From NCBI GenBank assembly GCA_003695915.1, contig RFGF01000036.1:1-38877 (forward strand): 38,877 nucleotides of DNA. The letters are read 5' to 3'. Positions 1 through 38,877 of this stretch are shown here, in pieces. The position numbers and the translations under genes were made by a program. The notes under the pieces are model-generated. The model worked only from the letters and a program-made list of their open reading frames with translations, was not told the DNA's origin and made no database searches. Positions within the stretch are counted from its first letter, which is position 1, and each line of letters opens with the position of its first letter. Origin of the DNA: Nitrospirota bacterium. Lineage in GTDB: Bacteria > Nitrospirota > Nitrospiria > Nitrospirales > UBA8639.

Positions 1-572
1 CCATGATCGTTCGCGCGCAGAACTGACAAAAGACGGCCCGGTGAATTATCTGCATTATGGTGACAATCACACGGCGACCGCCGTATACCTTGACCCCTCG
101 ATGAAAGATATGCCGCGGCTGCCAGCCCATCGAGCCAAAACGCTCGATCACCTTCAGCAAGGCAGTCAGGTGATGGTGGATGCGTCCGAAGAGTTAGAAG
201 ACGTTGGGAAAGCCGTTGAGATTGGTCGGGGGCAAGCCGGAGAAGAGACTGTCGCTGGACTTCATACCATCGCCGCTCGGTTTGACAACACCATCCTCGC
301 AGGGGGATTCAAGGCCTATGTGCAGTTTTGCCATCCTTTCGTGAACACCTCGATTGCCTCGCTGCGGGGGCGAAAGGTTGCGCAACGAACCGTGCGCATG
401 TTGCGAGTTTGGAAATACCCCTTCCAAGCATTAGAGAGCAAACCGCCATCGCCCATGTTTTGCACGATATGGGCGCCGAGTTCATCGCTCTGAAAGCCTG
501 CCGCGCAAAACCCACGCAATCAAACAGGGCATGATGCAACAACTCCTCACCGGCCGGGTGCGACTGTCATAA
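1..572 (+). pseudogene. hsdS: type I restriction-modification specificity subunit (HsdS), C-terminal part, two frameshifts
   Basis: This is the C-terminal part of an HsdS subunit, which recognises the target sequence for a type I restriction-modification complex. The start lies left of the window. The readable stretch opens with ELTKDGPVNYLHYGD and includes VAGLHTIAARFD, both typical of one HsdS class. The protein then continues in two other frames: one carries ATNRAHVASLEIPLPS and REQTAIAHVL, the last carries QGMMQQLLTGRVRL before TAA at 570-572. The first frame change is near 335-340 (restored by one C in a CC run), the second near 505-512 (restored by one A in AAAA). Both therefore behave as one-base deletions. 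The complex also needs HsdM and HsdR; HsdM is not in view and HsdR is truncated downstream. The family call is firm; whether the lesions are real or sequencing errors is open. Confidence 0.85.
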
Positions 573-589
573 CCTAGGATAGCGGATTC

Positions 590-2188
590 ATGGGCAAAGA
601 GAAGCGGAAGGTTGACCTGACTGTGTATCTCGCAAAAGAAGAATGTGCTGAGCCATCAAATGTTGTCAAAGCTGACAAGGTAGAAAGGGAAATTTCCCTC
701 TCCGGCGGTCAATTGTATATAGCAGGAAGTCACTCCTATCCCCCTCGGTGGGCTGCATTTTTCGAAGGCTCTGTAGATAGTGATGATTTCGGCAGAAATC
801 AGTCGACTGGGGCTTTGCTCGTTGTGCAAGCGAGCAACCGATTGCTCCTATTTTGCTTTGGCCAAGGGCGGCATCTCGCTAGAACGGAGTGCATACAGCC
901 AAACTTTGGCCTACGTGTGGCCATCAATCTGCTCGATCCTAAAAGTATTCGCAGTCTGGATAAATCTTTACTGGAATCACAGCCTAAACAGGCTCGAGAA
1001 CAATCGGGAGAAGCAGTCGGACTGGACTTTTTCGGGATCGACATCGAATCGGATCTGCTCAGGGCTATAACCGGCAGGCCGAAATCTGATGAATTCGGCA
1101 AGCGCCTATCGGGTGGAGACCCTGTCAAACTCTCGATCAATATCTCGCTGAATGAAGTTACGGACCTAGCGACAAAGCTTTTGCAAGCCTATTCAAGCGA
1201 AGCATACAAAAACGGCCCTTTCGCCTGGATTGATCACATTGGCCAAGTCAAGGACAAGTCGTTACGTGAGGAGTTGGACAGCAAATTGATAGAGTCATTG
1301 AATCAAAAGAACTTTGATCGTGTCTGGCTTTGTGCCCCGAAAATCGTGGAGTGGGAAAGAGTCGCGGGATTCAAATATTCGTCCGGCAATAATGCCATTC
1401 AGTACCCTGATACGCGCATAAATGAATGTTTACAAGAAATAGCAACAAACAAGATAAGTCTGGAATTGCTCAAGAGAAGGAAAATTCAGGCTGTCGATGA
1501 AGAAGATGCTCCCATCTTTGAGGATACCGTTTATCGATTCATCTATGCGGAGATTGAACTTGAAGGCAAGGCGTATATCCTGAATGCTGGCACGTGGTAT
1601 TCGGTGAATTCGGATTACGTACAGCGAATACAGCAATACTACGAAAACATTATGAGGGAGAAGCAATACGAGCATAATTTGCCGGAATACAACGATGAGA
1701 GTGAAGAGAAATACAATCGACGTGTAGTCGAAAGCGATACTCAAAATTTTGCCCTGATGGATAGAAACCTTATTTCTTTGCCAGATGCTGCAAGCCCCGT
1801 CGAACCCTGTGATATCTATAGGCGAGAAAAAGAGTTAATTCATGTAAAAAAGTACGGTGGATCGGCGGTGTTGAGCCATCTCTTCCATCAGGGGCTCGTT
1901 TCAGGAGAATTACTGAAGAGGGAGTTGGAATTTAGAAAAGCGCTTAACCAAGGATTGCCCGAGCACTTGAAAATTAACGGGATTGAAAACCAGCCTGGCC
2001 ACAATGAATACACCATTGTCTACACAATTATTAGCGAGCAAGAACAAGGGCTGAACTTGCCTTTTTTCTCGAAAATCAGCATCAAACACGCGGTTAATCG
2101 CCTTGAGGCGTTTGGCCATAAGGTGAGAATTGCCAAAATACCGGTGGCGGAAATGAAAAAGCAGACCAAGAAGTACCCATCGGCGTGA
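590..2188 (+). CDS. DUF6119 / TIGR04141 family sporadically distributed protein
   Basis: The 532-residue product has the hallmarks of the TIGR04141 (DUF6119) family: an early GALLVVQASNRLLLFCFGQGR segment (residues about 75-97), then FGLRVAINLLDPKSIRSLD (about 107-125), a phenylalanine-rich FFGIDIESDLLRAITG segment (about 148-163) and a WIDHIGQVKD motif (about 215). No signal peptide or membrane segment is visible, so it is probably cytosolic. The biochemical role of this family is unknown to me; it is known for patchy distribution and for sitting in restriction-modification and other defence loci. Here it starts 17 bases after the hsdS remnant and is followed by rhuM-fic and a cut hsdR. The reading frame is intact although both restriction genes around it are broken. 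Its codon use looks more A/T-rich than the housekeeping genes further right, which fits transfer. The family call is firm; a defence role is inference. Confidence 0.8.
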   Translation: MGKEKRKVDLTVYLAKEECAEPSNVVKADKVEREISLSGGQLYIAGSHSYPPRWAAFFEGSVDSDDFGRNQSTGALLVVQASNRLLLFCFGQGRHLARTECIQPNFGLRVAINLLDPKSIRSLDKSLLESQPKQAREQSGEAVGLDFFGIDIESDLLRAITGRPKSDEFGKRLSGGDPVKLSINISLNEVTDLATKLLQAYSSEAYKNGPFAWIDHIGQVKDKSLREELDSKLIESLNQKNFDRVWLCAPKIVEWERVAGFKYSSGNNAIQYPDTRINECLQEIATNKISLELLKRRKIQAVDEEDAPIFEDTVYRFIYAEIELEGKAYILNAGTWYSVNSDYVQRIQQYYENIMREKQYEHNLPEYNDESEEKYNRRVVESDTQNFALMDRNLISLPDAASPVEPCDIYRREKELIHVKKYGGSAVLSHLFHQGLVSGELLKRELEFRKALNQGLPEHLKINGIENQPGHNEYTIVYTIISEQEQGLNLPFFSKISIKHAVNRLEAFGHKVRIAKIPVAEMKKQTKKYPSA

Positions 2189-2264
2189 AAACTATGGCGA
2201 TTCTTCTTCTTGAATTTCTTTTTATTGGATAAGGACCGAGCTCCGTAGAACTACGGGAACAGCA

Positions 2265-3269
2265 ATGAACAATCTCGTCATCTTCGAAGATGATATGCAT
2301 CGGATCGAGGTGCGACTTGCGGTGGAGACGGTCTGGATGACGCAGGCCCAAATGGCCGAATTATTCGATGTCCAGAAAGCGGCCATTTCTAAACACCTAA
2401 GGAATATTTTCACCATGGGCGAGCTTGAACGAGAGTCAACTGTTTCCAAAATGGAAACAGTTCAAAAGGAAGGGGACCGAACGGTCGTACGCGAAATCGA
2501 ATATTACAATCTCGATGCCATCATTTCCGTGGGCTACCGTGTCAACTCGGTGCGGGCCACCCGTTTTCGTCAGTGGGCCACCCGTGTGCTGCGCGAGCAT
2601 CTGACCCAAGGCTATTCCCTCAATCAGTATCGGCTGGCGCAGCGGGGTCTCGCTGAACTGGAGCAAGCCGTCGCATTGCTGGGTAAGACGCTGGTCAGAC
2701 AGGAATTGGTCTCGGACCTCGGTCGGGAGGTCGTGGGCTTGATCTTGAGTTACGCCAAGACTTGGCGTCTGCTGTTGGACTATGACGAAGGGCATCTTGC
2801 GCCACCTGCCGAGATGCATCCGGCACGCGGTGTGCTGGATTATTCGGCGGCCAGGCGGGCGCTGGATGCCTTGGCTGCAGAACTGCGCGCCCGTGGTGAA
2901 GCCAGCGAACTGTTTGCCCGAGAACGCGGGGAAGGCTTGGCGGCCATTCTTGGCGCTATCGCACAAACCATGTTTGGCGAACCGCTCTATAAGACCAGCG
3001 AGGAACGGGCCGCGCACCTGCTCTATTTCGTCATCAAAAATCATCCCTTCGTTGACGGCAATAAACGCTCTGCGGCCTTTCTGTTCTTGCTGTATTGCCG
3101 ACAAGAGGGGATACCCCTCACACTCGATGCCAATGCCTTGACAGCGTTGACGCTCCTGATTGCCGAAAGCGATCCCAAAGCCAAGGATTTGATGACACGC
3201 CTCGTGACCCATTTGCTGACCACAGGTACGAGTTCACCAGACACTCCCGATAAGGCGGGAACCCCTTGA
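2265..3269 (+). CDS. rhuM: RhuM family protein with C-terminal Fic/Doc domain
   Basis: The 334-residue protein joins two domains. Residues about 1-120 match the RhuM (virulence protein) family: an early VRLAVETVWMTQAQMAELF segment, a helix-turn-helix-like stretch (AAISKHLRNIF), and the YYNLDAIISVGYRVNS motif typical of the family. Residues about 150-325 form a Doc/Fic-like fold with HPFVDGNKRSA at 260-270. This is the Doc version of the Fic motif, with lysine where AMPylating Fic proteins usually have G or R. Fic enzymes modify target proteins with nucleotides, and Doc phosphorylates EF-Tu; which applies here cannot be read from sequence. RhuM-Fic fusions are common inside type I restriction loci, as here. 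The stop codon overlaps the hsdR remnant's TTG start by four bases (TTGA), suggesting translational coupling. No antitoxin-like gene is visible beside it. Confidence 0.88.
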   Translation: MNNLVIFEDDMHRIEVRLAVETVWMTQAQMAELFDVQKAAISKHLRNIFTMGELERESTVSKMETVQKEGDRTVVREIEYYNLDAIISVGYRVNSVRATRFRQWATRVLREHLTQGYSLNQYRLAQRGLAELEQAVALLGKTLVRQELVSDLGREVVGLILSYAKTWRLLLDYDEGHLAPPAEMHPARGVLDYSAARRALDALAAELRARGEASELFARERGEGLAAILGAIAQTMFGEPLYKTSEERAAHLLYFVIKNHPFVDGNKRSAAFLFLLYCRQEGIPLTLDANALTALTLLIAESDPKAKDLMTRLVTHLLTTGTSSPDTPDKAGTP

Positions 3270-3547
3270 TCCCTGTCGGCCGACGCGAGATTCAGACCCA
3301 ACAGCGGGTGATCGTGTTCTTTACGGACGCATTGGGGCATCGCTATCTGGGCAACTGGCGAGACCGTGCGGGCAACAGCAACGTCGAGGAAGCGTTGCTC
3401 ACTGACTGGCTCATTCGTCAGGGCTACAGCGACAAGATCATCGGCAAGGCGCTGTTCGAGCTCGACAAGGCAGGGGGGCTCGGCTTGCGTTCACAATTCT
3501 TCTTGTTTCATTTCTTGCCAATGTATCGCATGCCATCGATCCCATAA
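3266..3547 (+). pseudogene. hsdR: type I restriction endonuclease subunit R (HsdR), N-terminal remnant
   Basis: The first 70 codons match the extreme N terminus of HsdR: IPVGRREIQTQQRVI, then RYLGNWRDRAGNSNVEEALL and LIRQGYSDKIIGKALFELDK, the segment that precedes the nuclease domain. HsdR proteins are about 1000 residues, but similarity stops at about base 3474 and the frame runs into unrelated residues before a stop at 3547. None of the other frames continues the HsdR sequence, so this is a loss of DNA, not a simple frameshift. The likely start is the TTG overlapping the rhuM stop codon. No nuclease or helicase domain remains, so the fragment cannot restrict DNA. Confidence 0.85.
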
Positions 3548-3661
3548 TCTATCGGGCTCGTTTGTCATGCGCATGCCATGAAAAAACAAAATCCTATCTG
3601 ACCACACTGCGTACTGGCCGGAATTATCCTTCGTTTCCGCACGTTCTCCCCTAAAAAACGA

Positions 3662-3689
3662 TTGACTTCTTAGACCCCTTTGCTAGTAT
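3662..3689 (+). promoter_or_regulatory. sigma-70-like promoter for the TraT-like gene
   Basis: TTGACT at 3662-3667 and TAGTAT at 3684-3689 are 16 bases apart, and a TG lies one base before the second box (extended -10, TGCTAGTAT). The pair sits about 60 bases before the start at 3752, which has its own AAAGGA ribosome site. This is pattern matching only. Confidence 0.5.
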
Positions 3690-3751
3690 TTCGCAATCTT
3701 TTCGCCAATCATTTTTAATTATTCACCTCTTGCCTTGAAAGGAACGCTCCG

Positions 3752-4501
3752 ATGCAACGCCTACGCGCAGCAGTCGTATTGGTTCTCATGGGCATCCTGT
3801 TTTCAGGATGCGCGGCCATTCATACGTCCATCGCCAAAAAGGATCTAGACGTTCAAACGAAAATGAGCGACACCATCTTCTTGGATCCTGTGGGACCGGA
3901 TAAAAAGGTTGTTTTCGTCCAGATCCGCAACACTTCGGATAAATCCAATTTCGATATCGAAGCGCCGATCAAAGCCGCCTTGACCCAAAAAGGGTACAAA
4001 ATTACGGATGACCCAGAAGAAGCGTACTATCGCTTACAAGCCAATGTGCTCAGCGTCAGCAAAGCCAGTCCTACCGCTGCCGAGGCGGCGTTGGCTTCCG
4101 GATATGGCGGTGCGTTGGCTGGCTCCGCTACCGGAGCAGGAATCGGCCTAGCGGCAGGCGGCGGCAAGGGGGCTTTGGTAGGCGGCTTGCTCGGTGCAGC
4201 AGTCGGCGGGTTGACGGAAACGGTTGCCGATGCGTACGTCAAAGATGTGACGTACATGGCCATTACCGATGTGCAACTGGTCGAAAAAGCGCCGAAGGGG
4301 GTGATCGTCCGCCAGGACAGTGCCCAAAATCTCGCACAGGGTATGGCGGGAACACAAAAGCAGACCTATTCGGAGGTCACCAAACTCAAAAAATATCGGA
4401 CGCGAGTCGTGAGTACCGCGAACAAAGTCAATCTCGAATATGAGGAAGCGGCTCCGGAACTGACCAAAGGACTCACGCGCGTGCTGGCCGGATTGTTTTA
4501 A
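3752..4501 (+). CDS. TraT-family (complement resistance-like) outer-membrane lipoprotein
   Basis: The 249-residue product has a lipoprotein signal: a basic N terminus, a hydrophobic core, and FSGC with the lipidated cysteine at residue 20. The mature part carries VQIRNTSDKSNFDI and a glycine-zipper segment of about 45 residues (GSATGAGIGLAAGGG onward) typical of TraT. Plasmid F TraT (about 244 residues) blocks mating between like donors and protects from complement. Chromosomal homologues in free-living bacteria have no known role, and no transfer genes are nearby, so the mating function should not be assumed. Start: ATG at 3752 after AAAGGA, with a good promoter upstream. The next gene begins 35 bases after the stop and is probably cotranscribed. 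The frame is intact and the length normal. Confidence 0.88.
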   Translation: MQRLRAAVVLVLMGILFSGCAAIHTSIAKKDLDVQTKMSDTIFLDPVGPDKKVVFVQIRNTSDKSNFDIEAPIKAALTQKGYKITDDPEEAYYRLQANVLSVSKASPTAAEAALASGYGGALAGSATGAGIGLAAGGGKGALVGGLLGAAVGGLTETVADAYVKDVTYMAITDVQLVEKAPKGVIVRQDSAQNLAQGMAGTQKQTYSEVTKLKKYRTRVVSTANKVNLEYEEAAPELTKGLTRVLAGLF

Positions 4502-4536
4502 CGAGAACCCGCAAACGTCACCAAAGGAGAAAAACC

Positions 4537-4878
4537 ATGAGAAGCCGTTTCCCGAGTCTTTTACTCTTGATGGTTGGCTTGACGATTCTTTTTTCGTTCC
4601 AGCCTCCAGCAGTTTTCGCGGACGAAGAAGAAGACATGGAAGCGTTGCAACGCGCCCTCAATCAGCAAGTGTTGGACCGGCCATTCGACCCAGGGGATCG
4701 CGCGGCCGTCGATAAGTATCTCGAAGAATCGCTCAAAAAGGGCGTGAAGCCCGTGGAAAGCCCTCCGCCAGGTTGGCGTCCGGGATGGACGTGCGCCAAT
4801 CTGACATATTCCTTTCGATGGTACCGCAATTGCCTCTATTATCATCATTACTATGGATACTATTGGCCCTATCCCTGA
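4537..4878 (+). CDS. small secreted protein of unknown function, aromatic C terminus
   Basis: I do not recognise a family for this 113-residue product. A classical signal peptide covers residues 1-28 (basic RSR, a leucine/valine core, cut after VFA before DEEEDME). The mature part begins with an acidic helix-like stretch, then PFDPGDRAAVDKYLEESLKKG, a proline/tryptophan stretch with one cysteine, and a very aromatic tail rich in Tyr, His and Trp after a second cysteine. The two cysteines (CANL and NCLYY) could form a disulfide. The ATG follows AAAGGAG closely. It lies 35 bases downstream of the TraT-like lipoprotein gene and before a strong hairpin, so the two probably form a two-gene envelope operon. 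Confidence 0.65.
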   Translation: MRSRFPSLLLLMVGLTILFSFQPPAVFADEEEDMEALQRALNQQVLDRPFDPGDRAAVDKYLEESLKKGVKPVESPPPGWRPGWTCANLTYSFRWYRNCLYYHHYYGYYWPYP

Positions 4879-4920
4879 TACCTAAAGAGAGCACGCCGTC
4901 AAAGGCTTCGCTCACACCCA

Positions 4921-4945
4921 AGGGGTCCGAATACCTCGGACCCCT
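4921..4945. terminator. perfect 10-bp hairpin between convergent genes
   Basis: AGGGGTCCGA and TCGGACCCCT form a perfect 10-bp stem with a 5-base loop. It lies between the end of the plus-strand TraT operon (4878) and the end of the minus-strand nucleotidyltransferase gene (5061), so it could stop transcription from both sides. There is no clear T-tract on either side, so intrinsic termination is likely but not certain. Confidence 0.55.
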
Positions 4946-5060
4946 GAACGCTCCCTCATCTTTTCCCGCTCTCGCGCAGGACTTTTGGATCGACATTCCG
5001 ATTACGCGGGCTGCGCAATGCGGTTCGCTGGCTTTTGTCCGGACTCAGAACGTCTGTGAT

Positions 5061-5738
5061 TCAAGGCAAAAACGCTTTCCGCAGCCGAATGAGAAAGGCG
5101 TCGAGGGCGGCGGGATCGGCGTCGTGCCGGCAGAAGTAGAGCAGCCCGGCGGCTTTTTGGGTCAGTTCTTCTCCGAGATCGATGATCTCGCCCATGCGAT
5201 ATTCGCCATGCTTGATGCGCCACAATCGATCACCGATGGCGGTGTCACGAATGTGCACCGTGAAGCTGCCTGTCTCCAGCAACTCGCAGAGATTCCAGAG
5301 CACCCGCACATAGGCTGCGGCATATTTTTCCGGGCGCTGGTCTTTTTTATCCAAAAATTTAGTGCGTTGATTGATGGCGTAACCGATGAACGCGTCGTAG
5401 GTTTTTCGCGGCGACCACACAGCAGAAAACAATGCACGAAGTTCTTCGCCCCATCGGTCGGCCTCGACCAGAGGTGCGAGAAATGTTTCCAGAATCAGCG
5501 GATGGCATTGCAACGCCAATTCGAGAAACGGCCGGATTTCCCACGCGGCCTCATCGCCGTGTTCCTTCGTCCAACTGGTCGCCGGATATTTGAAGCCGAG
5601 ACGAAACAGCTCGACGGTCGGCACCACGAACACGCTCCGATAATCCCGATCGCTGTCAGGATCGGCCAGCCCATGGGCATGCGATCCGACCAGCACTTTT
5701 ATAATCGTCGTTCTGGCTGCCGAGCGTGCTTGTGCCAA
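5061..5738 (-). CDS. predicted nucleotidyltransferase, YcgL/COG3541 type
   Basis: The 225-residue product has the pol-beta-superfamily nucleotidyltransferase signature near its start: GSHAHG at residues 18-23 and PDSDRDYR at 27-34, giving the GS...DxD metal-binding core. The downstream part (FLELALQCHPLILETFLAP, then a helical C-terminal region) matches the YcgL/COG3541 group. Members are predicted to transfer nucleotides to an unknown acceptor; no substrate is established to my knowledge. The start is probably TTG at 5738, since no ATG precedes the GSHAHG motif; GGGTG sits six bases upstream. It is the last gene of an operon, 15 bases after the DUF155 gene. MNT-type enzymes often pair with HEPN toxins, but no HEPN partner is visible here. 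Confidence 0.8.
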   Translation of the reverse strand: MAQARSAARTTIIKVLVGSHAHGLADPDSDRDYRSVFVVPTVELFRLGFKYPATSWTKEHGDEAAWEIRPFLELALQCHPLILETFLAPLVEADRWGEELRALFSAVWSPRKTYDAFIGYAINQRTKFLDKKDQRPEKYAAAYVRVLWNLCELLETGSFTVHIRDTAIGDRLWRIKHGEYRMGEIIDLGEELTQKAAGLLYFCRHDADPAALDAFLIRLRKAFLP

Positions 5739-5753
5739 GTCGTCACCCGTTCA

Positions 5754-6929
5754 CTATCCTGGAAATCCAGGGATAAACGACAAGATGATCGAGACCGCAA
5801 TCAAGATGATGATGATCCATTCCAGCACTTCCATGCGGCGATTGCCCGTCTGATCGGCCAGCTTGCCATAAATACTTTCCAGTGTCTGAAGCTTTCGTAA
5901 GATGCTGGCATCCCACCCTTCCAGATGAAAACGCTGCGAGGCTGCACGGTACACCCGCGCAAGATATTGATCCCCCAGCAACTTGAGCGCATTGGTGACG
6001 CGCTCGAACAAAATGGCACTGTCCACCTGCATTTGAGCGATGCGCCGCAGATCCGCCTGGAACGACCCCGGCCACCGCACCCGCTCCCATTCGCGCCGAG
6101 ACAGCGCCTCATACGCTTCATCGAGCGCATCGTCCAATTGCTGATCCAAAAATCGCCGCTCCAATAGCTCTACGTTGGCGAATTCCAACACCGCGCGCAC
6201 ATCTTCCATTTCCGAGCCAAAAATCAGCGCCGCGTTCCAATCGATGATCGTGATATCCTGCCGCCCGAATGAAATCGTGCTGGACGTAGCTTCGCGCACT
6301 TCTTGTGCGGACAGTGGTTCGCGCTCGCAGCGGAGGATCTGGGCGACGTCCTGAACCAAAGTGGTCGCGAGCTCCTCCGGCGCGATTGGAGGCGAGCACG
6401 CTTCGAGGTGAAACATCGTGTAATCTTCGACGAATGAAGAAATATTGGCTTTTTCGACTGCGGGTCGAATCGCGGCCAACACCGATTCTACCCGCTGTCG
6501 AGAGTGTTCCAATAAGGCCACGTTCTCATACAGGGCTTCGCTCAATGGCAGCAGCGCACTGAACGGACCTTCGACGCCGATCCGATAAATGACGGAGACT
6601 GCTCCAAAATCATACAGCACGACATCTACCCCTGGGTGCGTCGTGCGATCGGCGATCGAGACCGGTTCACTGTCTTGGACGATGCGGAGCGGTGGCGGAC
6701 GATACTCGAAGTATTGCGGCGCCGGGCGCTTTCGCAGAATCCGCCCTCGATCTTTGCCCGACAGGATGCGGCGATCCGCTTCATCGAGATCGATGCCGGC
6801 ACCGATGTCATAGGCGAACACGACGTAGCACATGCCTTTTTCGATCACCAATTCTGCCAATTCTGATGAGCGCTGCATGGAATTCTCGCTCATGTTCTTT
6901 TTATTGGAAGAGCCTATGCGTCCAATCAA
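5754..6929 (-). CDS. DUF155 / RMD1 (YagE) family protein with C-terminal membrane anchor
   Basis: The product (up to 391 residues) fits the RMD1/DUF155 family: an N-terminal soluble domain with a VVLYDFGAVSVIYRIG segment (about 98-113), a long alpha-helical middle, and a final membrane helix preceded by the family's charged-then-hydrophobic motif (RRMEVLEWIIIILIAVSI, about 360-377). The N terminus has no signal peptide, so it is probably a tail-anchored inner-membrane protein facing the cytosol. Eukaryotic relatives act in meiotic division or mitochondrial translation; bacterial function is unknown to me. The start is unclear: TTG at 6929 begins 9 bases after the MgtC gene ends, while ATG at 6893 is a reasonable alternative; neither has a strong ribosome site. 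Spacing on both sides shows it is the middle gene of a three-gene operon. Confidence 0.7.
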   Translation of the reverse strand: MIGRIGSSNKKNMSENSMQRSSELAELVIEKGMCYVVFAYDIGAGIDLDEADRRILSGKDRGRILRKRPAPQYFEYRPPPLRIVQDSEPVSIADRTTHPGVDVVLYDFGAVSVIYRIGVEGPFSALLPLSEALYENVALLEHSRQRVESVLAAIRPAVEKANISSFVEDYTMFHLEACSPPIAPEELATTLVQDVAQILRCEREPLSAQEVREATSSTISFGRQDITIIDWNAALIFGSEMEDVRAVLEFANVELLERRFLDQQLDDALDEAYEALSRREWERVRWPGSFQADLRRIAQMQVDSAILFERVTNALKLLGDQYLARVYRAASQRFHLEGWDASILRKLQTLESIYGKLADQTGNRRMEVLEWIIIILIAVSIILSFIPGFPG

Positions 6930-6938
6930 AACAGGCGC

Positions 6939-8219
6939 TCACGCGAGCCAAGCGATAACGGCTCCTCCCGTGACCAACATGGCCCCCATTCCCAAGCCCA
7001 CATACTTGCCCAGTTCCCATCCGCCCAACCAGAGCGCCAACAGAGCCTTCACAACCGTATTGCTCATCGCCGCCAGCGTGATGGCGCTCGTGGCGATCAC
7101 GCGATCGAGCCCGTTTTTATGAAATTGCACCATGGACAACGTGATCGCATCGACATCGGTCGTCCCGGCCAAGACACTGGAAACATAAAGACCCTGATCT
7201 CCGAAATACACATGGGCGGCTTTGACGACGAACAACACACCAGCATACATCGCACCGAACGTCAGCGCAGACGTCAGCTCGAACGGATTGCGATGTTCCA
7301 CGACCGGCCATTCAGGCACCATCTGATGGGAACGAACATACAGGCTGGCAACCACAAGATAACCAGCCACGCACATCGTTCCCAAGGGAAGCGCTAAGAG
7401 CGGGACTAACTCGGCACTCACGATGAGCACGATCACGAGCATCCGGATGAACATCGTGCTGGAGGCCGCGAGAATGGCCATAGCGCTCGGCAGAAGCAAT
7501 CCTGGGTGTTGGCGACCTTGCGTGGCCATGCTGACCGTCACAGCCGTCGACGATACGAGTCCCCCGAGCAACCCCGTCGTGGCCATCCCCTTCCGTGGTC
7601 CCACCAATCGCGTCGCGATATACGCGAGAAAACTCATGCCGGCGACGAGGACGACCATCACGCCGATATGAAACGGATTGAGGACATGAAGCGGTCCCAT
7701 CGTCCGATTGGGCAACAACGGCAACACGACCAACGCTAAAAGCACGAACTTCGCCGTGGCGTAAATGTCGTCGTCTGAAATCTGTTTCACCGCACGATGC
7801 AACGGCTCTTTGAAGGAGAGCAATGCCATGACGACCGAGGCACTGCCTACGATGAGCAAGTAACGATGCGGCGCATCGAGGGGTAGGTCCGGATGAAGCG
7901 CGAGCACGCCGAGTAAAAACGTGATCAACGCCGCGATGGGGGTCGTGACGCCGGGAGTTTCCCGTCGTTCCCAGGATTTGGCATACGCGACCGCCAGCAT
8001 GGCTCCGATGACGAGCAAGGCCCCGAAAATCGGCCATACGCCCATGCGATAGCTCGCCAAAGCCGACAGCGCTCCCGTCAATGCGATCAAGGGAAACGTG
8101 CGCACGCCGCCGATGCTCGCACGCTGTTCGGCCGTCCGGTCCTGCTGGCGCTCCAAGCCGATCAAGGCGCCTGCCGCCAAGGCGATCAAAAATCCCAAGA
8201 ACACTTCCTCAAACGTCAT
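6939..8219 (-). CDS. MgtC/SapB family membrane protein with DUF4010 domain
   Basis: The 426-residue protein is almost entirely membrane helices. Residues 1-140 match the MgtC/SapB domain: ALAAGALIGLERQQDR near the start and the GGVRTFPLIALTGALSAL motif. The rest is a DUF4010 domain with SSTAVTVSMATQGR and AGTTDVDAITLSM motifs, the latter close to the C terminus. MgtC is linked to magnesium limitation and ATP-synthase control in Salmonella; this longer MgtC-DUF4010 type is usually annotated as a transporter-like protein of unknown substrate. It is the first gene of the operon with the DUF155 and nucleotidyltransferase genes (gaps of 9 and 15 bases). The 138 bases upstream should hold the operon promoter, but I see no clear boxes. 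No magnesium riboswitch was recognised. Confidence 0.85.
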   Translation of the reverse strand: MTFEEVFLGFLIALAAGALIGLERQQDRTAEQRASIGGVRTFPLIALTGALSALASYRMGVWPIFGALLVIGAMLAVAYAKSWERRETPGVTTPIAALITFLLGVLALHPDLPLDAPHRYLLIVGSASVVMALLSFKEPLHRAVKQISDDDIYATAKFVLLALVVLPLLPNRTMGPLHVLNPFHIGVMVVLVAGMSFLAYIATRLVGPRKGMATTGLLGGLVSSTAVTVSMATQGRQHPGLLLPSAMAILAASSTMFIRMLVIVLIVSAELVPLLALPLGTMCVAGYLVVASLYVRSHQMVPEWPVVEHRNPFELTSALTFGAMYAGVLFVVKAAHVYFGDQGLYVSSVLAGTTDVDAITLSMVQFHKNGLDRVIATSAITLAAMSNTVVKALLALWLGGWELGKYVGLGMGAMLVTGGAVIAWLA

Positions 8220-8297
8220 GCGCCATGGCCTTGGTCCCGATGATGATTCTCGCTCCTATCTCTATCTGATCTCGGTTACGGGAAATTTTCTCGATCC

Positions 8298-8321
8298 TTC
8301 GTTCTCCGAAGCCGGAACGAA
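8298..8321 (-). terminator. possible hairpin after the alcohol dehydrogenase gene
   Basis: TTCGTTC and GAACGAA, with inner TCCG/CGGA, form a bulged stem 37-60 bases past the dehydrogenase stop codon (minus strand). A short A/T-rich run follows. Weak evidence. Confidence 0.35.
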
Positions 8322-8357
8322 TAGAAATGGTCGTGCACGTTCGGATGTACGGAGCAC

Positions 8358-9359
8358 TCATGCGATTTTCAGCACGCCGGCCCCTTGAATGGTTCCGTCC
8401 TTCAGTCGTTGAAGCGCTGTATTGGCTTCCTCGAGAGGAAACACCTGCGTGGTGGGGTGGATGGGAATCGCCGCGGCTTCCCTCAACAAGTCCAACCCGT
8501 CCTGCCGCGTATTAGCGGTCACGCTCTGGAGCGTTCGTTCGAAGAAGAGATGCCGTGTGTATTCCAAAGGCGGAATCGGCGTCATATAAATGCCGGCCAG
8601 GGCCAAGGTGCCACCTTTTTCCAACGCCTCCAGAGCCGGAGGAACCAGCTCGCCCGCAGGCGCAAAGAGAATGGCCCCGTGCAATTTTTCAGGTGGAGCT
8701 TCGCTCGCCCCCCCGACCCAGACCGCACCGAGTTGTTTCGCCAATTGTCGATGTTCTTCTCGAAGCGAGCAGACATAGACCGCACATCCCCAGTGGCGGG
8801 CAATTTGAATCGCGATATGCGCCGATGCGCCGAAGCCGTACAAGCCGAGCCGTTGGCCAGGTTGAATGTGGCTGCGCCGCAACGCCCGATAGCCGATGAT
8901 GCCGGCACACAACAGCGGTGCGGCTTCTTCGTCGCTAAAGATATCCGGGATGGGATACGCAAATCGCTCGGAGACCAATGCATAGTCCGCGTAGCCGCCA
9001 TGAACGTGGTAGCCGCTGAACGTGGCGCGTTCGCATAGATTTTCACGACCCGTTCGACAAAATTCGCATTGCCCGCAGGTCTGTTGTAACCAGGCGATTC
9101 CTACCCGATCCCCCACGCGGACCTGTTGCACTCCCGGCCCCACACAATCAACTACACCCACTGCCTGATGGCCGGGGATGATCGGCCGCGTAGCTGGAGG
9201 CAATTCGCCTTCTACGATATGCAGATCCGTTCGACAGATTCCGCAGACCCGCACGCGAACTCGCACGTGCCCCGGGCCGGGCTCCGGAACCGGCATCTCC
9301 ATCAGTTTCAGGGGATTCGCCGTGATCTGTGCATCGCGTTCCAACACCATGGCTTTCAT
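8358..9359 (-). CDS. zinc-dependent alcohol dehydrogenase (MDR family)
   Basis: This zinc-type alcohol dehydrogenase oxidises an alcohol to an aldehyde with NAD(P)+, or the reverse. The catalytic zinc ligands are visible as C39 (VCGICRTD), H64 (PGHQAVG) and the cysteine in PLLCAG. The structural zinc site is CGQCEFCRTGRENLC (C95, C98, C101, C109). The Rossmann segment is GLYGFGASAHIAIQIA, with GFGASA in place of the commoner GxGxxG. I chose ATG at 9359 (333 residues) because GGAGG lies 8 bases upstream. It is divergent from an aldehyde dehydrogenase gene across 268 bases, so the pair could oxidise an alcohol to its acid. The substrate is not readable from sequence. Confidence 0.88.
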   Translation of the reverse strand: MKAMVLERDAQITANPLKLMEMPVPEPGPGHVRVRVRVCGICRTDLHIVEGELPPATRPIIPGHQAVGVVDCVGPGVQQVRVGDRVGIAWLQQTCGQCEFCRTGRENLCERATFSGYHVHGGYADYALVSERFAYPIPDIFSDEEAAPLLCAGIIGYRALRRSHIQPGQRLGLYGFGASAHIAIQIARHWGCAVYVCSLREEHRQLAKQLGAVWVGGASEAPPEKLHGAILFAPAGELVPPALEALEKGGTLALAGIYMTPIPPLEYTRHLFFERTLQSVTANTRQDGLDLLREAAAIPIHPTTQVFPLEEANTALQRLKDGTIQGAGVLKIA

Positions 9360-9627
9360 CGTGTGTTCCTCCACCTCATCGTGATCACTTTCACCATCAT
9401 TTTCGACTGCTGCGACGAGACACGGGGGCCTCGTTGGAGTTCATGCCCCTGCCCCTATAGTATCGATTGCGCATTCTCGAAGAAAGTGCATATCCATCGA
9501 TTGCGGTTGCATCTCGATTCCGTAGCCGGCCATAATTCGAGCCATATCGAAATGCTAAGGCTTATTCTCGAACTCCTGACCACCACGAATCCCGACCGAG
9601 TTCATGGCCTATCACAAGGAGGACGTT

Positions 9628-11127
9628 ATGAGTACTGCCACCATTCCCTTGCTGGACGCTGTCACGCAATTTATCTCTCGACCGAAAAAGATGCTGATCG
9701 ATGGCAAATGGGTCGAGGCCCAATCAGGGAAAACCTTTCCCACCTACGATCCCGCCACGGGCGAGGTCATCACACAGATTGCCGAAGGCGACAAATCGGA
9801 CATCGACCTGGCTGTAGCTGCCGCGCGGCGCGCGTTCGAGTCCGGGCCATGGCCCAGGCTGACCCCTTCGGAACGCGGAAAGCTCGTATGGAAACTGGCC
9901 GATCTGATCGAACAGCATCTCGAAGAATTCGCAGAATTGGAATCGTTGGACAACGGAAAACCGGTCGCGGTGGCGCGCGTGGCCGATGTGCCGTTGGCAG
10001 TCGATCTGTTCCGATACATGGCCGGCTGGGCTACCAAAATCGAAGGCAACACCATTCCGATTTCCGTGCCTTACACACCCGGCGCCAATTATTTGGCCTA
10101 TACCGTCCGCGAGCCAATCGGCGTCGTGGGCCAGATCATCCCATGGAATTTTCCGCTATTGATGGCGGCCTGGAAGCTGGGTCCGGCACTCGCGACCGGC
10201 TGCACGGTCGTGCTCAAACCTGCGGAACAAACACCGTTGTCCGCCCTGCGCCTAGGCGAACTGATCTGTGAAGCCGGCTTCCCCGATGGCGTCGTCAACA
10301 TCGTTCCCGGTTATGGCGAAACGGCAGGGGCGGCATTGGCCGCTCACCCACAAGTCGATAAAGTGGCGTTTACCGGCTCGACCGAAGTGGGAAAATTGAT
10401 TGTGAACGCGGCATCGGGCAATCTTAAAAAAGTCTCCCTTGAATTAGGAGGCAAATCGCCTAGCATCGTGCTGCCGGATGCCGATCTCGAAACCAGCATT
10501 CCCGGCGTGGCCAACGCGATTTTCTTCAATCATGGACAATGCTGTTGCGCAGGTTCGCGGCTGTACGTCGAAAAACCTCTGTTCGATAAAGTCGTCTCCG
10601 GTGTGGCCGACTACGCCAAAGCGATCAAAGTCGGGCCCGGGTTGGATCTTTCGACTCAAATGGGCCCGCTGGTTTCCGAAGAACAACATCAACGCGTGCT
10701 CGGATACATTCAGGAAGGCTTTGCCGAGGGGGCCAAAGCCGCCGTCGGAGGGCATCGCATCGGCGACAAGGGCTATTTCGTCGAGCCGACGGTCCTGGTC
10801 GATACGACATCCACGATGAAAGTCGTGCAGGAAGAAATTTTTGGTCCTGTCGTCTGCGCCGAACCCTTCACGGATCTGGATGAGGTCGTTCGCAAGGCCA
10901 ACGACAATATCTACGGCTTGGCCGCAGCGGTCTGGACCAAGGACCTCAGCAAAGCCCACCGGATTGCCAGCGCATTGCGAGCCGGCACGGTCTGGATCAA
11001 TTGTCACAACATTTTCGATGCCGCGCTGCCATTCGGAGGATACAAACAATCCGGATGGGGTCGAGAGATGGGACACGAAGCGTTGGAACTCTATACAGAA
11101 GTCAAAGCCGTGTGTGCCAACTTGTAA
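9628..11127 (+). CDS. NAD(P)+-dependent aldehyde dehydrogenase
   Basis: The 499-residue enzyme converts an aldehyde to the carboxylic acid with NAD(P)+. The catalytic residues are in place: general base E272 in ELGGKSP and the nucleophile in GQCCCAGSR (C305-C307; C306 by alignment with the ALDH2 family). The nucleotide-binding PWNFPLLMAAWK and FTGSTEVGK segments and the C-terminal PFGGYKQSGWGREMG motif are complete. It looks closest to the ALDH1/2-betaine aldehyde dehydrogenase branch, but the substrate is unknown. The start at 9628 follows AAGGAGG by five bases; the upstream ATG at 9604 lacks such a site. It is divergent from an alcohol dehydrogenase gene and ends before a strong terminator. 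Confidence 0.93.
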   Translation: MSTATIPLLDAVTQFISRPKKMLIDGKWVEAQSGKTFPTYDPATGEVITQIAEGDKSDIDLAVAAARRAFESGPWPRLTPSERGKLVWKLADLIEQHLEEFAELESLDNGKPVAVARVADVPLAVDLFRYMAGWATKIEGNTIPISVPYTPGANYLAYTVREPIGVVGQIIPWNFPLLMAAWKLGPALATGCTVVLKPAEQTPLSALRLGELICEAGFPDGVVNIVPGYGETAGAALAAHPQVDKVAFTGSTEVGKLIVNAASGNLKKVSLELGGKSPSIVLPDADLETSIPGVANAIFFNHGQCCCAGSRLYVEKPLFDKVVSGVADYAKAIKVGPGLDLSTQMGPLVSEEQHQRVLGYIQEGFAEGAKAAVGGHRIGDKGYFVEPTVLVDTTSTMKVVQEEIFGPVVCAEPFTDLDEVVRKANDNIYGLAAAVWTKDLSKAHRIASALRAGTVWINCHNIFDAALPFGGYKQSGWGREMGHEALELYTEVKAVCANL

Positions 11128-11154
11128 GAGTTACGTAAACCGTCCCTGTGTATC

Positions 11155-11196
11155 GAAGACCGAACCATTCCCCGCACCAGGGATGGTTCGGTCTTC
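11155..11196 (+). terminator. long hairpin terminator after the aldehyde dehydrogenase gene
   Basis: GAAGACCGAACCAT and ATGGTTCGGTCTTC pair perfectly; three further C-G pairs follow after a one-base bulge, around a short loop. A T/C-rich stretch follows. It lies 28 bases past the stop at 11127. Confidence 0.7.
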
Positions 11197-11246
11197 CGGG
11201 CTTCAGCCTTTTCTTTCTCGCACTCCATTCCGGGTCTTCGCTTCTC

Positions 11247-12269
11247 ATGAAAGCCGTTCTTGCTACCAAACCCGGTGGTCCGGAGGTCTTACAGATCGCC
11301 GAGGTTCCCGATCCGGTTCCGTCAGCTGAGCAATTGCTCATCCACGTCCGTGCCACCGCGCTCAATCGGGCCGATCTTCTGCAGCGTCTCGGCAGGTACC
11401 CACCATCTCCAGGCGAATCGGACATTCTCGGCTTGGAACTGGCCGGAGACGTTGTGGCGATGGGATCGGCAGTGGAAGGTTTTCAGATCGGTGACCGAAT
11501 CTTCGCCCTCGTGAGCGGCGGTGCCTATGCCCAAAAGGCCGTCGTGGATTACCGCATGGCGATCCCCATCCCTGAAGGGATGAGTTACACAGAAGCCGCA
11601 GCCATTCCTGAAGCGTTCTTCACGGCGCACGAAGTCTTGTTCACTTGCGGGCGCTTGACGACCGGGGAAACAGTGCTGATCCATGCGGCGGGAAGCGGAG
11701 TCGGCACCGCAGCCGTGCAAATGGCGGCGCACTGCGGTGCACACATCCTCGCAACAGCTCGGACAACCGAAAAACTCAACCTTGCTCGCTCGTTGGGGGC
11801 TCAGGATACCTATTGTTGCTCCGACGGCCTGTTTGCCGAATGGATCCGGCATCGCACAGAGGATCGAGGTGTTCACTTGATCGTTGATCCTGTCGGAGCT
11901 GCCTATTGGGAAGCCAACTTGAACAGTCTTGCCACACAGGGACGTCTCGTCGTGTTTGGGCTGTTGGGCGGTCGGAGTACAGCTGTCGATTTGAGCATGA
12001 TTCTGACCAAGCGGCTCTCGATCATCGGCACCGTTCTCCGGAGCCGCTCGCTGGCCGAAAAAATCTCGCTGACGCAAGAATTCAAAGCGCGATGGTTACC
12101 TTTGCTGGCACGCAAGGTGTTGCGGCCCGTCATCGATTCCGTTTTTCCCTGGGATCGCGTAGCCGATGCGCATCGATATATGGAAGCCAACCGCAACCTT
12201 GGCAAAATCGTGTTGGTCATCGATGACTCGTCGCAAAGATGCGAGGCATCTCATTCGGACCCAACCTAA
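11247..12269 (+). CDS. NAD(P)H:quinone oxidoreductase-like protein (zinc-free MDR family)
   Basis: The product (340 residues from ATG 11247) belongs to the zinc-free quinone oxidoreductase branch of the medium-chain dehydrogenase family, which reduces quinones or activated double bonds with NAD(P)H. It begins MKAVLATKPGGPEVL, typical of the family (the PIG3/TP53I3 type is a good match). ALNRADLLQRLGRYP and the Rossmann segment HAAGSGVGTAAVQMA (about residue 150) follow, with VVFGLLGG further on. No zinc ligands are present. An open frame extends back to 11148 but crosses the terminator hairpin, so the start at 11247 is preferred; no clear ribosome site precedes it. It follows aldehyde dehydrogenase in the same direction but behind a terminator, so cotranscription is doubtful. 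Confidence 0.85.
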   Translation: MKAVLATKPGGPEVLQIAEVPDPVPSAEQLLIHVRATALNRADLLQRLGRYPPSPGESDILGLELAGDVVAMGSAVEGFQIGDRIFALVSGGAYAQKAVVDYRMAIPIPEGMSYTEAAAIPEAFFTAHEVLFTCGRLTTGETVLIHAAGSGVGTAAVQMAAHCGAHILATARTTEKLNLARSLGAQDTYCCSDGLFAEWIRHRTEDRGVHLIVDPVGAAYWEANLNSLATQGRLVVFGLLGGRSTAVDLSMILTKRLSIIGTVLRSRSLAEKISLTQEFKARWLPLLARKVLRPVIDSVFPWDRVADAHRYMEANRNLGKIVLVIDDSSQRCEASHSDPT

Positions 12270-12493
12270 GCGTCAGGTAACGTAATACATATGTTGAGAG
12301 ACGACAGGCAAGAAGGAACATCGTCGCCGCCTGGACATTCGAATAGGTTCGGTTTTTCGATGAATGGTCCATGGAACGCAGAAGGTTATGTCCCCCTTTA
12401 CACAAGGCGGCACTTCCATAATAATCAGGCCGCAGCATGGTTGTGATCCATACCTCGCTTCATTCACATCTTCTTGATCAAAGGAGCATACTC

Positions 12494-12895
12494 ATGGACC
12501 TCGTTTCCTATTGGCTTGGCAGAATTCGACAAGTTGGGACGCTTGTCCGCACATCGTGTGTCACATTGATTTTGATCGCCGCTCTGACATTTCACATCAT
12601 GACCGTCCCTATGGTTCAGGCCGCGGAAATCGAGGACTCATCCGGCACGGCGGATTTGGTGACCGGGGCTGCGTGTTTCCTCCTCACACCTGTATACGGC
12701 GCGTTTAAGTTGGCCTTTGCCGGAGCGGGCATCATCATCGGCGGATTGACATGGGTGTTTACCGGCGGCGACGATCAAGCCGCCCAACGCGTGTGGGACG
12801 CCAGCATGAAGGGCACGTATATCATCACGCCGGAACACCTCTCCGGCGAGAAACCGATCGTGTTTATCGGTCCGACCGAGGAGTCGAAGCCATGA
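12494..12895 (+). CDS. small secreted or membrane protein of unknown function
   Basis: I cannot name a characterised family. The 133-residue product has a long N-terminal signal (basic region to about residue 20, hydrophobic core TLILIAALTFHIMTV, likely cut after MVQA). A second hydrophobic stretch (ACFLLTPVYGAFKLAF through AGAGIIIGGLTWVF, about residues 60-92) probably lies in the membrane. The C-terminal GTYIITPEHLSGEKPI segment looks like a conserved motif of small envelope proteins. ATG at 12494 follows AAGGAG by seven bases, which decides the start over an upstream ATG. A DUF3568-type lipoprotein follows 150 bases later in the same direction, so both may be part of an envelope unit. Confidence 0.6.
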   Translation: MDLVSYWLGRIRQVGTLVRTSCVTLILIAALTFHIMTVPMVQAAEIEDSSGTADLVTGAACFLLTPVYGAFKLAFAGAGIIIGGLTWVFTGGDDQAAQRVWDASMKGTYIITPEHLSGEKPIVFIGPTEESKP

Positions 12896-13045
12896 GTCGA
12901 CGGCGGGACGAGCACGTCCGCAGGGGGGTAATCCCTGACACATTCGGCCGCTTACATGCGATCGATCCTGTCCGATGCAAGCAGGACAGCCGATCGTGTG
13001 AGGTCTCGAGCAGCGAACATTGGCGAAAGAATCAAAAAGAGGAGC

Positions 13046-13474
13046 ATGATCTTGACACGATCTACGAAATCTATATCCCGATTGACGCGTATTGTTATCG
13101 GCTTGCTGACGATCGCTGTGATTGGCATCGGCACATCCGGGTGTGCCGTGTTGTTGCTCGGCGCAGGAGCCGGCGCAGGAGCTGGCGGAGCCGTTTATGT
13201 GATGGGCAAGCTAGAAGATGAGCTGAACGCGAGTGTCCCTGCCTTGCGCAAGGCGGCCATTGCCGCGCTCAAAGACTTGGACATGCCTGTCGTGAAAGAT
13301 CGAGGCGACAAACTCACGGCAACCGTGGAATCCCGGACTGCCGACGGCAAGCGTGTGTGGATCACCATCGATTCCATGACCCCGTCCCGATCCAAAGTGT
13401 CGATCCGAGTCGGATATATGGGCGATGAAACCCGAGCGCGGCGTATTCTCGAAACCATGCGTCGACACATTTAG
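13046..13474 (+). CDS. DUF3568-type lipoprotein
   Basis: The product (142 residues) has a lipoprotein signal ending at GTSGC followed by AVLLLGAGAGAGAGG, the layout of small DUF3568 lipoproteins. The mature domain has the pattern LRKAAIAALKDLDM, DKLTATVESRTADGKRV, and a C-terminal VRVGYMGDETRARRI-like stretch (here IRVGYMGDE), which matches that family of small beta/alpha envelope proteins of unknown function. The start is uncertain: ATG at 13046 is one base from AAGAGGAG, too close for normal use, while TTG at 13052 in the same frame sits seven bases from it. Longer in-frame starts upstream exist but would put a basic 30-residue extension before the signal. Its role is unknown. Confidence 0.65.
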   Translation: MILTRSTKSISRLTRIVIGLLTIAVIGIGTSGCAVLLLGAGAGAGAGGAVYVMGKLEDELNASVPALRKAAIAALKDLDMPVVKDRGDKLTATVESRTADGKRVWITIDSMTPSRSKVSIRVGYMGDETRARRILETMRRHI

Positions 13475-13520
13475 ATGGCTCGTTTCCGACGAGAGCACGA
13501 CTCTATAGGGCCCCATTCCT

Positions 13521-14066
13521 CTAAACAGCAGTCAACGGAAGCGGAAGCACCACGGTCGCCTGAGGGCCCTTTTCTCCATCTTCCATATTGAAAGTTACTT
13601 CCATTCCGTCTTCCAGCTTGGCGAAGTCAAATCCGCGCAGGGCATTTTTGTGGAAATAGATTTCCTCTCCGCCATCCTGCAAAATGAACCCATATCCTTC
13701 CTGGCGAAAGATTTTGTTGATGACTCCGAGATACGGAAGCGAGGGTTGTACCGGGGGTTCCTTGGATGCTCGCTTTTCTTGAATTTTTTCCAGCTCGATT
13801 TCGACGGCTGCAAACGCGGCGCGAATCGCTTCTTCGAACGTTTTGGCCTCTTTTCTCGCCGTGATCGTATGACGCTTGGGGATATTGACGACGACCAGGG
13901 CTTCGGCATGATTGGCGCTTTTTTTATGATGGGTGTTCTTGGTCAATGTCACGCGCGCATGCGTGATGCGCAGAGATTCCGTTTCCAAAGCCGCCGCACG
14001 TTCTTCGATTTCCGTCTTCCACCTCGGCGTCATGCCCACATTGCGACTTTCAATTTTCAAATCCAT
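13521..14066 (-). CDS. HPF/RaiA ribosome-associated protein fused to a cold-shock domain
   Basis: The 181-residue protein joins an N-terminal ribosome hibernation (HPF/RaiA) domain to a cold-shock domain. Residues 1-100 carry the beta-alpha HPF layout (DLKIESRNVGMTPRW, ARVTLTKN, HAEALVVVNIPKRHTI, FEEAIRAAFAAVEIEL). Residues 112-178 are a cold-shock fold with RNP-1-like GYGFI (124-128) and RNP-2-like EIYFHKNAL (135-143). HPF proteins bind the 30S subunit and silence or store ribosomes in slow growth; cold-shock domains bind single-stranded RNA. The fusion would place an RNA-binding domain where long HPFs have a dimerisation domain. The start at 14066 follows a GGAGGG site by six bases. Transcription is away from msrB and the 317-base gap is shared. 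Confidence 0.85.
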   Translation of the reverse strand: MDLKIESRNVGMTPRWKTEIEERAAALETESLRITHARVTLTKNTHHKKSANHAEALVVVNIPKRHTITARKEAKTFEEAIRAAFAAVEIELEKIQEKRASKEPPVQPSLPYLGVINKIFRQEGYGFILQDGGEEIYFHKNALRGFDFAKLEDGMEVTFNMEDGEKGPQATVVLPLPLTAV

Positions 14067-14383
14067 GCTTGACCCTCCTTCGCTCTCTGCATCGCCGTCG
14101 ACGAGCCGTACATCGTCGTATCTGTCAAGAGCGCCGTCAGGCGACCGATCCGGCGCAGAAGCGGGCTGCAGTTTAAAAATTCTTTCCCGACGTGTCAAAG
14201 GCTTTCATAGCCTTCATCGGTCGATCTCCGACAATCATCAACCAGCGAACGGGATCGCATGCTCTTCGATGACTGAACGCATACTCGGCTCGGCCATCGT
14301 TCCAACGGGTCCATTGCGACACCGTAGGATCGCGCTCGGCCGGTTGCGCAGAAGGTGCACATCATGGTTACAATATCGCCACA
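14067..14383. other. divergent spacer between the hpf-type gene and msrB
   Basis: The only signals I can support are the GGAGGG ribosome site of the hpf-type gene (about 14073-14078, minus strand) and TACAAT at 14369-14374 as a -10-like box just before msrB. No open frame with gene-like features was found. Confidence 0.4.
14369..14374 (+). promoter_or_regulatory. possible -10 box of a nearly leaderless msrB transcript
   Basis: TACAAT matches five of six consensus bases and ends nine bases before the msrB ATG at 14384. A start point about seven bases further would fall at or beside the ATG. The -35 region is weak (TTGCGC, 19 bases upstream). Confidence 0.3.
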
Positions 14384-14797
14384 ATGACTGACAAATCTGA
14401 CACCCCCTTCCCCATTGTCAAATCTGACGAAGAATGGCGTGTCCAGCTCACGCCCATGCAATATCATGTGTTGCGCGAGGAAGGGACCGAGCCCCCGTTT
14501 CACAATGAATACTTCGATTCCAAGGCCGCCGGCACCTATCATTGCGCCGGATGTGGTCAACCGCTCTTTTCCTCAGACGCCAAATATGACAGCGGCACCG
14601 GCTGGCCCAGTTTTTGGCAGCCAATTTCGGAGTCGGCCATCGGTACCAGCACCGATTGGAAGCTCGTTTATCCCCGCACCGAAGTTCATTGCTCTCGATG
14701 TGGCGGACACCTCGGCCACGTGTTCAAAGACGGACCGCCGCCAACCGGACTTCGTTACTGCATCAACTCCGCTGCATTGACCTTTCGCCCGGCGTGA
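14384..14797 (+). CDS. msrB: peptide-methionine (R)-S-oxide reductase MsrB
   Basis: MsrB reduces the R form of methionine sulfoxide in proteins, a repair step after oxidative damage. The 137-residue product has all family marks: the zinc pairs C54/C57 (CAGCG) and C103/C106 (CSRCG), SGTGWPSF at 70-77, HLGHVF at 109-114, and the catalytic C126 in RYCINSAAL. There is no signal peptide, so it acts in the cytosol. ATG at 14384 gives the normal N terminus; it has no Shine-Dalgarno site and a -10-like box close by, so translation may be leaderless. The last 43 bases overlap the end of the convergent regulator gene. The call is firm. Confidence 0.95.
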
Positions 14798-17421
14798 GCC
14801 GTTCTCGTATTGATGGCAGCGGATTGTTCTGCAAACTGACGCCGAATCAACGCCTCCACTGCAGGAAAATATCGTTCGGGAAGATTGCGGAAGCGCTTCC
14901 GGCAATCGGCGATGGCCTGGTCGATCATATGTGAAGAATGTGGAGGCAACAAGTTCTTGGTGTATTCGCGAAGCCGCGATTTCACGATCTCGATCAAGCC
15001 GGGATCGCCGGCCAGCAGGGCTGCCGCTGCATGCAGATCGCCGTCGCACTCCACCAGTGCCTGAAACCCGAGGCCCTTGAGGCGCTGCGTCACCGTACTT
15101 CGATCCCACCCCAATTCCCGTGCCGTGCGCTGCATATCGAACCGGTGACGACGGAGGCAGGCGAGCACCGCTTCATCTTCTCGCCAGGCATGACCGACTT
15201 TGCCTTTCAAGAAATCTAGCGTCGCGCCTCGAGAGGAGTTCAAATGTGCCATGGCCTGCGATCGCGTATCGAGCCGTAAATCGGATTCGGTGATGAGCCT
15301 CCCCTCGCACATCGTCACCGCTTGGATCAGCACCTGGCGTAGTTCACGGATATTGCCGGGCCATGGATGGTGGATCATCGCCTGCGTAGCAGACAGAGAA
15401 AATTCGAGCGTCGGCATGCCGCGCTCGTCACACGATTCGGTCACGATTCTGTGAGCCAAAGCCAGAATGTCATCGGGACCTCGTTCGCGAAGCGGCGGCA
15501 ACCGAAAGACAAGACTCCGCAGACGGTAATACAGATCCTCGCGAAACCGGCCTTCCCGGACTTCGACGTCCAGGTCCCGGTTCGTAGCCGCCACGATCCG
15601 GACATCGACCTGCGTCAGCGTCGAGGCTCCGACACGGTAGAAGGCACCGCTGTCCAGCACGCGCAATAACTTGGCTTGCACATCCAACCCCAGTTCACCG
15701 ATTTCATCCAGAAACACAGTTCCCCCCGAGGCCGTTTCCAACAGTCCGCGCCGGCCCACCGCCCCGGTAAACGCACCCTTCACGTGCCCAAAAAGTTCGC
15801 CCTCGAACAGTTCGCCCCGAATCGCCGCCATATTGACGGGCACGAACGGCCCGTCTTTTCGGGGGCTCAGCGTATGCACCGCCCGGGCAAATAACTCTTT
15901 GCCGGTACCCGTCTCTCCTAACAAAAGAACCGGATTCTGCGTGGCTGCGGCTTTTTTGAGATCTCCGAACAGCGCAAGCAGCGCCGGATTGCGCGTCACG
16001 ATACCAAGGGATTCGCATTCTTGGCGAAGATCGTCCCACGCTTCGTGATGCTCGCCATCCGAACGCGAAGGAATCTCCGGACGCGGCTCAGGAACCGGCG
16101 CATGTGCCTGCAATGTCTGCACGACCGCTTCGAGCTGTCTGATACGCTCCTGCGTGTCTGCCACTTCGGTTCGAGCCGCCTGGAGTTTGCTCCTCGCCTG
16201 CGCTTCCGCGGCAGACAGGCTGTCTAATTGTTCCGCGGATTCCCGAGCCTTCTTCTGAAGGGCTCGCAGCTCGAGGTCTCGCTCATGTACCAGCGCTTCC
16301 TTCGCTCGCAATTCATCGCCTAGCCGGGCCAGATGTGCCTGCGCGCGTTCCCATTGATACCGCGTATGGTGATAAGCGGCGAACCGTGCCCAGAGCGATC
16401 CTCCAACGACGGAGGCGACAAGAGCGATCGACATGGGCACGATGGGCACCACTCGTTGTCCGAACACCCATGCCGCATGCGCCATAAACAGATACACAAG
16501 CCCTGCCATTCCTATTCCAGGCCATTTCCAGGGCGATGGACCCAGACAGATCAGCCAACTCATGCCGATCGCGAACAGCAACGTCACACTTATTGCCATC
16601 CACCAAGGCATCGGGAGAAGCCAGGCATCGGTCAAGGCGGCATTGAGAATCGTGGCATGGACGAAGCCCAGCGGCGCCCGTGAATCCACTGGCGTCGCGA
16701 CACCTGATGACGAAACCGGAAAGAGCAGAACGATCTTGCCTCCCACCAGCCGCGTGAGCGTCTCGATGTCCCGCTGCTCGATTGAGGCGTGAAGCGTGGA
16801 GTACGGAATTTGGCGAAACGGTTGCTGACTCCAGGCCCCGACAAACGGAATCAAGGAGGGTCTCGAGGGAAACGACACCTGCTGCCCCATCACGACCGAA
16901 CCCATGACCAACCCAAGCGCGTGCCGGTGGGAGTCATCTCCCGACACGCGGCGGATTACGCCATCGCGGTCCGAAGGGATTTCCAAGACGCCGACCGCAC
17001 GTGCGGCATCCTTGAGCGAATCGCTAACGGTGTCGGGATAGATCACGGATCCGGCAAGCTTGGTCGCCTCAGCCAATCGGACCTCGCCGACGACGTCCCC
17101 GCATTCGGGCGGGGGAACACCCGACATCGGCGCAAGGGGACCGATGCCCAAGGCATCCGCCTGAGCCATCGAAGAAATCACGGTCGCCAGTTCAAGACGA
17201 TGCCATTGCCCTGCCCCACAGACCAGCGTATCGTGCTCCTCGACCGGAACCAACACGATGCGAGGATCCACCGACGGCCATGGACGATGAGTGATCCGCC
17301 AATCGGATAGGGCGAGTTTCCAGGAAGGCGCAACCCAGTTGACGCCCCATCCGACCGCACAAGCCAGCACACCAATGACGAGCACTGCCAGAAATCCCTG
17401 CTGTCCGAGTCGCTTTAACAT
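14755..17421 (-). CDS. CHASE2-domain membrane-bound sigma-54 activator (AAA+ and Fis-type HTH)
   Basis: This 888-residue protein is a membrane-bound enhancer-binding protein. TM1 (about 9-30) is followed by a CHASE2-type periplasmic sensor (about 36-262), then a cluster of membrane helices (about 270-345) and a coiled coil (about 352-440). The AAA+ domain has Walker A GETGTGKE (502-509), the sigma-54 contact loop GAFTGA (549-554), Walker B FLDE (570-573) and PWPGNIREL (687-695). A Fis-like HTH lies at about 761-785 ([24 protein letters not shown]). About 100 residues follow the HTH, which is unusual. The intact GAFTGA loop means it should activate sigma-54 promoters in response to an extracytoplasmic signal. 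It follows a TPR gene by 140 bases on the same strand, so the two may act together. The gene's 3' end overlaps msrB by 43 bases. Confidence 0.9.
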
Positions 17422-17561
17422 TCCCTATTCTCTATCCCTTCTTCATCACATATAGCATGTCGTGTCACAGAGAGCCTCGAAGAACACGAGCCAGTTCTCA
17501 TCATGGGTCACACCTGCGGACATGCCGTCGGTAGCCGTCCTCATAAATTATTCGCAGTCGC

Positions 17562-19703
17562 TCATGTTCGGCCTATGGAAGAGTCTCGGCATTGGCGCAA
17601 GATATCTTGGATCTCATGCCATCGTTGGTCATCGACATGCTCTCGAATACGCGAAACATGCAAGACCCGGCATGACCGTGCAAACCCTTCGCGGGCCGTC
17701 TCCAGCAAATACGCCAGGATACGCGGGTTGTAGGGTGCCACGACACCGCGCTGGCCGCGCAGGAAAAGCGTCTCCAATTGTTCGTGTGCCCGTTCATCCA
17801 AAGCGAGGGCTAAGTCAATCAATATCGGGACCCCGGGATGCAAACGATTCCCCGCCCAACGTGGATCGAAGCCGTCCGCGGAAAATCGCGAATACCGATG
17901 GGCCGCGCCTCGACGAAGCTCGTTGCGGATGGCCTCGAAACCTTGCTGAATCTCCAGCAATTCGGCATCCGATGCAAGCCCCTTGTACACGCGCCTCCGA
18001 GAGTCCGAGAGACGCGCAGCGGCGAGTCGAGCGGATTCAGGAGCTCCGCTTTTCATTGCGCGAAACCACCAGAGCAGAGCTTCCGACATATCGCGGGACA
18101 CCCCACTGCCATTGGCATACATGGTGGCCAGGAGCTCCTGCGCTTCCGGAAGTCCCCGCTCCGCTGCGTGACGAACGGCGATAAAGGCTTCGGGAAAGCG
18201 TCCAAGGCTTCGGAGCATTACCCCGAGTGCAAAAGCCGCCTCCACAAATTCGCCATCCTGCTGGACCGCCCGGCGCATGGATGCGATCGCGCCGTCGGCA
18301 TCACCGTAATGGTACCGCGCCTTTCCCAGTGCGAACCATCCCTGCGGCCATAGGGGCGCTGCCTCCACTACCCGCTCGAACGCCCGGACCGCTTCGGACC
18401 AGCGCCGCAGACCGGTCAAGGCCACGCCATATTGATACCAAGCAGCTCCCCACTCCGAGCGACCCTCCAGAGCCTGTTGAAATAACGAGGCGGCCCCGTG
18501 AAGATCCCCGAGCAACAACGATGCGAGACCGCTGTGATACAAAAGATCGGAAGCACGAGAATCGTCAGGAGGCATCGATCGAAGTGCGATTCGCCAAGCG
18601 CGCAGGGCCTTGGCCCATTCGCCCTTGGCCATCCATGCCTGCCCGAGTGCCACATGCGCCCGGACCAGTGACGGTTCGAGGGCCAGGCTTTGCTGCAATG
18701 CCTCGATGGCTTCGTCGATCTTGCCCTGGTTCAAGAAGGCGAGGCCGAGATTAAACTGAGCCTGGACGAGATGGGAGTCGAGCTCCAGAGCCCGTCGGCA
18801 CAAAACTGCGGCCTCGGCGGCATTGCCCTCCGCCAACCGCATCACGGCGAGATTGACATAGGCCGGTGCATGGTCCGGCTGCTCGGCAAGCGCCTCCTGC
18901 CAGGCCCGCTCAGCCTCGGCCCATTCATGCAACTCGTACGCGGCCACCCCGGCCTGCGTATGAGCCGCGACCCAATCAGGCCGCAGGGTCCGTGCTTCGT
19001 TGAATGACGCCAGCGCCTGGGCAGCCTGTCCTTGGATCAAGTAGCCCATGCCGAGCGCATACTGCGCTTCCGCAAAATTCGGTTGAATGCGCAGCGCGGT
19101 GCGCCATTCAGCCATGGCGTCCTTGATCCGCCCCTCCCGCAACAAGCTGATGCCGTAATTGAACGCGACCAGCGCGGAGATGTGATACTGCACCGGCATG
19201 CGATCCGGCTCCAGTCGCTGGACATGGGACCAGGCCGCGAGCGCGCCAGTCAAATCCCCCTGCTTGGCCAAGGCCACACCTAGGTTGGCATACGCATCGA
19301 CATAGCCGGGCCGGAGTCGGATAGCCTCGCGGAACTCGTCGATGGCGACATCGAGTTCGTTGGTGAGAAAAAAATCAACTCCGAGTCGATTATGCGCGAC
19401 CGCTTCATTCTCTGGATTCACCGATTCCTGTTCGCGGGCCGGCGTTCCTGTATCATCAGGAACTGGTTGTGCCAGAACCGGCCCCATCATTCGGAGTGCG
19501 AGCACACCCGCAAAAAGCCCACTGAGCAACACGAAACGGTAAGGGGAACAATCGGCTCGCAAACCTAACAGGTAGACCAACGACAGGAAACTCAACATGC
19601 GTTTTGTGGGATCCTTATACGATGGCACGATCATGGAAAAAAAAGGGTCTCGGGTCATGCTCGGACCACTCGGGAAATAACGCGTCCGCAACGGTGGATC
19701 CAC
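17562..19703 (-). CDS. exported TPR/Sel1-repeat protein
   Basis: The product (up to 713 residues) is mostly tandem tetratricopeptide repeats, about a dozen between residues 100 and 520 (for example HNRLGVDFFLTNELDVAIDE and NLGVALAKQGDLTGALAAW). A Sel1-like repeat follows (LPEAQELLATMYANGSGVSRD), and the C-terminal 150 residues have no clear family. A hydrophobic segment (YRFVLLSGLFAGVLALRMM, about 55-73) ending PVLAQ looks like a signal peptide, so the repeats are probably periplasmic. TPR proteins are scaffolds and no partner is directly shown; the next gene codes for a regulator with a periplasmic CHASE2 sensor, which is a plausible partner. The start is uncertain: GTG at 19703 follows AAAGG, but ATG at 19598 gives a more usual signal-peptide length. 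Confidence 0.8.
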   Translation of the reverse strand: MDPPLRTRYFPSGPSMTRDPFFSMIVPSYKDPTKRMLSFLSLVYLLGLRADCSPYRFVLLSGLFAGVLALRMMGPVLAQPVPDDTGTPAREQESVNPENEAVAHNRLGVDFFLTNELDVAIDEFREAIRLRPGYVDAYANLGVALAKQGDLTGALAAWSHVQRLEPDRMPVQYHISALVAFNYGISLLREGRIKDAMAEWRTALRIQPNFAEAQYALGMGYLIQGQAAQALASFNEARTLRPDWVAAHTQAGVAAYELHEWAEAERAWQEALAEQPDHAPAYVNLAVMRLAEGNAAEAAVLCRRALELDSHLVQAQFNLGLAFLNQGKIDEAIEALQQSLALEPSLVRAHVALGQAWMAKGEWAKALRAWRIALRSMPPDDSRASDLLYHSGLASLLLGDLHGAASLFQQALEGRSEWGAAWYQYGVALTGLRRWSEAVRAFERVVEAAPLWPQGWFALGKARYHYGDADGAIASMRRAVQQDGEFVEAAFALGVMLRSLGRFPEAFIAVRHAAERGLPEAQELLATMYANGSGVSRDMSEALLWWFRAMKSGAPESARLAAARLSDSRRRVYKGLASDAELLEIQQGFEAIRNELRRGAAHRYSRFSADGFDPRWAGNRLHPGVPILIDLALALDERAHEQLETLFLRGQRGVVAPYNPRILAYLLETAREGFARSCRVLHVSRIREHVDDQRWHEIQDILRQCRDSSIGRT

Positions 19704-19871
19704 GGATCGGCCTTTCAGTATACCGAATTCATGACAGAGGATTGAATCGCACTAACTCGGCGCTGACAGACCATCCGCTGTAACACTGGAATTGCATCGT
19801 TCAGCCATGCGAGCGATTCGATCTTCTATATATAAATGGAAGACAAAGCGTGCGCTTGACGGCAAGGTCAT

Positions 19872-20831
19872 CTAGGTCGAGCGAAGGAGAAGCGTGATAG
19901 GGAAATGGTCGGAATACCCGTCACGGTCCATGGAGTGCCTGGAAGGACGGCCGAACCGGCGCGGGGCTTTGGCCCGGCCCAATAACGGAGGAGGGCGAAA
20001 AATGCTCGCGCTGTCCGAAACCACTTTGACCCGGCTCTTTCGTCGGAGCATTCCCTTGGTCACCAGGAACTGGTCGAGCATGTTCCAGACGGAATCGTGC
20101 CGATACGTGCCGGGATGGCGATCATCCATGAGCGGCCACATCAGGTTCCACACGCGCGGCGAGCGGGCACGTGTGACTTGCTCCCTGTCGCGCGTTCCCA
20201 GCAGGTACTCCTGCATGGACCGATTGAACGGCTCGTCGTTAAAGTCGCCCATCAGCAGGACGGGCGCATATTTGTCCGTATCCAGGAGATTCGCCAAAAC
20301 CACGCTCACCGTTTCGCCTGTCAACATCCGGAAGGGCTCGGACAGATATTGCCCGGCGCTGCGCGCCGGCCAATGATTGGCCATGGCCACAAACGATGCG
20401 CCGGTTTCCCGCACTGTGAACGTAGCCCAAAAGAGATCGCGGGTGGCTGTGCGCTTCACCACCACCTGATGCGCAGGATGCGATGCCGCCAGGACACTGG
20501 CATCGTAAATGAACGAGACATCGATCCCCCGCGCATCGAGAGATTCGTGACCAAGCACACGATACTCCCGACCCGGCTTCGCGATGCGCGCCGCCAACAG
20601 CTCGAGCACGGCTTCGTTCTCTGCCTCGGCCACACCCAAGAGATCGGGACCAGCCTCATCGAACATGAGCCCGATGATCGAGGCCAATTGATCCAGCTTC
20701 CGATCGCGCACCGCCGCCGTCCAGCCCTTCAGTTCGGATTTGAGAAAACGCGCCAAGCCCGGATCGCGGGCAGCGCGTTCATGATCGAAGAGATTTTCCA
20801 GATTCCACCAGGCCACGCGAATGTCTGGCAT
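19872..20831 (-). CDS. endonuclease/exonuclease/phosphatase family protein
   Basis: The 319-residue product has the DNase I-like fold signature: WNLENLF at the N terminus (N10 metal site), LLGVAEAEN (acidic residue about 69-71), NHWPAR (N152/H153), MGDFND (D196/N198) and the C-terminal SDHFP (D308/H309). These make a complete metal-dependent phosphodiesterase/phosphatase active site. The family covers DNases, exonuclease III-like repair enzymes and inositol or sphingomyelin phosphatases, so the substrate cannot be called. No signal peptide is visible. ATG follows AAAGGA by nine bases. It stands alone, transcribed toward the TPR gene 168 bases away. Confidence 0.88.
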   Translation of the reverse strand: MPDIRVAWWNLENLFDHERAARDPGLARFLKSELKGWTAAVRDRKLDQLASIIGLMFDEAGPDLLGVAEAENEAVLELLAARIAKPGREYRVLGHESLDARGIDVSFIYDASVLAASHPAHQVVVKRTATRDLFWATFTVRETGASFVAMANHWPARSAGQYLSEPFRMLTGETVSVVLANLLDTDKYAPVLLMGDFNDEPFNRSMQEYLLGTRDREQVTRARSPRVWNLMWPLMDDRHPGTYRHDSVWNMLDQFLVTKGMLRRKSRVKVVSDSASIFRPPPLLGRAKAPRRFGRPSRHSMDRDGYSDHFPITLLLRST

Positions 20832-21517
20832 ACAAGAGTCCTTTCAACAATACTGGACGATCCGAGACGAACCGAGCAGGATCGACCGTATGTCAACATC
20901 GTCGAGGCAACACTCGCTGTCATCGGGTCGGTGGGCGGTGACGGCAAGTCCCAAGCGCGTTTCCCAGCTGGGCAACAGGGTTGGGCGTGCTCTCGCGGGG
21001 GTGGGGTCTCGTGGCTCGGGTTGCCTGGCCTGTTGGTGTTGTTCTGCCGAGTCGTTCCCCATGGCGGGCTTGCAGTATCAGGATTCTGGCTGTGCGATGC
21101 TCAAGCAGCCGGCCATCGCGATAGTTCGTATCGACTAGACTAGAAGAACGGCCAAAAGAAGGCAACAGTTTTTGAGGGCGTCTTTCGAGAGGCATTCACA
21201 GAGGAGTAGCACCTTGTTGTCATGTGCGTGTGGACATCGCAGTCATGTTGTCTTCGAGGGAGACGTATTTGATAAACGGCATTAGCAGTATCTGCCTCGG
21301 TTGTGCAGGAAGCGGAATGCTTCTGAAAGATCCGGTGTTTCATCCGGTGTAAGGTTTCCCGTATCTGCCTCGATTGTGCAGGAAGCGGAATACTTCAAAA
21401 AACGACTAGCGTTAAGCTTGGCAAATGCTTCGGTTTGGCTTAGATAAGATGGCAGGTTTATTGCCTTTTAACCATAATCGTCGACCAATTCGCTCCTCTT
21501 TTGCGAGGAGGTGTCCC
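20832..21517. other. intergenic stretch with a 36-bp repeated element
   Basis: Six hundred and eighty-six bases lie between the phosphatase gene (minus) and a small secreted-protein gene (plus). Open frames here look like chance and none has a family motif. The only structure is a direct repeat (21288-21323 and 21361-21396) listed separately, and the ribosome site of the next gene near 21505-21511. Confidence 0.5.
21288..21396. repeat. two direct copies of a 36-bp element, 73 bases apart
   Basis: Copies at 21288-21323 and 21361-21396 share 34 of 36 bases, starting GTATCTGCCTCG and ending CTTC. Both differences are G/A. The 37 bases between contain a second short repeat (TCCGGTGT twice). The period of 73 and only two copies do not fit CRISPR. 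No transposase is beside it. Confidence 0.75.
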
Positions 21518-21895
21518 ATGTGGAGAACGTCTCGTCGAGTGATCATTTTCCTGTTCGCCGCTGTGAGCATCCCTGGGACGGCCTGGAGTTTTACCCCATC
21601 CTGCGTGGAGATCGACGGAAGCCGGCGGTCGGACGAGCAATCATGGGCCATCAGCCAGCTCCATGGCGTGCCGTTGGCGTGTGGATCTTACTGGTTCGTT
21701 CCTCGCACCGGCTTGTGGGGGCTCGAAGGCGGCCCGCCGCTGGGCCGATTCGGCGATGGCTCCCGCATCAACCCTGATGGAGGCTATCATTATTCGGGAC
21801 CCGGCGGGTACTCCGGGAGTGACGGCGACACGTCCTATTATGACGATCCGGGAACCGGGTGCAGCGTGATCCCTGGTGAAGGGGTCTCTTGCTAA
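21518..21895 (+). CDS. small secreted glycine-rich protein of unknown function
   Basis: No family recognised. The 125-residue product begins with a signal peptide (MWRTSRRVIIFLFAAVSIPG, likely cut after AWS). The mature protein has three or four cysteines, a GLWGLEGGPPLGRFGDGSRI stretch and a Gly/Ser/Asp/Tyr-rich C-terminal half (repeated YSG and GYSGS), ending in two cysteines (GTGCSVIPGEGVSC). Such a composition suits an extracellular or surface protein with disulfides. ATG at 21518 has GAGGAGG seven bases upstream; the longer frame upstream of it has no ribosome site. The stop overlaps the convergent minus-strand gene's end by four bases. Confidence 0.6.
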   Translation: MWRTSRRVIIFLFAAVSIPGTAWSFTPSCVEIDGSRRSDEQSWAISQLHGVPLACGSYWFVPRTGLWGLEGGPPLGRFGDGSRINPDGGYHYSGPGGYSGSDGDTSYYDDPGTGCSVIPGEGVSC

Positions 21896-22710
21896 GATCC
21901 CGAATGGTGCCCGGGCGTATGAGGGGCAGGAGTCGGTTCGACGGTCGGCGTGGATCGCGCGCCGGCCGCCCACCCCATTTGCGAGGCAAAGCCTTTTCCG
22001 TACAGGTCGTAGAGCTGGAAGAACTCGAAGGCCTTGCAGTCGGTCAGCACTTCTTTGACCTCCTTGAGATACCGGTCGAACGTATATTCGAACGTCACAC
22101 CCTGCCCGCCGAACATCACCACGCGCCGTCGCTTAAGATCGATCTGTGCTTCTTGGTGGAAGACGTACCGATAATATGGACTCTCCGGCCCGCCCACGTG
22201 CCTCAGGAACATCCCCCAGGTGGGCGGTGTCGTCATCGAGAGACGTTCCTTGATATTCACGCCCTGTGTCCCACCAAAGCGGTCGAAGAAATCTTTGAAC
22301 ATGGTATCCGTCCATCGGTGCTCATCGGCCACGTGATGGATGGCGTGTTCGAAGGGCACCACCGTGTGGGTTTCCCATCGCGAGCCGGGCGCCCAATGAA
22401 AAATCACGCCGTTGGTCGGGCCGTCCCATTCCGTGCCGCCGACTTGTTCGACCTGATGCTCGATGATCTTGTTGGCCCAGACCCAAAAGAGAAAATCTTC
22501 GAAGCGCTCGTCTTCCGGCGTGAGGGTGAGCTTGGAAGTACTGAGGCCGTGATCGGGGTTGTAGCTCGTCCGAACATCGCGACAGCGTTGCGCCCATTGC
22601 TCATCGGTCCAGGCGTACTCGCTCACGGGAAAGGCCTGCACGGAGCCCATGCCGCTCAACATCCAGATTCCCCATCCCAATCCAACTAGTCTTTTGGCTG
22701 CGTTCAACAT
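21892..22710 (-). CDS. secreted protein of unknown function
   Basis: No family recognised. The 272-residue product has a signal peptide (MLNAAKRLVGLGWGIWMLSG, cut after VQA before FPVSE). The mature part is rich in aromatic and histidine residues (WVWANKIIEHQVEQVGG, VIFHWAPGSRWETHTVVPFEHAIHHVADEHRWTD split over two segments), followed by a beta-like region (YYRYVFHQEAQIDLKRRR and GVTFEYTFDRYLKEVKEVL) and a proline/histidine-rich tail. The histidine pairs might bind metal, but no known motif supports that. AAGGAGGA precedes the ATG at 22710 and decides the start over a longer frame back to 22914. It runs toward the small secreted protein, overlapping its end by four bases. Confidence 0.65.
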   Translation of the reverse strand: MLNAAKRLVGLGWGIWMLSGMGSVQAFPVSEYAWTDEQWAQRCRDVRTSYNPDHGLSTSKLTLTPEDERFEDFLFWVWANKIIEHQVEQVGGTEWDGPTNGVIFHWAPGSRWETHTVVPFEHAIHHVADEHRWTDTMFKDFFDRFGGTQGVNIKERLSMTTPPTWGMFLRHVGGPESPYYRYVFHQEAQIDLKRRRVVMFGGQGVTFEYTFDRYLKEVKEVLTDCKAFEFFQLYDLYGKGFASQMGWAAGARSTPTVEPTPAPHTPGHHSGS

Positions 22711-22921
22711 CGGAATCCTCCTTGAGCAAAGGCTGTGACCTGCGAAACCGACCGACTCACATGACCCAGCGAGACGATGCGGAAGCTCTTTGTGATTGGC
22801 GATGTTCCGGACCGGATATGACCATGTTCGATCTTGGGTACACCATTGTACCGCTGATCTGGCAGCGCTGTCGAAAGAGTGGAAGGAGCTGGGGATGAAA
22901 GGACGGCGTGTCAAACAATGA

Positions 22922-22961
22922 GGGAGCAGGCGTCATGCCACGGGAGGGCCGACCTGCTCCC
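22922..22961 (-). terminator. hairpin after the small-protein operon
   Basis: GGGAGCAGG and CCTGCTCCC form a perfect 9-bp stem, followed on the minus strand by a T-rich stretch (TCATTGTTT). It lies 16 bases past the end of the 86-residue protein gene (22978). Confidence 0.6.
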
Positions 22962-22977
22962 CTGAGAATGAAGACGA

Positions 22978-23238
22978 TTAGCGAGCGTTCGATTTCGTGC
23001 GCGCGCGGGATTTGGCCTCGAACGCTGACGGAAATGTGGCTGTCGGGCTTCGGTGATCCGAGAATAGACCGAGCGAGGTCTCTCCTCGATTTGCCATGGC
23101 CGCCGCGATGCCTTGATAAATTCTCCGCGCGGATTCAGACCAGGTAGGCTGAAAGGGTGCGCCTCGAAACGCAGCTTCGGCAGCTTTTTTTTCATCGTTC
23201 GTCAGCGGGCGAATGCGTTGCTCGGATGCGATGGTCAT
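22978..23238 (-). CDS. small protein of unknown function (86 residues)
   Basis: The protein starts MTIASEQRIRPLTNDEKKAA and continues EAAFRGAPFQPTWSESARRI then YQGIAAAMANRG, which looks like a conserved helical domain, and ends in a basic tail (KSRARTKSNAR). It has no signal peptide, cysteines or membrane segment. AAAGGAGA lies nine bases before the ATG at 23238. It follows the CxxC-protein gene by 29 bases in the same direction and ends before a hairpin terminator, so the two form an operon. I cannot assign a function. Confidence 0.6.
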   Translation of the reverse strand: MTIASEQRIRPLTNDEKKAAEAAFRGAPFQPTWSESARRIYQGIAAAMANRGETSLGLFSDHRSPTATFPSAFEAKSRARTKSNAR

Positions 23239-23267
23239 GATGTGGTCTCCTTTCCTCGGCAGAGCCG

Positions 23268-23426
23268 CTAGTGAACCAGCGGTCGTGGTTCTTCTTCCGC
23301 TTGTACCCGTCGCCCACAATTGAGACAGGCAAAATACCGAATGGTCAATCCTACTTCGAAATCAACTGCACGTTCCACGATCATGATGCCCTGGCATTTT
23401 TCACATGTTTTCATCGGGGTGCTCAC
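23268..23426 (-). CDS. tiny zinc-ribbon-like protein with two CxxC pairs
   Basis: A 52-residue product with CEKCQG near the N terminus and CLNCGR 26 residues later, the paired-CxxC layout of a zinc-ribbon or rubredoxin-like knuckle. It probably binds zinc; no partner is known. I chose GTG at 23426 because GGGAGG lies six bases upstream; the ATG at 23414 in the same frame lacks a well-placed site. It is the first gene of a two-gene operon with the 86-residue protein 29 bases downstream. Confidence 0.65.
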   Translation of the reverse strand: MSTPMKTCEKCQGIMIVERAVDFEVGLTIRYFACLNCGRRVQAEEEPRPLVH

Positions 23427-23996
23427 GTTTTTCCTCCCTTGTTGTTGTCATGCTCATCCTTGCAGAGATGCCAATGACTACTGCCGAGTGAGCAAATGCC
23501 GTGCCTCGATTGCTCCTCGACAATGACGTTGAACAATACGCCCTAACCGCGGCCATTTCGCACCGAATGGAACATATGCTGATCCCATTGCCGTCTGTTG
23601 ACCGATGGTTTTACCTGGATGCCTGTTAAAGACTTCGACGGTGCGAATTCTCCAAAGTCCTGACAACAAAATTTCCTCGATGATATCGGGAAGTTGGAGC
23701 AGGAGCATCGAATGCAAATCTTTTCGACACTTACCAACATGCCGAAATGGCGATGATTTGAAGAAAAAAGAGAAATCCTCACAAGCCCGCCAATTAGGGG
23801 CAAGCAAGGTTAGCGCAGTGTCTTAATTGGGAAGAAAGACCCCGTGGCCTTGTCCGAAATCTGCACCCGGCATCCCGCGTTGTCCACGCTGAGATGCACA
23901 GGGCTGTCGTCAAGGCCACGATGAACGAAGGATGGCGCGTGATTAGGTCGTCGTTGAGGAAGGAGGAACGTCTTTGGTGTCTTTGTATTTGGTCGT
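23427..23996. other. intergenic stretch without a recognised gene
   Basis: Five hundred and seventy bases upstream of the small-protein operon and downstream of bactofilin. An open minus-strand frame at 23478-23807 (109 codons, TTG start) has no ribosome site, family match or secretion signal. I see the GGGAGG site of the CxxC gene at 23433-23438 and nothing else firm. Confidence 0.4.
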
Positions 23997-24566
23997 CTAG
24001 GCAGACGATCCGCTCGTTCCCGTTTCTGCACTCGCAGGGCTCCCATCTGTTGCCTTGCCTTTTTTCGGGGTATTCATCACCTGAAGCGCGCTTCCATGGT
24101 GACCGATTTTGTTCTCCGGCTTCTTCTCGGAAACGGCATCGCCTGTTCTCATGGTAATGTCGCCGTTGAACACCACTCCAATCTCCATGGAGAGCTTCGG
24201 GGTTTTCAGCGTCCCATCCATCACCGCTGTGGACAACAATTGCACTTTTTCGGTCGCCACGACATCACCGGTGATTTTGCCTTTGCTGATGACCGACCCT
24301 GCACTGATTCGGGCATTGATGACGGCTTTTTCGCCAATAAGCAGCGTGCCATCGGTGTGGATTTCACCTTCCAGCAGTCCATCGATTTGAACACTGCCTT
24401 GATATCGGATTTCTCCCTTGAACTCGACCCCGGGGCCGATAAAAGCCACCACTTCGCCTTTCCCGTCGACGGGGGTCGTGGGGACCTTAAAGGTCTTTGG
24501 CGTTTCAGACGCGAGTGAATCGACTGATGTGTGAGTGGACGTTTCTAATTCACTGACAGGTGGCAT
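23997..24566 (-). CDS. bactofilin family protein
   Basis: The 189-residue product has the bactofilin core (about residues 40-145): FIGPGVEFKGEIRYQGSV, then IDGLLEGEIHTDGTLLIGEK, AVINARISAGSVISKGKITG and DVVATEKVQLLSTA, the short beta-helix repeats that assemble into stable cytoplasmic filaments. The flanks are disordered, rich in Thr/Ser/Pro at the N terminus and Ser/Gly/Lys/Ala at the C terminus, as usual. Bactofilins scaffold envelope enzymes and shape cells; no envelope hydrolase partner lies beside this one. GGAGGGGTT precedes the ATG. The gene stands alone, with about 580 bases of empty sequence upstream. Confidence 0.92.
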   Translation of the reverse strand: MPPVSELETSTHTSVDSLASETPKTFKVPTTPVDGKGEVVAFIGPGVEFKGEIRYQGSVQIDGLLEGEIHTDGTLLIGEKAVINARISAGSVISKGKITGDVVATEKVQLLSTAVMDGTLKTPKLSMEIGVVFNGDITMRTGDAVSEKKPENKIGHHGSALQVMNTPKKGKATDGSPASAETGTSGSSA

Positions 24567-25149
24567 AACCCCTCCTTCTCGGGTAACTGTAACTCATGGA
24601 ACCATGAGAGAGCGAGTGAGCGTCTCAAGCAGTTCCGTGCACATTCTGTCATTCTCTATCGGCTGGCTTCACGAAGCGCTTAACTACGTACACGTCTTTT
24701 CCGTTTTTCCCCGATGTATCGGAATGTTGCGATCGATGTCTCTCCTTCGCTGTTCATAGAGTGTCCCTATCTAGAGATCGATCTCTTGCCATGCCTATCG
24801 ATTCATCGAGTGATTGCCAGGGTGAGTTCGCGATCACCGAGGAAGCCCCTTGATTGTCGTCGGGGCATACCATGGCTCACCGCTTTTCTTTTTTCCGCTG
24901 CTGCCACGGAACAGCGACGTCGATTCGCCTCGTAGGTACGGATCGCCACATCAACAAGCGCTACAGAGGCACGGTGCATCATTAAACGAAATCTTGTCCC
25001 TTTTTTCTTCTTATGGCAACACGTGTTCATGGTTCATGCCCTCTTATTCTTCTAATTCAGACCACCTCTTTTTTGTTGCTTCCACCTGACGAAGTGTCGG
25101 GGTTGACCTGTTTTTATGATCCATGTCTCCCAAACGATCAGCCCCGACA
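24567..25149. other. intergenic stretch between bactofilin and mscS remnant
   Basis: No gene-like frame was found. Just past the mscS stop, 25096-25108 and 25136-25148 form an imperfect 13-bp inverted repeat (one mismatch, one wobble) with a 27-base loop, which may end the mscS transcript. The bactofilin promoter should lie here, but I see no clear boxes. Confidence 0.4.
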
Positions 25150-26063
25150 TCACGCATGGACCGCGGGGGAATCCAGGGACGGACCCCGTGAAGTGAGCAA
25201 GGGGATCGGAATCGGCGTGCGGACATGGAGGTCCCGCTGAGGAAAGGGGATTTCCACACCCTGCTGGCGAAAGATCCGCACAATGGCACAATGCAAGTCC
25301 GATTGGATCTCGCGCCTTCCTTCCGGTGTCGGAACCCACGCCCATAATCGCATATTCCAGGCAGAATCGCCAAATCCCATATGCAAGACCTTGGGCGGAG
25401 GATCCTTCAAGACCCTGGGATGCTCCCTGGCCGCAGCCAAGAGGCACGTGATGACCGTGTCGAGATCGGAGTCATAACTCACGCCGACGTCGATTTCCAG
25501 CCTAATACGTGGATCTCCATGCGACCAATTGGTGACTGTCGTGGAAATGAATTCAGAATTCGGCACAATCAGTGCCACATTGTTTAAGGTTCGAATGGTC
25601 GTGGATCGAATATTAATTTCTTGCATAGTCCCCTCCTTGTCACCGACCGTCACTCGATCTCCAACTTGAATATGTTGCTCAAACAACAGCATGAGCCCGG
25701 CAATAAAATTCGACGTGAGGTGTTGGAGTCCAAAGCCAATACCGACAGACAGAAATCCTAATACTACCGCCAGCCCGCTCATGTCGATTCCCACGATCTG
25801 AAAGCCAATGAGCGCTCCGAGAAACCACAGCAGATATTCCGCTAGACGGGCGAGCGTGTATCGGGTGCCGGCAAATCAAGAGGAATCAGCTGTTGTCGAT
25901 CCAGCATGCGCCTGACGAGACGGGCTGCAACGAGAAACAGGCTCACTACGATCAGAAAGACCACAAGCGAAACGAGCGTCACCCGGGTCTGATTAATCGT
26001 CAAGATCGGGTAATGGAAAAGCGTATCGACGCTGGTCGTTACCTGCTGTATGAAATCACGCAT
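25150..26063 (-). pseudogene. mscS: MscS-type mechanosensitive channel, one frameshift
   Basis: MscS channels open under membrane tension to release solutes in osmotic downshock. The first 65 codons give two N-terminal membrane segments (ending IPLDLP); the rest, in another frame, holds the pore-lining helix and beta domain: GLAVVLGFLSVGIGFGLQ, NFIAGLMLLFEQHIQVGDRV, then the VGDKEGTMQEINIRSTTIR and IVPNSEFISTTVTNWS motifs. One extra C or G in the CCGG stretch near 25866-25872 restores the frame (LPGTRYTLARLAEYLL), so the lesion is a one-base deletion. Otherwise the protein (about 304 residues) is complete. ATG at 26063 has AGGAGGG upstream. It could be functional if the indel is a sequencing error. 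Confidence 0.85.
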
Positions 26064-26634
26064 AACATCCCTCCTGTGAAAGAAAGACCGGTAGCATAAT
26101 CGATTCTCAACTCTCTATCTCGTGCATCCCCCGGTATGAGAATCGCTGTGCGCTAGAGATGTGCAAGGGGTACGATCGGCGCCTCTCGACAGGCCTCACG
26201 ACATGGAACGTCGCGATCGCCATGGCACAACGTGCATTCGAACGCCGTGCATGCTCCCTCATCTCCGAGAATGCCTTCGTCCGGTCTCCCGGATACCGAG
26301 GTGCCGCGTTTCAAGCAAACGAGATCCTCGCAGCACATGGTGTTCATACGAGTGCTCACGACCCTCAGGTGAATGGCATGATCATGCTGGAGCTTGATGT
26401 GCCATCAATAGGTGTGGTCGCTGCGCTGCACGCACAACGCCAGGATATTGGCATTCGGCCGCTGCTTGACGGCATCCCAGTGACATGCTAAGAAACCCGC
26501 ACGATAAACAATCCGAGTGACGATTCTGATTCCTCCCATTTGTTCTATTCAGCTTGCATAACTCAGACGGCGCCCTTGGTGCCTCGACACGCAAAGCACT
26601 GAACTCCGTTGACCAATAAAGGAGCGTCGATCGT
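26064..26634. other. stretch with a cysteine-rich broken frame, no firm gene
   Basis: On the minus strand a frame at about 26522-26153 reads CHWDAVKQRPNANILALC, hits a TGA near 26413, then continues to CCEDLVCLKR and ECTLCHGDRD (a CxxCH heme-type motif) before TAG. It may be a broken cysteine-rich protein gene or chance. A plus-strand frame (26159-26491) overlaps it. The AAAGGAG site of the following gene is at 26618-26624. Confidence 0.3.
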
Positions 26635-27738
26635 ATGTCGCTGAAACTCTTGAGTCTCATCGTCATCGTGTGGCTTCATGTCCCTGGCTGGATCGGCCAA
26701 GCTTGGGCGACTAACTCCACTTACCCAACCGCTGACAAATGCCACCTTCCTTTCCCGACGATCGTCGAGCGCATTGCGCCCTCCGTCGTGTCCATCAGCA
26801 GCACCGCCTTGACCTTTGACACGCCTGATACGCGGGTCAACCGTCAGATCGGTTCTGGCATCATCGTCGATCCTCGAGGGCATATTCTCACGAGCGCCCA
26901 TCTGGTTGTACAGACAGAAAATATCCAAGTCTTGTTGCCAGACGGCCTAATGCTTGAAGCTTCGCTCATCGGTGCCGATACCCGTTGAGACCTCGCCGTT
27001 CTCAAGATCGATGTACCGGACAAACGACCGCTTCCTGCTCTTCCTCTTTCAGGAGCCACCCGGATCAGCATCGGGGAAGAAGTGCTGGCGCTGGGTAGCG
27101 CGATGGGGCTCAACCAAACCGTCAGTCGTGGAATCGTCTCTGCGACGGATCGGTATGTTTCGTCAGCTGAACCGCGCGAATCTCCCCCACTCATCCAAAC
27201 CGATGCCGCAGTGAATCCCGGAAATTCCGGGGGCCCATTGGTCAATCGCTGTGGAGAGGTCATCGGACTCATCACCGGGCTTCTCAGCGAAGCCAAAGGG
27301 ATTGCCTTTGCCGTTCCCGTCTCGGTGATCACGACATTCTTGCCGTCTCTCCTCAAAGAGGGCCGTGTAATTCGGCCTTGGCTCGGGTTCTATGGCCAAT
27401 TTGTCCCTTCTGCGCTCATCGAGCTCCTCCGTATCCCGCTGGTAGAAGGACTGATGGTCGAAGCGGTAGTCGCGGGAGGACCCGCCGAACGTGCTGGCTT
27501 GTAAGGGGGCGCTTTGGAAGTCATTATCGATGGGCATGCCTATTTTCTCGGAGGCGACATCATCACCAATATCAACGAGAAACCCGTGACGACCCCACAG
27601 CAGCTCGACGCGATACTTCGCACCCTGAAAGTCGGCGATCAGGTGACGATGAGCCTAGTGAGAAACGGGAAGCGACAGACGGTACGGTATAAGCTGCCCG
27701 AGCAGCTGCCCTGGAATCACAATCTTCGCCATCCATAA
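26635..27738 (+). pseudogene. periplasmic Deg-type (trypsin-like) serine protease, two nonsense codons
   Basis: The single frame over 368 codons encodes a DegP/HtrA-like protease: a signal peptide (1-25, cut after AWA), the trypsin-like domain with H89 (TSAHLVV), D119 (DLAVLK) and S198 (NPGNSGGPL), then a PDZ domain (LGGDIITNINEKPV). Such proteases degrade misfolded periplasmic proteins. Two in-frame stops interrupt it: TGA at 26986-26988, directly before the catalytic Asp, and TAA at 27502-27504 at the PDZ border (AGL, stop, GGALE). Both fit single C-to-T changes of CGA and CAA. The residues around both stops keep the family pattern, so loss is recent or the sequence is wrong. AAAGGAG precedes the ATG. 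Confidence 0.88.
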
Positions 27739-27817
27739 GTGGACCTTCGCTCGGGAACACGCATCGCGTGGGAAGATGATCTCTTAACAAGAGCACATCG
27801 AAGGTCCGAAGGCGATC

Positions 27818-28664
27818 ATGATGGATGTCCTGCACACCCTGCTCAATGAGAGCCTGTTTCGATCGGCGATGAGTACTGCGCTCCTCGCCGGCATCATCGT
27901 ACTGCTCCGTATCGCCCTTTATCATCTCATCTTCACGCGCTCGGATTTTCCAGTAGAGACGCGGCGGCGCTGGACTGTGAACCTGCGCAATGGCCTTCTC
28001 GTTCTCTTTGCGATCGGGCTGGTCTTTATCTGGGCTCCGCAACTCCAAACCTTTGCCGTCTCGCTGTTCGCCATTGCGGTCGCGCTGGTCATTGCGACCA
28101 AAGAATGGATCGACTGTATGATCGGCAGTGGCTTTCGCATGTTGACCAAAGCCTACCCTGATCGGCGACCTGACAGAAATTGCCGGCATCCGCGGGCACG
28201 TCGTCGACTATTCGCTTCTCAATACGACCGTGCTGGAGATCGGACCGGGGCAGACCTCTCACCAATACACAGGCCGGGCCTTGGTCATTCCCAACAGCTT
28301 TTTTCTTAAGCACGCCCTCACGAACGAGACCTACTCCAAACGCTATCGTTTGCATATCATCACGGTCCCGCTCTCCACCGACGATGACTGGATTCAGGCC
28401 GAGCGCCTGTTGCTGGAAGCCGCTCAAGAGGAGTGTCAAGCCTATCTGGAAGAAGCCAAACGCCACATGAAAGAATTGGAAGGCAAGGTCTGGCTCGATG
28501 CGCCTTCGGTCGAACCACGAGTCACGATCCAATTGCCCGACGCCGGTCGCATCAATTTGCTGCTCCGCATCCCCTGTCCCACCCAATTTCCTTCGCGCCT
28601 GGAACAGGCCATCCTTCGCAAGTTTCTTTCTCGATTCCGTTTTGCCCCAAGATCGGGAACGTAA
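27818..28664 (+). pseudogene. second MscS-type channel, frameshifted
   Basis: The gene encodes a shorter MscS-superfamily protein. The first part gives membrane segments (MSTALLAGIIVLLRIALY, NGLLVLFAIGLVFIWAP, FAVSLFAIAVALVIATK), ending at GSGFRMLTKAY. The second, in another frame, gives IGDLTEIAGIRGHVVDYSLL and TTVLEIGPG, then IPNSFFLKHALTNETYS, the usual MscS beta domain, followed by a C-terminal domain of about 115 residues. Removing one base near 28159 (CCCTG to CCCG) joins them as AYPIGDL. This is the only lesion in the window that behaves as an insertion (or as a two-base deletion). It follows the Deg protease by 79 bases in the same direction, with a GAAGG site before the ATG. Confidence 0.82.
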
Positions 28665-28720
28665 TGGTCGAGCCAACGCTGATGAAAGAGGCCCATCCCC
28701 ACAAGCTGCGTGCCGCGAGC

Positions 28721-29677
28721 TCATACCGAGGTCGAGACGCCGAACGCGGCCTTGGCGTACTGCACTCGCTCGTTCAGGGACCAGTGGGCGCATCGTTCAT
28801 GCTCAACCTGCCGCAGGCAAGCCAGCAAGCCTCTGCGATTGGCGATCTGAATGTTGAGTCCGGGGCGGGCATTGAGTTCGAGAATGAGCGGACCGACGCG
28901 CGCATCGAGCACAAAATCCACACCCTGATATCCTAACCCGGTCAATTCGTAACACCGAGCAGCTAGGAGCAACAGCTCTTCCCAGCGAGGAAGAGCCACC
29001 CCAGCAATCGGGGCTTCCGTATCCGGATGCTCATAAATAATCTCGTTGTTCCAAACGCCTGTGAGCGTTTTTCCCTGTGCGAGGTCGATGCCGACACCGA
29101 TGGCCCCCTGGTGCAAATTGGCTTTCCCATCGGATAAGCGCGTCGGCAATCGCACCATGGCCATGACCGGCACGCCAAGAAACACGATGATCCGAATGTC
29201 GGGCACGCCTTGATAACTGATCGGTTCAAAGACGGGATCGAAATGGACACAGGCTTCGATCAACGCTTTGTCCGGAGCACCGCCCAGACTGTACAAGCCG
29301 CTTAAAATGTTGGAGACATGATGATCGACCTCGTCTTGCGCCAGCAGATGCCCATTGGCTTTGCGGTAGCGATGCCCCCGTCGACCTGTGATCACCAAGA
29401 TTCCGTCTCCGCCGCTCCCATGGGCCGGTTTGATCACGAAGTCTTCGTAGGAGCTGAGCATGGAGCCCAGATCTCTGATCTGATGTTCATGCTCGATAAC
29501 ACCGTACAAGGCCGGGGTCGCGATTCCCGCCTGCTCAGCCAGGCGTTTGGTGGCCAGCTTGTCATCGACGAGCGGATACAGTCGCCGCGGATTGTAGCGC
29601 AGCGTGAACTCCGCATTGCGGCGGTTGATGCCGAGCACGCCGCGGGCGTTGAGTGCGTGAGCGAGCGCCAGCCACAT
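28721..29677 (-). CDS. ATP-grasp alpha-L-glutamate ligase-like protein (RimK-related)
   Basis: The 318-residue product is an ATP-grasp ligase of the RimK-related 'alpha-L-glutamate ligase-like' family. The nucleotide-binding part has VIKPAHGSGGDGILVI (about 83-98), and the metal-binding C-terminal part has ILELNARPGLNIQIANRRG (about 273-291). Family members are proposed to form amide bonds to a peptide or small substrate; the product is not established. It is intact and comes 22 bases after the 7TM gene, with the retropepsin-like protease upstream. This three-gene arrangement is a known conserved cluster described in comparative-genomic work on amidoligases. A GGAGACC site precedes the ATG. 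Confidence 0.88.
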   Translation of the reverse strand: MWLALAHALNARGVLGINRRNAEFTLRYNPRRLYPLVDDKLATKRLAEQAGIATPALYGVIEHEHQIRDLGSMLSSYEDFVIKPAHGSGGDGILVITGRRGHRYRKANGHLLAQDEVDHHVSNILSGLYSLGGAPDKALIEACVHFDPVFEPISYQGVPDIRIIVFLGVPVMAMVRLPTRLSDGKANLHQGAIGVGIDLAQGKTLTGVWNNEIIYEHPDTEAPIAGVALPRWEELLLLAARCYELTGLGYQGVDFVLDARVGPLILELNARPGLNIQIANRRGLLACLRQVEHERCAHWSLNERVQYAKAAFGVSTSV

Positions 29678-29699
29678 GGAAAGGTCTCCATTTCAGGAT

Positions 29700-31251
29700 T
29701 TAGGTTTCTCGCGCCAGGGCGCGAAATCGGATCAATTCGAGCAGACGGAATCCGGAATAGCGACCCAACAGCAACATCATCGCCAGGATGACGAGTAGGA
29801 GTTCGGGAAACACAAACAGCAGATGATCCAGATAGGGGACCGTCATAACGACATAGGCCAGTGCCGCCATGAGCAGACTGCCCAGTCCTTGTTGAAGGGC
29901 AACGCGTGGACCGCGTTCTTCCCATACAATGCACATTCGTTCAATCGTCATCGTCAAAATGACCATTGGAAACAACGCCACGGACAGGCCGCGCTCCAGG
30001 CCCAACTTATGCGTCACGATGCTGATCGCCAACATAATCAGAATGACGGTCACCAACACGGCCGCCAAACGAGGGACCAGTAATAATCTGAGATGTTCCA
30101 AGTAAAAACGAACGAGAAGTCCCACCGCCACCACCGCGGAAAAGAGGATCAGCCCCCATGTCAATTGCGTTTCCCGAAACGCCAGTGCAATCAAAATGGG
30201 CATAAACGTACCAAAGGTCGTGACCCCGACCACATTTCGCAAAATGACAAGCAGGAGTGCACCCAACGGGACCATCAAGATAATCCGATATACCGCCTGC
30301 GTATCCAAGGGGAGCGCAAAGAGCGAAAATTCCAAGAGCGAAGTCCCGCCGACTTGGCTGCTCAGGATCGTTGACCGAATAGCCTCCTCTTGGTTCGGCG
30401 AGACCGAAATCCGCACATCGAGTTTTTCGCCGCCCTCGATGTCGACCAACGGCTGCGTCCCGCGCCACCATGCTAGATAGTGCATGGGCACAAACGGCGC
30501 TCCGGTGTCCGGATCATAGGCTCTCCACCCCCTTGTTCATACACCATGAGCCAATGCACCGGCATGACCTGACTGGGAAACGGAAGTAACGGTATCCCAT
30601 TGATGATTTTGGTCGGCATGCCGTTGCGGATGAGGATATACGCAGCGATCTGCAGTTTGAGTGACAGTGGAGCAGTGGGCGGAACGAGCGTCCGCACGTG
30701 AGGATCGTCCGCAGGGCGCCTAAGCCGTCTGAGCAATTCGGCAACGAACGTTTCCGCATCGGCCGATTTTTCACGAATATCTACCAACAACGCTTGGGCC
30801 GCTGCCTCCTGGGCCTCGGTCAGCGAGAGGACAGGCAGATCGGCTGGTGCCTTGCGAGACAATTCGGTCTTGGAGGCCATAGACGCTGCCGGCTGGGGTC
30901 CCTCCACCTGACGCACGAGCACCCGGTAATACAAATCCTGACGACCCTGCGCTTTCCGCTTGGACCACGTGGCCACACGATTGCCATTGGCTTCCGAGGT
31001 CAAGAGCCCATACCCATAGCTGACAAAATTTTCGTCGAGTATGACATGTCGTCGTGAGCTTTTAGGCAAAAACATGACGACTTTGACCGGCCGCGCTTGG
31101 CAACAAATTTGAGATGGACTTCGACGGTCCAAAGCTCGGTCTGGACATGTGGTGTTAACGGAAAGCCAAGAATGAAGGCTTTATAACCGAAGAGACCGAG
31201 GCCGCACAGGCTCAAGCCCAGCGCGAGGAGCTGGACATGGCGCATGCTCAT
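29700..31251 (-). pseudogene. inactive transglutaminase fused to seven membrane helices, two frameshifts
   Basis: The gene encodes a family in which an extracytoplasmic transglutaminase-like domain without its catalytic residues is fused to a membrane domain of seven helices. An N-terminal signal anchor (LLALGLSLCGLGLFGYKAF) and VQTELWTVEVHLKF lead the first frame; PVKVVMFLPKSSRRHVILD through MPVHWLMVYEQGG the second; and YDPDTGAPFVPMHYLAWW followed by the membrane domain (VYRIILMVPLGALLLVIL onward) the third. The first change is near 31094-31100, the second in a run of five C at 30528-30532 where a sixth restores the frame. Both are one-base deletions. It overlaps the protease stop by four bases (ATGA). 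With repairs it is about 516 residues, the usual size. Confidence 0.85.
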
Positions 31252-31775
31252 TTCTCAGGCTCCACATGACAATGCGGCTCGTGCAAGTATGTTTCCGAGG
31301 GATCTACCACGGCATAGCCGGCAAGAAAGCTTCGGCCGATCAGCATATTGAACTCAAAGCCCGAACGATCAGTGAGGTTGATCTGCACGTTGGGGCGATA
31401 GAGAGACCCGAGGCAAAGATTCAAGAGTACAACAGGACGGCGCTGTGCCACCGTTCCCTTGCGTTTGATCCGCACAAACCGATACACCTTCCGCTCAAGG
31501 GTGATCGAGCGCCCATTCCGATTCTCCACCACGAATCGGACCCACTTCTTGCCCTCTCGCAAAAAGACGACCGATTCTTCGACATCCAAGGACGAATGAT
31601 CGGCTCCGGTATCGATTTTGGCATGAAGAATCAGCCGTTCGGGTTCCAGTTGAACCTTTTCAACCCATCCCACCCGCATCAAATCCGACGGCATAGCGGC
31701 ACTCGAAATTCCTATAGACAGGACAGCCAGACACAGCAGAACCCAGCTTTTGGCACGCACGCACAAATTCGTCAT
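31248..31775 (-). CDS. retropepsin-like 'ATP-dependent zinc protease' family protein, exported
   Basis: The 175-residue product belongs to the family annotated as ATP-dependent zinc protease (RimB-like, DUF785), which has a retropepsin-like fold: HAKIDTGADHSSLD (about 50-63) is the Asp-Thr-Gly active-site-type motif and NMLIGRSFLAGYAVVDPS the second lobe signature. A signal peptide (LLCLAVLSIGISSAAM) exports it. In known clusters these proteins accompany RimK-like ligases. Here it overlaps the start of the 7TM gene by four bases (ATGA), and the ATP-grasp ligase follows. The frame is intact and the length normal. The name in databases implies zinc and ATP use, but the sequence itself shows an aspartic-protease-like motif. 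Confidence 0.85.
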   Translation of the reverse strand: MTNLCVRAKSWVLLCLAVLSIGISSAAMPSDLMRVGWVEKVQLEPERLILHAKIDTGADHSSLDVEESVVFLREGKKWVRFVVENRNGRSITLERKVYRFVRIKRKGTVAQRRPVVLLNLCLGSLYRPNVQINLTDRSGFEFNMLIGRSFLAGYAVVDPSETYLHEPHCHVEPEK

Positions 31776-31888
31776 AGAAACCTGCCGATCAGAAACGCTT
31801 CATTCACTCGACTACATAGACTCATCGCACACTGGTTTTTCGGACCTCGTCGATCTACGTTTCTGGATCCTCATCCTTTTGCCGCTGC

Positions 31889-33126
31889 TTATCGCAGAGG
31901 AAATCGATCAGCCACAAGCCACCACCAGAACCCAGCTATAAGCAAGCTGCCGATCGCCACGGGGGCCGTCCAGCGCAAGTGATCCAGGAACGTGAGGCGA
32001 AGCCATATCGTGCGGCCTGTGTCGCGACAATGAGATTGGCAATGGAGCCGGGGAGCAGCTGATTTCCTGCGAACGTGCTGGTCAGAGCCAGCAAAAAGAC
32101 CAATGGGGTCTCCGGGGAAGAGAACAAGGACTGGAGCAGCATGACCGCAGGCACATTGCTCACCAACAAACTCAATCCGACGCTGACAATTCCAAAAACG
32201 AACGGATGGTAAAGCGACCATCCAGAGTCCGTCAGCACATCGATCACCAACCGATGGCCGCCGATTTTTTGAAATCCGGCCAACACCATAAACAGCCCGA
32301 TAGAGAGGAGCAGGAGCGGCCAATCGATCAGCGTCCAGAATGCCTGCGAGGGCAATCGTCAGCTGGTCAACAATAACGCAGCCATCCCAAGAATCACTAA
32401 GCGACGAGGCCCGTCAACACCAAAGCTTTTCCAGCGTGATAGTGATCGAACGCGACGGCCGAATGAATTTTCACAGGAACATGGGGGAAGTCGCCGTATA
32501 CCGGTGCAGTTTCGGCTTGCACGTCCCGGAAGGATACCCAACGAGCCCAGGCGTAGAGGAGCATCAGACTCAACAACGCGGGAGGCGCACACCAGGCGAG
32601 AAACCAGGCAAAATCAAGGCTCGCCGATTGCCCGAGATACATATTTTGGGGGGGGTGCCGATAATGGTCGAAGCGGAGCCAATATTGCTGGCAGCGGCCA
32701 GCGCGAGCAACATAGGCTTGGGATCCCAATGTCGCTGCTGACGAAGTTCGGCAATGATCGGGGCCATGGCCAAACATACCACGTCGTTCGAAAGCAGCGC
32801 GGACAACCCTGCTGCCAACCCGATCAACCCCGCCGCAAAGTGCAACGGATGCGACTCATTCTGTGCCAAACGCAGGACCACCCAGCTGTAAAACCCACCG
32901 AGCCTGAACTGGACCGAAAGCAGCATAAAGCCGAAGAGAAGGATGACAATCTGATAATCGATGGCCGCCGTCGCTCCTGCATGTCTAGAATGCCGGTGAG
33001 CAGAAATCCGACGGCGCCCAGGAACACCACACCCGTCCTATCCAAGGCCAATCCGGGCAGGCCGCCCAGCGCCAACCCGGCATATGTCAAGACGAACAGT
33101 GTGAGCCCCAGGTACAGATCGTTCAT
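31889..33126 (-). pseudogene. SLC13/anion-permease-type transporter, four frameshifts and a stop
   Basis: The gene encodes a membrane transporter with the layout of the SLC13/ArsB-type anion permeases: an N-terminal GLTLFVLTYAGLALGG, then DYQIVILLFGFMLL, LSALLSNDVVCLAMAPII, the conserved SNIGSASTIIGTPP motif, and a second half with LLVSNVPAVMLLQSL and AGNQLLPGSIANLIVATQAA. The reading frame changes at about 32974, in eight G at 32648-32655, at 32399-32400, and at 32003-32004. All four behave as one-base deletions in identical-base runs (for example, a ninth G restores GTPPQN). A TGA at 32359-32361 interrupts a fifth site. It heads the operon with the protease, 7TM and ligase genes. The substrate is unknown. 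Confidence 0.85.
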
Positions 33127-33508
33127 AAGTTATCCCGGAATCGGCACGCGGAGCATAGTGACGGGCCATGAGTCCTTCCCCCTTGCAGGATTCGACCGCC
33201 CTCCTTTAGCAATGATGCCTATGGGATCGCACATAGGAAGATCTGGGCATCTTCTGAACCACCTTGCCAGCTTCTCGATCGGTGGTTGAGCGAGGATGAC
33301 GCATGGGTCGATCGAAGCCTCAAGGACGATGATAGCTGGCTTCTAGAGTGATGTGATCGTTTTTCCAGGTCGCCCGATTGGAGAGTTCAACGAACGTTCA
33401 CTGACCCCGGAGCCACTAGCAAATCTTTCCATGGATGCTATCCATCCTTAGTGCAATGCGAACCACCGGCAGCTGAGACTGCCTGACAGGCGGGAAACCC
33501 ATCGATCC
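33127..33508. other. intergenic stretch without a recognised gene
   Basis: No gene-like frame is seen between the permease start and the regulator stop. A tight GCCTG/CAGGC palindrome about 30 bases past the regulator stop could help end its transcript. Confidence 0.35.
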
Positions 33509-36500
33509 TCACGTGCGGAGGGGACCCCTTTTCGATTGATTGGTTTGTTCGTATGCATCGCGCAAACGATTCATGAGGTGAGCATGCTTTTTTTGCAGTT
33601 CGAGACGGGCAGTCAAAGTCCAAGACTCATCATCATGTGGCAAAAAACTTCCCTGGAAGAGAGCAGCAGCTCGCTCGCCTAAATTGAGTGCCGTGTTAAA
33701 TTCCCCGTTCGTTGATTCTTGATCCACAGCCTTGATCAGGCAATGCACACTAAGGCTATCCACCCAGCAGATTTCATGATTGAGGCTTAGGGCGCCTCCT
33801 TTCGACACTATCGCTTCCTCATGCCTCAACAACTTTCGTAAACGCGAAATGGTCGTAACCAGGGACCGATAAGCCGCATCGCCATCCGAATCCGGCCAGA
33901 GCGTATCAATCAATTTGTGCTGGGACACGTTGGTCCCGCCAAAAGCGATGAGGGCTTTTAATAAATTCAACGGCCCTTTCGGGACTTTTCTCGAAAACTC
34001 CACTGGTACGTGATCCACCTCAAGGTCAAACCGCCCTAAGGTGTATATCTTCACCGGCCAAGGCCACTTTTCCGACGTAAGAACCGGCTCTTCGGGTGTC
34101 AGTTGCAACTTCCGAATCACTTCCCGTGCTCTGTCCACTTCCACGCCCACCTCTAACGCTTTGGCACACAACCTCGCCATAATCCTGGGATGCCAGAATG
34201 GTGCGGTGATCAGATCCTGTTCTCGGCCAATACGTAACCAATCACTGATCGCCTTGATAGCCTCGGAATCATTCCGGCGGGCTAACATCCATTGGGCTTG
34301 TAAACAATTCCTAAAGAAATCCAATATGCGGCAGGGTGTCGATTGACACAGTGCCGAGAGATGACGAATCTGATTCTCTCCTTTCTTCAGATCGCCACAT
34401 GCAATAAAGATTTCTCCCATATGAAAGCCGAGCAACCCATCGAGAAATGCACAGTCTTTGGTGAGATTTGTTTCGATATGTTTGCCCGCATATTGGTAGG
34501 CTTTATCAAGATCGCCCTGAAGAAAAGCCACATACGAGGCAACATAGAGATAACCTGCTCTCCGCAACCCCGTTGCGTTCTCAGCTTCGGGCCGGATTTC
34601 TTCTACCAGACGGGCGGCTCTCTCGTAATCCCTGCTGAAAATCGCTCCTGAAATTCCTTGAGCCTGCAAATGCATGGGCAGAATTTGGATCCCATAGCTT
34701 TTGATCATCGCTCTTCCTTCTTCGTATGCCGCCATGCATTGAGGTCCATTTCCCGTCAAATTACCTTCAAGGGCTTTGGCATTCGCAAACCAAGCTTTTG
34801 CGAGCGGTGCGACCTCGGTTGAATTCACCCATGATTCTGCCATGCGGAATACGGATTTCCTCTTTTCAGCGTAACCCAACCAACTCCAGAAACTATATAA
34901 ACTCCACCCAGCTAAAACTCGTAGAGAAGGGTCTCCAAGATGGGGCAGTAAAGCTTGAAGGCGTTCTTCCCATTCGAAAATCGTTGGATCTGAAATCCGA
35001 CTATAGGTCATACCCAGGAACATGGTCTGCGTAATGCGCGCCTCCATTTCCTCGGATGGAAAATTAAATCCCGGTGGAACGATCGCCTCGAAGCGGTCTA
35101 TCCACGGCGACAACTTTGAAAAATCCCCTTCCGAATAGATAATGGATTCCATGACCCCACACCAGGCCAATAATTTGCCAACTTCATCCTCGGTGGTCGT
35201 AAATTCCGCAAACAGGTTTTCGAATAACGGGATACTGTTATTCGGATTGCGTAAAAATTGACAATTGGCTGCCCAGTATCGCAGCCAGGGATTCGCCTCT
35301 CGACGGTCGGCTGGTACGTGTTGCAGCCATTTCTCCACTGTGGACACTCGCCCTTCTTGAAGAAATTGCGGCGCATGAGAGAGCAACAGTCGTTCCATCT
35401 CTGCAACTTGTCCGGCATCTTGATAGAGCCCAAAGGCTTCATCCACCCGATCGGCTTGCTCTAACAGATGGCCGGCCTGCCGCTGAATCTCTTTCACCTG
35501 GCTTGGACTCCACGTCTCCTTCGCTTGCTTGATTAAAAATTCCCGAAAGAGCGGATGGAATTGGAACATGGGCTCCGTCCCAGGTCGACGTTCGGTGAAA
35601 TACCGCGCGCGGGCCATCCGCCCTAAGGTGCGTCCGGCTCCGGGTTGGTCCGTGAGTTCGAGCGCCATCGACACCGTGGTCGATGGTAAAAACGCTGTTC
35701 GCAGCAACACGTCAATAGCGTCCTTGCTTTGCGTGGCCAGCACTTCGCGCGCCAAATAATCAAAGATCACGGGCGAACTCGCCTCTTGCGCCTCGAAGAG
35801 TTGCCGCACATTGGTTTCCGATTGATTGAGGAGCAAGACTACGCCAGCCACCCATCCATCCGTCCGCGCTTGAAGCCGCGACACGACGTCCTGTGTCGAA
35901 ACCACGGCTTTCTTGGAAAGGCTCCACAGGTCAACAAGCGCTTTGATCTCATCCAGAGTCAACTCGAGATGCGTGGCGTCCAACTCTGCCAACACTTGAT
36001 CAGCTTGGAGTCGGGCCAAAGCTGTGGGAACCGGTTGTCGACTGGCCACGATCACCGTCGTGTCCAAGGGAATAATCGTCAACGCCTCACGCATCAACTC
36101 ATGAAAGGGTGTCTCATCTGGCACTTCTTGGTAATTATCAAAGACAACCAGTCCTGGAGTTTTTAGTCGACTATAGAGCTGCTCAAAGACCCGACGAGTA
36201 AAAATAGGCAGCCCAGCGAGATATTCAGGCCGCACGGTGGGAAGAGGTTTTTTAAACCGGGGCGCGACCCGCTTCATCCCCAAAGAGAGATAGTGAAACC
36301 ACGTCCCAGGGTCCGCATCGCCTGCATCGAGTTGGTACCAAAGCGGTTTGAGCTTGCGGGCTCGGAGATAAGTGGCCACGAGTGTAGTTTTCCCGGCTCC
36401 GGGCGGGCCCTGAATCCAAACGATACGATGGTGTTTCTTGAGCTGATCGAGTTCTTTGAACAGTCGAGGCCGGTCCACCACTGGAGGCAATTGAGGTGGT

Positions 36501-36556
36501 GTCAGTTTGGCAAGTTGGGGAGTAGAGCGTTTCACGAGATGAACATCCTCGCGCAT
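33509..36556 (-). CDS. large STAND-ATPase transcriptional regulator with C-terminal BTAD-type DNA-binding domain
   Basis: The 1015-residue protein combines an N-terminal STAND-type ATPase (Walker A GPPGAGKTT at 50-58, Walker B LVVFD ending at D140, and a MalT-like VIVASRQPVP sensor motif), about 600 residues of helical TPR-like repeats, and a C-terminal OmpR-like winged helix (IYTLGRFDLEVDHVPVEFS onward, about 838-930) followed by a bacterial transcriptional activation (BTAD) domain. Such regulators sense a ligand by the repeats, then oligomerise with ATP and activate transcription. The long uninterrupted frame argues for a functional gene. It is divergent from fadL, its likely target, across 506 bases. 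The ATG has no strong ribosome site, and a stable hairpin lies in its leader. Confidence 0.88.
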   Translation of the reverse strand: MREDVHLVKRSTPQLAKLTPPQLPPVVDRPRLFKELDQLKKHHRIVWIQGPPGAGKTTLVATYLRARKLKPLWYQLDAGDADPGTWFHYLSLGMKRVAPRFKKPLPTVRPEYLAGLPIFTRRVFEQLYSRLKTPGLVVFDNYQEVPDETPFHELMREALTIIPLDTTVIVASRQPVPTALARLQADQVLAELDATHLELTLDEIKALVDLWSLSKKAVVSTQDVVSRLQARTDGWVAGVVLLLNQSETNVRQLFEAQEASSPVIFDYLAREVLATQSKDAIDVLLRTAFLPSTTVSMALELTDQPGAGRTLGRMARARYFTERRPGTEPMFQFHPLFREFLIKQAKETWSPSQVKEIQRQAGHLLEQADRVDEAFGLYQDAGQVAEMERLLLSHAPQFLQEGRVSTVEKWLQHVPADRREANPWLRYWAANCQFLRNPNNSIPLFENLFAEFTTTEDEVGKLLAWCGVMESIIYSEGDFSKLSPWIDRFEAIVPPGFNFPSEEMEARITQTMFLGMTYSRISDPTIFEWEERLQALLPHLGDPSLRVLAGWSLYSFWSWLGYAEKRKSVFRMAESWVNSTEVAPLAKAWFANAKALEGNLTGNGPQCMAAYEEGRAMIKSYGIQILPMHLQAQGISGAIFSRDYERAARLVEEIRPEAENATGLRRAGYLYVASYVAFLQGDLDKAYQYAGKHIETNLTKDCAFLDGLLGFHMGEIFIACGDLKKGENQIRHLSALCQSTPCRILDFFRNCLQAQWMLARRNDSEAIKAISDWLRIGREQDLITAPFWHPRIMARLCAKALEVGVEVDRAREVIRKLQLTPEEPVLTSEKWPWPVKIYTLGRFDLEVDHVPVEFSRKVPKGPLNLLKALIAFGGTNVSQHKLIDTLWPDSDGDAAYRSLVTTISRLRKLLRHEEAIVSKGGALSLNHEICWVDSLSVHCLIKAVDQESTNGEFNTALNLGERAAALFQGSFLPHDDESWTLTARLELQKKHAHLMNRLRDAYEQTNQSKRGPLRT

Positions 36557-37062
36557 TTATCCCTCGTGAGACAGGTAGATCTAGCTTCTCTTTAATGTTC
36601 GATAAGTGAAGCTCCCCGCGCCCAAAGGGCGGAGCTTCTCAAAAACCACACAACTTTTTGCCTCCGCTTTGCTCCGGGCTGCCATTCATTCCCATGCAAG
36701 GCAAGGGGCTTTCTGGCAGATCTAATACAACATTTTTGCATGACGATTACAATATGTAATTTTTTAGATAAAATCTACTATTTTGAAATGATTTTTTTTG
36801 ACATGTTCGCTTTATTAAATCCCACATCGTAAACTTTTTTATTGCTTTCTGATATGTTACTAAAAAACTGGTAGATGTAACTTCAAAAAACGAATTCTTT
36901 GTTAACAATCGATTTGTTGAATAGCAGTGCCTGTATTTTTGTATCGTTTGTTTGACTACAAAAATTCCTGCCTCTTACACTCACCAGACTCGCATGGAAT
37001 CGTCGGAGCGGTGCTTTGGCCTAAGGAAGAGCAAATGAAGAGGGCTATTCGGGGAATTTTCG
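36557..37062. promoter_or_regulatory. A+T-rich divergent spacer between the BTAD regulator and fadL
   Basis: The 506 bases separate the two divergent genes. The part from about 36720 to 36960 is markedly A/T-rich with several T runs. TTGACT at 36952-36957 and TTGACA near 36798 are -35-like, but neither has a good -10 at normal spacing. GTTAC and GTAAC (about 36855-36880) form an interrupted inverted repeat. No gene-like frame is seen. Confidence 0.5.
36608..36638. promoter_or_regulatory. stable hairpin in the leader of the BTAD regulator
   Basis: GAAGCTCC and GGAGCTTC pair perfectly and an inner GCCC/GGGC extends the stem, with a small bulge and an AAA-type loop. It starts about 52 bases before the regulator ATG on the minus strand. 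No T-tract follows on that strand, so it may act in the RNA leader. Confidence 0.4.
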
Positions 37063-38448
37063 ATGCTTTTCCAGCGAACCACACAGCGGATGTTTTTGAC
37101 TCTGATGTGTTTGACGATGACATTGATTGCCAGCGCCGCCTATGCCGATGGCTTTCGGGCGCCCTTTCAAGATGCGAATGCCGCAGCCCAAAGCCTAGCC
37201 TTCACCGCACAGGCAGATAATCCCTCTGCGGTTCATTACAATCCAGCCGGCATGACCCAACTACCCGGTTTCCAACACTCAGTGGGTATCCAATTTGTTA
37301 GTCCGAATACCACATTTACCAGTCCAACCGGTGTCACAGTGGAAAACGACGTTGGTGGACCTGTGGGACTCCCGCCACCAGGACAAGTTTTCTTTACCTT
37401 CAACCTGAATCAGTTCGACATTGGGTTTCTTCGAAATCTTGCGATCGGCCTCGGGTTGGAATCCTTGTTTGGCTTTGCCAACGAGTATCCTGCTAACGGA
37501 CCATTTTCAGGAGCCCTCGTTCGTGCGCAGCTTCCGGTGATTGCCATCAAACCAACGTTTGCCTACAAGGTGGACGACTATTTGTCTCTCGGCCTCGGAG
37601 CGGACATTTACACGTTTGCAAGCTTTCTTGGTGAAGGGCAATCGGAAACACAATCCATTGCCTTAGGTAACATTCCCGGCACCATGCCAGGTCAACGATT
37701 GGAGTTAAATGGCAAAGGAACGACCGCTGGTCTCAATGTCAGTGTTTTGCTGACACCGCTTCGCAACTCCGGTGGCAAGCCTCTGGTGAATCTGGGCTTC
37801 ATTTGGCGAAGCCAAGTTGTGTTGCCGCTGGATGGCGAGTTGCGGGCCGATGGTGCTCTCGTCGCCACGACCAATTCTTCGATTAAATTCCCTGAAACGT
37901 TTGAATGGGGTCTGGCTTGGTGGCCCATTCGAAATTCAGAACGGGAATGGAAAGTCGAGAGCGACCTTCATTGGGTGCGATGGCAGACGATACGCAACTT
38001 TGATGTAACCTTATCCAATGGAGTGATTATTCCAAATCCTCAAAGCTGGCATAACGCTCTCACCGTAGCTTTCGGAACAGAATACCGTTGGCTAACGGTG
38101 ACCCGTCTCCCTGACTGGGAAGTCTCGGCTCGTGCTGGTTATGCCAGATCGCACACCCCGGTGCCGGACGCCAACTTCAATCCGGCTTTCCCCGACTCCA
38201 ACAATCACACGTTGGGCATTGGTGTTGGATTTTTGTGCACAGGGCAAGGATTGTTTTTGGGTTTGATTCAGTGCGGGCAAAATGGAGCAGGGATGCTTAT
38301 TCGCAAAGCCATAGAATTAGACCTGTCATTTAATGCCATTCTCTGGGACAATCGCACGGTCACCAACGCACCGGCTCCCCTCGGAATTAACGGCACGTAC
38401 AAAACTCGCACCTATGCCGGAACATTCACCGTCGTGGTCAAGTTTTAG
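37063..38448 (+). CDS. fadL: OmpP1/FadL family outer-membrane transporter
   Basis: FadL-type channels let long-chain fatty acids or other hydrophobic molecules cross the outer membrane. The 461-residue product has a signal peptide (cut after AYA, residue 28) and the family's N-terminal hatch signature: DGFRAPFQDANAAAQSLA followed by DNPSAVHYNPAGMTQLPG. The rest alternates beta-strand stretches of the 14-strand barrel (for example FEWGLAWWPIR, WEVSARAGYARS) and ends in aromatic VVVKF as outer-membrane proteins do. Length is typical. The start at 37063 follows GGGGAA; an internal ATG at 37090 is possible. The divergent BTAD regulator probably controls it. The substrate is not readable from sequence. 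Confidence 0.93.
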   Translation: MLFQRTTQRMFLTLMCLTMTLIASAAYADGFRAPFQDANAAAQSLAFTAQADNPSAVHYNPAGMTQLPGFQHSVGIQFVSPNTTFTSPTGVTVENDVGGPVGLPPPGQVFFTFNLNQFDIGFLRNLAIGLGLESLFGFANEYPANGPFSGALVRAQLPVIAIKPTFAYKVDDYLSLGLGADIYTFASFLGEGQSETQSIALGNIPGTMPGQRLELNGKGTTAGLNVSVLLTPLRNSGGKPLVNLGFIWRSQVVLPLDGELRADGALVATTNSSIKFPETFEWGLAWWPIRNSEREWKVESDLHWVRWQTIRNFDVTLSNGVIIPNPQSWHNALTVAFGTEYRWLTVTRLPDWEVSARAGYARSHTPVPDANFNPAFPDSNNHTLGIGVGFLCTGQGLFLGLIQCGQNGAGMLIRKAIELDLSFNAILWDNRTVTNAPAPLGINGTYKTRTYAGTFTVVVKF

Positions 38449-38572
38449 TACGTTCAGCATCTCGCGCCTTCGTCTTGCTCATTCCACGACACTTCCATCG
38501 GGCACGATAGCACCGGTGACAGTACCCCCGAAATTCAGGCCGTGTTCAATGTGGGAATTTTCTGCGAGTTTA

Positions 38573-38877
38573 GAACCTATCTCATAATTGTTGACAGCAT
38601 GTCTGCACTTAGCCATAGATACGCCCATGTTGCGCTTGCGAACAATGGGAGCGGATTCGGGCCCATTTCCCCGAGGAACACCTCCCCGAGGGACGGCCGG
38701 GCCGCACGCCTATTCCCACGCGGGCGGCGCTGGAAGCGGTTTTGTGGATTCTGAATACGGGGTCCAGTGGCCCATGCTGCTGCCCCAGTGCTATCCCAAC
38801 GACAAGACGGTCCATCATCGCTTTCAGCACTGGTGTGAACGAGCAGGGCTGCGGGAGATGCTCAAGGACCTCGCCAC
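38573..38877 (+). mobile_element. left end of an IS5-family insertion sequence
   Basis: GAACCTATCTCATAA at 38573-38587 resembles the terminal repeat of IS5/IS427-type elements, and TTGACA at 38591-38596 could be the -35 box of the transposase promoter. The transposase reading follows at once and runs off the window. The right end is not in view, so neither the paired terminal repeat nor a target duplication can be checked. Confidence 0.6.
38640..38877 (+). pseudogene. IS5-family transposase, N-terminal part, frameshifted
   Basis: The reading gives the N-terminal domain of IS5-family transposases: EQWERIRAHFPEEHLPEGRP, TRAALEAVLWILNTG, then in another frame QWPMLLPQCYPNDKTVHHRF and WCERAGLREMLKDLA. 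A missing G in the GGGG at 38759-38762 restores the join as NTGVQW, so this is a one-base deletion. The start codon is not resolved; no ATG precedes EQWERI in the same frame without an upstream stop. The DDE catalytic part would lie beyond the window. Confidence 0.8.

Follow-up and report, generated by a model that had tools for sequence, protein, structure and literature searches.

Two intact candidate defence genes, DUF6119 and RhuM-Fic, in the stump of a type I restriction-modification operon from a Nitrospirota bacterium

The window (the whole stretch of 38,877 nucleotides of Nitrospirota DNA analysed here) was found to open on what is left of a type I restriction-modification operon, in which hsdS and hsdR are damaged while the two genes lying between them, encoding a DUF6119 protein and a RhuM-Fic protein, are full-length (Table 1). 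This anatomy had been described in the original prediction; in addition, hsdM was found to be gone, and the locus does not hold the complete hsdM, hsdS and hsdR set of a type I system. The two intact genes are probably unrelated single-gene defence cargos that were embedded in the operon and outlived it. The original order would have been hsdM-hsdS-DUF6119-RhuM/Fic-hsdR, with a cargo slot between hsdS and hsdR; deletions would have taken hsdM together with the 5' half of hsdS, as well as nearly all of hsdR, and each cargo would have stayed intact since it works, or is retained, without the Hsd complex. DUF6119 would most likely be a metal-dependent nuclease with a predicted PD-(D/E)XK-like C-terminal domain and a variant D...H-x-K centre, whose N-terminal ~340 residues may serve in nucleic-acid contact or in sensing infection. 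RhuM-Fic would most likely be a separate toxin-like effector, in which an N-terminal RhuM part is joined to a Fic transferase whose target would be a protein of the host or of a phage. Both would presumably protect against phage, and selection rather than recency would lie behind their survival. Restriction loci harbour many defence candidates as embedded genes, but whether such genes depend on the host operon has rarely been shown, and a destroyed operon with retained cargo offers a natural test of that dependence.

Table 1. Remnants and intact genes of the type I locus (positions in the window).
Feature	Position	Strand	State	Matches
hsdS remnant	11-573	+	3' 45% of gene, two frameshifts	tblastn with P. 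juntendi HsdS; PADLOC Specificity_I
DUF6119/TIGR04141	590-2188	+	532 aa, intact	PF19614; TIGR04141
RhuM-Fic (PADLOC candidate PDC-S23)	2265-3269	+	334 aa, intact	PF13310 + PF02661; PDC-S23
hsdR remnant	3266-3547	+	first ~73 codons (3266-3484), then unrelated sequence to stop	PADLOC REase_I; tblastn

The remnants were read against intact plasmid loci, the best reference being a type I locus of a Pseudomonas juntendi plasmid with the order hsdM-hsdS-323 aa gene-hsdR; a type I locus on a Rhodococcus plasmid gave the same picture of decay. The hsdS remnant corresponds by tblastn to residues 229-413 of the 414 of the P. juntendi protein, comprising the second target-recognition domain and the C-terminal conserved region, with its natural 3' end retained. 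It runs through three frames in turn (window 11-340 in frame 2, 304-519 in frame 1 and 504-566 in frame 0) and therefore carries two frameshifts, near 304-340 and near 504-519; the Specificity_I model matched it in two frames. Both frameshifts are no more than 540 bases away from the contig end of a draft assembly, and the hsdR truncation sits well within the contig. What is left of hsdR matches residues 4-73 of ~1,031-1,035 by tblastn (window 3275-3484; about 7% of the gene) and positions 3-73 of the 1034 of the REase_I model, is 49-51% identical to the plasmid HsdR, and overlaps with its start the stop of RhuM-Fic. No additional hsdR or hsdM fragments were found in the flanks by tblastn with the intact plasmid reference.

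The window starts at base 1 of contig C64, in a draft genome of 3.7 Mb and 135 contigs, and its bases 1-99 form an exact 99-base overlap with the end of contig C25 (6,909 bases), which is very probably its upstream continuation. C25 carries modA, modB and modC directly upstream, followed by ~300 bases to the hsdS stump, and no hsdM was found on it; hsdM is therefore missing too. Downstream of the hsdR stump, a lipoprotein-like gene follows at 3752. The relative G020, used as an empty-site comparison, has 28 kb between modABC and the downstream lipoprotein gene with no hsd genes in the interval, and the sequence beside the hsdR stump had no match in relatives; neither result gives a date for the deletion ends. 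Elsewhere in the same genome there are three further HsdR genes with long open frames; thus, type I restriction genes remain in the cell despite the loss at this locus. Other genes in the window include an RlaP-type nucleotidyltransferase (PF10127; 5061-5738, minus strand) close to the locus on the opposite strand, a run of three minus-strand genes at 28724-31132 encoding an ATP-grasp protein (PF14397), a 7TM transglutaminase-associated protein (PF14402) and an inactive transglutaminase (PF14400), and an open frame of 1,015 aa at 33512-36556 (minus strand) with no Pfam match at E 1e-5.

The intactness of the cargo genes was evaluated against their families. DUF6119 matched the whole PF19614 model (E 7.6e-145; 484 bits against a cut-off of 27) and TIGR04141 end to end (E 7e-146; 486.7 bits against 35), and, aligned with 59 relatives (29-37% identical), it retained 25 of 25 invariant and 25 of 28 near-invariant positions. 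Its closest relatives are ~35-37% identical, none close enough for dN/dS. Similarly, RhuM-Fic matched PDC-S23 end to end (positions 5-324 of 327; E 1.7e-118), with PF13310 and PF02661 both above cut-off, and retained 23 of 24 invariant and 41 of 46 near-invariant family positions. From residue 260 it carries the Fic motif HPFVDGNKR, which fits HxFx(D/E)GN(G/K)R and was found as the same type in 28 of 30 relatives. An inverted repeat (CCGTAG-AA-CTACGG, window 2243-2256) lies just upstream of its start, and might be a putative operator for the DNA-binding part of RhuM-Fic or a product of chance.

A homologue of RhuM-Fic, ~70% identical, lies within an intact type I locus (L159, genome G286). Between the two genes, NG86 gave a dN of 0.233 and a dS of 2.07, a ratio of ~0.1 that is approximate since the dS is saturated; the differences at codon positions 1, 2 and 3 numbered 81, 63 and 171. 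Three relative-rate tests (window branch against the other: 26 v 16, 22 v 18 and 20 v 34) revealed no consistent acceleration on the window branch. The low dN relative to dS and the steady branch indicate that RhuM-Fic was constrained for most of its history, with decay undetectable. Neutral evolution in both genes, which the original prediction had named as a result that would speak against it, was thus not what was found for RhuM-Fic.

It is conceivable, and to our judgement rather unlikely, that the decay is recent and that both cargos are non-functional passengers which by chance are still unhit. The remnants are still 46-67% identical to the intact plasmid homologues, so the damage need not be old, and the constraint figure covers RhuM-Fic, not DUF6119. 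Additionally, a search upstream of the two genes yielded no sigma-70-like promoter, which, with the hsd promoter lost, agrees with passengers and counts against surviving cargos. The expectation that passengers should decay equally, from which the original prediction argued, proved a fair but weak argument: two frameshifts in 563-773 remnant bases compare with none in 2,604 cargo bases, where several would be expected under equal rates, and the P of ~0.01-0.03 for zero (rate uncertainty allowed for) is suggestive only and depends on hsdS frameshifts beside a contig end. Nevertheless, this count, the retention of every invariant DUF6119 residue and the absence of a consistent excess of changes on the RhuM-Fic branch all argue against mere recency.

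The occurrence of both genes elsewhere was determined next to that of the hsd genes. A two-motif profile scan of species genomes yielded at least 187 DUF6119 relatives, and 85 loci besides the window were classified, namely those of the best 80 of the 187, which are not a random sample, together with plasmid, phage and phylum loci. Flanks of 8 kb or more to either side were available for 52 of these loci; hsdM, hsdS and hsdR were all present in 14 of the 52, hsdR only in one and no hsd gene in 37, as called by HMMs built in this analysis, with which diverged type I genes can be missed. DUF6119 was also found as cargo of a Pseudomonas prophage, adjoining an integrase, and on a Rhizobium plasmid without hsd genes; it is rare in the phylum (3 of 396 genomes above cut-off), and no relatives were found in viral contigs. 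RhuM-Fic is more common there, PDC-S23-type matches occurring in 194 of the 396 genomes, many of them partial. The 40 RhuM-Fic loci analysed in the phylum comprised 22 with hsd genes, typically in the order hsdM-hsdS-RhuM/Fic-hsdR, and 18 with none. A Methylophaga plasmid has the order M-S-RhuM/Fic-R, and other plasmid copies stand alone outside type I loci.

Both genes had been described beforehand as known from restriction loci, and each does occupy the hsdS-hsdR slot of intact loci, as in M-S-DUF6119-R (L056), M-S-DUF6119-Abi_C-R (L085) and M-S-DUF6119-HepT-R (L102) for DUF6119; each is also found alone. Their operon-like, often overlapping order within hsd loci would suit accessory subunits of the restriction enzyme that are now stranded, which we regard as very unlikely because no hsd gene was seen in most of the DUF6119 loci or in almost half of those with RhuM-Fic, and because other gene types (GIY-YIG, Abi_C, HepT and one for an unassigned 323-aa protein) take up this slot in other loci. 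Moreover, the HsdM, HsdS and HsdR proteins of L159 showed no significant similarity to the window remnants while its cargo is ~70% identical, and so the cargo moves and evolves independently of its restriction host. The 323-aa protein, encoded in the slot of the P. juntendi plasmid (L200:6577-7548), has no Pfam match and contains a motif, ILTAQHV, that looks trypsin-like by eye.

The independence of the two genes suggested in the original prediction was supported in so far as each can occur without hsd genes and RhuM-Fic is not detectably decaying; the further proposal of a toxin or abortive-infection pair found no support. The two are adjacent in the window, on the same strand, both intact and 76 bases apart, as might be expected of a dedicated two-gene module, and RhuM without Fic adjoins DUF6119 in two other loci, L133 and L113 (the latter also encoding an MmeI-like enzyme), and is a near neighbour in L121. 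However, the window was the only locus in which DUF6119 adjoins RhuM-Fic: DUF6119 occurred in 0 of the 40 RhuM-Fic loci, and RhuM of any kind was found in the flanks of only 3 of the 85 DUF6119 loci, all three of them restriction loci, and Fic in none. Order and spacing vary as well, L133 reading hsdM-RhuM-DUF6119-hsdS with hsdR farther along and L121 reading M-DUF6119-S-RhuM, with RhuM beyond hsdS and the RhuM-Fic HMM match spanning only the first 132 positions. The finding that the original prediction had set against its pair, that the two never occur together outside full type I loci, is therefore nearly what was obtained. A toxin-antitoxin or abortive-infection pair was rejected on this co-occurrence and is highly improbable; DUF6119 and RhuM-Fic share a habitat and no partnership. 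In three genomes of the same family (loci L155, L156 and L157), RhuM-Fic adjoins a second RhuM gene within a type I locus.

Returning to two independent cargos, a possible activity of DUF6119 was sought in its predicted structure. No relative with a solved structure was found by sequence search, and no PADLOC model fits it well. AlphaFold2 with 60 sequences gave a pLDDT of 93.2 for the whole protein and 96.4 for residues 340-529 modelled alone. This C-terminal part (residues ~340-529, bases ~1607-2176) is predicted to form a PD-(D/E)XK-like domain, with an order of elements that fits the core of that fold (helix, three strands, helix, strand). VIA-align scores for the whole model (HamA 7.1, EndoMS 7.1, SfsA 6.7, R.BspD6I small subunit 6.0, CdiA-CT 6.0, Card1 5.6, BstEII 5.3, PfoI 5.1 and SduA 5.0) and for the C-terminal domain (HamA 7.0, SfsA 6.8, Can2 5.9, OkrAI 5.9, McrC 5.0, BglII 4.9 and NucC 4.9) all fall below Z 8, the range for which the tool cautions that an arrangement may be a common one, and ~5 is also reached by unrelated entries, CD38 among them. 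Most of the PDB entries among the top rows are members of the PD-(D/E)XK superfamily. Foldseek gave no meaningful significant match in the PDB for the whole protein or the domain, the top row for the domain being the CdiA-CT nuclease 4zqu (probability 0.99, E 0.006), and the viral structure library returned a phage exonuclease (probability 1.00, E 3.6e-4). The resemblance of the domain to a nuclease fold is thus a consistent lead rather than proof.

The residues marked in the domain are E372, D391, E405-x-C-D408, H418-x-K420, S425 and Q434. D408...H418-x-K420 is invariant, with His418 in all 60 sequences, and in the model D408 stands just before a strand and H418-x-K420 on the next one. These residues occupy the place of D...(D/E)-x-K, by which the sequence supports the fold independently; the canonical motif itself is absent, a histidine standing at the acidic position, and DUF6119 is accordingly proposed to work like a PD-(D/E)XK nuclease rather than claimed as a canonical member. 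The CdiA-CT domains TA271 and YPIII belong to the PD-(D/E)XK superfamily with E177, D198, S209 and K211, and are Zn-dependent DNases (PMC9086364). As these S-x-K nucleases are active, the loss of the acidic residue in DUF6119 is compatible with activity. At the other end of the protein, residues 5-205 (window 602-1204) resemble the DNA-binding RdgC (2owl; Z 6.5, likewise within the cautionary range), and the viral fold search listed a phage 'recombination associated protein' (probability 0.44); the RdgC-like appearance of the predicted N-terminus is a weak lead.

Put together, DUF6119 could be an unrecognised and widespread family of single-gene anti-phage nucleases, a proposal that we make tentatively and consider open to more doubt than the survival of the cargos as such. 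Its C-terminal domain would be PD-(D/E)XK-like, built around an invariant D...H-x-K centre that perhaps uses Zn, and would follow what is possibly an RdgC-like N-terminal domain contacting DNA. The gene would travel singly, occurring on plasmids, within prophages and in the hsdS-hsdR slot of type I loci, and would be able to outlive these loci. No paper on DUF6119, TIGR04141 or PDC-S23 was found in the library searched, the single mention of DUF6119 being in a wheat gene-family paper. A family so numerous in one scan of species genomes now has a specific catalytic hypothesis, and that this hypothesis can be tested is the most useful outcome of the analysis.

The embedding approach to defence candidates reportedly originates with a 2024 preprint by Payne and colleagues. 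The 'guilt-by-embedding' candidates PDC-S23 and PDC-S05 (RhuM, RhuM-Fic) are among the nearest likenesses of the locus, as the window RhuM-Fic matches PDC-S23 and sits in the typical hsd slot; here, however, the surrounding restriction operon is damaged and another cargo gene lies alongside. Single-gene candidates of this embedded type (PDCs) form a recognised class, most of which have yet to be validated (PMC12988326), and RhuM, often fused to DOC, had been suggested in 2013 to be a toxin of restriction loci (PMC3710099). The hsdS-hsdR gap is likewise a described cargo site, occupied by DarTG2 in the RptR island (PMC12255303). DarTG2 resembles the genes described here as an independent defence module in the same gap, but as a toxin-antitoxin pair it belongs to an intact, regulated island and has demonstrated anti-phage activity, whereas the window holds two unrelated candidate genes in a decayed locus. 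HamA of Hachiman, SduA of Shedu and the CdiA-CT domains TA271 and YPIII share with DUF6119 the predicted C-terminal fold and the D...X-x-K arrangement, and in CdiA-CT the acidic residue is replaced as well. DUF6119 differs from them in a Z of only ~5-7, within the cautionary range, in a His for Asp/Glu in 60 of 60 sequences, in another N-terminal part and in having no constant helicase or immunity partner seen near it.
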